Shown here: positions 1 through 64,000 of the stretch, piece by piece
How positions within the stretch are numbered: the first letter of the stretch is position 1
Layout: each line of letters opens with the position of its first letter
NCBI RefSeq assembly: GCF_020883495.1
Contig: NZ_CP086610.1
Coordinates: 3,489,001-3,553,000 of the forward strand
Origin: Shinella zoogloeoides
GTDB lineage: Bacteria > Pseudomonadota > Alphaproteobacteria > Rhizobiales > Rhizobiaceae
DNA: 64,000 bases
Direction of reading: 5' to 3'
Program-made: the position numbers and the translations under genes
The notes under the pieces: model-generated
The model's database searches: none
What the model saw: only the letters and a program-made list of their open reading frames with translations
Told to the model about the DNA's origin: nothing

Positions 1-162
1 GCGCTCGCCTCGACGGCGAACTTCCTGCGCGGCCACGGCTGGAGCGCGGGTGCTGGCTATCAGCCGGGCGAGCCGAACTTCGGCGCGCTGCAGGGCTGGA
101 ACGCCGCCAGCGTCTACCAGCGCGCCATCGCCATCATCGGCGCGGAAATCGACGGCCGCTGA
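1..162 (+). CDS. Lytic murein transglycosylase (MltB/SLT_2 type), C-terminal end only
   Basis: Only the last 53 codons are present; the gene begins before the window. The visible peptide contains an STANFLRGHGW segment, then QPGEPNFGALQGWN and an AIAII helix before the TGA stop. This is how the catalytic domain of periplasmic MltB-like (SLT_2) transglycosylases ends in rhizobia, where 'ASTA-FLR-HGW' and 'L--WN-A--Y--AI' are recurrent. Such enzymes cleave the MurNAc-GlcNAc bond of peptidoglycan and leave 1,6-anhydro ends. A hairpin terminator follows about 30 bases later. The family call rests on recognising the end of the protein only; the catalytic glutamate lies outside the window. Confidence 0.7.
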   Translation, partial: ALASTANFLRGHGWSAGAGYQPGEPNFGALQGWNAASVYQRAIAIIGAEIDGR

Positions 163-190
163 TCCAGCCGCCGCGGATTCGACCTTGCTG

Positions 191-216
191 ACGCCCGGCC
201 CTGCGCCGGGCGTTTT
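191..216 (+). terminator. Terminator of the murein transglycosylase gene
   Basis: The arms CGCCCGG and CCGGGCG flank a short CTGCG loop and are followed by TTTT on the plus strand. It lies 29 bases after the stop codon of the upstream gene, so it fits an intrinsic terminator. Confidence 0.65.
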
Positions 217-235
217 GCATGATGGACGGCAACAA

Positions 236-262
236 AAAACCCGGCTGCATGAGCCGGGTTTT
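236..262 (-). terminator. Terminator of trcR (minus strand, probably bidirectional)
   Basis: Perfect 11-base arms (AAAACCCGGCT / AGCCGGGTTTT) surround a 5-base loop. Read on the minus strand the stem ends in a long T run, and it lies 25 bases after the trcR stop. The plus-strand side also ends in TTTT, so it may act both ways. Confidence 0.75.
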
Positions 263-286
263 GATGATCTGCGGTGAAGCGACGGC

Positions 287-988
287 TCAGAAGCCGTCGT
301 CTTCGTCCTCGTCCGGCGTTGCCGACTTCAGCGACTTGAGCTTGGCGAAGACGGCATCGGCGTCGATTTCCTTCTCTTCCTCGCGGTCGGTGCTGTAGGG
401 CAGCTTTTCCGTTTCCTGCGCCGATTCCAGCGTCGCGCCGAGTTCGGCGGCGGTCGGCAGCGGGCGGCCCTTCGAGGCGCGTTCGACTTCGAGGTCGAGA
501 TCGATCTGCGAGCACAGGCCGAGCGTCACCGGATCCATCGGCGTCAGGTTGGCCGAGTTCCAGTGGGTGCGTTCGCGGATCTGCTCGATCGTCGACTTGG
601 TGGTGCCGACGAGACGCGAGATCTGCGCATCCTTGAGTTCGGGATGGTTGCGCACGAGCCAGAGGATGGCGTTCGGGCGATCCTGGCGCTTGGAGACCGG
701 CGTGTAGCGCGGGCCCTTGCGCTTGGATTCCGGCACGCGGACCTTCGGCTCGGAAAGCTTCAGCTTGTGGCCCGGGTTGGATTCGGCGCGGGCGATTTCC
801 TCGCGCGAAAGCTGGCCGGTCGAGATCGGGTCGAGGCCCTTGATGCCCTGCGCCGATTCGCCGTCGGCGATGGCCTTTACCTCGAGCGGGTGCAGTTTGC
901 AGAACGTCGCGATCTGGTCGAACGACAGCGCCGTGTTGTCGACCAGCCAGACCGCGGTCGCCTTGGGCATGAGGAGCTGCTGAGCCAT
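287..988 (-). CDS. trcR: Cell-cycle transcriptional regulator TrcR (DUF1013)
   Basis: The 233-residue product matches the alphaproteobacterial DUF1013 family, now named TrcR. The N-terminus MAQQLLMPKATAVWLVDNT leads into a helix-turn-helix-like segment, and a second HTH-like stretch is visible around residues 105-140 (AILWLVRNHPEL, ISRLVGTTKSTIEQIRER). The tail is strongly acidic (DEDEDD near the end). In the family it is an essential, cell-cycle-linked DNA-binding protein; the target genes cannot be read from this sequence. The ATG is preceded by AAGGA at suitable spacing. It stands alone, divergent from acs, and ends at its own hairpin terminator. Confidence 0.85.
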   Translation of the reverse strand: MAQQLLMPKATAVWLVDNTALSFDQIATFCKLHPLEVKAIADGESAQGIKGLDPISTGQLSREEIARAESNPGHKLKLSEPKVRVPESKRKGPRYTPVSKRQDRPNAILWLVRNHPELKDAQISRLVGTTKSTIEQIRERTHWNSANLTPMDPVTLGLCSQIDLDLEVERASKGRPLPTAAELGATLESAQETEKLPYSTDREEEKEIDADAVFAKLKSLKSATPDEDEDDGF

Positions 989-1217
989 GGATATAATCCT
1001 TCTGTCCGTCCGCGCCGGTGTCGCGGGCCGTGGGGTGTAACCACTATTTTCCGGGAATTGCGCCCTCTATAACGCCACCGCCGCAGAAATGCAATTCTTC
1101 AAGAGCAAATGACCTTTTGTCTAATTGCCCGACTGCCTTGACCTGTTATGTATGGGCTAGGAGCCGCGGGGGCCGGAGGAGCTCGGCCGCCGTGAATTGC
1201 AGTTTAGGGAGGAATCC

Positions 1218-3173
1218 ATGTCCGCAAAGACCTATCCGGTCCTGAAGTCCGCGAAGAACCGCACGCTGATGGACAACGACACCTATCAGAAATGGTATCG
1301 CGAAAGCGTCGAGAACCCGGAGCGCTTCTGGGACAAGCACGGCATGCGGATCGACTGGTTCAAGCCCTATACCAAGGTGAAGAACACCTCGTTCACCGGC
1401 AAGGTACCGATCAAGTGGTACGAGGACGGCATCACCAACGTCTCCTACAACTGTATCGACCGCCACCTGAAGGCGCATGGTGACGATGTCGCCATCATCT
1501 GGGAAGGCGACAACCCCTATATCGACAAGAAGATCACCTATAACGAGCTTTACGAACACGTCTGCCGCATGGCGAACGTGATGAAGAAGCATGGCGTGAA
1601 GAAGGGCGACCGCGTCACCATCTACATGCCGATGATCCCGGAAGCGGCCTATGCGATGCTCGCCTGCTCGCGCATCGGCGCCGTGCATTCCGTCGTCTTC
1701 GGCGGCTTCTCGCCGGATGCGCTGGCCGGCCGCATCGTCGACTGCGAATCCACCTTCGTCATCACCTGCGACGAGGGCGTGCGCGGCGGCAAGCCGATCC
1801 CGCTGAAGGAAAACACCGACACGGCCATCGACATCGCCGCCAAGAACCACGTCATCGTCAACAAGGTGCTGGTCGTGCGCCGCACCGGCGGCAAGATCGG
1901 CTGGGCGCCGGGCCGCGACATCTGGCACCACCAGGAAGTGCTGACCGTGCCGCGCGATTGTCCGCCGGCGAAGATGAAGGCCGAAGACCCGCTCTTCATC
2001 CTCTACACCTCCGGCTCGACCGGCAAGCCGAAGGGCGTGCTGCACACGACGGGCGGCTATCTCGTCTATGCCTCGATGACGCACAAATACGTCTTCGACT
2101 ACCAGGACGGCGACGTCTACTGGTGCACGGCGGATGTGGGCTGGGTCACCGGCCATTCCTACATCGTCTACGGCCCGCTGGCGAACCGCGCGACCACGCT
2201 GATGTTCGAAGGCATTCCGAACTTCCCCGATGCCGGCCGCTTCTGGGAAGTGGTCGACAAGCACAAGGTCAACATCTTCTACACCGCGCCGACGGCGATC
2301 CGCGCGCTGATGGGCGCCGGCGACGAGTTCGTGAAGCGCTCCAGCCGCTCCTCGGTCCGCCTGCTCGGCTCGGTCGGCGAACCGATCAACCCGGAGGCCT
2401 GGGAATGGTATTACAACGTGGTCGGCGAAGGCCGCTCGCCGATCGTCGATACCTGGTGGCAGACGGAGACCGGCGCGGCGCTCATCACGCCGCTGCCGGG
2501 CGCGACGGACCTGAAGCCCGGCTCCGCCACGCGGCCGTTCTTCGGCGTCCAGCCCCAGCTCGTCGACAACGAGGGCAAGGTGCTGGAGGGCGTCGCCGAC
2601 GGCAATCTCTGCATCATCGATAGCTGGCCGGGCCAGGCGCGCACGGTCTATGGCGACCACAAGCGCTTCGTCGAAACCTACTTCTCCACCTACAAGGGCA
2701 AGTATTTCACCGGCGACGGCTGCCGCCGCGACGAGGACGGCTATTACTGGATCACCGGCCGCGTCGACGACGTGCTCAACATTTCCGGCCACCGCCTCGG
2801 CACGGCGGAAATCGAATCGGCGCTCGTCTCGCACCACCTCGTCTCGGAAGCCGCCGTCGTCGGCTATCCGCACAGCCTCAAGGGCCAGGGCATCTACTGC
2901 TATGTCTCGCTGATGGCCGGCGAAGAGGGCACGGAGGCGCTGCGCCAGGATCTCGTCAAGCATGTGCGCCGGGAAATCGGCCCCATCGCGACGCCGGACA
3001 AGATCCAGTTCGCACCCGGCCTGCCGAAGACCCGCTCGGGCAAGATCATGCGCCGCATCCTGCGCAAGATCGCCGAGGACGATTTCGGCTCGCTCGGCGA
3101 CACCTCGACGCTGGCCGATCCGGGCGTCGTGGACGATCTCATCGCCAACCGCCAGAACAAGGCCGCCGGCTGA
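1218..3173 (+). CDS. acs: Acetyl-CoA synthetase
   Basis: This 651-residue AMP-forming ligase activates acetate: acetate + ATP + CoA gives acetyl-CoA + AMP + PPi. The adenylate-forming signature [11 protein letters not shown] is near residue 263, and the C-terminal [10 protein letters not shown] carries the catalytic lysine that is acetylated as a regulatory switch in this family. Length and colinearity are typical of Acs. I chose the ATG at 1218 because GGGAGGA lies just upstream; an in-frame start seven codons earlier lacks such a site. The gene is monocistronic, divergent from trcR, and ends at a perfect hairpin. In this setting it likely supports growth on acetate and recovery of acetate from overflow. 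Confidence 0.95.
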
Positions 3174-3194
3174 CCGGCCCTTCCGGAAAACGCG

Positions 3195-3220
3195 AAACGG
3201 CGGCCAATGGCCGCCGTTTT
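3195..3220. terminator. Bidirectional terminator between acs and the SdhAF4-like gene
   Basis: The stem AAACGGCGGCC / GGCCGCCGTTTT with an AAT loop lies between two convergent genes, 22 bases after the acs stop. It has A's on one flank and T's on the other, so it can serve both strands. Confidence 0.8.
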
Positions 3221-3249
3221 CATTTCAGGCTGCATGAAACCGGGTGGTC

Positions 3250-3447
3250 TCAGAAGTCGATCGCCCGGCCCTTGATCTCCCAGTCGCCGAAGCGCGCCGG
3301 ATCCTCGCCGCCGCGTCCGCCGATCTCCGGCGCACGCTCGACGGGCTGCGCCGCCTTGCGCCGCTCCTCGGCCTCCTGCAGCGCGCGCTGGGCGGCCGGC
3401 GAAAGCACCTTGCGGCCATCGGAATGATTGTCGTTGTCGCTTTGCAT
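3250..3447 (-). CDS. SdhAF4-like succinate dehydrogenase assembly factor (DUF1674)
   Basis: This small protein of 65 residues (69 if the ATG at 3459 is used) ends in RGGEDPARFGDWEIKGRAIDF, the hallmark of DUF1674. Eukaryotic and bacterial members of this family chaperone the flavinylated SdhA subunit during complex II assembly. The first part is polar and probably disordered (ALQEAEERRKAAQ). For the start at 3459 the GGGAAGG sequence abuts the ATG and is too close; for 3447 it lies about 11 bases away, so I prefer 3447, but this is uncertain. No sdh genes are in the window. It is divergent from htpX, with a parS-like site between them. Confidence 0.8.
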   Translation of the reverse strand: MQSDNDNHSDGRKVLSPAAQRALQEAEERRKAAQPVERAPEIGGRGGEDPARFGDWEIKGRAIDF

Positions 3448-3530
3448 GAAATTCGGCATCCTTCCCGGATATTGAAGAATTCCTCTCGGCTTACCATCAT
3501 ATAGGGACGTCGGCGCAGCCTGGAAAGCGC

Positions 3531-3546
3531 TGATTCACGTGAAACG
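3531..3546. promoter_or_regulatory. parS: parS-like ParB-binding site 1
   Basis: TGATTCACGTGAAACG matches the parS consensus TGTTTCACGTGAAACA at 14 of 16 positions, with the central TTCACGTGAA intact. It lies between the SdhAF4-like gene and htpX. It is the outlying site, about 28 kb from the predicted origin, and the weakest of the five. Confidence 0.65.
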
Positions 3547-3606
3547 CGCCCTTGAAAACAAGGGCGGAGCAAGCCGGCGGGAAGGCCGGACAGGAGTCGA
3601 AGACCC

Positions 3607-4572
3607 ATGAACATCGTTCGCACAGCCATGCTGCTCGCCGTCATGACGGCGCTTTTCATGGGGGTGGGCCTGCTCATCGGCGGCAAGGGCGGCATGATGA
3701 TCGCGCTGCTCGTCGCGGTCGCCATGAACTTCTTCTCCTACTGGAACTCCGACCGCATGGTGCTGTCCATGTACGGCGCCAAGGAGGTCGACGAGCGCTC
3801 GGCGCCGGAATATTACGGCATCGTGCGCGACCTTGCGGCGCGCGCCGGCCTGCCCATGCCGCGCGTCTTCGTCATCAACAGCGACCAGCCGAATGCCTTT
3901 GCCACCGGCCGCAACCCGCAGAACGCCGCCGTCGCCGCCTCCACCGGCCTTCTCCAGGCGCTGAGCTACGAGGAAGTGGCGGGCGTGATGGCGCATGAAC
4001 TCGCCCATATCCAGAACCGCGACACACTGACCATGACGCTGACGGCGACGATTGCCGGCGCGATCTCCATGCTCGCCAACTTCGCCATGTTCTTCGGCGG
4101 CGGCCACAACCGCGAGAACAACAACCCGCTCGGCTTCATCGGCGTGCTGATCGCCATGATCGTCGCACCCTTCGCCGCCATGCTGGTGCAGATGGCCATC
4201 AGCCGCACGCGCGAATATTCCGCCGACAGGCGCGGCGCGGAAATCTGCGGCAACCCGCTCTGGCTCGCCTCGGCGCTGAAGAAGATCGCCATTGCCGCCG
4301 GCCGCATCCCCAACGACGCCGCCGAGCACAACCCGGCGACGGCCCATATGTTCATCATCAATCCGCTCTCGGGCGAGCGCATGGACAACCTGTTCTCCAC
4401 CCATCCGAACACGGAAAACCGCATCGCCGCGCTGCAGGAAATGGCGCAGGGCATGCAGGCGCGCTCGACGGAACCCGTCCGGGCTGATAATCCGGTGCGC
4501 AAATCGCGCTCCGTACCGACGACGGGCTGGGGACGCGGTGGTTCCGAACCACCTAAAGGTCCCTGGTCTTGA
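3607..4572 (+). CDS. htpX: Membrane zinc metalloprotease HtpX
   Basis: The 321-residue M48B protease has two N-terminal membrane segments (residues about 5-20 and 23-43) followed by the catalytic motif HELAH at residues 130-134. Two more hydrophobic segments lie around 145-165 and 175-195, and SADRRGAE supplies the third zinc ligand. HtpX degrades damaged inner-membrane proteins alongside FtsH on the cytoplasmic side. The C-terminal tail (about 280-321) is basic and polar. Its stop overlaps the TTG start of rsmB, so the two genes are probably translationally coupled. This pairing is common in rhizobia. Confidence 0.93.
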
Positions 4573-5975
4573 ACGACGACAGAAGAAGAGCACATCCCAA
4601 ACGGCACCGCGGCGGCAAAGGCCCGAAACCCGAAGCCGCCGATACCGCGAACCAGCCGGAAAAGCCCGGCCTTCGCGCCCGGCAAGCCGCCGCGAAAATC
4701 CTTGCGGCCGTGGTGGACCGCCGCACGCCGCTCGACGGCATGCTGGACCTTGAGAACGGCAACCCCGCCTATCGCCAGCTCAATGACGCCGACCGCGCGC
4801 TGGTGCGCGCCATCCTCAACACGGCGCTGCGCCATCTGCCCCGCATCGAGGCGATCCTCGATACGCTGGTCGGCACGCCGCTGCCGGAGGGCGCGCGGGC
4901 GCTGCATCATGTGCTGACGGTCGCCGCCGCGCAGATCCTCTATCTCGACGTACCGGACCACTCCGCCGTCGACCTTGCCGTGGAACAGGCCCAGCTCGAC
5001 CCCCGCAACCGCCGTTTCGCCAGCCTCACCAATGCCGTGCTGCGCCGCCTGTCGCGCGAAAAGGCCTCGCACCTGACGGCGACCCGCACCGTCTCCGTCA
5101 TTCCGCCGTGGTTCCACGAGCGGCTCATCGCCGTCTACGGCACGGACCATGCGGCCCGTATCGCCGCATCGCTGCTGGAACCCTCCTCTATCGACCTCAC
5201 CGTCAAATCCGATGCGGAAGGCTGGGCCGCCCGGCTCGGCGGCCTCGTCCTGCCGACCGGCTCCGTGCGCCTTCCCACCGCCTCCGGCGCCATTCCGGCT
5301 CTCGAAGGGTTCGAAGCCGGCGAATGGTGGGTGCAGGATGCCGCCGCGAGCCTGCCGGCGAAGCTCTTCGACGACCTTGCCGGCAAGCGGGTCGTCGATC
5401 TGTGCGCCGCGCCCGGCGGCAAGACGGCGCAGCTTGCGCTGGCCGGCGGCGACGTGACCGCCCTCGACCAGTCCGCCAACCGCCTGAAGCGGCTTGTCGG
5501 CAATCTCGGCCGCCTCAACCTTCCGGTCGCGGTCGTCGAAGCCAACATGGCGGATTACAGGCCGGACGAACTCTTCGACGCCGCCCTTCTCGATGCGCCA
5601 TGCTCGTCCACCGGCACGATCCGCAAGCACCCGGACGTGCTCTGGACCAAGGGCCCGGAAGACATCGAAAAGCTCGCCCGCCTCCAGGAACGGCTGCTGC
5701 GCCATGCGATGACGCTGGTCAAACCGGGTGGGGAACTCGTCTTTTCCAACTGCTCGCTCGATCCGAGTGAGGGCGAGGAGATGGTGTCCCGCGTGCTCGC
5801 CGACAATCCCTCCTGGCGGATCGAGCCTGTCGATCCCGCCAACTGGCCGGGGCTGGAGGCCGCGATCACGCCCCGCGGCGAATTCCGCACCACACCCGCC
5901 ATGCTGCCCGCAACCGCCACGCATGCCGGCGGCGTGGACGGTTTCTATGCGGTGCGGTTGCGCAATGGCGCATGA
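4569..5975 (+). CDS. rsmB: 16S rRNA (cytosine-C5) methyltransferase, RsmB/NOL1-NOP2-Sun family
   Basis: The 468-residue protein has a basic tail (1-40), a NusB-like RNA-binding domain (about 43-170) and a SAM-dependent methyltransferase domain (about 255-468). The SAM site is [12 protein letters not shown]. Both family cysteines are present: C345 in DAPCSSTG and C395 in [10 protein letters not shown]; one attacks cytosine C6 and the other releases the product. The order NusB domain then methyltransferase is that of RsmB, which makes m5C967 in 16S rRNA. The apparent start is TTG, overlapping the htpX stop (TTGA). Target specificity is inferred from the domain order. Confidence 0.9.
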
Positions 5976-6078
5976 GGAAAAGACGGCGCGCCACCGTCAT
6001 CAACAGTCCATAAGCGTCGATGAATTGACGCCGCTTGCCTCCTCGGCCTACCAATAGGCTTGGAGGCATTCTTTAACC

Positions 6079-7758
6079 ATGCAGCTTTCCGACCGGCAGC
6101 GGCTTTCCTATCTCTATCTGCGTGAGGGTTGGCGCCGGTTCTCGCGAAGGCTTGCCTTGGGCCGAATCAGCGCCATGCGCTTTTCCGGCGGCACGCCGGA
6201 GCGCCTTGTCGTCGCCCCGACGGACCTGCACCCCGCCGATCCCTTCGCCGGCGAAGAAATCGCCGCCGGGCGCTTTCCGCTTGCCGGCCGTGTGCTGGAA
6301 TGCGACGGCGAATCGCCCTTCGCGCTGGAGCTTCCTTCCGAGGAATTCGCCGTTCGCCTGCATTCCTTCGGCTGGCTGCGCCACATGCGGCTGGTCGATC
6401 CCGAAAAGGCGTCGCATACGGCGCGTTTCATCGTCGACGACTGGCTGCAGAGCCATGGCCGCGTCATCGGCGGCCTCGCCTGGCGGCCGGATATCACGGC
6501 CAAGCGCATCATCGCATGGCTTTCCCATTCGCCGGTCGTGCTGAAGGACGCCGACTATCCCTTCTACCGGCGCTTCCTGAAGAGCCTCGCCTTCCAGGTG
6601 CGTTACCTGCGCCATGTGGCGGACACGACGCGCGACGGCGAGCAGCGGCTGCGCGTGCGCATCGCGCTTTCCATGGCCTCCATCGCCATTCCGTCCTCGC
6701 CCTCCAAGATGCGCAAGGCCGCGCGCAATCTGGACGAGGAGCTGGACCGCCAGATCCTGCCCGACGGCGGCCATTGCTCGCGCAACCCCCGCGCGGCGCT
6801 GGACCTGCTGCTCGACCTGCTGCCGCTGCGCCAGACCTATGTCAATCTCGGCCACGACATGCCCTCGCAGCTCATTCCCTGCATCGACCGCATCTTCCCG
6901 GCGCTGCGCTTCTTCCGCCACCAGGGCGGGGAACTCGCCCTCTTCAACGGCGCGACCTATACGCTGGCCAACGAGCTGATGTCGGTGCTGCGCTACGACG
7001 AGACGGGCGGCGCGCCCTTCAAGGCGCTGCCCTCGATCAACTACGACCGGCTCGCCGTGAAGGAGACGGTCGTGCTGATGGATACGGGCGTGCCGAAATC
7101 CGTCGACCTGTCCTCGACGGCGGCAGCCGGCACGCTCTCCATCGAGATGTCCTCCGGCAAGAACCGCTTCATCGTCAATTCCGGCCGTCCGCGCTTTGCC
7201 GGCGAGGCCATGCGGCAGATGTCGCGCATGACGGCGGCCCATTCGGTCGCGACGCTGAACGACACCTCGTCCTCGCGCATCTCGACCGCCCGTTTCCTCG
7301 GCCCCATCGTCATCGGCGGCGTCGGCAAGGTGACCGTCTCGCGCACCGAACGCGATTCCGGCGCCGATGGCATCACGGCCAGCCACGACGGCTACCTGAA
7401 ACGCTTCGGCCTCCTTTACGAGCGCGATATTCTCGTCGCACCCTCCGGCAGCGAGATCCGCGGCCGCGAACGCTTCCTCAAGCCCGGCAATCCGCATGCG
7501 CCGGTCGAGGGCATGGCGGTGGTGCGGTTCCATATCCATCCGGCCATCCAGATCTACCCCGCGACCGAGAACGAGGCCCGGCTCGTCGCGCCCGACGGCG
7601 AGGCCTGGGCGCTGACCTGCCTCGATGTGCCGGTGGAGGAGGAAGACGACGTGTTCTTCGCCGACCCTTCCGGCGTGCGCGCTTCCCGGCAACTGACCCT
7701 CACAATGCCGCTCGGCACGACGCCGGAAGTGCAGTGGTCGCTGGTGCGGCGGCGCTAG
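6079..7758 (+). CDS. Heparinase II/III family protein
   Basis: The 559-residue protein resembles the alginate-lyase/heparinase II/III superfamily: an alpha-helical region (about 90-270, with [14 protein letters not shown] and [18 protein letters not shown]) is followed by a beta-sandwich region (about 330-540, with [17 protein letters not shown]). The YLREGWRRF start is typical of the rhizobial members found next to purH. No signal peptide is visible, which is odd for a polysaccharide lyase; a cytosolic or unknown export route is possible. The substrate cannot be read from sequence. It follows rsmB by 104 bases and may be co-transcribed. Confidence 0.82.
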
Positions 7759-7891
7759 AACATTTCCGGCGCAAGCGCTTCCCTTCCGTGGCCATTGCGC
7801 CCTTTCGCGGTTTTCTCCGCGCCATGCCTGTGATAACGGGGCGCATGACCATCCGGCCCTCCTCCCGGGCCTGCCAGAACGGAGCGTCCCC

Positions 7892-9502
7892 ATGGCCGTC
7901 ATTTCCAAGAAAATTCCCGCCCCCGATCGCGTCGCCGTGCGCACTGCGCTTCTGTCGGTCTCCGACAAGGCCGGCGTCGTCGAGCTTGCCAGGGCGCTTG
8001 CCGAAAAGGGCGTGCGCCTGCTTTCGACCGGCGGCACGCACAAGGCGCTGCGCGATGCAGGCCTCGAGGTGACGGACGTTTCGGAAGTAACCGGCTTCCC
8101 GGAAATCATGGACGGCCGCGTCAAGACGCTGCACCCTTCCGTTCACGGCGGCCTGCTGGCGATCCGCGACGACGCCGAGCATGTCGAGGCGATGAAGGCG
8201 CATGGCATCGGCGCGATCGACCTTGCGGTCATCAACCTCTATCCCTTCGAGGAAGTGCGCGCCAAGGGCGGCGACTATCCGACGACCGTCGAGAATATCG
8301 ATATCGGCGGCCCGGCGATGATCCGCGCCTCGGCCAAGAACCATGCCTATGTGACCATCGTCACCGACCCAGCCGACTATTCCGCCCTGCTGGAGGAACT
8401 GGCCGACGGTTCGACCTCCTACGCCTTCCGCCAGCGCATGGCCGCCAAGGCCTATGCCCGCACCGCGGCCTATGACGCGGCGATCTCCAACTGGTTCGCC
8501 GAGGCGCTGGATATCGCGATGCCGCGCCACCGCGTTCTCGGCGGCGTTCTGAAGGAAGAGATGCGCTACGGCGAGAACCCGCACCAGAAGGCGGGCTTCT
8601 ACGTCACCGGCGAAAACCGCCCCGGCGTCGCCACCGCGACGCTGCTGCAGGGCAAGCAGCTCTCCTATAACAACATCAACGACACGGACGCCGCCTTCGA
8701 GCTGGTCGCCGAGTTCCTGCCGGAGAACGGCCCGGCCTGCGCGATCATCAAGCACGCCAATCCCTGCGGCGTCGCCACCGGCAAGACGCTGAAGGACGCC
8801 TATGCGCGGGCGCTCGCCTGCGACCCGGTCTCCGCCTTCGGCGGCATCATCGCGCTCAACTCGACGCTGGACGGCGAGACGGCGGAGGAAATCGTAAAAC
8901 TCTTCACCGAAGTCATCATCGCGCCGGACGCGGACGAGAAGGCCCGCGCCATCATCGCTTCCAAGCCGAACCTGCGCCTGCTGGTGACGGGCGCGCTGCC
9001 CGATCCGCGCGTGCCCGGCCTTTCCGCCAAGACCGTTTCCGGCGGCCTGCTGGTGCAGAGCCGCGACAACGGCATGGTCGAGGACCTGGAGCTGAAGGTC
9101 GTAACCAAGCGCGCGCCGACGGCGCAGGAGCTTGTGGACATGAAGTTCGCCTTCAAGGTGGCCAAGCACGTCAAGTCGAATGCCGTGGTCTATGCCAAGG
9201 ACGGCCAGACGGCGGGTATCGGCGCCGGCCAGATGAGCCGCGTCGATTCCGCCCGCATCGCCGGCCTGAAGGCCGAGGAAGCCGCAAGGGCCATGGGCCT
9301 TGCCGAACCGCTGACGCGCGGCTCCGCCGTCGCCTCCGAAGCCTTCCTGCCCTTCGCGGACGGCCTCCTCTCGGCGATCGCCGCCGGCGCGACGGCCGTC
9401 ATCCAGCCGGGCGGCTCGATGCGCGACGCGGAAGTCATCGCCGCGGCAGACGAGGCGGGTGTCGCCATGGTCTTTACCGGCATGCGCCACTTCCGCCACT
9501 AA
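7892..9502 (+). CDS. purH: Bifunctional AICAR formyltransferase/IMP cyclohydrolase
   Basis: PurH carries out the last two steps of purine synthesis: AICAR is formylated with 10-formyl-THF and FAICAR is closed to IMP. The 536 residues are full length. The N-terminal MGS-like cyclohydrolase domain shows [18 protein letters not shown] and [11 protein letters not shown]. The transformylase domain carries KHANPCG starting at residue 287 and [21 protein letters not shown]. The C-terminal [10 protein letters not shown] and [11 protein letters not shown] are characteristic. It ends at a shared hairpin facing the convergent MFS gene. Confidence 0.97.
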
Positions 9503-9522
9503 GCCTCGGCTTTACCTAACTG

Positions 9523-9545
9523 AAACGCCCCGAAAGGGGCGTTTT
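9523..9545. terminator. Bidirectional terminator between purH and the MFS gene
   Basis: Nine-base arms AAACGCCCC / GGGGCGTTT enclose a GAAA tetraloop and are followed by a further T. It lies 20 bases after the purH stop and just before the convergent MFS stop at 9551, so both genes probably use it. Confidence 0.8.
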
Positions 9546-9550
9546 GCGTT

Positions 9551-10936
9551 TCAGGCTTCGACTTTGGCGGCCGGGTAGGGCGTGCGCAGCAGAAGCAGGA
9601 AGCCGACGACGAGGAAGGCGATCAGCGCCATCATGCCGAGACGGGCGGAACCCGTGGCCGTGGTGATGAGCGCCACCGAGAGCGGGGCGAGGAACGACGT
9701 CGCCCGGCCCGAAAGGGCATAGAGGCCGAAATAGCGGCCGGCCTCGTTCGGATGGATGCTTCTTGCGAGATAGGAGCGCGCCGAGGCCTGCACCGGGCCG
9801 AAGGCGACGCCGATCAGCAGGCCATAGACGATATAGGCCTTCTCCGCCGCCGTGCCGAAGAGGCCGCCGCTATCGGCGGTGGGCAGGGGGATGAGGCCGA
9901 ACAACGTGAAGCCGGGGCCGGTCGAAACGATGCCGACGGTGGCGAACGTCAGGCAGACGAGGCTCATGACGACGACGGTCTTCGAACCGAGGCGCTTGTC
10001 CAGCCGGCTGGCATAGAGGCAGCCGCCGATGGCGACGACATTGAGGATGATGCCGTAGATGCCGAGTTCGAAGGTCTGCCAGGCGAACATGCCGGCCGCA
10101 AACGTGCCGCCGAGCGCGAGCAGGCCGTTGACGCCGTCCTGATAGATCATGCGAGCGACGAGGAAGCGCAGGATGCCCGGCTTGTTCCTCAGGTCGCGCA
10201 GCGTCGCGGAAAGATCGGAAAAGCCGGCGCGCACGGCGGCCGCGATGGGCAGGCCCTTGCTCTGGTCCGGCGTGAACAGGAACATCGGCAGGATGAAGAC
10301 GAAATACCACGCCGCCGAAATCGGCCCGGTGATGCGCGCATCCTCGCCGGTCGCAGGATCGAGGCCGAAGAGCGGCGATATGCCGATGGCGGTCCTGCCC
10401 GTTTCGGGATTGGCGGCAAGCAGGGCGACGACGGCGATCAGCACGATCATGCCGCCGAGATAACCGAGGCCCCAGGCGATATTGGAGATACGTCCCGTAT
10501 CCTCCGGCTTCACCAGCCGGGGCATCATCGAATCGTTGAAGACGATGGAGAATTCCGCCGCGACGGTCGCAAGCACGATCATCGCCATGGCGAAGGGCAG
10601 GCTGCTGCCAGGCGCCGCCTGCCAGAGGGCGACGAGCGACAGGATCTTCACCACTGCAAAGCCGGCGATCCAGGGTTTTCGCGCGCCCGAGGCGTCGGCG
10701 ATGGAGCCCATGATCGGGGCAAGCAGGGCGATGGCGATGCCGGCAATGGTGAGCGTGTAGCTCCAGGCCGCCTGACCCGCTGCGTGATCCTCCGTGAGAC
10801 GCGAGACGAGATAGGGGCCGAAAATGAAGGTGGTGATAACCGTGAAAAAGGGCTGGGCCGCCCAGTCGAACAGCATCCAGCCCGTTATGCCGAGACGGCT
10901 TGTATGTGGCTCCCGGCTTTCCGTGGCGACCGTCAT
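9551..10936 (-). CDS. MFS transporter, UMF1/Atg22-like
   Basis: The 461-residue integral membrane protein has about 12 hydrophobic segments. It begins with ITGWMLFDWAAQPFFTVITTFIFGPY, which fits the UMF1 (Atg22-like) branch of the major facilitator superfamily, and shows the SIADASGARKPW loop motif near residue 85. I placed the start at 10936, where AAGGAGG lies four to five bases upstream; the reading frame stays open 20 codons further but without such a site. UMF1 members include amino-acid effluxers in fungal vacuoles; the bacterial substrate is unknown. It is not in an operon. Confidence 0.8.
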   Translation of the reverse strand: MTVATESREPHTSRLGITGWMLFDWAAQPFFTVITTFIFGPYLVSRLTEDHAAGQAAWSYTLTIAGIAIALLAPIMGSIADASGARKPWIAGFAVVKILSLVALWQAAPGSSLPFAMAMIVLATVAAEFSIVFNDSMMPRLVKPEDTGRISNIAWGLGYLGGMIVLIAVVALLAANPETGRTAIGISPLFGLDPATGEDARITGPISAAWYFVFILPMFLFTPDQSKGLPIAAAVRAGFSDLSATLRDLRNKPGILRFLVARMIYQDGVNGLLALGGTFAAGMFAWQTFELGIYGIILNVVAIGGCLYASRLDKRLGSKTVVVMSLVCLTFATVGIVSTGPGFTLFGLIPLPTADSGGLFGTAAEKAYIVYGLLIGVAFGPVQASARSYLARSIHPNEAGRYFGLYALSGRATSFLAPLSVALITTATGSARLGMMALIAFLVVGFLLLLRTPYPAAKVEA

Positions 10937-11023
10937 TGCCCCTCCTTGGCTGTGGGGCAACGACCATGCGCCCGTCCGTCCGGCTGATGGAAACATGGCC
11001 CCATCAGCCGGCAGCGGACTGTC

Positions 11024-14000
11024 TCACTTCGCCCTTTCCTGTGCAAGGTCGCTCAGGATGCCGGCGGCGACGCTGACCTTGGCGAGCGTGGCCTCGCCCG
11101 TTTCCGTCAACGCCGAGAGGTTCGCCGTCACGCGGGCAAGCCGTTCCTTCTCCGCCTGCTGCCAGGCGGCGAGGGGAGCCTTGTCGCCCTTGTGGCGGAT
11201 CAGCACGGCGCTGGAAAGGTCGCGGCGGGCATTGGCGATATCGGTGAGGCTGCGCTGGAGGGCGAGGGCCTCGTAGAGATCGCCGGTCGGGATGCGGCCC
11301 GCCGCCGAGAGCAGACGGCCGATATTCAGCGCGGAACTGATGCCGGCGAAGGTCTGCGCCGTCTTGCCGAGCGTATCGCCGGTGGCGGCCGCGATCAGCA
11401 TCACCTCGGGCACGAAGGTGAGCGTGGAGAGCGTGGCGATCTCTTCCGCCAGCTCCGCCGGTACGCCTTCGTCCTCATAGGCATGGGCCTTGCGGCGCGC
11501 CTCGTCGGCCGCAGCCTCCGAAACCAGCGTGGCAAGGTTCGGACGAAGCTGCTTCAGCGCCTGCTTCAGCTTGTGAACCGCCTGCTCCAGCGGGCCGGCA
11601 ACCGCGCCCGTCGTCAAGAGCAGGCCGGTGACGGAAGCGTAGATGCGGCCGATCTCCTCGTAGAGGTCGTTCTGCACCGAGCCGGCAACGACATTGTCCA
11701 GCGCATCGACGCCGGCATAGAGCGCGGCAAGGCCGTAGCCGTCACGGGCGATGATCGCCGCCTTCACCGCATCGGCCGGGCCGAAGCCCGTGCCGTCGGT
11801 CAGGGTATTGACGAAGGCCGGGCCGCCGCGGTTGATCACCTCGTTGCAAAGGATCGTCGCGATGATCTCGCGGCGCAGGCGATGCGAGCGGATATCGTCC
11901 GCATAGGCCTTCTGCATCTTGGCCGGGAAGTAACCCGAAAGCGTCGGCTCGAAATAGGGCTCGTCCGGCAGGTCCGTGTGGATCAGCTCGTCGAACAGCA
12001 CCAGCTTGGCATAGGAGAGCAGCACGCCGATCTCCGGCCGCGTCAGCGGCTTGCCGGCCTGATAGCGCTCGGCGACCGTGCGGTCGTCGGGCAGGGTCTC
12101 GACCTTGCGGTTGAGCTGGCCGGCGGCCTCCAGGCGATCCATCAGGCGCGTCAGCGGCGCGCGGTTGGCCGCGCCCTGCTTTTCCGTCAGCGAGATCGCC
12201 AGCGACTGCAGGTAGTTGTTGCGCAGCACGAGATGGGCCACCTCGTCCGTCATCGAGGCGAGCAGCACGTTGCGCTTGGCGCGCGTCAGCCGCTCGTCGC
12301 GCATGGCCGAGGCGAGCGCGATCTTGATGTTGACCTCGACGTCCGACGAATTCACGCCGGCCGAGTTGTCGATGGCGTCGGAGTTGCTGCGGCCGCCCTT
12401 GAGGCCGAAGGCGATGCGACCGCGCTGGGTGACGCCGAGGTTAGCACCCTCGCCGATGACCTTGGCGCGGACGTCCTCGCCGACGATGCGGATCGGATCG
12501 TTGGCACGGTCGCCGACTTCCGCATCCGTCTCGTTCTGGCCGCGGATATAGGTGCCGATGCCGCCGAACCAGAGCAGATCCACAGGGGCCTTGAGGATCG
12601 CCGTCATGATCTCGAAGGGCGTCGCCTTGGCCTTGTCGAGGCCGATCACGGCCTGGGCTTCCGGCGTCAGCGTCACAGATTTTTCCGTGCGCGGGATGAT
12701 CATCGCACCCTTGGAGAGCACAGAGCGGTCATAGTCCTGCCAGCTTGAGCGCGGCAGGTTGAACATGCGGCGGCGCTCGGCGAAGGATGTGTCCGTATCC
12801 GGCGAAGGATCGATGAAGATATCGCGGTGGTCGAAGGCCGCGACGAGCTTGATCTTGCGCGACAAGAGCATGCCGTTGCCGAAGACGTCGCCCGACATGT
12901 CGCCGACGCCGGCAACGGTGAAGGGCGTCTTCTGGATATCGATATTCATCTCGCGGAAGTGGCGCTTGACGGTTTCCCAGGCGCCGCGGGCGGTGATGCC
13001 CATCTTCTTGTGGTCGTAGCCGGCGGAACCGCCCGAGGCGAAGGCGTCGTCCAGCCAGAATCCGGCTTCCTGCGCAAGCCCGTTCGCCGTATCGGAGAAG
13101 GTCGCCGTGCCCTTGTCGGCAGCGACGACGAAATAGGGGTCGTCACCGTCGATGCGGACCGTATCGGCCGGCGGCACGACGTCCTGCCCGACGATGTTGT
13201 CGGTGACGGAGAGCAGCGTGCGGATATAGGTCTTGTAGGCTTCCGTACCGGCCTTGAAGACGGCATCGCGGCTGCCGCCGGCGGGAAGCTGCTTGGGATA
13301 GAAGCCGCCCTTGGCGCCGACCGGCACGATGACCGAGTTCTTCACCTGCTGCGCTTTGACGAGGCCGAGCACTTCCGTGCGGTAATCCTGCGCGCGATCC
13401 GACCAGCGAAGGCCGCCGCGGGCGACCTTGCCGAAGCGCAGATGCACGCCTTCCACTTCCGCGCCATAGACGAAGATTTCACGGAAGGGGCGGGGTTCCG
13501 GCAGGCCGTCGAGGGCCTTCGGGTCGAGCTTGATCGCCAGCGTGCGGCGCGGCCTGCCGTCCGGGTCGTGCTGGAAATAATTGGTGCGCAGCGTCGCCTC
13601 GATGGCGTTGACATAGCGGCGCAGCATCCGGTCCTCGTCGAGGCTCGGCACATTGGCCAGCGCCTCCTCGATGGCGGCGGCGGCCTCCGCGGACTTCTTC
13701 TCGCGCTGGCGGTCCGAAAGCTTCGGGTCGAGGCGGGTGTCGAACAGACGGAAGAGGTTCGCCGCAATAGAAGGGTACTTGTTCAGCGTATCGGCGATAT
13801 AGCCCTGCGAATAGGCGATGCCCGTCTGGCGCAGGTAGCGCGAATAGGTGCGCAGCGCCATGATTTCGCGGGCCGAAAGACCGCCGGTGAGGATCAGGCG
13901 GTTCAGCGCGTCGTCGTCCACCTCGCCATGCCAGGCGGCAAGGAAGGCCTCCTCCAGCATCGGGCTGAGCTTGGCGAGGTTGACCTCCTGCCCGTCACGC

Positions 14001-15805
14001 TGCTTCAGCTCCATGTCATGCAGGATGACGCGGCGCTCGCTGCCGTCGAGGCCAACGAGCGTGAGGTCGTGCGTCTGCTCGCTGACGACATTGAAGCCGA
14101 GGTTTTCGAGCAGCGGCACGCGCTGCGACAGCGACACCGGCTCGCCGGCGTGGAAGATCTTCAGCTCGACCGATGTCAGGTCCGTGTTCCACGCCTTGCG
14201 ATAGAAGGCGATGCGGATCGGGTTTTCCGCCGTTGCGGTGGTGATCAGCGCCAGATCCGCATGGGCCTCGGCCGGAGTGAAGTCCTCCTGATAACCGCGG
14301 TCGGTATCGAGGCGCACGCCCTCAGCGTTGCTGAGGGCCTCGAAACGGTCGGTCCAGCGCGTCGCGATCTCGCGCACGGCCTGTTCGAGCTTGGGCTGCG
14401 GGATGCGCGGCGTCTTGCCGCCGGAGCGGCCGATGATGAAGTGGACGCGGGCAAGGCCACCCTCCGGGAAAGCCGGATAATAGGCCGACACGCGGCCGTC
14501 ATAAGCCGACTTCAGATAGTTGCCGATCTTTTCGCGCACATCGGAATCGTACTGTTCGCGCGGAACATAGACGATGACCGAGACGAAACGGTCGAAGCGG
14601 TCGATGCGCGGCAGGACGCGGATGCGCGGCCGGTCGGACAACTCGTTGATCTGCTCGCAGAAGGTGGCGAGCAGGTTGGTGTCGATCTGGAAGAGGTCGT
14701 CACGCGGATAGGATTCCAGCGTGTTGATCAGCATCTTGCCGGAGTGGCTCTTGGGGTCGTAGCCGAAATGCTCGACCACATGCTCCACCTTGGAGCGCAG
14801 CAGCGGAATCTGGCCGGCCGCATGCGTATAGGCGGTGGAGGTGAAGAGACCGACGATGCGCAGCTCGCCGATCACCTTGCCCTTCTCGTCGAAGCGCTTC
14901 AGGCCGACATAATCCATATAGGCCCGGCGATGCACGACGGATTTCACATTGGCCTTGGTGACGATGAGGAAATCCGGGCCTTCGAGGAATTCGAGGATTT
15001 CCGGCGTCGTCGTCACGGCGTCCTTGCCGAGGCGCAGCACCCGCACATCGGGATCGGAGAGAATGCCGAGGCCTTCGCCGCCCCGTTCCACGCTCGCCGC
15101 CTCGCCCTTGCCGGAATAGCTGTATTCCCGCATGCCGAGGAAGGTGAAGTTGTTGCCGCGCAGCCAGTCGAGGAAGGCCAGCGCCTCATCCTTGCCGGGC
15201 TTGTCCTTGGCATACCGAGCCATGTCGGCCGTGACGCTGTCCAGCTTTTCCAGCATGGACGGCCAGTCGTCGACGGCAAGATGCACCTGGTTCAGCACAT
15301 TGCCGATACGCTCGGCAAGCGACGCGGCTTCGGCCGGGCCAAGCTCGGAAAGGTGGATCTCGATATGGCTGACCCGCTGTGCCGGATCGCTTTCCTCTTC
15401 CGGCGAGAAAAGCTTCGGCGCCTCGCCCGGCGTCACGACGAGGATTGGGTGGATGGCGAGATGGATATCGCGGTGGGTGCTCGTCACTTCGCCCATCACC
15501 GAATCGTAGAGGAACGGCTGGTTGCGGTCGGTGACGGAGAGAACGGAAACCGGCTGGCCCTGCGGCTTCACATCGGCGAGTGTGGTGACGGTGACGCGCG
15601 GCGCGCTTCCGTCCCAGGCCTCGATTTCGGCCATGGCATGGGCAGCGGCGGCGGCCAGCATTTCACCGCTATAATGCTCGATATCGTCCTTGCTGGCACG
15701 CCCGAAGAGGATATCGGGGTTGAGCGTCCTTGCGCCGAGGGCTGCTGCTGCGGCCTTTGCGGCCTCGATGTGTTTTTCTCGTTTCATATTGGTCCTGGCA
15801 CCCAT
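11024..15805 (-). CDS. gdhB: NAD-specific glutamate dehydrogenase, large (about 180 kDa) type
   Basis: At 1593 residues this is the very large bacterial NAD-GDH (L_180 class), which oxidises glutamate to 2-oxoglutarate and ammonium for catabolism. The N-terminal half contains regulatory ACT-like regions (for example VSVLSVTDRNQPFLYDSVM). The catalytic part has FGKVARGGLRWSDR, VIVPVGAKGGF, a GVGDMSGDVFGNGML dinucleotide-binding segment, and a long helical C-terminal part. The frame stays open 413 codons upstream, but that part has no homology; the ATG at 15805 is preceded by GGGAG and begins MGARTNMKREKHIE. It is divergent from pdxY across an A/T-rich promoter region. The symbol varies between genomes (gdh2, gdhZ). 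Confidence 0.93.
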   Translation of the reverse strand: MGARTNMKREKHIEAAKAAAAALGARTLNPDILFGRASKDDIEHYSGEMLAAAAAHAMAEIEAWDGSAPRVTVTTLADVKPQGQPVSVLSVTDRNQPFLYDSVMGEVTSTHRDIHLAIHPILVVTPGEAPKLFSPEEESDPAQRVSHIEIHLSELGPAEAASLAERIGNVLNQVHLAVDDWPSMLEKLDSVTADMARYAKDKPGKDEALAFLDWLRGNNFTFLGMREYSYSGKGEAASVERGGEGLGILSDPDVRVLRLGKDAVTTTPEILEFLEGPDFLIVTKANVKSVVHRRAYMDYVGLKRFDEKGKVIGELRIVGLFTSTAYTHAAGQIPLLRSKVEHVVEHFGYDPKSHSGKMLINTLESYPRDDLFQIDTNLLATFCEQINELSDRPRIRVLPRIDRFDRFVSVIVYVPREQYDSDVREKIGNYLKSAYDGRVSAYYPAFPEGGLARVHFIIGRSGGKTPRIPQPKLEQAVREIATRWTDRFEALSNAEGVRLDTDRGYQEDFTPAEAHADLALITTATAENPIRIAFYRKAWNTDLTSVELKIFHAGEPVSLSQRVPLLENLGFNVVSEQTHDLTLVGLDGSERRVILHDMELKQRDGQEVNLAKLSPMLEEAFLAAWHGEVDDDALNRLILTGGLSAREIMALRTYSRYLRQTGIAYSQGYIADTLNKYPSIAANLFRLFDTRLDPKLSDRQREKKSAEAAAAIEEALANVPSLDEDRMLRRYVNAIEATLRTNYFQHDPDGRPRRTLAIKLDPKALDGLPEPRPFREIFVYGAEVEGVHLRFGKVARGGLRWSDRAQDYRTEVLGLVKAQQVKNSVIVPVGAKGGFYPKQLPAGGSRDAVFKAGTEAYKTYIRTLLSVTDNIVGQDVVPPADTVRIDGDDPYFVVAADKGTATFSDTANGLAQEAGFWLDDAFASGGSAGYDHKKMGITARGAWETVKRHFREMNIDIQKTPFTVAGVGDMSGDVFGNGMLLSRKIKLVAAFDHRDIFIDPSPDTDTSFAERRRMFNLPRSSWQDYDRSVLSKGAMIIPRTEKSVTLTPEAQAVIGLDKAKATPFEIMTAILKAPVDLLWFGGIGTYIRGQNETDAEVGDRANDPIRIVGEDVRAKVIGEGANLGVTQRGRIAFGLKGGRSNSDAIDNSAGVNSSDVEVNIKIALASAMRDERLTRAKRNVLLASMTDEVAHLVLRNNYLQSLAISLTEKQGAANRAPLTRLMDRLEAAGQLNRKVETLPDDRTVAERYQAGKPLTRPEIGVLLSYAKLVLFDELIHTDLPDEPYFEPTLSGYFPAKMQKAYADDIRSHRLRREIIATILCNEVINRGGPAFVNTLTDGTGFGPADAVKAAIIARDGYGLAALYAGVDALDNVVAGSVQNDLYEEIGRIYASVTGLLLTTGAVAGPLEQAVHKLKQALKQLRPNLATLVSEAAADEARRKAHAYEDEGVPAELAEEIATLSTLTFVPEVMLIAAATGDTLGKTAQTFAGISSALNIGRLLSAAGRIPTGDLYEALALQRSLTDIANARRDLSSAVLIRHKGDKAPLAAWQQAEKERLARVTANLSALTETGEATLAKVSVAAGILSDLAQERAK

Positions 15806-16072
15806 GGAATTCTCCCTCGAATCCGATGCCCGGGACGTTAGCAGAAGAAAAAATACAAGCGACGGAATTTGTGCTTTTGCGAGAAAATTCAATCGATTTT
15901 GTCCGAAATAGGTCAGTTTTACTGTCGTTTTGATGCGAAAATTGCGTTTTTTCGTCGAAAAGCAGCCAAAAACTTGCTGCATGCGCTCAATCCGCCTTTC
16001 CGGCCACAAGGCGAAATGTTGACAGGAATGGACCCCCTTGCCATCACTTCGGCCGAACGAAGGGAGCCGGCT
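15806..16072. promoter_or_regulatory. A/T-rich divergent promoter region between NAD-GDH and pdxY
   Basis: This 267-base gap is clearly richer in A and T than its surroundings, with repeated A and T runs. An inverted repeat AAAAT-N7-ATTTT lies at 15884-15900. It must contain the promoters of both divergent genes. Lrp-type or other nitrogen-responsive control of GDH is plausible from biology, but I see no unambiguous binding site. Confidence 0.45.
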
Positions 16073-16948
16073 ATGAACGAGAGCGGCAAGGGCACGGTCA
16101 TCGTCATTTCGAGCCATGTGGTGCGCGGCACGGTCGGCAACCGCGCCGCCGTCTTCGCGCTCGAAACGCTCGGCCACCCGGTCTGGGCGCTGCCGACCGT
16201 CATCCTTCCCTGGCATCCCGGTCACGGCCGCGCCACGCGCGTCGCCATTTCCAGCGACGATTTCGACGCGATCATCGCCGATCTCATCCGCGCGCCCTGG
16301 CGCGGCGAGGTGAAGGCTGTCCTGTCCGGCTATCTCGGCAGCGCCGCGCAAGCTCGCTCCGTCGCAAGGCTCGTCGAGAGCCTGCGCGCGGACAATCCCG
16401 ACCTTCTCTATATGTGCGACCCGGTCTGCGGAGACGACCGCGGCCTCTACGTGCCGGAAGAGACGGCCGTGGCGATCCGCGACAGCCTGATCCCGCTCGC
16501 CTCGATCGCCACACCCAATCGCTTCGAGCTTGCCTGGCTCACGGGGACGGCGCCGGAAACGAACGCGGCGATCATCGATGCGGCGCTCTCGCTCGGCCCG
16601 CAGCGCATGCTCGTCACGTCCGCGCTGCCGATGATGGCCGGCAGCACGGGCAATCTCTACCTGTCCGGCCGCAGCGCGCTGCTCGCCGAACACCGGATGG
16701 TGCCGAACCCGCCGAACGGAACCGGCGACCTGCTGGCCGCCATCTTCCTCTCCCGGCTGATGGAAAACCTTGACGAGGAGCGGGCATTGTCGACGGCGAC
16801 CGCCAGCGTCTTCGAGATCGTCGCCCGCACCGCCAAACGCGGCGCCGACGAGCTGACGCTGGAGCAGGACGCTTCCAGCATCTCGACCCCGATGGCCATG
16901 GTGAACATGCGGCGCCTCCTGCATCCGGCCCAGACCCGCCGGCCCTGA
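16073..16948 (+). CDS. pdxY: Pyridoxal kinase PdxY
   Basis: The 291-residue PfkB/ribokinase-like kinase phosphorylates pyridoxal to pyridoxal 5'-phosphate in the vitamin B6 salvage pathway. The N-terminal VIVISSHVVRGTVGNRAAVFALETLG is the PdxY pattern (family: SHVV-G--GN-A). DPVCGD near residue 121 and the GTGDLLAAIFL anion-hole motif near residue 221, which carries the catalytic aspartate, are both present. The ATG at 16073 follows AGGGAG. The frame is open upstream, but that part is low-complexity and A/T-rich. Confidence 0.92.
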   Translation: MNESGKGTVIVISSHVVRGTVGNRAAVFALETLGHPVWALPTVILPWHPGHGRATRVAISSDDFDAIIADLIRAPWRGEVKAVLSGYLGSAAQARSVARLVESLRADNPDLLYMCDPVCGDDRGLYVPEETAVAIRDSLIPLASIATPNRFELAWLTGTAPETNAAIIDAALSLGPQRMLVTSALPMMAGSTGNLYLSGRSALLAEHRMVPNPPNGTGDLLAAIFLSRLMENLDEERALSTATASVFEIVARTAKRGADELTLEQDASSISTPMAMVNMRRLLHPAQTRRP

Positions 16949-17061
16949 GGCGGGGATACTGCCCAGATCCGGCCTTGCGCCCCGTGTCCCGGAATGGTTT
17001 ATGCGGGAAGTCGGGTGGAGCCTCATCCGGCGGATCGCTAGCACAGGGGTATTCCGACACC

Positions 17062-17703
17062 ATGAACCGCTTTCCCGATCGTCTTCTGAATGGCTACCGC
17101 AACTTCATGTCCGGCCGCTATGTCGAACAGTCGGCGCGCTACAGGGCATTGGCCGAGACAGGCCAGAAGCCGAAAACGCTCGTGATCGCCTGTTGCGATT
17201 CCCGCGCCGCGCCGGAAACCATCTTCGACAGCGGACCGGGCGAACTCTTCGTGGTGCGCAACGTCGCCAATCTGGTGCCGCCCTACGAGCCGGACGGCCA
17301 GTTCCACGCCACGTCCGCCGCGCTCGAATTCGCCGTGCAGTCGCTGAAGGTCACCGATATCCTGGTGATGGGCCACGGCCGCTGCGGCGGCATTTCGGCC
17401 GCACTCGACCCGGATGCCGAACCGCTTTCGCCCGGTGACTTCATCGGCAAGTGGATGGGCATGTTGAAGCCCGTCGCCGAGCAGATCCAGGGTGCGGAAA
17501 TCCTCACCCAGGCCGAGCGCCAGCGCGCCCTCGAGCGCGTCTCCATCCGCAATTCCATCACCAATCTCAGGACGTTCCCCTGCGTGCGCATCCTGGAGGA
17601 GAAGGGCCGTATCCAGCTACACGGCGCCTGGTTCGACATATCGAGAGGCGAACTCTGGATCATGGACGCCGCGACCGGCGATTTCAAACGCCCGAGCGAA
17701 TGA
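17062..17703 (+). CDS. Beta-class carbonic anhydrase
   Basis: The 213-residue enzyme interconverts CO2 and bicarbonate. The zinc ligands are visible: C44 in the CxDSR motif (CCDSR), then H105 and C108 in GHGRCGG. D46 and R48 form the catalytic dyad of the class. Length and motifs are typical of the plant-like/bacterial clade. It lies 113 bases after pdxY and is convergent with the PLP-protein gene. It probably supplies bicarbonate for carboxylases such as acetyl-CoA carboxylase (accD is in this window). Confidence 0.95.
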   Translation: MNRFPDRLLNGYRNFMSGRYVEQSARYRALAETGQKPKTLVIACCDSRAAPETIFDSGPGELFVVRNVANLVPPYEPDGQFHATSAALEFAVQSLKVTDILVMGHGRCGGISAALDPDAEPLSPGDFIGKWMGMLKPVAEQIQGAEILTQAERQRALERVSIRNSITNLRTFPCVRILEEKGRIQLHGAWFDISRGELWIMDAATGDFKRPSE

Positions 17704-17707
17704 CGCA

Positions 17708-17739
17708 AATCCCGGCGTGGAAAACCGCGCCGGGGTTCT
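17708..17739. terminator. Possible bidirectional terminator between carbonic anhydrase and the PLP-protein gene
   Basis: The arms CCCGGCG / CGCCGGG enclose a 10-base loop between two convergent genes, 4 bases after one stop and 20 bases before the other. The T tract is short (TTCT), so efficiency is doubtful. Confidence 0.45.
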
Positions 17740-17757
17740 CACGATGCGAGGGAAAGA

Positions 17758-18417
17758 TCAGCGCGTGCCGAAAATCGCCGAGCCGACACGCACGCTGGTC
17801 GCACCGAAGCCGATGGCGACATCGTAGTCGCCCGACATGCCCATGGAGAGCTTGTCGAGATTGCAGCGCCCGGCAAGCTTGGCGAGCAGCGCGAAATGCG
17901 GGCCGGGATTTTCGTCCGCCGGTGGAATGCACATCAGTCCCTCGATGGTAAGGCCCAGCTCTTCCCGGCAGAAGGCGACGAAGGCGACCGTATCGTCCGG
18001 CGCGATGCCGGCCTTCTGCGGCTCGAGGCCGGTATTGACCTGGACATAGAGCCGCAGCGCGCGGCCCTGCTTCTTCATCTCGTCGGCAAGCGCCCGGGCG
18101 ATCTTCTCGCGGTCCACCGTCTCGATGACGTCGAAGAGCGCCACCGCCTCGGCGGCCTTGTTGGACTGCAACGGACCGATCAGATGCAGCTCGATACCGG
18201 CCGTCCCCTCGCGCAGCTCCGGCCATTTGCCCTGCGCCTCCTGCACGCGGTTCTCGCCGAAGACGCGCTGTCCCCCCGCAATCGCGGGGCGTATCGCCTC
18301 GGCGTCGAAGGTCTTCGACACCGCCACAAGCGTGACCGCTTCCGGCTTGCGGCCGGCCTCGCTCGCGGCCTTGCGCATCCGGCTGCGCACATCTTCGAGA
18401 CGATCCTGAAGGTCCAT
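17758..18417 (-). CDS. YggS/PLPBP family PLP-dependent protein
   Basis: The roughly 219-residue, single-domain fold-type III protein belongs to the YggS/PROSC family. [19 protein letters not shown] contains the PLP-binding lysine, and the [17 protein letters not shown] segment (residues about 45-57), [11 protein letters not shown] and the C-terminal [24 protein letters not shown] phosphate-binding end are all present. The family controls vitamin B6 homeostasis and has no proven enzyme activity. ATG codons exist at 18423 and 18417; GGAG is better spaced for 18417. Its presence near pdxY (1.5 kb) is in keeping with B6 function, but they are not one operon. Confidence 0.9.
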
Positions 18418-18613
18418 GGTCATACTCCATCGGCTGTCGAATGCCGGACCTAGCGAAATCGGCGGCGCTTGCCAAGCGCGCGCGGCGCGGCAAGCCCGCG
18501 GCGGGCCGGAAAACTTGACGCTTCGGCGGTTTCATGATGAAGGTCTCGGCACCATATTCGCATGGGCGGACCGCCCGCCAAAACCTCCAAAAGACTTCCG
18601 GAACATCAAAGAC

Positions 18614-21244
18614 ATGGCCACCGAACGTTACAATCCGCGCGATGCCGAACCCCGCTGGCAGGCAAAATGGAATGAAGACGACGTCTTCCTGACGAAGAAC
18701 GACGATCCGCGCGAAAAGTACTACGTCCTCGAGATGTTCCCCTATCCGTCGGGCCGCATTCACATGGGCCACGTGCGCAACTACGCCATGGGCGACGTCG
18801 TCGCCCGCTACAAGCGCGCGCGCGGCTATAACGTCCTGCATCCGATGGGCTGGGACGCCTTCGGCATGCCCGCCGAAAACGCCGCCATGCAGAACAAGGT
18901 ACACCCGAAGGGCTGGACCTATGAAAACATCGCAACGATGCGCAAGCAGTTGAAATCCATGGGCCTGTCGCTCGACTGGTCGCGCGAGTTCGCCACCTGT
19001 GACGTCGAGTATTACCACCGCCAGCAGCACCTCTTCCTCGACTTCCTGGAAAAGGGCCTCGTCTACCGCAAGCAGTCCAAGGTGAACTGGGACCCGGTCG
19101 ACCACACGGTTCTCGCCAACGAACAGGTCATCGACGGTCGCGGCTGGCGCTCGGGCGCGCTCGTCGAGCAGCGCGAGCTGACCCAGTGGTTCTTCCGCAT
19201 CACCGATTTCAGCCAGGATCTGCTCGATTCGCTGGAAACGCTCGACCAGTGGCCGGAAAAGGTCCGGCTGATGCAGAAGAACTGGATCGGCCGCTCGGAA
19301 GGCATGCTGGTGCGCTGGGAAGTGGCCGAGGGCGCGGGCCTGACGACCGAAAAGGACGTCACCGTCTATACGACCCGCCCCGACACGCTGTTCGGCGCCT
19401 CGTTCCTCGCCATCTCCGCCGATCACCCGCTGGCCCGGGAAGTCTCTGCGAAGAACGCCGAGATCATGGCCTTCTGCGAAGAATGCCGCCGCGCCGGCAC
19501 CTCGCTCGCCGCGCTCGAAACCGCCGAGAAGAAGGGCATGGACACGGGCATCCGCGTGCGCCATCCCTTCGACCCGAACTGGGAACTGCCGGTCTATGTC
19601 GCCAACTTCGTGCTGATGGACTACGGCACGGGCGCCATCTTCGGCTGCCCCTCCGGCGACCAGCGCGACCTGGACTTCGCCCGCAAATACGATCTGCCGG
19701 TCGTGCCCGTCGTGATGCCGAAGGACGGCGACGCCGCCACCTTCGCTATCGCGGATGAGGCCTATATCGGCGACGGCGTGATGATCAATTCGCGCTTCCT
19801 GGATGGCCTCAGCACCGAAGCCGCCTTCGAGGAAGTCGCAAAGCGCCTCACCACCGCCACGCTGGGCAATGCGCCGGTGGGCGAACGCAAGGTCAACTTC
19901 CGCCTGCGCGACTGGGGCATCTCGCGTCAGCGCTACTGGGGCTGCCCGATCCCGGTCATCCATTGCGACGACTGCGGCGTGGTTCCGGTTCCCAAGGCCG
20001 ATCTGCCGGTCAAGCTGCCCGACGACGTCACCTTCGACAAGCCGGGCAACCCGCTCGACCGTCACCCGACCTGGCGTCACGTCGCCTGCCCGCATTGCGG
20101 CAAGGACGCCCGCCGCGAGACGGACACGATGGATACCTTCGTCGACTCGTCCTGGTATTTCGCCCGCTTCACCGCCCCGTGGGAAAACGACCCGACGGAC
20201 CCGGCCGCAGCCAATGCCTGGCTGCCGGTCGATCAGTATATCGGCGGCATCGAGCATGCGATCCTGCACCTGCTCTATTCGCGCTTCTTCACGCGCGCCA
20301 TGCAGGTTGCCGGCCATCTCGACCTGAAGGAGCCCTTCAAGGGTCTCTTCACGCAGGGCATGGTGGTGCATGAAACCTATAGCCGCGCCATCGACGGCAA
20401 GCGCGAATGGGTGACGCCGGCTGAAATCCGTATCGAGGAGATCGACGGCAAGCGCCGCGCAACCCATCTCGAATCCGGCGAAGAAATCGCCATCGGCTCC
20501 ATCGAGAAGATGTCGAAGTCGAAGAAGAACGTTGTCGATCCGGACGATATCATCGCCTCCTACGGCGCCGATACCGCCCGCTTCTTCGTGCTCTCCGACT
20601 CCCCGCCGGACCGCGACGTCATCTGGTCGGAAGCCGGCGTAGAAGGCGCTCACCGCTTCGTCCAGCGCGTCTGGCGCCTGATCGGCGACGCAGCGCCCGT
20701 CCTCAAGGCCGCAGAAGGCCGCCCGGGCACGGACGGCGAGGCGCTCGCCGTCGCGCAGGCCGCGCACAAGACGCTGAAGGCGGTCCAGGGCGATTACGAC
20801 AAGCTCGCCTTCAACAAGGCCGTCGCGCGCATATACGAATTCGTCAACGCGCTTGCCGCACCGCTGGCCAGCGCCGCAGCCGGCAAGGCCTCGGCCGATC
20901 TCGTCTCGGCATTGCGCGAGGCCGTGGCCATCCTGATCCGCATCGTCGCCCCCATGACACCGCATCTTGCGGAAGAATGCTGGCGCGAGATCGGCGGGCA
21001 GGGGCTTGTCGCCACCTCCGCCTGGCCGGCCTATGTGGACAGCCTCGTCGCCGAAAACGAGGTCACGCTTCCCGTCCAGATCAACGGCAAGAAGCGGGCG
21101 GATTTGACAATCGCCCGCGACGCGGACCAGAGTGCCGTCGAAGCGGCCGTTCTGGCGCTGGAAGCCGTACAGGCGGCGCTCGGCGGCCAGAAGCCCAAGA
21201 AGATCATCGTCGTACCGCAGAGGATCGTGAATGTTGTTGTCTGA
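18614..21244 (+). CDS. leuS: Leucyl-tRNA synthetase
   Basis: LeuS charges tRNA-Leu. It is full length at 876 residues and starts [16 protein letters not shown]. The class I HIGH motif appears as HMGH beginning at residue 50, and KMSKS begins at residue 632. An inserted CP1 editing domain lies roughly at 225-420 ([14 protein letters not shown], then the conserved aspartate in [12 protein letters not shown]). The gene opens the leuS-lptE-holA run; its last 14 bases overlap the lptE start. This order is conserved near the origin in rhizobia. Confidence 0.97.
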
Positions 21245-21755
21245 CGGAACCGGCCTCTTTCGGCTCGCCAAGGCGCTTGCCGGCGTTGCACTCATCGGCA
21301 TGCTGGCCGGATGCCAGGTACGGCCGCTCTATTCCACGCCGAACGGGACGGAAGGCAAGCTCGCCTCCGTCTCCATCTCGGAGGCTGGCGACCGCGTCGA
21401 GCAGCAGGTCAGGAACGACCTGATCTTCCTCCTTTCCGGTGGCGCAGGCGAACCGCAGAACGCCGTCTATCATCTGGAAATGGATGTCACGGTCCGAACC
21501 GTCGGCGTGCTCAACGACGTGAGAGACGATATCGCCCGTTCCGGCCGTGTCACCGTCACGGCGGACTACAATCTCGCAAGGGCCGATACCGGCGAAACCG
21601 TAACCTCCGGCAAGCGTTCGGCCATCGCCATGGTCGATTTCCCGGCTCAGGAATTCGCCAAGCTGCGCGCCATCCGCGATGCGGAAAACCGGGGCGCACG
21701 CGAGCTTGCCGAGTTGATCCGCGCCGACATCGCTTCGGCGCTGGCCCGTCGCTGA
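21231..21755 (+). CDS. lptE: LPS-assembly lipoprotein LptE
   Basis: The 174-residue product has a lipoprotein signal peptide: a hydrophobic stretch (residues about 12-26) and lipobox LAGC with lipidated Cys28. The mature part ([10 protein letters not shown], then [19 protein letters not shown] and [14 protein letters not shown]) matches the LptE family in alphaproteobacteria. LptE plugs the LptD barrel in the outer membrane and helps insert lipopolysaccharide. It overlaps leuS by 14 bases and sits 7 bases before holA, the conserved arrangement leuS-lptE-holA, which supports the call despite low sequence conservation. Confidence 0.88.
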
Positions 21756-21762
21756 GCCGGCT

Positions 21763-22797
21763 ATGGCGGAAGTCAAGTCGCACGAGTTCGATGCTTTCGC
21801 GAAGCGGAAGCCCTTGCCCGTGCGGCTTTTTCTTATCTACGGCCCGGACCGGGGCCTGGTTTCCGAGCGGGCGGCCACGCTCGCCGCCGCAAGCGGCGTC
21901 AATCTCGATGACGCCTTCTCCGTCGTGAAGCTGGACGCCGGCGACATCGGCAGCCAGCCCGGCCGCCTGATCGACGAAATGAATGCCATCGGCCTTTTCG
22001 GCGGCGAGCGCCTCGTCTGGATTCGCAATGCCGGCAGCGAGAAGGGGCTTGCCGATGGCCTCGATATCCTCGCCGGTCAGCCCCCTGGTCCTTCCACACT
22101 CATCATCGAGGCCGGAGACCTGAAGAAGGGGGCCGCCTTACGCAAGGCGGCCGAATCCGCATCGCAAGCCGTCGCCATCGCCTGCTATGCGGATGACGGG
22201 CGCGCCCTTCAGGCGCTGATCGACCAGGAACTCGCCGCGGAAGGACTACGCATTTCGCCGGCCGCTCGTGAACGCCTGATGGAAACCATCGGCGGCGACC
22301 GGCTCGCCTCACGCAACGAAGTGCGAAAACTCGCTCTCTATTGCCGCGGCAGGGAGCTGATCGAGGAAGGGGATGTGGAGGAAATCGTCGGCGACGCCAG
22401 CGCGATCTCCACGGACGACGCCATCGATGCCATCCTCAAGGGCGACCGCGAGGGCTTTCTCCATGCGATCCAGAAGATCGTGTCCTCCAAGACGCCGGTC
22501 TTTCTCGTCCTGCAGGGTTGCCTGCGCCAATTCCAGCTCCTGGAGCTGATGCGGGCGGAAATGGATGAGAAGCGCGCGCCCGCCGCGCAGGCAATGGCGA
22601 CACTCGGCCGCCATCTGCACTTCCGCCGCAAGCCTATCGTCGAGAATGCCCTGAAAACATGGACGGGTCCCGCACTTCGCCGGGAAGCCCAGCGCCTTCA
22701 GGCCGCCATCCTGCAAAGCCGTCAGCGCCCCGCTCTGGAAGATACGATCGCCATGCAGACGATGCTGGCGGCCGTGCTTCAATCCGCAAGGCGCTGA
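21763..22797 (+). CDS. holA: DNA polymerase III delta subunit
   Basis: HolA (delta) is part of the clamp loader and opens the beta sliding clamp. The 344-residue protein begins with a RecA-like fold entry (VRLFLIYGPDRGLVSERAATLA) and has the family segment IGLFGGERLVWIRNAGS. A helical collar follows (LEDTIAMQTMLAAVLQSARR at the end). It is convergent with parB, with only 15 bases between the stops and no visible terminator. Confidence 0.9.
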   Translation: MAEVKSHEFDAFAKRKPLPVRLFLIYGPDRGLVSERAATLAAASGVNLDDAFSVVKLDAGDIGSQPGRLIDEMNAIGLFGGERLVWIRNAGSEKGLADGLDILAGQPPGPSTLIIEAGDLKKGAALRKAAESASQAVAIACYADDGRALQALIDQELAAEGLRISPAARERLMETIGGDRLASRNEVRKLALYCRGRELIEEGDVEEIVGDASAISTDDAIDAILKGDREGFLHAIQKIVSSKTPVFLVLQGCLRQFQLLELMRAEMDEKRAPAAQAMATLGRHLHFRRKPIVENALKTWTGPALRREAQRLQAAILQSRQRPALEDTIAMQTMLAAVLQSARR

Positions 22798-22812
22798 ATC
22801 CGGCTAAAGAAA

Positions 22813-23700
22813 CTACCGTCGCTCAAGAAGCCGGCAGATTTCTTCCAACTGTTCCAATGTCTTGTAAGCGATGCGGAGATGGCCGCCATTGCCCTTGTGG
22901 TTCACGCTGACCTCAAGGCCGAGCACATCCGACAGCGTGCGTTCAAGCGCCAGCGTGTCCGTATCCTTCTCTTCCCTGCGGCCCTGCACGGGCGCCGGTT
23001 CACCCTGCGCCTTGATATCGTTCTGCGCGATCCGCTCTGCATCACGAACGGACATGCCCTTGGCAACGATCGTCTTTGCGAGCGCCGTGGGATCGGAGGT
23101 CGGGATCAGCGCACGGGCATGGCCGGCGGAGAGCGTGCCGGAGGCCAGCATGTCGCGCACGGGCTCCGGCAGTTTCAGCAGCCGCAGGCTGTTGGCCACA
23201 TGGCTGCGACTCTTGCCGATGATCTCCCCGAGATCGTTCTGCGTATAGCCGTGGTCGGCGATCAGCAGTTCATAGCCCATCGCCTCTTCCAGCGGGTTGA
23301 GGTCGGAGCGCTGCACATTTTCCACGATGGCGATTTCCAGCGCTGTCCGGTCGTCGACATCGCGGATGATCACCGGAATATCAGTCAGGCCGGCAAGCTG
23401 CGCCGCCCGCCAGCGGCGCTCGCCGGCAATGATCTCGAAGCGGTTGTCAGCAATGGTCCGCACCACGACCGGCTGGACGATGCCGTGCTGGCGGATCGAC
23501 GAGGCAAGGTCCTGCAATTCCGATTCGTCGAAATAGCGGCGCGGATTGCGCGGGTTGCGGCCGACGAACTCGATCGGCACCAGCCGATCCGGATTGACCG
23601 ACGGCTGGCTGCCGACATCGGCGGCCGGGAGCTGGTCCATTTCACCGATCAGCGCGGCAAGGCCGCGGCCGAGGCGCCGTTTGGAATTGTCATCGTTCAT
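22813..23700 (-). CDS. parB: Chromosome-partitioning protein ParB
   Basis: The 295-residue CTP-dependent DNA clamp loads at parS sites and spreads. The N-terminus RRLGRGLAALIG stimulates ParA ATPase. The ParB/Srx CTPase fold carries the box GERRWRAAQLAGL near residue 95, and the helix-turn-helix is YTQNDLGEIIGKSRSHVANSLRLL. The C-terminal dimer domain ends in LEQLEEICRLLERR. It follows parA by 24 bases on the same strand. Five parS-like sites lie in the same window, the nearest about 1.4 kb upstream of parB. Confidence 0.96.
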   Translation of the reverse strand: MNDDNSKRRLGRGLAALIGEMDQLPAADVGSQPSVNPDRLVPIEFVGRNPRNPRRYFDESELQDLASSIRQHGIVQPVVVRTIADNRFEIIAGERRWRAAQLAGLTDIPVIIRDVDDRTALEIAIVENVQRSDLNPLEEAMGYELLIADHGYTQNDLGEIIGKSRSHVANSLRLLKLPEPVRDMLASGTLSAGHARALIPTSDPTALAKTIVAKGMSVRDAERIAQNDIKAQGEPAPVQGRREEKDTDTLALERTLSDVLGLEVSVNHKGNGGHLRIAYKTLEQLEEICRLLERR

Positions 23701-23724
23701 CGGCTCTACTCACAGATACTGAAT

Positions 23725-24519
<795 letters not shown>

Positions 24520-24534
24520 GGACGCCGCCAATCA

Positions 24535-25167
24535 CTAAGGTTTTCGCGAAAGATTCGACAATTCGAGCACAACGGAATCCGGCTCGACGATACTGGCATG
24601 TTTTACCAGATCGAATCTCCACCGACCAAGCGCTTTATCGATCTCCCGCTGGTAATCCCGGCCTTTGTGCAGGAAAAACCGAAGGTCGGCATTGCGTTCT
24701 GCCCAGGGCAGGCCGAACTCCATCAGAAGATCGAGATCCGCCAGGGCACGCGCCGAGATCGCATCGCATCGCTCGATGACCGCCGGAGCTTCTTCGATTC
24801 GGATCGCGTGAACCGAAGCACGTGCCCCCGTTTCCAGAATGGCCCGGCGCAGGAAGGCCGCTTTTTTGTTGTTGCTTTCGACCAGATGAACCCAGCCACC
24901 TCCGACGCCGGCCAGCAAGACCCCGGTAACGATGCCCGGAAACCCGCCGCCGCTGCCCAGATCGACCCAGTTGCGAGCCTTGGGCTGAAGCGCAAAAATC
25001 TGCGCACTGTCGACGATATGTCTGTTCCACGTTTCCGCGAGTGTGGAAGGGGCGACGAGATTGATCGTTTTCGCCCATTTCTGAAAGAGGGCGACGAAGG
25101 TGTCGAGCCGATCCAAGGTTTCACGTGAAACATCGAGATGGCTCAACGCACGGGGGAGGGCGTTCAT
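24535..25167 (-). CDS. rsmG: 16S rRNA (guanine-N7) methyltransferase RsmG (GidB)
   Basis: RsmG methylates G527 of 16S rRNA; loss gives low-level streptomycin resistance in several bacteria. The 210-residue product has the SAM site [15 protein letters not shown] (residues about 68-82) and [13 protein letters not shown]. The start overlaps the mnmG stop (ATGA). A parS-like site lies inside the coding sequence at codons 12-18 and encodes the peptide VSRET. Confidence 0.95.
25117..25132. promoter_or_regulatory. parS: parS-like ParB-binding site 2, inside rsmG
   Basis: GGTTTCACGTGAAACA matches the parS consensus at 15 of 16 bases. It lies within the 5' part of rsmG, about 0.6 kb upstream of the parA start and 6.7 kb from the predicted origin. 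Confidence 0.85.
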
Positions 25168-27053
25168 GCGTTTGCGGTCCGCTGTGTCTGGCCGTTGGAA
25201 AGGCGCTTGAGATGCGCGAGAAGGAGCGTAAGTGCCGCCGGCGTCATGCCGTCAACACGCGCGGCTTGCGCAAGATTGGATGGGCGGGCGGCCGTCAGCT
25301 TCTGACGCAACTCTATGGAGAGGCCCGGTAGCAAACCGAAATCGAAATCGTCGGGAATAAGGCGCTCTTCCTCTCGCCGCGCTTCCGAAATATCCGCCTC
25401 CTGCCGGTTCATATAAACCGCATAGCCCGCCTCGATCTCGACTGCCTCCCGGACACGGGGCGAGAAGACGCCAAGCTCTTCGGGCCAGACCTGCACCAGA
25501 CGAGCATAGTCGATATCGGGATAGGCGAGAAGATCGTAGGCGCTGCGGCGAACGCCGTCCTGGTTGATCCGGATACCGTGCGCTCCCGCCTCGTTCGGAG
25601 ACAGCTTCAAAGCCTGAAGCCGGTCGCGCGCTGCCTGCATCTCTTCCGACCACACCCTGAATCGATCTCGTCGCCCCGCGGCAACCAAACCGAGCTCAAT
25701 GCCGAGCGGCGTCAAGCGCACATCCGCATTATCCGCCCGCAGGGACAGCCGATACTCAGCTCTCGACGTGAACATACGATAGGGCTCCGTTACGCCCCGC
25801 GAGGTGAGGTCATCGATCATCACGCCGATATAGCTGTCGGTGCGGCTGAAGATGTGCCCCTCACCGTTCCCGGCACGGCGTGCCGCATTCAACCCTGCGA
25901 CAAGCCCTTGTGCCGCGGCCTCCTCATATCCCGTCGTCCCGTTGATCTGGCCGGCAAGGAAGAGACCGGGCTGTCGCTTTACCTCCAGCGCGGCGGAAAG
26001 CTCGCGAGGATCGACATGGTCATACTCGATTGCGTAGCCCGGCTGCAGGATGGAAACCTGTTCCAGCCCGGGTATCGTGCGAATGAACGCGTCCTGTACG
26101 TCCGCTGGGAGAGATGTGGAAATACCGTTCGGATAGACCGTATCGTCATCCAGTCCCTCCGGCTCCAGGAAAATCTGGTGCCCGTCCCGCTCACCGAACT
26201 TGACGATCTTGTCCTCGATCGATGGGCAGTAACGCGGGCCAACGCCCTCGATCTGCCCCGAATACATGGCGGACTTACCGATATTTTCCTCGATGATACG
26301 ATGAGTCGCCGGTGTCGTCCGCGTTACCCCGCATTCAATCTGCGGCGTGGTGATCCGATCCGTCATGAAGGAGAAGGGAACAGGTTCGTCATCCGCCGCC
26401 TGACGTCCGACAGCCGACCAATCGATCGTGCGGCCGTCGAGTCGGGCAGGGGTGCCCGTCTTCAAACGTCCAAGCCTCAATCCCAGCCGCTCGAAAGTTG
26501 CCGACAGCCCCATCGACGGTTCCTCGCCAACGCGGCCCGCCGGAATCTTTTCGTTACCGATATGAATAAGGCCACGCAGGAACGTGCCGGTCGTGATAAC
26601 AATCGCCCGGCACGCGAGGCGGCGGCCATCCTTCAGAACAATCCCGGCAATCGCATCGTTCTGGAAGGTGATATCGAAGGCATCTCCCTCGACAACATCC
26701 AGGTTCGCAATGGCCGCAATCTCGGCTTGCATGGCTTCCCGATAGAGCCGCCTATCAGCCTGGGTGCGCGGTCCACGAACCGCGGGGCCCTTTCGGCGAT
26801 TGAGCAAACGGAACTGAATGCCGGCGCGGTCGGCAACGCGGCCCATCAAACCATCAAGGGCGTCGACCTCTCGGACGAGGTGCCCCTTACCGAGGCCGCC
26901 GATAGCCGGATTGCAAGACATCACGCCAATGGTTGCCGCCTTGTGCGTCACGAGCGCCGTTCGTGCGCCAGTTCGCGCAGCAGCCGCGGCGGCTTCGACG
27001 CCTGCATGCCCGCCGCCAACCACAACGACATCGTAATCCATGATATCCGCCAT
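25164..27053 (-). CDS. mnmG: tRNA uridine-5-carboxymethylaminomethyl modification enzyme MnmG (GidA)
   Basis: MnmG is the FAD subunit of the MnmE-MnmG complex that modifies the wobble uridine (cmnm5U34) of several tRNAs. The 629 residues contain the Rossmann motif [26 protein letters not shown] with a catalytic cysteine, and the family segment [13 protein letters not shown]. The C-terminal helical domain includes [17 protein letters not shown] chose the ATG at 27053 over a GTG at 27059 because AGG is better spaced. A parS-like site is 12 bases upstream of the start. Confidence 0.96.
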
Positions 27054-27064
27054 ACTCACCTACC

Positions 27065-27080
27065 TGTTTCACGTGAAACG
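27065..27080. promoter_or_regulatory. parS: parS-like ParB-binding site 3, in the mnmG leader
   Basis: TGTTTCACGTGAAACG matches the parS consensus at 15 of 16 bases. It lies in the 66-base gap between mnmE and mnmG, 42 bases from the next site, about 4.7 kb from the predicted origin. Confidence 0.88.
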
Positions 27081-27106
27081 TTCAAAGCGACTCGCACACG
27101 TTGCAA

Positions 27107-27122
27107 TGTTTCACGTGAATCA
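27107..27122. promoter_or_regulatory. parS: parS-like ParB-binding site 4, overlapping the mnmE stop
   Basis: TGTTTCACGTGAATCA matches the parS consensus at 15 of 16 bases. Its last three bases are the complement of the mnmE stop codon, so the single departure from consensus (A to T at position 14) may reflect the coding constraint. Confidence 0.82.
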
Positions 27123-28445
27123 TTTGCCTATGCAAAACTCGGAGAAAATAACGTCAAGAAGATGCTCGACATCAACCCGACCTGTTACCCGGCCCAACGC
27201 TTGTCCCGCCAGCCGCAGGTGCTCCGCCTGTATATCCAGTCCCGCCGACTGCGCTTCCAGCGCCGACACGATATGTACGCGCGCAGTTTCAAGATGTAGC
27301 GCATGGCGTTGGCGCGTCGGCAGAGCCAGAGCGCTGCCTGACTCCATATCCGGAAGATAACTCGCCACCAGATCGAGGAGCGCAGGGATACCCTCTCCGG
27401 TTCTTACGGAAATCATAGCATCCGCCCGCACTTCACGCAAAGCAGGGAGTGCGATATCGGTTTTCGTCTGTACCCGGATAACCGGGCCGGCATAGTCGCC
27501 CAGCATCTCCTCCCAATGCGCTGCCGCATCCTCCGACAGCAGCAGAACGAGATGGGCCGTCGCCATGGAGAGCTGGGCCCGACGAATGCCCTCCCGCTCG
27601 ACAATATCATCGGTCTCGCGCAAACCCGCCGTGTCATAGAGGCGAACAGCGAAGCCGGAAAGGTCCAGATCGACATGAAGGACATCCCGGGTCGTTCCCG
27701 GAATATCCGTCACAATCGCAACGTCGCGTCGGGCGAGATGGTTGAGAAGGCTCGATTTACCGGCGTTTGGTGGGCCGGCAATCACGACATGCAGACCGTC
27801 GCGCAGGATTTCACCCGCCCGTGCGCCGGAAAGATGGTTAGTAATTTCCTCTTCCAAGGCGCGCATATCGTTCCATATGGAGCCGGCAACGGAACCGGGG
27901 ACGTCATCCTCATCGGCGAAATCAAGCTCCGCCTCGATCATTGCTCGACCATGCGTCAAACGTTTCGCCCACGAATCGTAAAGTCTGGACAAGCCACCCG
28001 ATGCCTGTTCCACCGCAAGGCGGCGCTGCATCTCGGTCTCAGCCGCGATAAGATCGGCAAGGCCCTCTACCTCGACGAGGTCCATCCGGCCATTCGTAAA
28101 GGCGCGACGTGAAAACTCGCCGGCTTCAGCGACCCGCAAGCCCTCAAACGACGCCAGCGCGGCCAGAACCGCTTTCACCGTCGCGCGGCCGCCATGAATC
28201 TGCAGTTCAGCGCAATCTTCACCCGTAAAAGAATGGGGGCCCGGAAAGAACAGGACCAGCCCTTCATCCAGCTTGTCGCCATTGCGCTTCCGAATCGAAA
28301 GCAGTGAGGCGCGGCGCGGCGCAGGAACGGAACCGCAGAGTTGTTCAACGGCATTTCGGCTCTCCGGCCCGCTCAGGCGTATCACCGCCACACCGGAGGG
28401 CAGGCCACCGCTGGAAAGAGCAAAGATGGTGTCCGTCGCGTTCAT
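27120..28445 (-). CDS. mnmE: tRNA modification GTPase MnmE (TrmE)
   Basis: MnmE is the GTPase partner of MnmG in wobble-uridine modification. The 441-residue protein has an N-terminal tetrahydrofolate-binding domain (DTIFALSSGGLPSGVAVIRLSGP), a G domain inserted in a helical domain (G1 GPPNAGKSSLLN, G3 DTAGLRET) and the C-terminal FCIGK whose cysteine is needed for modification. It is transcribed with mnmG, rsmG, parA and parB. The separate rho gene upstream has its own terminator. Confidence 0.96.
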   Translation of the reverse strand: MNATDTIFALSSGGLPSGVAVIRLSGPESRNAVEQLCGSVPAPRRASLLSIRKRNGDKLDEGLVLFFPGPHSFTGEDCAELQIHGGRATVKAVLAALASFEGLRVAEAGEFSRRAFTNGRMDLVEVEGLADLIAAETEMQRRLAVEQASGGLSRLYDSWAKRLTHGRAMIEAELDFADEDDVPGSVAGSIWNDMRALEEEITNHLSGARAGEILRDGLHVVIAGPPNAGKSSLLNHLARRDVAIVTDIPGTTRDVLHVDLDLSGFAVRLYDTAGLRETDDIVEREGIRRAQLSMATAHLVLLLSEDAAAHWEEMLGDYAGPVIRVQTKTDIALPALREVRADAMISVRTGEGIPALLDLVASYLPDMESGSALALPTRQRHALHLETARVHIVSALEAQSAGLDIQAEHLRLAGQALGRVTGRVDVEHLLDVIFSEFCIGK

Positions 28446-28509
28446 TGGATTACCGTTTCGAGGTCGAATCGATAGGGTTTGTTTCGGATTGGAATCAAAT
28501 CCATTCGCT

Positions 28510-28542
28510 CAAAAGAAAATGGCCCCGCTGGAAGGCGGGACC
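28510..28542 (-). terminator. Terminator of rho
   Basis: On the minus strand, GGTCCCGC / GCGGGGCC arms (one mismatch) with a 6-base loop are followed by a T-rich tract, 31 bases after the rho stop. This separates rho from mnmE. Confidence 0.65.
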
Positions 28543-28572
28543 ATATGTTCGAGCCTATATCAGCAAAACCGA

Positions 28573-29838
<1,266 letters not shown>

Positions 29839-30023
29839 GAATGGTCCATGCTGGTAATCGTCGGGATGGAAAAAGGCGTGCGGGTCAGGGACGAACTGCG
29901 CGGGGATGGGTGCAGCTCACTGAACGAAGACACATGCCACGAAAGATGAGATGGGCGGAAAATAGCGGTTCCCGTGCCGCCTCGCAAGGGGGCCTGCGAA
30001 TTTCGTCCGTTTTGTCGCGCCGG

Positions 30024-30563
30024 TCAGAACGGTTTGACGACGACCATGACGACGATAAGGATCATCAAAGCCGCCGGCGCCTCGTTCCAGATGCGCCACT
30101 GGCGGCCGGTCCGCAGGTTGCGATCCTCCGCAAAGGCCTGCACGGCGCGGCCGTAAAACTCGTGCACGCCGGACAGCATCAGGACGAAAAGAAGCTTGGC
30201 GTGCAGCCATCCGCCCTGAAAACCATAGACGGACCAGGCGAGATAGAGGCCGAGCAGCCAGGAAAGCCCCATGGCCGGCTGCATGATGGTGCGGTAGAGC
30301 CGCTGTTCCATCACCTTGAAAGTTTCCGACTGGGCCGAACCGGGCGGCGCGTCCGTGTGGTAGACGAACAGCCGCGGCAGGTAGAGCAGCCCCGCCATCC
30401 AGGAGATGACGGCGACGATGTGCAGCGCCTTCACCCAGAGATAGAGATCGTCCGGCGGATAGAGGATCAGCAGGAGGACGACAAACGCGAAGACGGCAAG
30501 CGCAATGCCGGCGCGCCGGCGCGCCCTGCGTCCTGCCGTTTCATCCGTCTGCTTTTCGCTCAC
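30024..30563 (-). CDS. hemJ: Protoporphyrinogen IX oxidase HemJ
   Basis: HemJ is the membrane protoporphyrinogen oxidase used by most alphaproteobacteria in place of HemY/HemG. The 179-residue product has four to five hydrophobic segments. [21 protein letters not shown] carries the conserved histidine, LPRLFVYH carries the next one, and the conserved lysine lies in [14 protein letters not shown]; these residues bind heme b and are essential in the family. Its start overlaps the hemE stop by 4 bases, so hemE-hemJ is one heme-synthesis unit transcribed away from the origin. Confidence 0.93.
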
Positions 30564-31594
30564 CGGCTTTCTCCGCGCACGCGCGCCACCAGCCGCGTGA
30601 CATGCTCGGGATCGGCCTGCGGGGTGATGCCGTGGCCGAGATTGAAGATCAGCGGTCCGTTGCCGAGTGCCTGGAGGATGGCGTCGATCCCCTCATCGAG
30701 GGCCGTGCCGCCGGCAACGACCCGCATCGGATCGAGATTGCCCTGCACCGGCCCATCCTTCTGCAGCTCGGCCGCGAAGGACAGCGGAACCGACCAGTCG
30801 AGGCCGATGGCATCGGCCCGCGTGTCCTGACGATAGGATTTGAGCTGCAGGCCCGCCCCCTTGGCGAAGGCGATGATCTTCGCCTGCGGGCGGCGTGCCC
30901 TCACCGAATCGACGATCCGTCGCACGGGGCGCACGGCATAATCGGCAAATTCCCTCTCACCGAGCACACCCGCCCAGGAATCGAAGATCTGCACCGCATC
31001 GGCGCCGGCATCGATCTGCGCCACCAGGTAATCGGCGGAAAGATCGGCAAGCACGTCGAGCAGATGCGTGAAGGCCCGAGGTTCGCGGTAAGCGAACAGC
31101 CGGGCGGGGGCCTGGTCCGGCGTTCCATGGCCGGCGATCATATAGGTCGCAACCGTCCACGGCGCCCCGCAGAAGCCGAGCAGCGCCGTTTCCTCGGGAA
31201 GGGACTGCCGGATACGGCCGACCGTTTCCATGACCGGCCTGAGATGATCCTGAACGCCATCGCCTTTCAGGGCGAAGATGCCGTCGACATCGATCGGGTC
31301 GAGCCGAGGTCCATGCCCCTCCTCGAAGCGGACATTGCGGTGAAGCGCATCGGGAATGACAAGAATATCGGAAAAGAGGATCGCCGCATCGAAGCCATAG
31401 CGGCGGATCGGCTGCAAGGTGACCTCGGTCGCCAGTTCCGGCGAATAACACAGGTCGAGAAAACTTCCCGCCGCAGCGCGCGTCGCGCGGTACTCCGGCA
31501 GATATCGTCCTGCCTGTCTCATCAGCCAGAGGGGAGGGGGAGAAACCGTCTTGCCATTCAGGACATCGACGATCTTCCGGTTTTTCGCAGCCAC
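30560..31594 (-). CDS. hemE: Uroporphyrinogen III decarboxylase
   Basis: HemE converts uroporphyrinogen III to coproporphyrinogen III by removing four carboxyl groups. The 344-residue protein shows the signature [17 protein letters not shown] near residues 20-37, and the catalytic aspartate lies in [26 protein letters not shown] and [16 protein letters not shown] are typical. The start is GTG, with GGGAG nine bases upstream. It is the first gene left of the predicted oriC; hemE next to the origin is a conserved alphaproteobacterial feature. Confidence 0.96.
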
Positions 31595-32000
31595 CGAGGG
31601 GTTCTCCCAATCATGAAATAATCTCTTTTAAAGAGGTTTCTATTTCTTAGAGTCGGTGACTATCAAGGATTAAATCCTCTCCACAGATTGCAGGTCTGCG
31701 ACAGCCGCGTGTGGACAAGGCACGGACCTGAGGGCAATTTCGGGCCGGAAATGGGGAGAGCGGGATTCTCCGTTTTGAATCAAGCAGATTCCAGCGCCTG
31801 AAGGAAGTTGCTGCCTGTGGAAAGGCTGTGGAGCGGCGCGACACTATGCCATCGGCATGAGTCTTATCCACATGCGCGCCGAATCCCTTTCCCGCTGTTT
31901 GCCGATTGTGGAAAAACCGGCACTTATCCTCTTGCCTCCGGAGCCCTCCCGCTTTTAGCTCACCGTTGTCCCGGGCGATCAACAGGGGGCGGAGGATATT
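31595..32000. other. oriC: Predicted chromosomal replication origin (oriC)
   Basis: This is the only gene-free stretch longer than 300 bases, and the genes diverge from it. It contains one perfect DnaA box (31864-31872) and close matches: TGTGGACAA at 31710 and TGTGGAAAA at 31907 (one mismatch each), CTCTCCACA at 31677, TGTGGAAAG at 31816 and TTATCCTCT at 31924 (two mismatches each). A two-mismatch box at 32000-32008 overlaps the ppsR start. Its left end is A/T-rich and holds the palindrome CTCTTT-T-AAAGAG at 31624-31635. A GAATC-N5-GATTC repeat is at 31777-31791. Origins next to hemE are known in Caulobacter and Rickettsia. Function here is inferred. Confidence 0.88.
31864..31872 (+). promoter_or_regulatory. 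Perfect DnaA box
   Basis: TTATCCACA is the exact consensus nonamer. It is the strongest of at least six DnaA-box-like nonamers in the hemE-ppsR gap. Confidence 0.85.
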
Positions 32001-32822
32001 GTGGAAAGCACCAAAAACTACTTCCATCTGCACCTCATTTCGGACTCGACGGGCGAGACGCTGATCGCGGCGGGTCGCGCGGCGGCGGCGCAGTTCCAGT
32101 CCTCCCAGGCGCTGGAACATGTCTATCCGCTCATCCGCAATCGCAAGCAGCTCATGCCCGTGCTCGACGCCATCGACGGCGCGCCGGGTATCGTGCTCTA
32201 TACGGTGGTCGACCGGGAGCTTTCCGAAATCATCGACCAGCGCTGCCGGGAGATGGGCGTGCCCTGCGTTTCCGTGCTGGAGCCGGTGATCGACCTCTTC
32301 CAGTCCTATCTCGGCGCGCCGTCACGCCGCCGGGTGGGCGCGCAGCATGTGATGAATGCGGAATATTTCGCGCGCATCGAGGCGCTCAATTTCACGATGG
32401 ATCATGACGACGGGCAATTGCCGGCCGATCTCGAGGAGGCCGATGTCATCCTCATCGGCATCAGCCGTACCTCGAAGACACCGACCAGCATCTATCTCGC
32501 CAACCGCGGCATCAAGACGGCCAATGTGCCGATCGTGCTTGGCGTGCCGCTGCCGGAGCGTCTGTCGACGGCGATCAGGCCGCTGGTTGTCGGCCTGATC
32601 GCGACAACCGACCGGATCGCCCAGGTTCGGCAGAACCGGGTGCTGGGCCAGACGCAGGATTTTCGCGGCGACGACTATATCGACCGCGCGCAGATTTCCG
32701 AGGAGCTGAAATATGCCCGCGCCATCTGCGCGCGCCACAACTGGCCGATCATCGATGTCACGCGCCGCTCCATCGAGGAAACGGCTGCCGCCATCGTTGC
32801 CCTTCGCCCCAAGCTCCGCTAA
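32001..32822 (+). CDS. ppsR: Pyruvate phosphate dikinase (or PEP synthetase) regulatory protein, DUF299/COG1806
   Basis: The 273-residue bifunctional kinase/pyrophosphorylase family inactivates its target dikinase with ADP and reactivates it with phosphate. It begins [15 protein letters not shown], and the P-loop-like [15 protein letters not shown] starts at residue 153. C-terminal [20 protein letters not shown] is also typical. The start is GTG with GGAGG upstream, and the first bases overlap a DnaA-like box. Rhizobia usually have PPDK, so PPDK is the likelier target; the dikinase is not in the window. It is the first gene right of the origin. Confidence 0.9.
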
Positions 32823-32847
32823 CCCGGAAGGGTAACGGGAGAATTCC

Positions 32848-33444
32848 ATGACGCCGCTGATCCTTGCCTCGCAAAGCCCCTTCCGCCGCATGCTGATGGA
32901 AAATGCCGGTCTGGCGTTCCGGGCGCAGGCCGCGGAAATCGACGAGCGCGCCGCCGAGGCGGCGCTTGCCGAACGCAACCCGACGCCGCAGGACGTGGCG
33001 GTAGCGCTCGCCATCGAGAAGGCGCGCGATGTGGCGGGGCGCAATCCCGGCGCGCTCGTCATCGGTTCGGACCAGACGCTTTCCCTCGAAGGTCGCGTGT
33101 TCCACAAGCCCGCCGACATGGCGGAAGCGAAGGGGCACCTCACGGCAATGTCGGGGCGGACCCATTCGCTCAATTGCGGCATCGCGCTGCTGCGCGACGG
33201 CGAGATTCTATGGAGCCATGTTTCCGTCGCCCATATGACGATGCGTCCCCTGTCGGAAGCCTTTATCGACCGCCATCTCGCGCGGGTCGGCACGCGGGTC
33301 CTGGCGAGCGTCGGAGCCTATCAGCTCGAAGGAGAGGGTGTGCAGCTCTTCGAGCGGATCGACGGCGACTACTTCACCATTCTCGGCCTGCCGCTGCTTC
33401 CCTTGCTGGCTAAACTTCGCGATCTCGGTGCTATCGATGCGTGA
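32848..33444 (+). CDS. maf: Maf family nucleotide pyrophosphatase
   Basis: The 198-residue house-cleaning phosphatase hydrolyses non-canonical or methylated NTPs. It opens [19 protein letters not shown], the Maf signature, and has the conserved VIGSDQTL with the metal-binding aspartate. The SQSP/FRR pattern suggests the YceF-like branch, but I cannot assign the substrate firmly. It lies 25 bases after ppsR, and its stop overlaps the aroE start and a parS-like site. Confidence 0.88.
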
Positions 33445-34294
33445 TTCACGTGAAACATTCGTCCCCCACGCCTTCGTCACCGGCTATCCGGTCAAGCATT
33501 CCCGCTCGCCGCTGATCCACAGCTATTGGCTGGAAACGCTTGGGCTTGAAGGATCTTACACGCGACAGGAGGTCGTGCCGGAAAACTTCGCCGGCTTCAT
33601 TGCGGGCCTCAAAAGCGGGGAATCCGGCTTCGTAGGGGGCAACATCACGATCCCCCACAAGGAGACGGCGTTCAAGCTGGCCGACCGCCCGGATGCGCTT
33701 AGCCAGGAGCTTGGCGCATCGAACACGCTCTGGATGGAAGACGGCCGGCTTCACGCGACGAATACCGACGGCTACGGTTTTCTTGCCAATCTGGATGCGA
33801 CCGCGCCGGGCTGGGACAAAACGGATCGCGCCGTCATCCTCGGGGCGGGGGGCGCGAGCCGAGCGATCATCCAGGCGGTGCGTGATCGCGGCATCGCGGA
33901 AATCCATGTGGTCAACCGCACCGCCGCCCGCGCGCAGGAACTGGCCGACCGTTTCGGGCCGAAGGTGCATGCCCACGCCATGGAGGCGCTGGCGGAGGTT
34001 TCGAAAGGGGCGGGGCTTTTCGTCAACACCACCTCGCTCGGCATGGATGGCGAAGCCGCGCCGGACTTCGACTTCTCACCGCTGGCATCCGGCGCGCTGG
34101 TGACGGATATCGTCTATGTGCCGCTCGTCACGCCGATCCTGCGTCAGGCGCAGGATCAGGGGTTCGCCATCGCCGATGGACTTGGCATGCTGTTGCATCA
34201 GGCCGCGCCCGGTTTCGAGAAATGGTTCGGCAAGCGGCCGGTCGTCGATGCCGAACTTCGCCGGCGGATCCTTGCGGACATGGAGGCGCATTGA
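33437..34294 (+). CDS. aroE: Shikimate dehydrogenase
   Basis: AroE reduces 3-dehydroshikimate to shikimate with NADPH in aromatic amino-acid synthesis. The 285-residue product has the substrate motif [20 protein letters not shown] with the catalytic lysine, NTDGYGF, and the NADP loop GAGGASRAI followed by NRTAAR. The start at 33437 overlaps the maf stop by 8 bases. Codons 3-7 are formed by a parS-like site, giving DSRET. It is translationally coupled to coaE. Confidence 0.95.
33442..33457. promoter_or_regulatory. parS: parS-like ParB-binding site 5, in the maf-aroE overlap
   Basis: TGATTCACGTGAAACA matches the parS consensus at 15 of 16 bases. Its first three bases are the maf stop codon, and the rest encodes residues 3-7 of AroE. 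It is the site closest to the predicted origin, about 1.5 kb away, and the only one to its right. Confidence 0.85.
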
Positions 34295-34884
34295 TGATCG
34301 TGCTCGGCCTCACCGGATCGATCGGAACCGGAAAATCTACCACGGCGGCGATGTTCCGAAATCTCGGCGTGCCGGTACACGATGCCGATGCAACGGTGCA
34401 TGACCTTTATCGCGGCGAAGCCGTCGCGCCCGTCGCGGCGCGCTTTCCCGAAGCGCTTGCGGATGGCGCCATCGACCGCAAGGCGCTTTCGGCAGCGCTC
34501 GCCCGCGCGCCGGAGCGGTTCGGCGAGCTGGAGGCGATCATCCATCCGCTCGTGCGGGCGCGGGAAATCGCTTTCGTCAAGGCCGAACGGCAGAAGGGGT
34601 CCCCGCTCGTGCTGCTCGACATTCCGCTGCTTTATGAAGCGGGCGGCGAAAGCCGGGTGGACAAGGTGGCGGTGGTCACCTGCGATCCGCAAACCCAGCG
34701 CCGGCGCGTGCTGGAGCGGCCCGGCATGACGGAGGAGAAATTCGCCCTCATCCTGTCGCGCCAGATGCCGGATGCGGAAAAGCGGCAACGGGCGGATTTC
34801 GTCATCGATACGGGGCGGGGGCTTGAAGCGGCGCGTAAACAGGTGGAAGAGATAATCGCGAAACTGACGGAACGGCGGAACTGA
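34294..34884 (+). CDS. coaE: Dephospho-CoA kinase
   Basis: CoaE performs the last step of coenzyme A synthesis. The 196-residue kinase begins with the P-loop [18 protein letters not shown], followed by VHDADATVHDLY with the catalytic aspartate, and LVLLDIPLLYEAG. Start and stop codons overlap with aroE and dnaQ, respectively (ATGA and TGATG junctions), so aroE-coaE-dnaQ is tightly coupled. Confidence 0.95.
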   Translation: MIVLGLTGSIGTGKSTTAAMFRNLGVPVHDADATVHDLYRGEAVAPVAARFPEALADGAIDRKALSAALARAPERFGELEAIIHPLVRAREIAFVKAERQKGSPLVLLDIPLLYEAGGESRVDKVAVVTCDPQTQRRRVLERPGMTEEKFALILSRQMPDAEKRQRADFVIDTGRGLEAARKQVEEIIAKLTERRN

Positions 34885-35588
34885 TGCGCGAGATCATCTT
34901 CGATACGGAAACGACCGGCCTCGACAACAAGCTCGACCGCGTCATCGAAATCGGCGGCGTGGAACTGGAGAACCATTTCCCGACCGGCCGCACGCTCCAT
35001 ATCTTCATCAATCCCGGCGACCGGAAGGTCCATCCGGACGCGCTTGCCGTCCACGGCATCACGGACGAATTCCTGCAGGACAAGAAGCCATTTGCCGACG
35101 TCGCGCAGGACATCATCGATTTCTTCGATGGCGCCCGCTGGGTGGCGCATAACGCCAACTTCGACATGGGCTTCATCAATGCCGAATTCGGCCGGCTCGG
35201 CCTGCCGCCGGTCGCGCCGGAAAAGGTGACGGATACGCTGGCGCTCGCCCGTCGCAAGCATCCGATGGGACCGAACTCGCTCGATGCGCTCTGCCGTCGC
35301 TACGGCATCGACAATTCGCATCGCACCAAGCACGGCGCGCTTCTCGACTCCGAACTGCTGGCCGAGGTCTATATCGAAATGATCGGCGGCCGGCAGGCCG
35401 CTTTGGGCCTGGGCACCGCCGAAAGCGGCCGCAAGACGCTGGTCGAGGTGGAGGACGAGGTGATCGAGCCGCTCGGCGCACGGCCGTCGCCGCTTGCCTC
35501 CCGCCTTTCCGAAGCGGACCGCGCGGCCCATGCCGCCATGGTGGAGAAGATGGGCGCCAAGGCGATCTGGGCGAAATATAGCGGCTGA
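34884..35588 (+). CDS. dnaQ: DNA polymerase III epsilon subunit (proofreading exonuclease)
   Basis: The 234-residue DEDDh exonuclease proofreads for the replicative polymerase. Exo I is IIFDTETTGLD (D7 and E9), Exo II is WVAHNANFDMGFI, and the Exo III region HGALLDSELLA carries the catalytic histidine and aspartate. A C-terminal extension after about residue 180, joined by a flexible linker, fits the polymerase-binding tail of DnaQ. It ends the rightward operon from the origin and is followed by a terminator shared with secB. Confidence 0.95.
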   Translation: MREIIFDTETTGLDNKLDRVIEIGGVELENHFPTGRTLHIFINPGDRKVHPDALAVHGITDEFLQDKKPFADVAQDIIDFFDGARWVAHNANFDMGFINAEFGRLGLPPVAPEKVTDTLALARRKHPMGPNSLDALCRRYGIDNSHRTKHGALLDSELLAEVYIEMIGGRQAALGLGTAESGRKTLVEVEDEVIEPLGARPSPLASRLSEADRAAHAAMVEKMGAKAIWAKYSG

Positions 35589-35618
35589 ATCCGGCTCACT
35601 ATCCCCTAAGCGCAAAAG

Positions 35619-35653
35619 AAAACGCCCGGCTACGGATGTAACCGGGCGTTTTT
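35619..35653. terminator. Bidirectional terminator between dnaQ and secB
   Basis: AAAACGCCCGG / CCGGGCGTTTT arms with a 12-base loop, T's on one side and A's on the other, lie between two convergent genes, 30 bases after dnaQ and 22 before the secB stop. Confidence 0.8.
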
Positions 35654-35674
35654 CATTGGGAAGCGGATCGGACC

Positions 35675-36151
35675 TTAGTTGGCCTGAACCTTCGCCTTGA
35701 CCTGTTCTTCGGCCATGCGCTGGGCGAACATCTGGGCGAAGTCGATCGGGTCGATCATCAGCGGCGGGAAGCCGCCGTTGCGGGTGGCGTCGGCGATGAT
35801 CTGGCGGGCGAAGGGGAAGAGCAGGCGCGGGCACTCGATGAAGAGAACCGGCAGCATGTGCTCCTGCGGGAAGCCCGTGATGCGGAAGACGCCGCCATAG
35901 GCGAGCTCGGCATTGAAGAGGACCTTGTCGCCATCCTTGGCTTCCGCATTCAGCGAGAGCAGGACGTCGAAGTCCGATTCGGCGAGCGGGTTCGCATTGA
36001 CATTGACGCTGATATTGATGGCCGGGGCCTTGTCACGGGCCTGCAGCGACCGCGGCGCACCCGGATTTTCGAAGGAGAAGTCCTTCACATACTGCGCCAG
36101 GATCGTGAGCGAGGGGCTCGCGGCGTTGGTGTCGGTGACTGCGTCGGTCAT
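35675..36151 (-). CDS. secB: Protein-export chaperone SecB
   Basis: SecB keeps preproteins unfolded and passes them to SecA. The 158-residue acidic protein contains [17 protein letters not shown], the family start, then VNVNANPL and [31 protein letters not shown]. It forms tetramers in the cytoplasm. It is the usual alphaproteobacterial size. It is monocistronic, and the gene right of dnaQ in many rhizobia and in Caulobacter. Confidence 0.96.
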
Positions 36152-36224
36152 GGAAATATCCTCGGGGACTCTGGAAAGTCAGGCCATCTAGCATTTCGGC
36201 CGGGGCCTTACAACCCTGGGGCCT

Positions 36225-36692
36225 TCAGCGCGGACCGTCGCGATGGAAGTCGTTTTCATCGAGATCGATGGTGCGCTGCGCGTCGGTTTGCGGTGCGCCG
36301 CCGGGCCGTATGGTGCCCATATCCACCACAACGACGTTGCGGATCAGCCGGTTCCACAGGAAGGCGCGCACGGGCGGAAGAAACAGGGCGAGACCGACGA
36401 TATCGGTCAGGAAGCCGGGGATGAGAAGCAGGATGCCGGCAACGACGATCATCGCCGCATCGAGCATCTCCTTGCCGGGCGCGCGTCCGTCCTGCCCCGC
36501 CTGCCTCAGCCGCATGAGAACGCCGAAGCCCTGCACCCGCATCAGCACGATGCCCACGATGGCGGAGAACACGACGAGGGACAGCGTCGGGAAAAGGCCG
36601 ATCCGTCGTCCGACAAGGATGAAACAGGCGATTTCCGCCAGCGGCAGAAGAAGAATGAAAAGCGGGATGAGGCGTCTCAGCATGGTTTCCAA
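36225..36692 (-). CDS. fxsA: FxsA family membrane protein
   Basis: The roughly 155-residue product has three to four hydrophobic segments (LIPLFILLLPLAEIACFILVG, LFPTLSLVVFSAIVGIVLMR, MIVVAGILLLIPGFLTDIVGLALF) and a polar tail. PGFLTD is the FxsA hallmark. E. coli FxsA relieves exclusion of phage T7 by F plasmid; its normal role is not known. An internal ATG at 36683 (MLRRLIP) could be the true start. It diverges from the Tim44-like gene. Confidence 0.85.
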   Translation of the reverse strand: METMLRRLIPLFILLLPLAEIACFILVGRRIGLFPTLSLVVFSAIVGIVLMRVQGFGVLMRLRQAGQDGRAPGKEMLDAAMIVVAGILLLIPGFLTDIVGLALFLPPVRAFLWNRLIRNVVVVDMGTIRPGGAPQTDAQRTIDLDENDFHRDGPR

Positions 36693-36768
36693 TGTCGCAT
36701 AGATTTGGCTGGGTCGATACTGCGGCGCAAGGTTGCATGCGTCTTCGTCGCATTCACGTCATCGCCAT

Positions 36769-36797
36769 TTGAATGATCCGTCTTTGCGGACTATATG
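36769..36797 (+). promoter_or_regulatory. Possible sigma70-type promoter of the Tim44-like gene
   Basis: TTGAAT and TATATG are separated by 17 bases, each matching four of six consensus positions, about 40 bases before the Tim44-like start codon. No experimental support. Confidence 0.4.
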
Positions 36798-36835
36798 GAA
36801 AAGGAACAAAAAACAGAAACCGCAGCGGATCGATA

Positions 36836-37540
36836 ATGGGCTCATTCGACTTTGTAACGATTTTCTTCCTCGTGGCTGCGGTGGTCATCTTCCTGCAATT
36901 GCGCAGCGTGCTTGGCCGGCGCACCGGCAGCGAGCGTCCGCCCTTCGATCCCTATTCCAAGCGCGAGGGCGCGAGCGAGACTGATTCGGCCGATCGCGGC
37001 AAGGTCGTCACGCTGCCGCGCCGAGACGGCACGGACGAGGAGGAGAACCCCTTCGCCTCCATCGACGCTGTCGCCGCTCCGGGCACGCCGCTGAACGAAC
37101 AGCTTCGCACTGTGGCCAAGGCCGACCCCTCCTTCAACCCGAAGGAATTCGCCAACGGCGCCCGCATGGCTTACGAGATGATCGTCGTCGCCTTTGCCGA
37201 TGGCGACCGCAAGACGCTGAAGAACCTCCTGTCGCGCGAAGTCTATGAAGGCTTCGACGCCGCCATTTCCGAACGCGAGAGCAAGGGCGAGGTGGTGCGC
37301 TCCAGCTTCGTCGGCATCGAGAAGGCCGATATCGTCGGCGCCGAGGTCAAGGACAGCGAAGTCAACATCACGCTGCGCATCGTCAGCCAGTTGATTTCCG
37401 CCACCTATGACAAGGCCGGCGCGCTGGTCGACGGCGATGCCGAGACGGTGGCCGAGGTGAACGATCTGTGGACCTTCGCCCGCGACATCCGCTCGCGCGA
37501 TCCGAACTGGAAGCTGATCGCCACCGAGTCGGAAGGCTGA
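36836..37540 (+). CDS. Tim44/TimA family putative adaptor protein
   Basis: The 234-residue product has an N-terminal membrane anchor (residues about 3-20, FVTIFFLVAAVVIFLQLRSVLG), a polar low-complexity stretch, and a C-terminal Tim44-like domain (about 85-234, with DPSFNPKEFANGARMAYEMIVVAFADGDRKTLKNLLS and YEGFDAAI). It resembles the mitochondrial Tim44 motor anchor. In alphaproteobacteria the role is not settled. It sits opposite fxsA and next to secB, and leads into mltA-smr-xre, an order seen across rhizobia. Confidence 0.87.
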   Translation: MGSFDFVTIFFLVAAVVIFLQLRSVLGRRTGSERPPFDPYSKREGASETDSADRGKVVTLPRRDGTDEEENPFASIDAVAAPGTPLNEQLRTVAKADPSFNPKEFANGARMAYEMIVVAFADGDRKTLKNLLSREVYEGFDAAISERESKGEVVRSSFVGIEKADIVGAEVKDSEVNITLRIVSQLISATYDKAGALVDGDAETVAEVNDLWTFARDIRSRDPNWKLIATESEG

Positions 37541-37551
37541 GCGAGGCCCCC

Positions 37552-38667
37552 ATGGATTACCGTCTGGTTCCGGCCCGGTTTTCGGCGCTTCCCGGCTGGG
37601 ACGAGGACGATCCCACTCCCCTGATGGCGGCCATGGGCCGCTGTCGCGCGCATATTCGTGATGTCAAACCCTACAAGACAGGCTCGCTCGGCATCACCGC
37701 CGGCGAGCTTTTGACGCTTCTGGACGCCGCCGAAGCGGAACGGCCGGAAGGCCCCGCTGCCGTGCGCGCCTTCTTCGAGGCCCATTGCGTGCCCTTCCGT
37801 ATCGAGAAGGCGGATGGCTCAGCGGGTTTCGTCACCGCCTTCTACGAGCCCGAAGTCGCCGTGAAGGCTGAACCGGACGAGGACTATCGCTACCCCTTCT
37901 ATCGCCGGCCGGACGATCTGGTCGATATCGACGATGCCAATCGCCCCGCCGGCTTCCCGGAAGGCTATGCCTTCGGCCTCATGAAGGACGGGGCCATCAT
38001 CGAGCACCCGGACCGCGGCGCGGTTGAACGGGGTTATCTTGCCGGCCGGGGCCTCGAAATCGCCTATGCGCGCTCGAAGGTCGATGTCTTCTTCGCCCAT
38101 GTCCAGGGCGCGGCGCGGCTCGTCTATCCGGGCGGCGCGCTGAAGCGGATCACCTATGCCGCAAAAACCGGCCATCCCTTCTCGGCCATCGGCAAGCTCC
38201 TGATCGACCGCGGCGAGATCGACGCCGCCACCGTCTCCATGGCCTCGATCCGCGACTGGCTCGCCCGCCACGAGGATCAGGTGGACGCGGTGCTCTGGCA
38301 CAACCGCTCCTTCATCTTCTTCAGGCAAGCGGCCGTGGACGACACCTCGCTCGGCCCCATCGCCGCCGCCAAGGTGCCACTGGTCGCCGGCCGCTCGCTG
38401 GCGGTCGACCGGATGATCCACACCTTCGGCCTGCCCTTCTTCATCTCCAGCGATAGCCTCACCCATATGGACGGTGGAAAGCCCTTCGGCCGGCTGATGC
38501 TGGCGCTCGATACCGGGACCGCCATCGTCGGCCCGGCGCGCGGCGATATCTTCACCGGCTCGGGCGATGCGGCGGGTGCGCTGGCCGGCCATGTGCGTAA
38601 TGCCGCGACCTTCCATATCCTCATCCCCCGGGCGGCGGCGGAGCGCTACCTCCATGCCGAAGGATAA
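37552..38667 (+). CDS. mltA: Membrane-bound lytic murein transglycosylase A
   Basis: The 371-residue MltA-family enzyme cleaves peptidoglycan glycan strands. The MltA barrel domain includes GFVTAFYEPEVAV, and the 3D domain has the three conserved aspartates region (FGRLMLALDTGTAIVGPARGDIF TGSG, with catalytic Asp near residue 325). A lipobox or signal peptide is not visible in the chosen frame: the protein begins MDYRLVPARF, so export is unclear or the true start differs. It lies 11 bases after the Tim44-like gene and overlaps smr by 14 bases. Confidence 0.88.
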   Translation: MDYRLVPARFSALPGWDEDDPTPLMAAMGRCRAHIRDVKPYKTGSLGITAGELLTLLDAAEAERPEGPAAVRAFFEAHCVPFRIEKADGSAGFVTAFYEPEVAVKAEPDEDYRYPFYRRPDDLVDIDDANRPAGFPEGYAFGLMKDGAIIEHPDRGAVERGYLAGRGLEIAYARSKVDVFFAHVQGAARLVYPGGALKRITYAAKTGHPFSAIGKLLIDRGEIDAATVSMASIRDWLARHEDQVDAVLWHNRSFIFFRQAAVDDTSLGPIAAAKVPLVAGRSLAVDRMIHTFGLPFFISSDSLTHMDGGKPFGRLMLALDTGTAIVGPARGDIFTGSGDAAGALAGHVRNAATFHILIPRAAAERYLHAEG

Positions 38668-39223
38668 GGCGCTCACCAGTGAGGACCGCATTCTCTGGGG
38701 CAAGGTGGCGCGCAGCACGCGGGCCATGCCCGGCAAGCTTGATGCCCTGACGGAATTCGAGGCGGTCTTCGCGGAAAAGGTCGAGGAACAGAAGGCGCCG
38801 GAACCGGAAGCGAAGAAGGCCAGGGCCGACAAGGCGGCGGAGGGCATTGCGCTCACCATCGGCCGCGGCAAGGAAACCCGCCACCATCCGCTGGAGCGTC
38901 CGGTCAAGCGCAAGATCGCCAAGGGCCGGCTTGCCCTCGAGGCGCGCATCGACCTGCACGGCATGATCCAGAGCGAGGCGCACGGCTTCCTGCTCGGCTT
39001 CCTCATCAAGGCGCATGAGCGGGGCCTGCGCCATGTGCTCGTCATCACCGGCAAGGGCACCTCGCTCGGCAGCGACGGCGCGCTGAAACGCGCGGTGCCG
39101 CTCTGGTTCTCGCTGCCGGAATTCCGGCCGCTGATCTCCTCCTACGAGCCTGCCGCGCGCAACCATGGCGGCGAAGGCGCGCTCTATGTCCGCTTGGCTC
39201 GCGCACCGGGGGAGAAACGATGA
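38654..39223 (+). CDS. Smr/MutS family protein
   Basis: The 189-residue protein ends in a Smr domain (about 95-189): RIDLHGMIQSEAHGFLLGFL with the LDxH-like motif DLHG, then VLVITGKGTSLGSDGALKRAVPLWF with the TGxG motif. Smr domains nick or cleave nucleic acids or bind ribosomes; rescue of collided ribosomes is known for some members. The N-terminal half is charged. It overlaps mltA and the XRE gene, so it is coupled to both, which does not reveal its function. Confidence 0.88.
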   Translation: MPKDKALTSEDRILWGKVARSTRAMPGKLDALTEFEAVFAEKVEEQKAPEPEAKKARADKAAEGIALTIGRGKETRHHPLERPVKRKIAKGRLALEARIDLHGMIQSEAHGFLLGFLIKAHERGLRHVLVITGKGTSLGSDGALKRAVPLWFSLPEFRPLISSYEPAARNHGGEGALYVRLARAPGEKR

Positions 39224-39600
39224 CGACGCCCTTCGGCAAGGCCGTGCGGCACCTGCGCGACCGCAAGGGCGTTTCCCAGAAGGAGATGGCGGTGGCGCTC
39301 GGCGTCAGCCCCGCCTATCTCTCGGCGCTGGAACACGGCAAGCGCGGCATGCCGAGCTTCGATTTCCTCCAGCGCGTCGCCGGTTACTTCAACGTCATCT
39401 GGGACGAGGCCGAGGAACTCTTCCGCATCGCCCAGATTTCCGACCCCCGCGTGGTGGTGGATACCGCCGGCCTGCCGCCGGAATATACGGCCTTCGCCAA
39501 CCGGCTTTCGGCGGAAATCGCAAGCCTTCCGCCCGAGACGGTGCGCCGTCTTGCCGGCATCCTCGAAAAAGCGTGCAATAACCGGGTAAAACCCGGTTGA
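39220..39600 (+). CDS. XRE-family helix-turn-helix regulator
   Basis: The 126-residue protein has one XRE-type HTH at residues about 7-62 (VRHLRDRKGVSQKEMAVALGVSPAYLSALEHGKRG) and a short C-terminal helical part containing EIASLPPETVRRLAGIL. There is no peptidase or sensor domain. ATG overlaps the smr stop by 4 bases. It closes the Tim44-mltA-smr-xre run. Its targets are unknown; self-control of this operon or control of gyrB next door would be guesses. Confidence 0.85.
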   Translation: MTTPFGKAVRHLRDRKGVSQKEMAVALGVSPAYLSALEHGKRGMPSFDFLQRVAGYFNVIWDEAEELFRIAQISDPRVVVDTAGLPPEYTAFANRLSAEIASLPPETVRRLAGILEKACNNRVKPG

Positions 39601-39636
39601 TCCCCTGAATTCTGCCGTGTTTGCAGGCTCTCTGAT

Positions 39637-39665
39637 TTGGAACTTGAGGGCAAAATCCCTATATT
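39637..39665 (+). promoter_or_regulatory. Likely sigma70-type promoter of gyrB
   Basis: TTGGAA and TATATT with 17 bases between them lie 72 bases before the gyrB start. The -10 matches five of six consensus positions and the -35 four of six. The segment is A/T-richer than its surroundings. Confidence 0.55.
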
Positions 39666-39736
39666 CGGAGAATCCGGAAAGCCGTGATTCGCCCCGCTTT
39701 CCCCGCCTGTCGCGAAAACTCTGGAAAGACTTTTGA

Positions 39737-42169
<2,433 letters not shown>

Positions 42170-42174
42170 CAGGA

Positions 42175-42200
42175 AAAGAGCCGCCGAAAGGCGGCTCTTT
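42175..42200. terminator. Bidirectional terminator between gyrB and the nitroreductase gene
   Basis: Perfect 11-base arms AAAGAGCCGCC / GGCGGCTCTTT close a GAAA tetraloop, 6 bases after the gyrB stop and 12 before the convergent nitroreductase stop. The stem ends in T's in both directions. Confidence 0.85.
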
Positions 42201-42211
42201 CATATGCGGGT

Positions 42212-42805
42212 TCAGGCGATGAAACGCCCTTCGGAAGCGAACTCCGCCACCGGCTTGCGCGTGCTCGGCACTTCGCGCTTCATCAGGTCTTCCGGCAGCG
42301 TCTCCTTCGGCGCGATCTTGCCGATGGCGGCCGCCGCCTCCACACGAAAACCGTCCGGAATGCCGAGCACGTCCGTGAGTCTGGCGCGGTCGATGCCGCC
42401 CATGCCGTGGGCGTGGTAGCCGGCATGGATCGCCTGAAGGGCGAAATAGGCCCAGGCCGCGCCCGTGTCGAAGGCATGGGTATAGGCGGGGCGCATCTCG
42501 CCGTCGGCATTCTTGCGATGGGTCTGCGAGACGATCACCACGAGCACGGAGGCCTTGTCCGCCCAGCGCCGGTTGCCGTCGTCCAGCGCATCATAGATCG
42601 CATCGAAGGCGGGGGTGCCGCGATGGCCGTAGATGAAGCGCCAGGGCTGGCCGTTGGCCGCCGAGGGCGCCCAGCGCGCAGCCTCGAACAGCGAGAGCAG
42701 CGTCGCCTGCGGCATGGCCTCGCCGGTGAAGGCGCGGGGCGACCACCGGTCGAGGAAGACGGGGGAGATGGCGTGGTCCGCGATGCGGCCGGTGGGATGG
42801 GTCAT
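42212..42805 (-). CDS. Nitroreductase family protein
   Basis: The 197-residue FMN-dependent oxidoreductase begins with a substrate/FMN arm (FLDRWSPRAFTGEAMPQATLLSLFEAARWAPSAANGQPWRF), where RSPR-F and ARWAPSA-NGQPW are family hallmarks. HAHGMGGIDRARL and IGKIAPKETLPEDL lie in the second half. Such proteins reduce nitro compounds or quinones with NAD(P)H. The substrate here is unknown. It is divergent from the aldehyde dehydrogenase gene. Confidence 0.88.
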   Translation of the reverse strand: MTHPTGRIADHAISPVFLDRWSPRAFTGEAMPQATLLSLFEAARWAPSAANGQPWRFIYGHRGTPAFDAIYDALDDGNRRWADKASVLVVIVSQTHRKNADGEMRPAYTHAFDTGAAWAYFALQAIHAGYHAHGMGGIDRARLTDVLGIPDGFRVEAAAAIGKIAPKETLPEDLMKREVPSTRKPVAEFASEGRFIA

Positions 42806-42887
42806 TGCATAGCCTCGAATGTAGATTTAGCGGGCGGAACCTAACCCCATCGGCGCCGTCCGCGAAGTGCTAAAATCGCTTGGCAGT

Positions 42888-42900
42888 CGATTGTCGAAAG
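42888..42900 (+). promoter_or_regulatory. Possible regulator motif upstream of the aldehyde dehydrogenase gene
   Basis: CGATTGTCGAAAG resembles the ATTGTCGATAAAAG motif over the aldo/keto reductase promoter (about 46,323-46,337). If real it would join this gene to the GntR regulon. The match is partial and could be chance. Confidence 0.3.
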
Positions 42901-42975
42901 GGTGGCTGAGGCCATATAACGCTTGCAACACGGCGTCATGGCGCCCGGTGGCATCGCGAAAATGGGAGATATCCG

Positions 42976-44427
42976 ATGAGCCTCAAAGACCCGAGCCTGC
43001 TGCGTCAGGCAGCCCTTGTTGGCACCCGCTGGATCGAAGCGGACGGCAGCGGCATTGCCGTGAAGAACCCGGCGACGGGCGAGCTGGTCGGCTACGTGCC
43101 GAAGCTCGGCGCGAAGGAGACGAAGGAAGCCATCGACGCCGCAGCCGAGGCCCAGAAGGGCTGGGCCGCCCGCACCGCCAAGGAGCGCTCCGGCATTCTG
43201 CGCAAGTGGTTCGAGCTGATGATCGAGAACAAGGACGATCTCGGCCGTATCCTCACTATGGAACAGGGCAAACCGCTGGCCGAGGCCACCGGCGAAATCG
43301 TCTATGGCGCAAGCTTCGTCGAATGGTTCGCCGAAGAGGCCCGCCGCCTCTACGGCGATATCGTTCCGGGTCACCAGAAGGACAAGCGCATCCTCGTGAT
43401 GAAGCAGCCGATCGGCGTCGTTGCAGCGATCACGCCCTGGAACTTCCCCAATGCCATGATCACCCGCAAGGCCGGCCCGGCCTTCGCCGCCGGTTGCGCC
43501 ATGGTGCTGAAGCCCGCCTCGCAGACGCCGTTCTCGGCCATCGCGATTGCAATCCTTGCCGAACGCGCCGGCCTGCCCGCCGGCCTGTTCAGCGTCATCA
43601 CCGGCTCGGCGCGCGAGATCGGCGCGGAAATGACGGCCAACCCCATCATCCGCAAGCTCACCTTCACCGGCTCGACGGAAATCGGCGCGGAGCTTTACAA
43701 GCAGTGCGCCCCGACCATCAAGAAGCTCGGCCTCGAGCTTGGCGGCAATGCGCCCTTCATCGTCTTCGACGATGCGGACCTCGATGCCGCCGTCGAGGGT
43801 GCGCTGATCGCCAAGTTCCGCAACAACGGCCAGACCTGCGTCTGCGCCAACCGGCTCTATGTGCAGGATGCCGTCTATGACGCCTTCTCCGCAAAGCTCG
43901 CCGCCGCTGTCGGCAAGCTGAAGACCGGCAACGGCTTCGAGGAAGGCGTCGTGCTCGGCCCGCTGATCGACAATGCGGCGCTGGAGAAGGTCGAGGAGCA
44001 TGTCTCCGACGCTGTGAAGAAGGGCGGCCGGGTCGTGCAGGGCGGCAAGCGCCATGCGCTCGGCGGCACCTTCTACGAGGCGACCGTCATCGCCGATGTC
44101 ACGCCCGACATGGCGGTGGCGAAGGAGGAGACCTTCGGCCCCGTCGCCCCGCTCTTCCGCTTCACGGATGAGAACGACGTGATCGCTCAGGCGAACGACA
44201 CCGAGTTCGGCCTTGCCTCCTATTTCTACGCCAAGGACCTGTCGCGCGTCTTCCGCGTGGCCGAGGCGCTGGAATACGGCATGGTCGGCGTCAATACCGG
44301 CCTCATCTCGACGGCGGAAGCACCCTTCGGCGGCGTCAAGCTCTCGGGCCTTGGCCGCGAAGGCTCGCGCTACGGCATCGAGGAATTCACCGAGATCAAA
44401 TATGTCTGCCTCGGCGGCATCGGCTGA
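42976..44427 (+). CDS. gabD: NAD(P)-dependent succinate-semialdehyde (or lactaldehyde) dehydrogenase
   Basis: The 483-residue ALDH-superfamily enzyme oxidises an aldehyde to an acid. Catalytic C288 is in NNGQTCVCANR and the general base E254 in GLELGGNAP. ITPWNFPNAM and FTGSTEIGAEL form the cofactor site. Overall sequence and start (RQAALVGTRWIEADGSGIAVKNPATGELVG) are most like GabD, which removes succinate semialdehyde. Given the aldolase gene downstream it might instead oxidise lactaldehyde; E. coli AldA, which does this, is a different branch. A strong hairpin follows, so the aldolase gene is probably at least partly separate. Confidence 0.88.
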   Translation: MSLKDPSLLRQAALVGTRWIEADGSGIAVKNPATGELVGYVPKLGAKETKEAIDAAAEAQKGWAARTAKERSGILRKWFELMIENKDDLGRILTMEQGKPLAEATGEIVYGASFVEWFAEEARRLYGDIVPGHQKDKRILVMKQPIGVVAAITPWNFPNAMITRKAGPAFAAGCAMVLKPASQTPFSAIAIAILAERAGLPAGLFSVITGSAREIGAEMTANPIIRKLTFTGSTEIGAELYKQCAPTIKKLGLELGGNAPFIVFDDADLDAAVEGALIAKFRNNGQTCVCANRLYVQDAVYDAFSAKLAAAVGKLKTGNGFEEGVVLGPLIDNAALEKVEEHVSDAVKKGGRVVQGGKRHALGGTFYEATVIADVTPDMAVAKEETFGPVAPLFRFTDENDVIAQANDTEFGLASYFYAKDLSRVFRVAEALEYGMVGVNTGLISTAEAPFGGVKLSGLGREGSRYGIEEFTEIKYVCLGGIG

Positions 44428-44448
44428 TCGGCTGTTCTGAAAAGCATC

Positions 44449-44480
44449 CCGGCCGGGCTTGCCCGGCCGGTTTCCGTTTC
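44449..44480 (+). terminator. Terminator after gabD
   Basis: Ten-base perfect arms CCGGCCGGGC / GCCCGGCCGG with a TT turn are followed by a T-rich tract (TTTCCGTTT), between gabD and the aldolase gene. It may fully or partly end gabD transcription. Confidence 0.65.
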
Positions 44481-44495
44481 TGAGAGGGAAAGATC

Positions 44496-45296
44496 GTGGC
44501 AGCACCGAAAAATGCCTTCAAGGCCGCGCTTCGCGAAGGCCGGTTCCAGCTTGGCCTCTGGGCCGCGCTCGGCAGCGCCTATGCGGCGGAGATTCTCTCG
44601 ACCAGCGGCTATGACTGGCTGCTGATCGACGGCGAGCACGGTCCGAACGACATGCCGCTGATCAGCGCGCAGGTCGGTGCGCTGCGCCACTCGCCGGCGC
44701 ATGCCATGGTGCGCCCGCCGATGGGCGAGGCGTGGATATTGAAGCAGCTCCTCGACCAGGGCGCGCAGACTTTCCTCATCCCGATGGTCGAATCGGCTGC
44801 GCAGGCCGAGGCGTTGGTGCGCGCCGTCCGCTATCCGCCGCACGGCATTCGCGGTGTCGGCGCGGGCCTCGGCCGGGCGAGCGATTTCAACCGCACGCCC
44901 GACTACATCACGACCGCCAACGAGGAGATCTGCCTGATCGTGCAGGTGGAGAACCGCGCGGGCCATGCGGCCATCGACGAGATCGCCGCCGTGGAGGGTG
45001 TCGACGGCATCTTCATCGGCCCGTCCGACCTTGCCGCCGATATGGGGCATCTCGGCAATCCCGGCGCGGCGGAGGTGCTGGCCGCGATCACCCATATCTT
45101 CGAGCGGACGAAGGCCCATGGCAAGGCGCGGGGCATCATGACCGTCTCGCTGCCGGAAGCCGGCGTCTACCGCGATCTCGGCGCGGATTTCATGGCCATC
45201 GGCACCGACGTCAATTGCCTCGTCTCCGCGGTCGGCGATCTGCGCCGGCGCTTCCTCGGGGAAGAAATAGCGGAGAAGCGCGGCGGCGGTTACTGA
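44496..45296 (+). CDS. HpcH/HpaI family aldolase (2-keto-3-deoxy-sugar-acid type)
   Basis: The 266-residue class II aldolase has the pattern QLGLWAALGSAYAAEILSTSGYDWLLIDGEHGPND, with the base histidine in GEHGPND. QTFLIPMVESAAQAEALVRAVRYPP and GIFIGPSDLAADMG complete the metal and pyruvate site. The family (HpaI, GarL, YfaU) cleaves 2-keto-3-deoxy acids or related compounds to pyruvate plus an aldehyde. In this neighbourhood 2-keto-3-deoxy-L-fuconate, giving pyruvate and lactaldehyde, is the likely substrate; this is inference. The start is GTG with GAGGG upstream. It overlaps the convergent GntR gene by 7 bases. Confidence 0.86.
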   Translation: MAAPKNAFKAALREGRFQLGLWAALGSAYAAEILSTSGYDWLLIDGEHGPNDMPLISAQVGALRHSPAHAMVRPPMGEAWILKQLLDQGAQTFLIPMVESAAQAEALVRAVRYPPHGIRGVGAGLGRASDFNRTPDYITTANEEICLIVQVENRAGHAAIDEIAAVEGVDGIFIGPSDLAADMGHLGNPGAAEVLAAITHIFERTKAHGKARGIMTVSLPEAGVYRDLGADFMAIGTDVNCLVSAVGDLRRRFLGEEIAEKRGGGY

Positions 45297-46186
45297 ACCG
45301 CGTCGGGACCGTTGATCGACTGCAGCAGCGTTTCGCGCGCCGACTTCAGGTGTTGCCGGCAAGCGGCCTCGATACCGGCCGGATCGCGTGAGCGCAGCGC
45401 CGCGATATAGGCGAGATGTTCCTCCAGCGCGCGCGCATTGCGCTGGCGGGCGTTCGTCTTGTTCCACTGGTAGTGATAGTGGAAGACGATGGCGATCACG
45501 TCGTAGAAATCGACGACGAAACGGTTCTTCGAGGCACGATGCACCAGGAGGTGGAAGCGCTCGTCGAGTTCGGAGAAATCCACATAGCGGTTCTCGATAT
45601 CGGCAAGGATATCGTGATGCACGGCCTCGATGGCGTCCAGTTCCCGCCATGCCGGGTGATCCTCGGGCAGATGCGCGAAGGCGGCGGCCGAGCGCAGCTC
45701 GAACATCTCGCGCACCTCCGTCAGCTCCAGCGCGAAATCGCGGGTGAAGCCCTTCAGCACCCAATGGCTGTTCGGCCGCTTCTCGATGAGGCCGAACCGG
45801 CTGAAGCGGATGAGGAATTCGCGCACGCTCGTCGTGCCGATGCCGATCTCGCGGGCAAGCTCCAGCTCGTTGATCTGCATGCCCGGCTGCGCGCCGCCGT
45901 CGAGAATCCGGCGCATGAAGCTGCGCTCGATGATCTCCGAGAGCGAATCCGTCTCCTCCGTCGGAAAGTAATCCGAGGGCACGGGCTTGCGCAGCACGAT
46001 CTTGCGGCGCTTTTCCCAGGTCAGAAGGCCGATTTCCTCCAGCCGGGTCAGGATCGCGCGCACCGTGGTGCGGCTGACGCCGAGCGTCGCGCCGAGTTCG
46101 GGTTCGGACGGCAGGCTCGCCGTCTGTTCCAGCAGCTTCACGCAGCGATTGAAGGCGTCCTTGAAGACGGTATTCTGTTTGGCCAT
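45290..46186 (-). CDS. GntR/FCD transcriptional regulator with two winged-helix domains
   Basis: The 298-residue protein is unusual: residues about 5-68 form one GntR-like winged helix (LPSEPELGATLGVSRTTVRAILTRLEEIGLL), and residues about 83-150 a second (INELELAREIGIGTTSVREFLIRFSRFGLIEK). An FCD ligand domain follows (about 155-290), with the metal-site histidines and acids around LDERFHLLVHRASKNRF. Normal GntR/FCD proteins have one DNA-binding domain and about 230-250 residues. It lies between aldolase and the transport cluster and is the obvious regulator. The ligand is probably a sugar acid or its breakdown product. Confidence 0.85.
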   Translation of the reverse strand: MAKQNTVFKDAFNRCVKLLEQTASLPSEPELGATLGVSRTTVRAILTRLEEIGLLTWEKRRKIVLRKPVPSDYFPTEETDSLSEIIERSFMRRILDGGAQPGMQINELELAREIGIGTTSVREFLIRFSRFGLIEKRPNSHWVLKGFTRDFALELTEVREMFELRSAAAFAHLPEDHPAWRELDAIEAVHHDILADIENRYVDFSELDERFHLLVHRASKNRFVVDFYDVIAIVFHYHYQWNKTNARQRNARALEEHLAYIAALRSRDPAGIEAACRQHLKSARETLLQSINGPDAVQ

Positions 46187-46306
46187 GGGTGCCGCCGGTT
46201 CCGGAGTTTCGCGTCCCTTAATGGCTGACCGGGAGAAAGGCCAGATGCCGGTGCTTCCACCGTCCCCTCGTCATATCCCCGTTTCCTCCTCATCGCATAT
46301 TACCCA

Positions 46307-46341
46307 TTGACGGCGATCTGTCTATTGTCGATAAAAGACAA
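46307..46341 (+). promoter_or_regulatory. Promoter with overlapping operator candidate, upstream of the aldo/keto reductase
   Basis: TTGACG at 46307-46312 and GATAAA at 46330-46335 are 17 bases apart and form a plausible sigma70 promoter. An inverted repeat TTGTC-N7-GACAA at 46325-46341 lies across the -10. This is where a repressor such as the divergent GntR protein would bind. The core ATAAAAG is shared with the site before the ABC transporter operon. Confidence 0.55.
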
Positions 46342-46376
46342 AAGTGCCGGTGAGAGGACGCCGGCCGGGAGGATAT

Positions 46377-47396
46377 ATGCGGACGCGGACCATCGGAAGG
46401 ACGGGCCTTGCCGTGACCGAATTCAGTTTCGGCACCGCGGCGCTCGGCGGGCTTTACCGGGCCTGCCCGCGCGATGTCGCGATGGCGACGCTGGAGGCGG
46501 CCTGGCAGGAAGGGCTGCGCTACTACGATACCGCTCCCTGGTACGGTTTCGGCCTTGCGGAGCGTTATGTCGGCGATTTCCTGCGCGGCAAGACGGAGGA
46601 AAACCACGTCCTGTCGACGAAGGTCGGCCGCATCATGATGCCGGTGCCGGACGACCGGGTGCCGGACTACGGCTTCGTCGATCCGCTGCCCTTCGATGCG
46701 CGCTACGACTACAGCTATGACGGCATCATGCGCTGCGTCGAGCTGAGCTATGCTCGCCTCGGCCTCAACCGGATCGATATCCTCTATGTCCACGATATCG
46801 GCGTCTATACCCACGGCGCGGAACGCAACGCCGTCTATCTGCGCCAGCTCTTCGATTCCGGGCTGAAGGCGCTTTCGGAGCTGAAGTCGTCGGGCGTCGT
46901 CAAGGCTTTCGGCCTCGGCGTGAACGAGGTGCCCGTCTGCCTCGAGGTGATGCGCGAGGCCGATCTCGACTGCATCCTGCTGGCGGGGCGCTATTCCCTG
47001 CTGGACCGCTCCGCGGTCGCCGAACTCCTGCCGCTCTGCGAGCGGAAAGGCACGTCGCTGGTGGTCGGCGGCGTGTTCAATTCCGGCATCCTGGCGACCG
47101 GCCCCGTGGAGGGCGCGCATTTCGACTACATGCCGGCGACGCCGGAGATTGCCGGCAAGGTCGGGGCGATGATGGCGATCGCCGACAAGGCGGACGTGCC
47201 GCTCGCCGCACCCGCCCTGCAGTTTCCGCTGCGCAATCCCTCCGTGGCCTCGGTGCTTGTCGGCACGGCCAAGCCGGAGAGCCTGCGGCGCAATATGGCG
47301 CTCGCACGCCAGACGCTGCCCGAGGACATATACCCGGCCTTCGAGCCCCATACGCTCGTCGCACCGGCGCTGGGAACCGAGGCGGTCAGACAATAG
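46377..47396 (+). CDS. Aldo/keto reductase, probable L-fucose/D-threo-aldose 1-dehydrogenase
   Basis: The 339-residue AKR-fold enzyme begins MRTRTIGRTGLAVTEFSFGTAALGG. The catalytic tetrad is in place: Asp in YYDTAPWYGFGLAER, Tyr in the same motif, Lys in VLSTKVGR and His in ILYVHDIG. The C-terminal LVGTAKPESLRRNMALAR binds NAD(P). Among AKRs the sequence resembles D-threo-aldose 1-dehydrogenases (L-fucose dehydrogenases), which oxidise C1 to a lactone. The next gene is a fucose mutarotase homologue, which agrees. The start ATG has GGGAGGA upstream. I have not been able to check the precise substrate. Confidence 0.8.
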   Translation: MRTRTIGRTGLAVTEFSFGTAALGGLYRACPRDVAMATLEAAWQEGLRYYDTAPWYGFGLAERYVGDFLRGKTEENHVLSTKVGRIMMPVPDDRVPDYGFVDPLPFDARYDYSYDGIMRCVELSYARLGLNRIDILYVHDIGVYTHGAERNAVYLRQLFDSGLKALSELKSSGVVKAFGLGVNEVPVCLEVMREADLDCILLAGRYSLLDRSAVAELLPLCERKGTSLVVGGVFNSGILATGPVEGAHFDYMPATPEIAGKVGAMMAIADKADVPLAAPALQFPLRNPSVASVLVGTAKPESLRRNMALARQTLPEDIYPAFEPHTLVAPALGTEAVRQ

Positions 47397-47414
47397 GATG
47401 AGGATCGAAAGACC

Positions 47415-47861
47415 ATGCTGAAGGGAATTCATCCGCTGCTCGGCCCCGACCTCCTGCACACGATCAGGAGCATGGGCCATGGCGACGATATCGTCGTCGC
47501 CGACGCCAATTTTCCCGCGAGCTTCCTCGGTCCTATGGTCATCCGGGCGGACGGCGTCGATGCGATCGCCATGACCGAGGCCCTGCTGACGCATATGCCG
47601 CTCGATACATTCGTACCCGAGGCGGCCTGGCGCATGGAGGTGGTCGGGGACCCGCAGGCGGTGCCGGACGTCTGCGCGGCGTTTCAGGATGTCGTGCATC
47701 GGCTGGCCGGCGATTTCACCGTGCATGCGGTCGAGCGCTTCGCCTTCTACGACATGGCCCGCAAGGCTGCCTGCATCATTGCGACGACCGAATTTCGCCT
47801 CTACGGCAATATCATTTTGAAGAAAGGGGTCCTGCGCCCCCACGAGATTTTCCGAGGCTAG
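47415..47861 (+). CDS. fucU: RbsD/FucU family sugar mutarotase, FucU-like
   Basis: The 148-residue protein interconverts alpha and beta anomers of a reducing sugar. MLKGIHPLLGPDLLHTIRSMGHGDDIVVADANFPA is the FucU pattern (MLK-I-P--P-LL--L--MGHGDEI---DA-FPA), with the catalytic histidine in GHGD. It lies 18 bases after the reductase gene. A dehydrogenase that uses only one anomer would benefit from it. FucU rather than RbsD, and no ribokinase nearby, argue for fucose-like sugar rather than ribose. Confidence 0.87.
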   Translation: MLKGIHPLLGPDLLHTIRSMGHGDDIVVADANFPASFLGPMVIRADGVDAIAMTEALLTHMPLDTFVPEAAWRMEVVGDPQAVPDVCAAFQDVVHRLAGDFTVHAVERFAFYDMARKAACIIATTEFRLYGNIILKKGVLRPHEIFRG

Positions 47862-47944
47862 CCTTCGGGCCAGCCGCTGCCTTCGGACCGAGATCGCCCG
47901 CTTGCCAAGCCATGGCGTCGGGTGTAGCCTGCCCTGAATATGTT

Positions 47945-47958
47945 TTTTATCTATAAAA
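47945..47958 (+). promoter_or_regulatory. Operator candidate over the -10 of the ABC transporter operon
   Basis: TTTTAT-CT-ATAAAA is a perfect inverted repeat with 6-base arms and contains TATAAA as a likely -10. The -35 is weak (CTGCCC, three of six). It lies 71 bases before the substrate-binding-protein start and shares ATAAAAG with the site before the aldo/keto reductase, suggesting shared control. Confidence 0.45.
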
Positions 47959-48028
47959 GGTCGAGTTGTTCGCTTCCTGCAACGCGATCCCCCAAGGAGG
48001 ACAGGAAGCACCAGAGAGGAGAAACTTG

Positions 48029-49018
48029 ATGAGCATTGCAAGATCGCTTCTGACCCGCCGCGCCTTTACGGCCCTTGCGGGTGCCGCATTCCTCGCCGTC
48101 GCCAGCCCCGTCGCCGCCTTTGCGGAGGGCGTCACCATTCCGATCATCGTCAAGGACACCACGTCCTTCTACTGGCAGATCGTGCTTGCCGGCGCCCGCG
48201 CCGCAGGCAAGGATCTCGGCGTGAACGTCCCGGAACTCGGCGCGCAGTCCGAATCCGACATCAACGGCCAGATCAGCATCCTTGAAAACGCCGTTGCGGG
48301 CGGCCCTGCCGCCGTCGTCATCTCGCCGACGGAGTTCAAGGCGCTCGGCAAGCCGGTGGACGAGGCGGCCAAGTCCGTTCCGATCATCGGCATCGACTCG
48401 GCAGCCGATTCCAAGGCCTTCACCTCGTTCCTGACGACGGACAACGTCCAGGGCGGCCGCATCGCCGCCGATGGCCTTGCCGCCGCCATCAAGGCCGCGA
48501 CCGGCAAGGAAGAGGGCGAAGTCGCCATCATCACCAGCCTGCCGGGCGTCGGCTCGCTCGACCAGCGCCGTGAAGGCTTCCTCGACCAGGTCAAGACCAA
48601 ATATCCGGGCCTGAAGGTCGTGGCGGACAAATATGCGGACGGTCAGGCCACCACCGGCCTCAACATGATGACCGACCTCATCACCGCCAATCCGAACCTC
48701 GTCGGCGTCTTCGCCTCCAACCTCATCATGGCGCAGGGCGTCGGCCAGGCGATCGCGGAAAACAAGCTCGGCGACAAGATCAAGGTCATCGGCTTCGATA
48801 GCGACGAAAAGACCGTCGGCTTCCTCAAGGAAGGCGTGCTGGCCGGCCTCGTCGTGCAGGACCCGTACCGCATGGGCTATGACGGCGTGAAGACGGCGCT
48901 CGCCGTCTCCAAGGGCGAGAAGGTCGAGGCCTTCGTCGATACCGGGGCAAACCTCGTGACCAAGGACAACATGGCCGATCCGAAGATCGACGCCCTCCTG
49001 AACCCGAAGGTCAACTGA
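48029..49018 (+). CDS. Sugar ABC transporter substrate-binding protein
   Basis: The 329-residue periplasmic binding protein has an export signal at residues about 1-33 (SLLTRRAFTALAGAAFLAVASPVAAFA); the TRRAFTAL stretch resembles a twin-arginine motif. The mature part has the ribose-type fold (Peripla_BP_4): IPIIVKDTTSFYWQIVLAGARAAGKDLGV, ISPTEFKALGKPVDEAA and IGFDSDEKTVGFLKEGVLAGLVVQDPYRMGYDGVKTA. It delivers the sugar to the importer encoded next. A strong stem-loop lies between it and the ATPase gene, which would favour higher expression of the binding protein. Confidence 0.92.
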   Translation: MSIARSLLTRRAFTALAGAAFLAVASPVAAFAEGVTIPIIVKDTTSFYWQIVLAGARAAGKDLGVNVPELGAQSESDINGQISILENAVAGGPAAVVISPTEFKALGKPVDEAAKSVPIIGIDSAADSKAFTSFLTTDNVQGGRIAADGLAAAIKAATGKEEGEVAIITSLPGVGSLDQRREGFLDQVKTKYPGLKVVADKYADGQATTGLNMMTDLITANPNLVGVFASNLIMAQGVGQAIAENKLGDKIKVIGFDSDEKTVGFLKEGVLAGLVVQDPYRMGYDGVKTALAVSKGEKVEAFVDTGANLVTKDNMADPKIDALLNPKVN

Positions 49019-49034
49019 CCGGCCGTTTGACCAT

Positions 49035-49071
49035 CTCCCGCCCGGGCCGCATGATCCGGGCGGGAGGCTTT
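49035..49071 (+). terminator. Intercistronic stem-loop (partial terminator or mRNA-stability element)
   Basis: Perfect 11-base arms CTCCCGCCCGG / CCGGGCGGGAG with a 10-base loop are followed by GCTTT, in the 79-base gap between the binding-protein and ATPase genes. It probably lowers downstream expression or protects the upstream mRNA. Confidence 0.55.
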
Positions 49072-49097
49072 GCGTGCAGTCACGGGAGGGACGAAGG

Positions 49098-50651
49098 ATG
49101 AGCAGCCTCGAAGAGCTGAGCCATCGGCATGAAGACAAGGCGAAGCTCGCCGAATCCGATGCGGTGCCGCGCGGCGCGCCGATCCTCGAACTGCGCGGCC
49201 TGCAGAAGAAATACGGCCTCGTCGAAGCCCTGAAGCCGGCGACGGTCACGTTTCTGGCCGGGGAAATCCACGCCATCGTCGGCGAGAACGGCGCCGGCAA
49301 ATCCACCCTGATCAAGCTCCTGACCGGCGTCATTCGTCGCACGGCCGGCGAGGTCTTCTGGTGCGGCAGGCCCGTCCAGCTCGCAACCCCCACCGAAGCC
49401 ATCTCCCGCGGCATCAATGCCGTGCATCAGGAGGTCGTGCTGTGCCCGCATCTTTCGGTCGCGGCCAACATGTTCCTCGGCGACGAGCTGAACCGCTTCG
49501 GCCTGATGCGAAAGAGCGCCATGGAGCGCGCCGCGCAGGCCGTGCTGGACGATCTCGGTTTCCAGCTTCCTGCCGGCGCGCTGCTCGGCAGCCTCACCAT
49601 CGGCCAGCAGCAGCTCGTCGCCACTGCCAAGGCGGCGATGCGCGGCATCCGCTTCCTCATCTTCGACGAGCCGACCGCCTATCTGACGCGGCAGGAATCC
49701 GCCCAGCTCTTCCGGCTCATCCGCCGGCTGCGCGATCAGGGTGTCACCATCGTCTATATCAGCCACCGCATGGAAGAGGTCTTCGAGCTTGCCGACCGGG
49801 TCTCGGTGCTGCGCGACGGCACCCATGTCGGCACGCGCCTGATCGGCGAGACCAATGAGAACGAGCTGATCGCCCTGATGATCAACCGCTCGATCGAGCA
49901 GATCTACCACAAGGAGGCGGTGCCGCCCGGCGATGTCATCGTCGAGACGCACGGCCTGTCCGGCCCGGGCTTCGAGGATGTGTCGCTGTCGGTGCGCGCC
50001 GGCGAGATCGTCGGCCTCTACGGTCTCATCGGTGCCGGCCGCAGCGAATTCGCGCTCGGCCTTTATGGCCGCCAGCCCATTTCCGCCGGTGAAATCCGCT
50101 GGGACGGCAAGAAGGTCGTCATTCCCAACGAGCGCGCCGCGATGGATCTCGGCATCGCGCTCGCGCCGGAAAGCCGCCGCGATCAGGGCCTCTGCCTCAA
50201 CCTGCCCATCGGCCTCAACATCAACCTGCCGGTCTATCGCCGGCTGAGTTCGGGCCTCGTCATCCGCAAGGGCGACGAGGCGGAGAATGCCGACCGGCAG
50301 ATCCGCGACCTGCGCATCAAGACGCCCTCGCGCCGGGTGCTCGCCTCCGCCATGTCCGGCGGCAACCAGCAGAAGATCGTCATCGGCAAGTGGCTGAGCC
50401 ACGGCGCGCGCCTCTTCATCTTCGACGAGCCGACGGTCGGCGTCGATGTCGGCACCAAGGCGGAAATCTACCGTCTCTTCGGCGAGCTTCTCAAACAGGG
50501 GGCCGGCATCATCCTGATCTCGTCCTACCTGCCGGAAGTCTACGAGCTTTCCGACCGGCTGCACGTCTTCCGCGGCGGCCGTCTGGTCGCCAGCCACAAC
50601 CATCGGGCAGCCTCGCACGAGGACGTCCTGACCCAGGCCATCGGCATCTGA
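49098..50651 (+). CDS. Sugar ABC transporter ATP-binding protein (RbsA/MglA type)
   Basis: The 517-residue protein holds two fused ABC domains. The first has Walker A GENGAGKSTLIK, signature region LTIGQQQLVATAKAA and Walker B FLIFDEPTAYL. The second has a degenerate Walker A (GLIGAGRSEFALGLYG), signature MSGGNQQKIVIGKWL and Walker B FIFDEPTVGVD. The degenerate second P-loop is normal for RbsA-like proteins. It powers uptake with the permease next door. ATG at 49098 follows GGAGGG. Confidence 0.94.
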   Translation: MSSLEELSHRHEDKAKLAESDAVPRGAPILELRGLQKKYGLVEALKPATVTFLAGEIHAIVGENGAGKSTLIKLLTGVIRRTAGEVFWCGRPVQLATPTEAISRGINAVHQEVVLCPHLSVAANMFLGDELNRFGLMRKSAMERAAQAVLDDLGFQLPAGALLGSLTIGQQQLVATAKAAMRGIRFLIFDEPTAYLTRQESAQLFRLIRRLRDQGVTIVYISHRMEEVFELADRVSVLRDGTHVGTRLIGETNENELIALMINRSIEQIYHKEAVPPGDVIVETHGLSGPGFEDVSLSVRAGEIVGLYGLIGAGRSEFALGLYGRQPISAGEIRWDGKKVVIPNERAAMDLGIALAPESRRDQGLCLNLPIGLNINLPVYRRLSSGLVIRKGDEAENADRQIRDLRIKTPSRRVLASAMSGGNQQKIVIGKWLSHGARLFIFDEPTVGVDVGTKAEIYRLFGELLKQGAGIILISSYLPEVYELSDRLHVFRGGRLVASHNHRAASHEDVLTQAIGI

Positions 50652-50679
50652 ACCGCCGCTCGAAAAAGGGAGAAGAAAC

Positions 50680-51654
50680 ATGAGCGTGGAGACGACGACG
50701 GAGAGCGCACCGGCGCCGCGCAAGGGCACGAATATCCTGCTCGGCCTGACGCTGCTGGGCCTCCTTCTGGCGCTGTGGCTGGCTCTCGGCCTGTCGACGG
50801 CCGCCTTCTGGACGCCGAACAACATTTCCAACCTGCTGCGTCAGGGGGCGATGACGGCGATCCTCGCGGTCGGCCAGACCTTCGTGATCATCACGGCGGG
50901 CATCGACCTTTCCGTCGGGGCCATCGTCGGCTTCACCAGCGTCATCATCGCCTGGCTGCTTCAGGCGGGCGTGCCGCTCTGGGCCTCGATCCTGCTGACG
51001 CTGCTGATCGGCGTCGCCATCGGCGCGTTCCATGGCTTCGGCATCGTGCGCATGGGCCTGCCGCCCTTCATCATCACGCTGGCGACGCTCACCTCGCTGC
51101 GCGGCATCGGCCTCTTGATCACCAACGGCTCGACCATCTCGATCAGCCACGAAGGCTTCACCAATTTCTCCCGGGCCGACTTCCTCGGCGTGCCGAGCCT
51201 CTTCTGGATGGTCATTCTGGTGGCGATCCCCGCTTTCGTCTTCCTGCATCTCTCCCGCTTCGGCCGCTATCTCTTCGCCGTCGGCTCGAATGGCGAGGCG
51301 GCGCGCCTTTCCGGCGTCAATGTCAACCGCACCATCTACCTCGCCTATATCCTGTCGGCCACCTGCGCCGCGCTCGTCGGCGTGCTGCTGGCGTCCCGCA
51401 TCGGCATCGGCAACGCCACGCAGGCGGAAGGCTGGGAGCTTCAGGCCATCGCCTCCTCGGTCATCGGCGGCACCAGCCTTTTCGGCGCGGTCGGTTCGGT
51501 GCATGGCCCGCTGCTCGGCGCTTTCATTCTCGCGACCATCAACAACGGTGCGAACCTGCTCAACGTCAATTCGTTCTGGCAGCGCATCATCACCGGCCTG
51601 CTGATCATCGTTATCGTCTATTTCGACCAGCTCCGCCGTCGCGGAACCCGCTGA
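50680..51654 (+). CDS. Sugar ABC transporter permease
   Basis: The 324-residue inner-membrane protein has about 8-10 hydrophobic segments and belongs to the BPD_transp_2 (RbsC-like) family. AILAVGQTFVIITAGIDLSVGAIVGFTSV is the family motif, and AVGSNGEAARLSGVNVN is the typical ATPase-contact loop. It forms a homodimeric channel with RbsA-type ATPase. It starts 29 bases after the ATPase gene and its stop is one base before the zinc alcohol dehydrogenase start. Confidence 0.94.
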   Translation: MSVETTTESAPAPRKGTNILLGLTLLGLLLALWLALGLSTAAFWTPNNISNLLRQGAMTAILAVGQTFVIITAGIDLSVGAIVGFTSVIIAWLLQAGVPLWASILLTLLIGVAIGAFHGFGIVRMGLPPFIITLATLTSLRGIGLLITNGSTISISHEGFTNFSRADFLGVPSLFWMVILVAIPAFVFLHLSRFGRYLFAVGSNGEAARLSGVNVNRTIYLAYILSATCAALVGVLLASRIGIGNATQAEGWELQAIASSVIGGTSLFGAVGSVHGPLLGAFILATINNGANLLNVNSFWQRIITGLLIIVIVYFDQLRRRGTR

Positions 51655-51655
51655 G

Positions 51656-52672
51656 ATGAGGGCCGTCGTCTGCATCGAACCCGGCCGCCTCGAGGCGGTC
51701 GAGCGTCCGGCACCGGAAGCGCCGCCGGAGGGCTGGGTGCGCCTTGCCGTCAGCCATGTCGGCATCTGCGGCACGGACTATCATATCTTCGAGGGCAAGC
51801 ACCCGTTCCTCGAATATCCCCGCATCATGGGCCATGAGGTTTCCGCCACGGTGCTCGATCCGGGCACGAGCGGCTTTCCCGCCGGCGCACCTGTCGTGGT
51901 GAACCCCTATATTTCCTGCGGCGCCTGCATCGCTTGCCGCAAGGGCAAGCCGAACTGCTGCACGGCCATCCGCGTGCTCGGCGTCCACACGGACGGGGCC
52001 TTCTGCGAGGAAATCCTGCTTCCGGCCGAAAACCTCTACCCCGCCGACGGCCTTTCGCTGGAAGCGGCCGCGACGGTGGAGTTCCTTGCCATCGGTGCCC
52101 ATGCCGTGCGCCGCTCGCTCGCCCCGGCCGGTTCGCGCGCCCTCGTCATCGGCGCCGGCCCCATCGGTCTCGGCACGGCGCTCTTCTCCCGCATTGCCGG
52201 TCATGACGTCACGCTGATGGACACATCCGGCGAACGGCTCGCCATGGCGGCGGAACGTTTCGGCTTCGAAAGCGGCCTTCTCGCCGGCCCGTCCTCGGTG
52301 GAGGAGGTTGCCAGGGCCACCAACGGCGATGGCTTCGATGTCGTCTTCGATGCGACGGGCTACGGCAAGTCCATGGAAGCGGCCTTTTCCTATGTCGCCC
52401 ATGGCGGCGCGCTGGTGCTGGTGAGCGTGGTGAAGGACGAGATCCGCTTCTCCGACCCGGAATTTCACAAGCGCGAAATGATGCTGATCGGCAGCCGTAA
52501 CGCCACCCGCGTCGACTTCGAACATGTGATGGCAAGCATCCGCGCCGGCCATGTGCCGGTGGAGGCGCTGGTGACCCATCGCACGACGCTCGACCGGGTG
52601 CCCATTGACCTTGCCCGCTGGGCGACGGAAAAATCCGGTCTTATCAAGGCCATCGTGCGCGTTGGCGCATAA
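51656..52672 (+). CDS. Zinc-dependent alcohol dehydrogenase family protein
   Basis: The 338-residue MDR-superfamily enzyme has catalytic zinc residues in GICGTDYHIFEG (Cys) and IMGHE (His-Glu), and the structural zinc cysteines in NPYISCGACIACRKGKPNCC. The Rossmann motif is LVIGAGPIGLGTALF. It resembles sugar-acid or polyol dehydrogenases such as those for L-galactonate or L-gulonate. In this cluster it may oxidise a sugar acid intermediate; the exact step is unknown. It is translationally coupled to the permease gene (1 base apart). Confidence 0.85.
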   Translation: MRAVVCIEPGRLEAVERPAPEAPPEGWVRLAVSHVGICGTDYHIFEGKHPFLEYPRIMGHEVSATVLDPGTSGFPAGAPVVVNPYISCGACIACRKGKPNCCTAIRVLGVHTDGAFCEEILLPAENLYPADGLSLEAAATVEFLAIGAHAVRRSLAPAGSRALVIGAGPIGLGTALFSRIAGHDVTLMDTSGERLAMAAERFGFESGLLAGPSSVEEVARATNGDGFDVVFDATGYGKSMEAAFSYVAHGGALVLVSVVKDEIRFSDPEFHKREMMLIGSRNATRVDFEHVMASIRAGHVPVEALVTHRTTLDRVPIDLARWATEKSGLIKAIVRVGA

Positions 52673-52687
52673 GGGAAGGACATCTCC

Positions 52688-53419
52688 ATGAGCAATCTTC
52701 AGGGCAAGACCGTGCTGGTGACGGCAGCGGGGCAGGGCATCGGACGCGCCTCGGCGCTGGCCTTCCAGAAAGCCGGCGCGACGGTGATCGCCACCGACGT
52801 CAATCCCGCGACGCTGGCGAGCCTTGCGGATGAGAGCGGCATCGCTACGCGCATCCTCAACGTGCTCGACGATGCGGCCGTTTCCGCCGTCGTCGCCGAT
52901 ATCGGCCGCATCGACGTGCTCTTCAACTGCGCCGGCGTCGTCCATGGCGGCACCATCCTGGAAATGAAGGAGGACGACCTCGCCTTCGCCTGGAACCTCA
53001 ACGTGCTCGCTATGGTGCGCACCATCCGCGCCGTGCTGCCGGGCATGCTGGAGCGCGGCGACGGGTCCATCGTCAACATGGCCTCGGTCGCCTCCAGCGT
53101 GAAGGGCGTGCCGAACCGCTTCGCCTATACCGTCACCAAGGCCGCCGTCATCGGCCTCACCAAATCGGTCGCCGCCGACTATGTGGCCAAGGGCATCCGC
53201 TGCAACGCCATCTGCCCCGGCACCGTGGAAAGCCCCTCGCTGCAGGACCGCATGCGCGCTGGCGGCGATTACGATGCGGCCCGCGCCGCCTTCATCGCCC
53301 GCCAACCGATGGGCCGCATCGGTACGCCGGAAGAGGTGGCCGATCTTGCGGTGCACCTTGCCGGCGCCACCTATACGACGGGTCAGGCCTATGTCATCGA
53401 CGGCGGCTGGACGGGCTGA
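52688..53419 (+). CDS. SDR family oxidoreductase, probable 2-keto-3-deoxy-L-fuconate dehydrogenase-like
   Basis: The 243-residue classical short-chain dehydrogenase has the cofactor motif TAAGQGIGRASA and the ADP-binding aspartate in VIATDVNP, pointing to NAD. NCAGVVHGG, the catalytic serine region SIVNMASVAS and the YTVTK motif (Tyr, Lys) are all present. Overall it resembles the DHRS6/2-keto-3-deoxy-L-fuconate dehydrogenase branch, which oxidises C4 before cleavage. It starts 16 bases after the zinc dehydrogenase gene and closes the operon. Confidence 0.82.
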   Translation: MSNLQGKTVLVTAAGQGIGRASALAFQKAGATVIATDVNPATLASLADESGIATRILNVLDDAAVSAVVADIGRIDVLFNCAGVVHGGTILEMKEDDLAFAWNLNVLAMVRTIRAVLPGMLERGDGSIVNMASVASSVKGVPNRFAYTVTKAAVIGLTKSVAADYVAKGIRCNAICPGTVESPSLQDRMRAGGDYDAARAAFIARQPMGRIGTPEEVADLAVHLAGATYTTGQAYVIDGGWTG

Positions 53420-53433
53420 ATCCCGTTCATGCT

Positions 53434-53448
53434 CGCGAAAGGTTCGCG
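53434..53448 (+). terminator. Weak hairpin after the SDR gene
   Basis: The arms CGCGAA / TTCGCG with an AGG loop lie 15 bases after the SDR stop. There is no T tract, so if it ends transcription it does so only weakly. Confidence 0.3.
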
Positions 53449-53483
53449 GGCGTAGGATGCTTTCCGTGGAATGTTGCCACGCA

Positions 53484-53507
53484 GCGAAAACATGTTAGTG
53501 TTTTCGC
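53484..53507. promoter_or_regulatory. Perfect inverted repeat upstream of phaZ
   Basis: Nine-base arms GCGAAAACA / TGTTTTCGC enclose a 6-base spacer, about 70 bases before the phaZ start. It may be a terminator of the sugar operon (T's are part of the arm) or an operator for phaZ. The sequence does not settle which. Confidence 0.45.
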
Positions 53508-53574
53508 AACTGCGCAAACCGGGTGACGATGGTGCGGGGTTCCGACCCGCATCCAGAATGGGGTAACGCGTCCG

Positions 53575-54861
53575 ATGTATTATCAGCTCTACGAACTCAA
53601 CCATGCGATGATGGCGCCCTGGCGGGCTGCCGCGGACCAGATGCGCCTTGCCTTCCGCAATCCGCTCAACCCGCTTTCGCACACCTATTTCGGCCGCTCC
53701 ATGGCGGCGGGCTTCGAGGTTCTGGAGCGAACCACCCGGCGTTACGGCAAGCCGGAATTCGGCCTGCCCACCACCGTCATCGACGGTCAGGACGTCTCGG
53801 TTCACGAGAAGATCGTCTGGCAGCGTCCCTTCTGCAATCTCATTCATTTCGAGCGCTGTCTGCCGGCCGGCCACCGCAAGGATCCGAAGATCCTGATCGT
53901 CGCGCCCATGTCCGGCCACTATGCGACGCTGCTGCGCGGCACGGTCGAGGCCCTGCTGCCCCATGCCGAGGTGCACATCACCGACTGGGTGGATGCGCGC
54001 ATGGTGCCGCTGTCCGAGGGACGCTTCGATCTCGACGACTATATCGATTACGTCATCCAGATGCTTCATGCGCTGGGGCCGGATACCCATGTCATCGCCG
54101 TCTGCCAGCCGGCCGTGCCGGTTCTGGCCGCCGTTTCGGTCATGGAAGCCGAGAACGACCCGCTGTCGCCCTCCTCCATGACGCTGATGGGCGGGCCGAT
54201 CGATACACGCATCAATCCGACGGCGGTCAACAAGCTCGCCAAGGAAAAGCCGATCGAGTGGTTCCGCGACAATGTCATCATGCCGGTGCCGTGGCCGCAG
54301 CCGGGCGTGATGCGCGAGGTCTATCCGGGCTTCCTGCAGCTTTCCGGCTTCATGTCGATGAACCTCGACCGCCATGTCATCGCCCACAAGGAGTTCTTCG
54401 CCCATCTGGTGAAGAACGACGGGGACGCGGCGGAAAAGCACCGCGACTTCTACGACGAATATCTCGCCGTCATGGACCTGACCGCCGAATTCTACCTCCA
54501 GACGGTCGAGACGGTCTTCATGAAGCACGCCCTTCCGAAGGGCGAGATGATGCACCGCACGCGCCCCGTCGACACGACGGCGATCCGCAAGGTGGCGCTG
54601 CTGACCGTCGAGGGCGAGAACGACGATATCTCCGGCGTCGGCCAGACCGAGGCGGCGCAGACCATCTGCACCAACATCCCGGACGACATGCGCATGCACT
54701 ATGTCCAGCCGGATGTCGGCCATTACGGCGTCTTCAACGGCTCGCGCTTCCGCAAGGAGATCGCGCCGCGCATTCTTTCCTTCATGGCCGCCCATGGCAA
54801 AGCCGACAAGGCGAAGCCGATGCCGCGTGTCATCAAGGGCGGCAAGGCCGGCGGCGTCTGA
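53575..54861 (+). CDS. phaZ: Intracellular polyhydroxyalkanoate depolymerase
   Basis: PhaZ breaks stored poly-3-hydroxybutyrate granules into hydroxybutyrate. The 428-residue alpha/beta hydrolase begins MYYQLYELNHAMMAPWRAAAD and has the catalytic cysteine C177 in VIAVCQPAVPVLAAV, the cysteine-type nucleophile typical of intracellular short-chain depolymerases. The later VEGENDDISGVGQT (catalytic Asp) and DVGHYGVFNGSRF (His) complete the triad. No signal peptide. It has its own upstream gap and is probably monocistronic. PHB storage is common in rhizobia. Confidence 0.93.
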   Translation: MYYQLYELNHAMMAPWRAAADQMRLAFRNPLNPLSHTYFGRSMAAGFEVLERTTRRYGKPEFGLPTTVIDGQDVSVHEKIVWQRPFCNLIHFERCLPAGHRKDPKILIVAPMSGHYATLLRGTVEALLPHAEVHITDWVDARMVPLSEGRFDLDDYIDYVIQMLHALGPDTHVIAVCQPAVPVLAAVSVMEAENDPLSPSSMTLMGGPIDTRINPTAVNKLAKEKPIEWFRDNVIMPVPWPQPGVMREVYPGFLQLSGFMSMNLDRHVIAHKEFFAHLVKNDGDAAEKHRDFYDEYLAVMDLTAEFYLQTVETVFMKHALPKGEMMHRTRPVDTTAIRKVALLTVEGENDDISGVGQTEAAQTICTNIPDDMRMHYVQPDVGHYGVFNGSRFRKEIAPRILSFMAAHGKADKAKPMPRVIKGGKAGGV

Positions 54862-54989
54862 TTTTTGAGGCTCGTTTCAGGCACTTGTCCGATTCCATCA
54901 GGCATCGCCTTGAACGCCATGGGCACGCTGCCCACATCGGATTCACCGGAAACCGGGGTGGTTTCCGCCGATCGTGAGGAAGATTGCAC

Positions 54990-55424
54990 ATGAACCAGTC
55001 AGCACTGATCCGTCCGGACTGGACGCCTGCGACCATCGCCCTGATGGTGCTCGGCTTCGTGGTGTTCTGGCCGCTCGGCCTTGCCATGCTAGCCTACATC
55101 ATCTTCGGCGACCGCCTGAGAACCTTCAAGAAAGACGCCAACGACAGCGTGGACGGCATGTTCGCCTCCTGCCGCGGCAAGTTCCGCGGCGGCCGTGGCC
55201 ATGGCTTCCGCAGCGCCACCGGCAATGTCGCCTTCGACGACTGGCGTGACGCCGAGCTTGCCCGCCTCGACGAGGAGCGCCGAAAGCTCGACGAAATGCG
55301 CGAGGAATTCGACGCCTACAGCCGGGAACTGCGCCGCGCCAAGGACCAGGAGGAGTTCGACCGCTTCATGCGCGAACGCCGCGCCAAGGGCCAGAGCGAC
55401 GTCCCGGGTTTCCCCGCGAACTGA
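54990..55424 (+). CDS. DUF2852 family membrane protein
   Basis: The 144-residue protein has one long hydrophobic stretch at residues about 15-40 (TIALMVLGFVVFWPLGLAMLAYIIFGDR), then a glycine/arginine-rich linker with SCRGKFRGGRGHGF, and a charged coiled-coil-like segment (about 85-130, ELARLDEERRKLDEMREEF). The ending FMRERRAKGQSDVPGFPAN is typical of DUF2852 in rhizobia. Function is unknown. The ATG at 54990 follows GAGGA; a TTG two codons upstream is less likely. It is followed by a good terminator. Confidence 0.82.
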   Translation: MNQSALIRPDWTPATIALMVLGFVVFWPLGLAMLAYIIFGDRLRTFKKDANDSVDGMFASCRGKFRGGRGHGFRSATGNVAFDDWRDAELARLDEERRKLDEMREEFDAYSRELRRAKDQEEFDRFMRERRAKGQSDVPGFPAN

Positions 55425-55450
55425 ACGGCCTGAACGGATGAACGAAGCGA

Positions 55451-55474
55451 CCGGCGCCCTCAGCGCCGGTTTTT
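55451..55474 (+). terminator. Terminator of the DUF2852 gene
   Basis: The arms CCGGCGC / GCGCCGG with a 5-base loop are followed by TTTTT, 26 bases after the stop. Confidence 0.75.
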
Positions 55475-55507
55475 CGTCGAGGCGTTTCAGCAAGCGCCGA
55501 ATCGGCT

Positions 55508-56281
55508 ATGAAAGGCAGCATGTTTTCCCTGGCTCGCAAGCCCCGCAAGGCCCTGAAGACCCCGCCTCCGCCGGAACGGCGCGAGATCGACGTCAATGGC
55601 AAGGCCGTGCCGCTGACCATAAAGCGCGATCTGCGCGCCACGCGCCTGACGTTACGTATCGAGCCCGGCGGCCGGGCGCTACGCATGACGGTGCCGAACG
55701 GCATCGCCGAGCGCGACATCCGCGATTTCCTCACCCGTCATCAGGGCTGGCTGATGACGAAGCTCGCCAAATTCCGCTCGACCAACGAACTGGAGGATGG
55801 CGGCTATGTCATGATCCGCGGTGTCGCGCATCGCATCGAGGCGACGGGCAGGCTGCGCGGCCTGACCGAGGCCGTCATCGTCGATGACGAAGCCGTGCTG
55901 CGTGTCGGCGGCATGGAGGAGAGCATTCCCCGCCGCATCAGCGATTTCCTGAAGAAGGAGGCGCGGCTGGAACTGGACCGCCTCGTTGCCGTCCATGCGG
56001 GCCGCATCGGCAAGCGTGTGAAGTCCCTGACCCTGCGCGATACGCGTAGCCGCTGGGGCTCCTGTTCGGCGGATGGCGCTCTGAGTTTCTCCTGGCGCAT
56101 CGCCATGGCCCCGCCCCATGTCATCGATTATCTCGCCGCCCATGAGGTGGCGCATCTCGCCGAAATGAACCACAGCCCCGCCTTCTGGTCGCTCTGCGCG
56201 CAGCTCTGCCCGACGACGGAGGAGGCCAAGCGCTGGCTCAAGCGCAACGGCAGCCTGCTGCACGCCGTCGATTTCGGCTAG
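55508..56281 (+). CDS. YgjP-like metallopeptidase domain protein (DUF45/WLM family)
   Basis: The 257-residue protein ends in a zincin domain with HEVAH at residues 212-216 and LAEMNHSPAFW supplying the third ligand (His). The earlier TLRDTRSRWGSCSADGALSFSWRIAMAP is the YgjP/DUF45 signature. No signal peptide or membrane segment is visible. Family members are predicted zinc peptidases; in E. coli YgjP is little studied. Its stop lies four bases from the convergent Pmp3-like stop. Confidence 0.86.
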   Translation: MKGSMFSLARKPRKALKTPPPPERREIDVNGKAVPLTIKRDLRATRLTLRIEPGGRALRMTVPNGIAERDIRDFLTRHQGWLMTKLAKFRSTNELEDGGYVMIRGVAHRIEATGRLRGLTEAVIVDDEAVLRVGGMEESIPRRISDFLKKEARLELDRLVAVHAGRIGKRVKSLTLRDTRSRWGSCSADGALSFSWRIAMAPPHVIDYLAAHEVAHLAEMNHSPAFWSLCAQLCPTTEEAKRWLKRNGSLLHAVDFG

Positions 56282-56284
56282 ATT

Positions 56285-56479
56285 TCACCGCCGATCGGCC
56301 AGCGCCTCGCGGATTTTCCTGTCCGTATTGTACTGTCCCAGCGCATAGACCGCCCAGATGGCGGCCGGCAGCCAGCCGATCAGCGTGACCTGCAGGATGA
56401 GGCAGATGATGCCGGCAATCGGGCGTCCGATGGTGAAGAACACCAGAAAGGGCAGGAGGATGGCGATGATGAGCCGCAT
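56285..56479 (-). CDS. YqaE/Pmp3 family small membrane protein
   Basis: The 64-residue product is nearly all membrane: one segment at residues about 2-20 (LIIAILLPFLVFFTIGRPI) and another at 22-45 (IICLILQVTLIGWLPAAIWAVYAL), then a polar end (NTDRKIREALADRR). LLPFL, a small-residue turn and GWLPAAIWAVYAL are the Pmp3/YqaE pattern. Yeast Pmp3 influences membrane potential and salt tolerance; bacterial roles are largely unknown. The ATG at 56479 has GGAG six bases upstream. Confidence 0.85.
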   Translation of the reverse strand: MRLIIAILLPFLVFFTIGRPIAGIICLILQVTLIGWLPAAIWAVYALGQYNTDRKIREALADRR

Positions 56480-56609
56480 GGTCGTCTCCGGTCTTGATCT
56501 GCCCTCCATATGGGCGCTGTGCCGGCCCATGCAAGGGTGTCGGTTCCGGCCCTCTTGCCGCCGTCTTTCGGCTCGACTCTTCCGGTGATTCGTGCGACTC
56601 CCATGCCCC

Positions 56610-57284
56610 ATGACACTCGACATCAAAATCTGCGGACTGAGGACCGAAGAGGCCGTCGACAGGGCGGTTGCGCTCGGCGCGAGCCATATCGGCTTCATCT
56701 TCTTTCCCAAAAGCCCGCGCAATATCGAGCCTTCCGATGCCGGCCGTCTGGCGGAGCGGGCGCGCGGCCGCGCGAAGATCGTCGCGGTGACGGTGAATGC
56801 CGACAGCGACACGCTCGACGAGATCGTCGACCAGCTTTCGCCCGATATGCTCCAGCTTCACGGCAGCGAAAGCCCGGAGCGGGTCCTGACCGTCAAGGCC
56901 GTCTATGGCCTGCCGGTCATCAAGGCCTTTTCCGTGCGCGAGGCGGACGACCTGAAGAAGATAGACCCCTATATCGGCATTGCCGACCGGTTCCTCTTCG
57001 ATGCCAAGCCACCGGCCGGCTCCGAGCTTCCGGGCGGCAACGGTGTCTCCTTCGACTGGAACCTCATGCATCTGCTTGACGACGGCGTCGATTACATGCT
57101 TTCGGGTGGGCTGAACAAGGATAACCTCGCCGAGGCCATCCGGATGACCGGCGCGCCGGGCATCGACGCAAGTTCGGGCGTCGAGAGCGCACCGGGCGTC
57201 AAGGACCTCGGCTTGATGGAAGCGTTTTTTGAGGCGGCACGAAAGGCGGAACGCGAGACCGCCGCCGCAGGGAGAGGCAAGTGA
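56610..57284 (+). CDS. trpF: Phosphoribosylanthranilate isomerase
   Basis: TrpF performs the Amadori rearrangement in tryptophan synthesis. The 224-residue barrel protein begins [18 protein letters not shown] with the catalytic cysteine in KICGL, has [15 protein letters not shown] and [10 protein letters not shown], and ends in the phosphate site around [15 protein letters not shown] and [15 protein letters not shown] with the catalytic aspartate. The stop overlaps the GTG start of trpB. It opens trpF-trpB-trpA-accD-folC. Confidence 0.95.
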
Positions 57285-58501
57285 ACCAGTCACCCAACCT
57301 GAATTCGTACCGCGCCGGTCCCGACGAGGACGGCCGTTTCGGCATTTTCGGCGGCCGTTTCGTCGCCGAAACCCTGATGCCGCTGATCCTCGATCTTCAG
57401 GAAGAGTGGAACAAGGCCAAGACCGATCCCGCTTTCCAGGCGGAACTGAAGGACCTCGGCGCCCATTATATCGGCCGCCCGAGCCCGCTCTATTATGCCG
57501 AGCGCCTGACGCAGCATCTCGGCGGCGCGAAGATCTACTTCAAGCGCGAGGAGCTGAACCACACCGGCTCGCACAAGATCAACAATTGCATCGGCCAGAT
57601 CCTGCTTGCCAAGCGCATGGGCAAGACGCGCATCATCGCGGAAACCGGCGCCGGCCAGCATGGCGTGGCCTCGGCGACGGTCGCCGCCCGCTTCGGCTTC
57701 CCATGCGTCGTCTATATGGGCGCGACGGACGTGGAGCGTCAGGCCCCGAACGTCTTCCGCATGAAGCTGCTCGGCGCGGAAGTCCGCCCCGTCACGGCCG
57801 GCAGCGGCACGCTGAAGGACGCGATGAACGAGGCGCTGCGTGACTGGGTCACCAATGTCGACGATACCTATTACCTGATTGGCACCGCCGCCGGCCCGCA
57901 TCCCTATCCGGAGCTGGTGCGCGATTTCCAGGCCGTCATCGGCGCGGAAGCGCGCGAGCAGATGCTGGCCGCCGAAGGCCGCCTGCCGGACATGGTCGTT
58001 GCCGCCGTCGGCGGTGGCTCCAACGCCATCGGCATCTTCCATCCCTTCCTCGACGACAAGAACGTCCAGATCGTTGGCGTCGAAGCCGGCGGCAAGGGCC
58101 TCGAGGGCGATGAGCACTGTGCCTCGCTGACGGCCGGCTCGCCGGGCGTGCTGCACGGCAACCGTACCTATCTGCTTCAGGACGCGGACGGCCAGATCAA
58201 GGAAGGTCACTCGATCTCCGCCGGCCTCGACTATCCCGGCATCGGCCCGGAACATGCCTGGCTGCACCAGATCGGCCGCGCCGAATATGTTCCGATCATG
58301 GATGACGAGGCGCTGGAAGCCTTCCAGCTCCTGACGAAGCTCGAGGGCATCATTCCGGCGCTGGAGCCGAGCCATGCCGTCGCCGAGGTGATCAAGCGCG
58401 CGCCGAAGATGGGCAAGGACCAGATCATCCTGATGAACCTCTCCGGCCGCGGCGACAAGGATATCTTCACCGTCGGCAAGATCCTCGGCATGGAGCTCTA
58501 A
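57281..58501 (+). CDS. trpB: Tryptophan synthase beta chain
   Basis: TrpB joins indole and serine using PLP. The 406-residue product has the PLP lysine K99 in [38 protein letters not shown] (phosphate cradle) and [16 protein letters not shown] follow. It starts at GTG, in a GTGA overlap with the trpF stop, and its stop lies one base before trpA. Confidence 0.98.
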
Positions 58502-58502
58502 G

Positions 58503-59342
58503 ATGACCGCACGCATGGACAAACGCTTCGCGGATCTCGTCGCCGAAGGCCGCCCGGCCCTCGTGACCTATTTCATGGGCGGCGACCCGGACTATGCCAG
58601 TTCGATGGAGATCATGAAGGCGCTGCCGAAGGCCGGCTCCGATGTCATCGAACTCGGCATGCCCTTCTCCGACCCGATGGCCGATGGCCCGGCGATCCAG
58701 GTTGCCGGCCAGCGCGCGCTGAAGGGCGGCCAGACGCTCGCCAAGACGCTGCAGATGGCGCGCGACTTCCGCAAGGAAGACGACGCGACGCCGATCGTGC
58801 TGATGGGCTACTACAATCCGATCTATATCTACGGCGTCGAACGCTTCCTCGACGAGGCGCTTGCGGCCGGCATCGACGGCCTCATCGTCGTCGACCTGCC
58901 GCCGGAAATGGATGACGAGCTGTGCATCCCGGCGCTCGCCCGGAACATCAACTTCATCCGCCTCGCGACCCCGACCACGGACGAGAAGCGTCTTCCGACC
59001 GTCCTGAGAAACACGTCGGGCTTCGTCTACTACGTCTCGATGAACGGCATCACCGGTTCGGCCCTGCCCGATCCCTCGCTCATCGGCGGCGCGGTCGGCC
59101 GCATAAAGGCCCATACGAAACTGCCCGTCTGCGTCGGCTTCGGCGTCAAGACGGCCGAGCATGCCCGCGCCATCGGCGCATCCGCGGACGGTGTCGTCGT
59201 CGGCACCGCCATCGTCAACCAGATCGCCTCCAGCCTCACGGCGGACGGCAAGGCGAGCGCCGCCACCGTCGCCGGTGTCGAGACGCTGGTCAGGAGCCTC
59301 GCATCGGGCGTGCGTGCATCGCGCCTTGCGGCGGCAGAGTAA
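58503..59342 (+). CDS. trpA: Tryptophan synthase alpha chain
   Basis: TrpA splits indole-3-glycerol phosphate and passes indole through the tunnel to TrpB. The 279-residue barrel has the catalytic glutamate in [19 protein letters not shown] and the aspartate in [11 protein letters not shown]; the phosphate site is near [14 protein letters not shown] short palindrome separates it from accD. Confidence 0.97.
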
Positions 59343-59343
59343 A

Positions 59344-59359
59344 GTTCCCACATGGGAAC
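59344..59359. promoter_or_regulatory. Palindrome between trpA and accD
   Basis: GTTCCCA-CA-TGGGAAC is a perfect inverted repeat two bases after the trpA stop and 23 bases before the accD start. It lacks a T tract, so it is not an intrinsic terminator; an operator or RNA hairpin controlling accD is possible. Confidence 0.4.
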
Positions 59360-59381
59360 CGTTGTAACGGGAGTCTAGACC

Positions 59382-60278
59382 GTGAACTGGATCACGAATT
59401 ACGTTCGGCCGAAGATCAACTCGATGCTTGGCCGCCCTGACCGGGATGTACCGGAAAACCTCTGGATCAAGTGCCCGGAAACCGGCGAGATGGTGTTCCA
59501 TCGCGATCTCGAGGAAAACAAGTGGGTCATCCCGGCTTCGGGCTACCACATGAAGATGCCGGCCAAGGCCCGCCTCAAGGACCTCTTCGACGAGGGCGTC
59601 TACGAGTCCCTGCAGCAGCCGAAGGTGGCGCAGGACCCGCTGAAGTTCCGCGATTCTAAGAAGTATACGGACCGCCTGAAGGACAGCCGCGCCAAGACCG
59701 AGCTGGAAGACACGATCCTTGCCGGCGTCGGCAAGGTGCGCGGCGTCAAGCTCGTCGCCGTCGTGCATGAATTCGCCTTCATGGCCGGCTCGCTCGGCAT
59801 TGCCGCCGGCGAGGCGATCATCAAGGCCTTCGAACGCGCCATTGCGGAAAAGTGCCCGCTCGTCATGTTCCCCGCCTCCGGCGGCGCGCGCATGCAGGAA
59901 GGCATCCTCTCGCTCATGCAGCTTCCGCGCACCACGGTCGCCGTGGAAATGCTGAAGGAAGCGGGCCTGCCCTATATCGTCGTGCTCACCAACCCGACGA
60001 CGGGCGGCGTGACGGCTTCCTACGCCATGCTGGGCGATATCCACCTTGCCGAGCCGGGTGCGGAAATCTGCTTCGCCGGCAAGCGCGTCATCGAACAGAC
60101 CATCCGCGAGAGGCTGCCCGAGGGCTTCCAGACCTCGGAATACCTGCTCGATCACGGCATGGTCGACATGGTCGTCAAGCGCCATGACATTCCCGAAACG
60201 CTGGCCCGCCTTCTGAAGATCCTGATGAAGAAGCCGGCGGCTTCCGCGAACGGCGCCCTTGCCATCGCGGCCCAGTGA
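59382..60278 (+). CDS. accD: Acetyl-CoA carboxylase carboxyltransferase subunit beta
   Basis: AccD, with AccA, transfers the carboxyl group from biotin to acetyl-CoA, the first step of fatty-acid synthesis. The 298-residue protein has the carboxyltransferase fold ([58 protein letters not shown]). Where most AccD have a four-cysteine zinc ribbon, this one keeps one Cys ([13 protein letters not shown]) and has PASG in place of the second CxxC. The start is GTG. The order trpA-accD-folC is conserved in Rhizobiales. Confidence 0.95.
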
Positions 60279-60279
60279 C

Positions 60280-61623
60280 ATGACCGGTGTGGTGGCCAGC
60301 GAGGCGACAACGGAGATCGAGAAGCTTCTCGGTCTTCATCCCAAGGGGTTCGATCTTTCGCTGGACCGCATCACGCGGCTCCTCGCCGCCCTCGGCGATC
60401 CGCATCTGAAACTGCCGCCGGTCATCCATGTGGCCGGCACCAATGGCAAGGGGTCGGTCACCGCCTTCTGCCGCTCGATCCTGGAGGCGGCGGGCCTTTC
60501 CGTCCACGTCCACACCTCGCCCCATCTCGTCAACTGGCATGAGCGCTACCGCCTCGGCGTTGCGGGCGGGCGAGGCCGGTTCGTCGAGGATGCGGTGCTG
60601 GCCGATGCCGTGCGCCGGGTGGCCGAGGCCAATGGCGGCGAGAAGATCACCGTCTTCGAAATCCTGACGGCCGTCACCTTCCTGCTCTTTTCCGAACATC
60701 CCGCGGATGTGGCGATCATCGAGGTCGGCCTTGGCGGCCGCTTCGATGCGACCAATGTCATCCAGCACCCTGCCGTTTCAATCGTCATGCCGATCTCGCT
60801 CGACCATCAGGCCTATCTCGGCGACCGGGTCGAGCTGATCGCGGCGGAAAAGGCCGGCATCATGAAGCGCGGCGCGCCCGTCATCATCGGCTTCCAGAGC
60901 GAAGAGGCCGCCCGCGACGTGCTGATCGCCACCGCCGAACGGCTCGGCTGCCCCTATGCCGTCTACGGTCAGGATTTCCTGGCGCATGAGGAGTTCGGCC
61001 GCCTCGTCTATCAGGACGAGTTCGGCCTTGCCGACCTGCCGCTGCCCCGCCTTCCCGGCCGCCACCAATATGCCAATGCCGCCGCCGCCATCCGCGCCGT
61101 CAAGGCGGCCGGCTTCGCAATTACAGAGCATGCTATGGAAATCGGCCTGTCCCGCGTCGAGTGGCCGGGCCGCCTGCAACGGCTGACGGACGGCGCGCTG
61201 GCGCAGCTTGCCCCGCGCGGCAGCGAGATCTGGGTCGATGGCGGGCACAATCCCGGTGCCGGTCAGGTCATTTCCGAGACCATGGCGAATTTCGAGGAGC
61301 GCGATCCGCGCCCGCTCTTCCTCGTCACCGGCATGATCAACACGAAGGATCCGGTCGGTTATTTCGAGCCCTTCGGCGCCCTTGCCGAGCGCGTCTTCAC
61401 GGTGCCGATCCGCGGCTCCGACGCCGGTCTCGACCCGGTGGCGCTCGCCGGCGATGCCGCCCGTGCGGGCCTCGAAGCCGAACCCATTCCGACGGTCGCC
61501 GAGGCGCTCATCGAGATCGGCCGCATCACTTCGGAGGATTCCGTCCCTCCGCGTATCCTGATCGGCGGCTCGCTCTATCTCGTCGGCGATGTCCTTGCCG
61601 ACAACGGCACCCCGCCGACCTGA
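60280..61623 (+). CDS. folC: Folylpolyglutamate synthase/dihydrofolate synthase
   Basis: FolC adds glutamate to dihydropteroate or tetrahydrofolate. The 447-residue Mur-ligase-like protein has the P-loop VIHVAGTNGKGSVTAFC, TSPHLVNWHERYR, VGLGGRFDATNVI and the C-terminal WVDGGHNPGAG. It begins two bases after the accD stop (TGACATG). It is the last gene of the trp-acc-fol run; a RIME-like repeat and a terminator follow. Confidence 0.95.
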   Translation: MTGVVASEATTEIEKLLGLHPKGFDLSLDRITRLLAALGDPHLKLPPVIHVAGTNGKGSVTAFCRSILEAAGLSVHVHTSPHLVNWHERYRLGVAGGRGRFVEDAVLADAVRRVAEANGGEKITVFEILTAVTFLLFSEHPADVAIIEVGLGGRFDATNVIQHPAVSIVMPISLDHQAYLGDRVELIAAEKAGIMKRGAPVIIGFQSEEAARDVLIATAERLGCPYAVYGQDFLAHEEFGRLVYQDEFGLADLPLPRLPGRHQYANAAAAIRAVKAAGFAITEHAMEIGLSRVEWPGRLQRLTDGALAQLAPRGSEIWVDGGHNPGAGQVISETMANFEERDPRPLFLVTGMINTKDPVGYFEPFGALAERVFTVPIRGSDAGLDPVALAGDAARAGLEAEPIPTVAEALIEIGRITSEDSVPPRILIGGSLYLVGDVLADNGTPPT

Positions 61624-61644
61624 TAACGGAGAGAAAACGTCTCC

Positions 61645-61735
61645 GCGTCACCCTCGGCCTTGTGCCGAGGGTCTGCCAACGCATCGAAAACCGCGACGTT
61701 CGCAGATGCTCGGGGCAGGCCCGAGCATGACGGAG
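61645..61735. repeat. Two-palindrome intergenic element resembling rhizobial RIME repeats
   Basis: Two palindromes stand about 35 bases apart: CCCTCGGC / GCCGAGGG (61651-61671, with a 5-base loop) and ATGCTCGGG / CCCGAGCAT (61706-61728). Such paired palindromes with CTCGG/CCGAG cores are a feature of rhizobium-specific intergenic mosaic elements (RIME). Family assignment is by resemblance only, since I could not search for other copies. Confidence 0.5.
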
Positions 61736-61762
61736 GAGACGATGTCGTCAAACGTTGCCAAC

Positions 61763-61790
61763 AAAAAGCCCGGCGCAAAGGCCGGGCTTT
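61763..61790. terminator. Bidirectional terminator between folC and trxA
   Basis: Ten-base perfect arms AAAGCCCGGC / GCCGGGCTTT with a 6-base loop lie between two convergent genes, 25 bases before the trxA stop. A's lead in on the plus strand, giving T's on the minus strand. Confidence 0.78.
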
Positions 61791-61814
61791 GAGTTTGATC
61801 TTGTCGATGGCCGA

Positions 61815-62135
61815 TCAGGCGGCGCTGGAAATCCACGAGGAGAGAGCCGTCTTCGGCGCGGCGCCGACCTTGATGTCGGCGACTTCACCGCCCTTGAACA
61901 TGGCGAGCGTCGGAATGGAGCGCACGCCATAGGCGGCGGCCAGTTCCGGGTTTTCGTCGATGTTCAGCTTGGCGACCTTCACCTTGCCGGTGAGTTCAGC
62001 GGAGATTTCTTCCAGAGCGGGCGCGATCATCTTGCACGGGCCGCACCATTCGGCCCAGAAATCGACGACGACCGGCTCGGCGGAATTGAGCACTTCGGCC
62101 TGGAAATTGGACTTGTCGACTTTAACGGTAGCCAT
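61815..62135 (-). CDS. trxA: Thioredoxin 1
   Basis: The 106-residue thioredoxin reduces protein disulphides in the cytoplasm. The active site WCGPC is in [17 protein letters not shown], with the conserved cis-proline in RSIPTLAMF. The ATG at 62135 begins MATVKVD with GGAG upstream; ten more codons are open but unsupported. It lies 106 bases after addA (same strand), as in many rhizobia, and shares the terminator with folC. Confidence 0.96.
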
Positions 62136-62240
62136 GAGGCTCTCCTTGAATGGTGATCGTTGCACAAGATGTGATGCCGCCGGCCTCCGGTTTCAAGGCC
62201 GGACGGGAGAGGCAAGGCCGCGGATGTCCCCCTCGGTATC

Positions 62241-64000
62241 TCATTTCGAGGCAAGTTCGGCAAGGCTCGCCTCCAGACGGTCAGCTCCGAGCCAATAGGT
62301 TCTGGCAGCCTCGGTATAGATCAGCCCGCAGCGGATTTCCCGGCCGGGATAAAGCGGCGCGAGGATCGTCCGGTAGATCGCAAGCTGCGCCCGGTGCTCG
62401 AAGGGAATGTCGTCCACGGAGCCGGGCGGCGCGCGGTTGGTCTTGAAATCGACGATCTCCACCGCGTCTTCGGTCACCGCCATGCGGTCGATGCGGCCCG
62501 AGACGGCATAGTCCCGGCTGCCGAGCGACAGCGTGCCCATGATCGAGACCTCCGCCCGCGCTTCGGGGGAGAAGATCGCCGCAAGGCTCTCGTCGCCAAT
62601 GACCGCAAGTGCGGCTGCAACGAGGGCGTTCTTCGCATGCTCCGGCCAGCCCGCCGCCGCCCGCTCGAGATAGCGCCGCGCCGCCGCCGGCCGCTCCTCT
62701 GCAACGAAGGCGGGCAGGACCTGCAGGAAACGGTGCAGGATGCGCCCGCGCTCCAGCGCAAGCCCCGCGCCCGAAGCCCCGCCTCGCTTGCCGAAGAGCG
62801 CCGAAGGCACCAGAAGGTCGGCCTTGTCCGTCTCGATCACCGCCGCCGCGCCCGAGGGGCTGAGTGGTCGCGGCAGGGATTTTTGCGGCGGCAGCGGACG
62901 TCCCAGCGCTTCCGGCAGCACCGTTTCCGTTTTCTCGTTGGCGGGCGTCGCGAGGACGTCGCCGACCGTCGCCGCACCTGCCTCGCGCCAGGAGAAGCCC
63001 TGCCAGCTTTCCCCCGGGGTCGAGAAACCCGTCTCCACGCAGCGTTCGCCATCGGCCGAGAGCGCAGCGGCGATCATCGGATGCCAGGTATCCTTGTTCT
63101 CCTGTCGGCCGCGATAGCCGCAGACGACGAGCCGGTCGGCCGCGCGCGTCATCGCCACATAGAGCAGCCGGCGATATTCCTCTTCCGCCCCCGCCTTGAT
63201 GCGCTCGGCATCGGCCTCGGTCAGCTCGTTGCCGAGATCCTTCAGTGGCAGCCAGGCCGGCAGGCCGCCGGGCGGGCCCAGCCCTGAAAGGAAGCGAAGC
63301 TGCGGCATATGGCTATGGCTGAAAGCCTTCGCCCCGCCATCGACGAGGAAGACGACCGGCGCCTCCAGCCCCTTGGCCGCATGCACGGTCATGATGCGGA
63401 TCTCGCCGCGCGCCTTGTCCTGCTCGCGCTTGACGGTCGGTGCCTCCAGCTCCAGCGTCGAGACGAAGGCCTGCAGGCCGGGCAGGCCGTTTTCCTCCTG
63501 CTCCAGCGCGAAGGTCAGGAATTCGTCGATGATCTCGCCCGCCTCTGCCCCTAGCCGGGCAAGGAAGGCGCGTCGCCCGCCGCCCGCACCCAGGATGCGC
63601 GCATAGAAGTCATACACGGACTGGCCGCGCGCATTGGAAAGCGTGCCCTCAAGCCGGCGAACGATTGCTGCGAGCTTTTCATCCGTCTGCGCCATGGCGC
63701 AAAGCCGCGCCCAAAGCGGCTGCTTCTCACCGCGCCGGGCGGCAAGCTCGAACAGGTTATCTTCATCGAGGCCGAAGAGCGGGCTTTTCAAAAGCGCAGC
63801 CAGCGAAAGATCGTCCTCCGGCAATACGGCGAAGCGGCCGAGCGCCATCAGGTCCTGCACGGCGATGTGCTTGGTCAGCACCAGCCGGTCGGCCCCCGCG
63901 ACGGGCAGGTTGTGCCGCTGCTTTAGCGTGCGGGTCAGCGCGTTGACGAAGGCGTCGCGCTTGCGCACCAGCACGATCACGTCGCCCGCCTCCATCGGCC
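62241..64000 (-). CDS. addA: Double-strand break repair helicase-nuclease AddA, C-terminal half (start outside window)
   Basis: The gene runs off the right edge; about 586 codons of an expected roughly 1,150-1,200 are present. AddA with AddB makes the RecBCD-like end-processing complex. Visible parts are the UvrD-like second helicase half (VIVLVRKRDAFVNAL, IMTVHAAKGLEAPVVFLVDGG, the motif V region, and RRLLYVAMTRAADRLVVCG, motif VI). The RecB-type nuclease domain at the end has VSGRIDRMAVTEDAVEIVDFKTNR (the GxxDR and DFK motifs) near residues 510-550 of this fragment, with catalytic Asp and Lys retained. AddB should lie to the right. Confidence 0.92.
   Translation of the reverse strand, partial: PMEAGDVIVLVRKRDAFVNALTRTLKQRHNLPVAGADRLVLTKHIAVQDLMALGRFAVLPEDDLSLAALLKSPLFGLDEDNLFELAARRGEKQPLWARLCAMAQTDEKLAAIVRRLEGTLSNARGQSVYDFYARILGAGGGRRAFLARLGAEAGEIIDEFLTFALEQEENGLPGLQAFVSTLELEAPTVKREQDKARGEIRIMTVHAAKGLEAPVVFLVDGGAKAFSHSHMPQLRFLSGLGPPGGLPAWLPLKDLGNELTEADAERIKAGAEEEYRRLLYVAMTRAADRLVVCGYRGRQENKDTWHPMIAAALSADGERCVETGFSTPGESWQGFSWREAGAATVGDVLATPANEKTETVLPEALGRPLPPQKSLPRPLSPSGAAAVIETDKADLLVPSALFGKRGGASGAGLALERGRILHRFLQVLPAFVAEERPAAARRYLERAAAGWPEHAKNALVAAALAVIGDESLAAIFSPEARAEVSIMGTLSLGSRDYAVSGRIDRMAVTEDAVEIVDFKTNRAPPGSVDDIPFEHRAQLAIYRTILAPLYPGREIRCGLIYTEAARTYWLGADRLEASLAELASK

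Follow-up and report, generated by a model that had tools for sequence, protein, structure and literature searches.

A predicted hemE-type chromosomal replication origin between hemE and ppsR in Shinella zoogloeoides and its conserved T-rich block

Introduction

Does the gap between the genes hemE and ppsR carry the replication origin of the Shinella zoogloeoides chromosome, and which of its sequences are kept among relatives? An origin at hemE/ppsR is already known in Caulobacter and Rickettsia, so that an origin here would be an ordinary one. A sequence-only reading had proposed oriC at this place; we followed the proposal up in the window, a stretch of 64 kb (contig C1:3489001-3553000), in samples of the whole contig and in related genomes. 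C1 has 3,991,891 bases in a genome of 4,848,065 bases in five contigs. Several independent sequence signals place the origin at this one locus, and we put the probability that DnaA-dependent replication of the 3.99 Mb chromosome (C1) starts in the gap at about 0.97.

Materials and Methods

Motif counts in the gap were compared with those of 32,000 background windows, which overlapped (step 50) and were drawn from 100 stretches of the sample. Sites resembling parS (TGTTTCACGTGAAACA, at most two mismatches) were searched across the whole genome with both strands counted and the reversed string as control. Strand bias along C1, on which the gap lies at 3.52 Mb, was measured twice: initially on 60 stretches (21% of C1) together with the 64 kb window, then in a larger sample of 101 pieces (1,695,000 bases, 42.5% of C1). 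Bias at 4-fold sites was taken from 1223 ORFs given by a simple finder and corrected for coding strand.

The family sample consisted of 61 genomes including S. zoogloeoides, 44 with ppsR and 17 with no ppsR match. The 80 named loci were the best matches of a longer list and may overlap the family sample. In the class-wide sample, ppsR was present in 64 of 96 genomes (S. zoogloeoides included); the best-scoring 29 other loci were compared, 27 of which had hemE adjacent. DnaA-trio modules were sought in the window as a box (at most two mismatches) lying 0-16 bp from at least three trios. The verdict on oriC was made without the crude gene caller, which missed genes.

Results and Discussion

The features of the locus are collected in Table 1. 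As had been stated from the sequence alone, transcription diverges from the gap in both directions; GC content is 54% for the gap plus the first 9 bases of ppsR. The further claim that this is the longest gene-free stretch of the window is plausible. The crude gene caller gave four longer gaps, but ORF lists showed that two of them (24520-27515 and 34295-34883) contain genes and that the other two shrink, 3460-3965 to about 147 bp and 28113-28572 to about 127 bp. Rfam models, applied to 30000-33500 with gathering thresholds, returned zero matches.

Table 1. Features of the predicted origin region of S. zoogloeoides (window coordinates)
Feature	Position	Strand	Details
Predicted oriC, hemE-ppsR intergenic region	31595..32000		406 bp; box cluster, parS, strand bias, gap length in relatives
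hemE, left flank	30560..31594	-	Pfam URO-D 1.7e-108
ppsR (COG1806/DUF299 kinase-pyrophosphorylase), right flank	32001..32822	+	Pfam Kinase-PPPase 1.2e-89
AT-rich stretch, probable DNA unwinding element	31600..31650		70% AT at 31600-31649; palindrome CTCTTTTAAAGAG at 31623-31635
Most conserved block TTTCTATTTCTTAGAGTCGGT at AT-rich edge	31637..31657	+	Alignment of family genomes and named relatives
GAGTC, CcrM (GANTC) site inside conserved block	31650..31654		GA[GC]TC in family and named relatives
DnaA box CTCTCCACA	31677..31685	+	2 mismatches
DnaA box TTGTCCACA	31710..31718	-	1 mismatch
DnaA box CTTTCCACA	31816..31824	-	2 mismatches; minus-strand core near same ppsR distance in 11/44 (186-bp bin)
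Weak DnaA box CGCTCCACA	31827..31835	-	TCCACA-core scan
Exact DnaA box TTATCCACA	31864..31872	+	Plus-strand core at 132 bp from ppsR in 19/44
DnaA box TTTTCCACA	31907..31915	-	1 mismatch; minus-strand core 96 bp before ppsR in 35/44, most often kept
DnaA box CTTTCCACA overlapping ppsR start codon	32000..32008	-	Minus-strand core at 0 in 11/44
Five further GANTC sites	31764, 31777, 31787, 31859, 31881 (span 31764..31885)		Motif scan
ParA-type ATPase gene, about 7 kb left of oriC	23725..24531	-	Pfam AAA_31, CbiA, MipZ
parS-like	25117..25132		1 mismatch; -6.7 kb
parS-like	27065..27080		1 mismatch; -4.7 kb
parS-like	27107..27122		1 mismatch; -4.7 kb
parS-like	33442..33457		1 mismatch; +1.6 kb
parS-like	3531..3546		2 mismatches; -28 kb

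The DnaA boxes that the sequence-only reading had listed were all recovered: the perfect one, both one-mismatch boxes and several two-mismatch boxes, those on the minus strand at 31816 and 32000 and on the plus strand at 31677 and 31924. The TCCACA core occurs seven times in 415 bp, a count that none of the 32,000 sampled overlapping windows reaches (0 cores in 29,181 windows, 1 in 2,647, 2 in 167, 3 in 3 and the maximum, 4, in 2). Boxes with at most one mismatch number three in the gap, equalled in 1 of 32,000 background windows. Over the whole window, the exact and one-mismatch boxes are weakly unusual, with 7 seen against 3.55 expected and as many in 7 of 100 shuffles. Genome-wide (4.85 Mb), exact TTATCCACA was found four times, once in the gap, against 21 times for the reversed-string control, and with at most one mismatch 244 times against 394; since both counts lie below the control, strong boxes are scarce in the S. 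zoogloeoides genome. Within 500 bp of each of the three other exact sites, at most one additional TCCACA core is present (0 or 1).

Two side observations concern single boxes. The scarcity of the exact string gives the impression that the genome avoids strong DnaA boxes away from the origin, and the box lying on the ppsR start codon could tie ppsR expression to DnaA.

The arrangement is kept among relatives. By sequence, the closest named records belong to Shinella: ppsR is 94% identical to that of Shinella kummerowiae, and 6 kb of DNA match Shinella sp. PSBB067 at 85%. The hemE-ppsR gap measures 374-448 bp in all 44 ppsR-bearing family genomes; hemE is adjacent in 78 of the best-matching 80 named loci, with a gap of 370-450 bp in 71 of these 78. 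Thirty family gaps together hold 103 TCCACA cores, where shuffles gave 6.0 on average and 15 at most, and several cores recur at set distances from ppsR (Table 1). Counting against the origin reading, four of the 44 family gaps are poor in the core, with none in L177 and one each in L122, L139 and L174.

Among the sampled records, hemE was kept in all 17 ppsR-less family genomes (L146-L162), with the conserved block beside it in 15. The record CP090106.1, titled Sinorhizobium meliloti Ak57 'plasmid pSymB' (L289, L290), is 3.72 Mb long, with hemE and ppsR lying across the ends of the record; it looks like a mislabelled chromosome. JAHREI010000001.1 (L271), titled Bacillus subtilis SK6B4, contains a rhizobial hemE-origin-ppsR region and is probably mislabelled or contaminated.

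The parS search revealed six sites in the genome and none for the control. All six lie on C1 between 3,492,531 and 3,570,334, within 50 kb of the gap, at offsets of -28.3, -6.7, -4.7, -4.7, +1.6 and +49.5 kb from oriC, the four best spanning -6.7 to +1.6 kb; a ParA-type ATPase gene is also close by (Table 1). In Hyphomonas neptunium, the marker-frequency peak lies near hemE with parAB about 7 kb off, according to the accessible part of the source (PMC6650430).

A skew minimum at the gap had been predicted, and the skew was computed on the 42% sample of the chromosome. Raw GC skew fits an origin at 3.56 Mb, and the position of the gap, 3.52 Mb, ranks third of 200 positions for raw GC, raw TA and raw GC+TA alike. 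Raw GC skew placed the terminus at 1.22 Mb, raw TA skew the origin at 3.54 and the terminus at 1.66 Mb, and GC+TA the two at 3.56 and 1.58 Mb. For T-A bias at 4-fold sites, one switch falls at 3.52-3.54 Mb and the return switch at 1.52-1.54 Mb, the point opposite the gap being 1.52 Mb, and 163 of 200 bootstraps fell in the 40-kb bin at 3.52 Mb. Against the exact position of the gap stand the 4-fold G-C bias, with the origin at 3.56 Mb and the terminus at 0.82-0.96 Mb, and likewise the sum of the two 4-fold biases (3.56 Mb, with 162 of 200 bootstraps at 3.56 and 2 of 200 at 3.52 Mb); the 4-fold GC terminus and the raw GC terminus are also not in an opposite position. Gene orientation gave 3.46 Mb, and non-coding sequence gave 3.62 Mb by TA and 0.12 Mb by GC. 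Thus, all measures of the larger sample except non-coding GC point within about 100 kb of the gap. A search for dif with one pattern yielded a single string with five mismatches near 1.5 Mb, which was rejected.

These data also bear on the possibility that replication begins at dnaA, with the hemE-ppsR gap acting as a DnaA-titration or regulatory site. The dnaA gene lies outside the window, as had been noted, at C1:532, about 472 kb from the gap. Replication starts at dnaA in many bacteria, and the raw GC skew of the first, smaller sample was best fitted at 3.92-3.98 Mb, near dnaA; the noise in this sample was such that positions all the way from 3.52 Mb past base 1 to 0.24 Mb fitted well, the next best being 3.56 Mb, which is where the raw GC skew of the larger sample places the origin. 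Moreover, just two TCCACA cores occur within 3 kb either side of C1 base 1, parS-like sites are absent near dnaA, the 4-fold strand bias is weaker there, and 53.4% of the 1223 ORFs would be on the leading strand, against 55.4% for an origin at hemE/ppsR. We therefore regard a start at dnaA as very improbable. A Bac_DnaA profile search gave 22 further matches on C1, C2, C3 and C4, nearly all in sets of identical score, which we presume may be multi-copy transposon ATPases (IstB-like).

The DnaA-core cluster, the parS cluster, the strand bias, the conserved gap and box positions and a dnaA gene without a box cluster thus all agree with the earlier placement of oriC between hemE and ppsR. A switch in strand bias and a parS cluster nearby, as in bacterial chromosomal origins, are both present. 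Judged by its place, its box cluster beyond chance and its AT-rich element, the locus is classified as a predicted hemE-type alphaproteobacterial oriC. Strict CtrA sites (TTAA-N7-TTAA) were absent from 31595-32009, and the gap gave no match to the strict IHF consensus WATCAANNNNTTR, a loose pattern. Because CtrA sites are absent, the locus is assigned to the hemE type and not to the Caulobacter-type, CtrA-controlled origins. To our knowledge, not every alphaproteobacterial origin requires CtrA sites. One Wolbachia origin without CtrA sites is described in the accessible part of PMC1914354.

The A/T-richer left edge with a palindrome, another item of the sequence-only reading, is present as well, and a second palindrome, AGGATTAAATCCT, lies at 31666. 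The box adjoining this element (GGTGACTAT) is poor in S. zoogloeoides, with four mismatches from TGTGGATAA by eye, which counts against the origin reading. Alignment revealed that the best-conserved columns of the locus are not DnaA boxes; they form the string TTTCTnTTTCTTAGAGTC[GT]GT beside hemE (31637-31657). The block TTTCTATTTCTTAGAGTCGGT has one match in the whole genome even at up to three mismatches, and a chromosome-sized S. meliloti record carries it letter-identical beside hemE. The pentamer closing the block is GAGTC in 34, GACTC in 22 and another string in 5 of the 61 family genomes (GA[GC]TC, or GASTC, in 56/61); among the 78 of the best-matching 80 named loci, the respective counts are 65, 7 and 6 (72/78). 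Since GAGTC and GACTC are reverse complements of each other, the kept feature is a GANTC site readable from both strands. Such a two-way site would be easier to understand as the target of a methylase than as a directional protein-binding site. A second GANTC lies at most 12 bp upstream of the block's site in 31 of the 61 family genomes and 36 of the 78 named loci with hemE adjacent, S. zoogloeoides being without one. The letters that follow the block are GGTGGATAGC, a near inverted DnaA box, in 6 of the 61 family genomes and GGTGACTATC, a poor box, in S. zoogloeoides.

As a matter of sequence, the T-rich GASTC block is a Rhizobiaceae-wide feature. The most conserved origin sequence of the sampled Rhizobiaceae is a T-rich block with a CcrM site, a less expected one than a DnaA box. 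No description of the block was found among the papers listed from the literature searched, in which coverage of subscription journals was thin, and one may well be in print.

Could the block serve mainly as the hemE promoter, perhaps regulated by CcrM/GcrA, and not belong to the origin? The GASTC of the block is placed 43-97 bp upstream of hemE (median 54.5, n=56), the block stands beside hemE also in 15 of the 17 family genomes without ppsR, and a TTGATA-N18-TAGAAA arrangement can be fitted by eye on the minus strand in S. zoogloeoides. On the other hand, the -35-like CAAGG is not common to the relatives, many of which show CGGGG or different letters at this place. In L182, L186 and a Bradyrhizobium (L287), where the flank retrieved contained no recognised hemE, similar AT-rich/TNG or GANTC modules, judged by eye, adjoin ppsR; this speaks for a module that is tied to the origin instead of to hemE. 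We consider the promoter explanation unlikely, while giving it some weight, and prefer to view the block as part of the origin.

In the class-wide sample, the AT-rich part of the best-scoring other loci is often followed by runs of GTN, i.e., 5'-TNG-3' (3'-GNT-5'), and then often, by eye, by a spacer rich in C, letters resembling TGTGGATAA, and GGGGATT. At least three GTN occur in 15 of the 27 loci with hemE adjacent among the best-scoring 29 (shuffles: mean 0.94, maximum 5), against 0 of the 61 family genomes; such runs were found in 9 of the 78 named loci with hemE adjacent (eight Mesorhizobium, one Phyllobacterium), and in the Mesorhizobium loci the run sits on the far side of GASTC. At least four perfect TNG triplets lie 0-16 bp from box-like letters in 7 of these 27 loci and in none of 200 shuffle rounds, with G as the middle base 14 times, T 10 times and A 9 times. 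In the DnaA-trio as published, 3'-GAT-5', the middle A is conserved, but Pelliciari et al. suspected that deviant trios lacking it exist (PMC8287927, in the part of the article available). The TNG repeats would supply actual examples of such trios. In the window itself, the longest run was four trios, away from the AT-rich side, and was reached by 16 of 300 shuffles; a strict DnaA-trio module was thus not convincing and was set aside.

The GANTC motif is abundant in the gap as a whole, with six sites, a number equalled in 31 of the 32,000 background windows, and 30 family gaps total 141 sites against a shuffle mean of 47 (maximum 70). One could imagine that methylation of the block's GASTC times or gates unwinding, like the Dam sites of E. 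coli oriC, where GATC sites surround TCTTATTAG before TGTGGATAA. The near-universal GASTC with a middle base of only G or C, together with the frequent second GANTC upstream, is in keeping with this idea, and over-expression of CcrM in Caulobacter leads to extra chromosomes, as cited in the accessible part of PMC3973325. The same part of that article reports, however, that Caulobacter lacking ccrM keeps normal initiation control (PMC3973325), and in A. tumefaciens, according to the available text of PMC11514494, CcrM depletion or excess affects ori2 while differences at ori1 are not significant. Covariation gives no support either: all 61 family genomes have ccrM, the five that lack the site among them, and the comparison is therefore uninformative. 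Methylation control of unwinding at the block is a guess that we hold to be rather improbable, with the published CcrM data mostly opposing a strong effect; a subtle timing role may still be compatible with the published results.

An equally doubtful proposal is that the unwinding module of Rhizobiaceae oriC was rebuilt: the TNG repeats that many other Alphaproteobacteria have at this place, a form of DnaA-trio with a relaxed middle base, would have given way to a T-rich block whose box-facing edge bears a CcrM site. Hemimethylation after firing would then alter the opening of that edge, and the site would be a separately evolved CcrM counterpart to what Dam sites are in the unwinding element of E. 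coli. The block would make an influence of CcrM on DnaA-dependent initiation testable by a one-site change in a laboratory symbiont.

From the position and anatomy read in the sequence, binding of DnaA, unwinding and firing may be pictured as follows. DnaA would load on the cluster of mostly weak boxes at 31677-32008, and its filament would extend to the AT-rich element on the hemE side, at about 31600-31660. Strand separation is predicted at the conserved T-rich block, 31637-31657, from where two forks would depart in opposite directions; ParAB would then pull the nearby parS sites apart.

Comparison with Known Origins

One of the closest counterparts is the chromosomal origin of S. meliloti, which was reportedly mapped experimentally beside hemE by Sibley et al. 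in 2006. The flanks, the spacing and the conserved block are the same in both species; the letters of the DnaA boxes differ, and the printed S. meliloti stretch is, by eye, without an exact TTATCCACA.

The Caulobacter oriC has five DnaA boxes, a 40 bp AT-rich part, one IHF site and five CtrA sites, as stated in the accessible part of PMC1914354. With origins of the Caulobacter/Rickettsia type, the Shinella locus shares the two flanking genes (hemE and COG1806), several DnaA boxes and an AT-rich part. In contrast, the Shinella gap has no strict CtrA or IHF match and carries its own T-rich GASTC block.

As in the basal unwinding system of DnaA box and DnaA-trio, in so far as it is described in the part of PMC8287927 available, the AT-rich unwinding side adjoins the boxes. 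The Shinella window differs in having no convincing run of trios, while other Alphaproteobacteria have TNG repeats with a variable middle base.

In oriC of E. coli K-12 (L207), GATC sites surround TCTTATTAG before TGTGGATAACAAGGATCC. These GATC sites act with Dam/SeqA. The DUE-R1 module of E. coli and the predicted Shinella origin have a T-rich strand, methylation sites and a box in the same order, with CcrM GANTC in Shinella where E. coli has Dam GATC.
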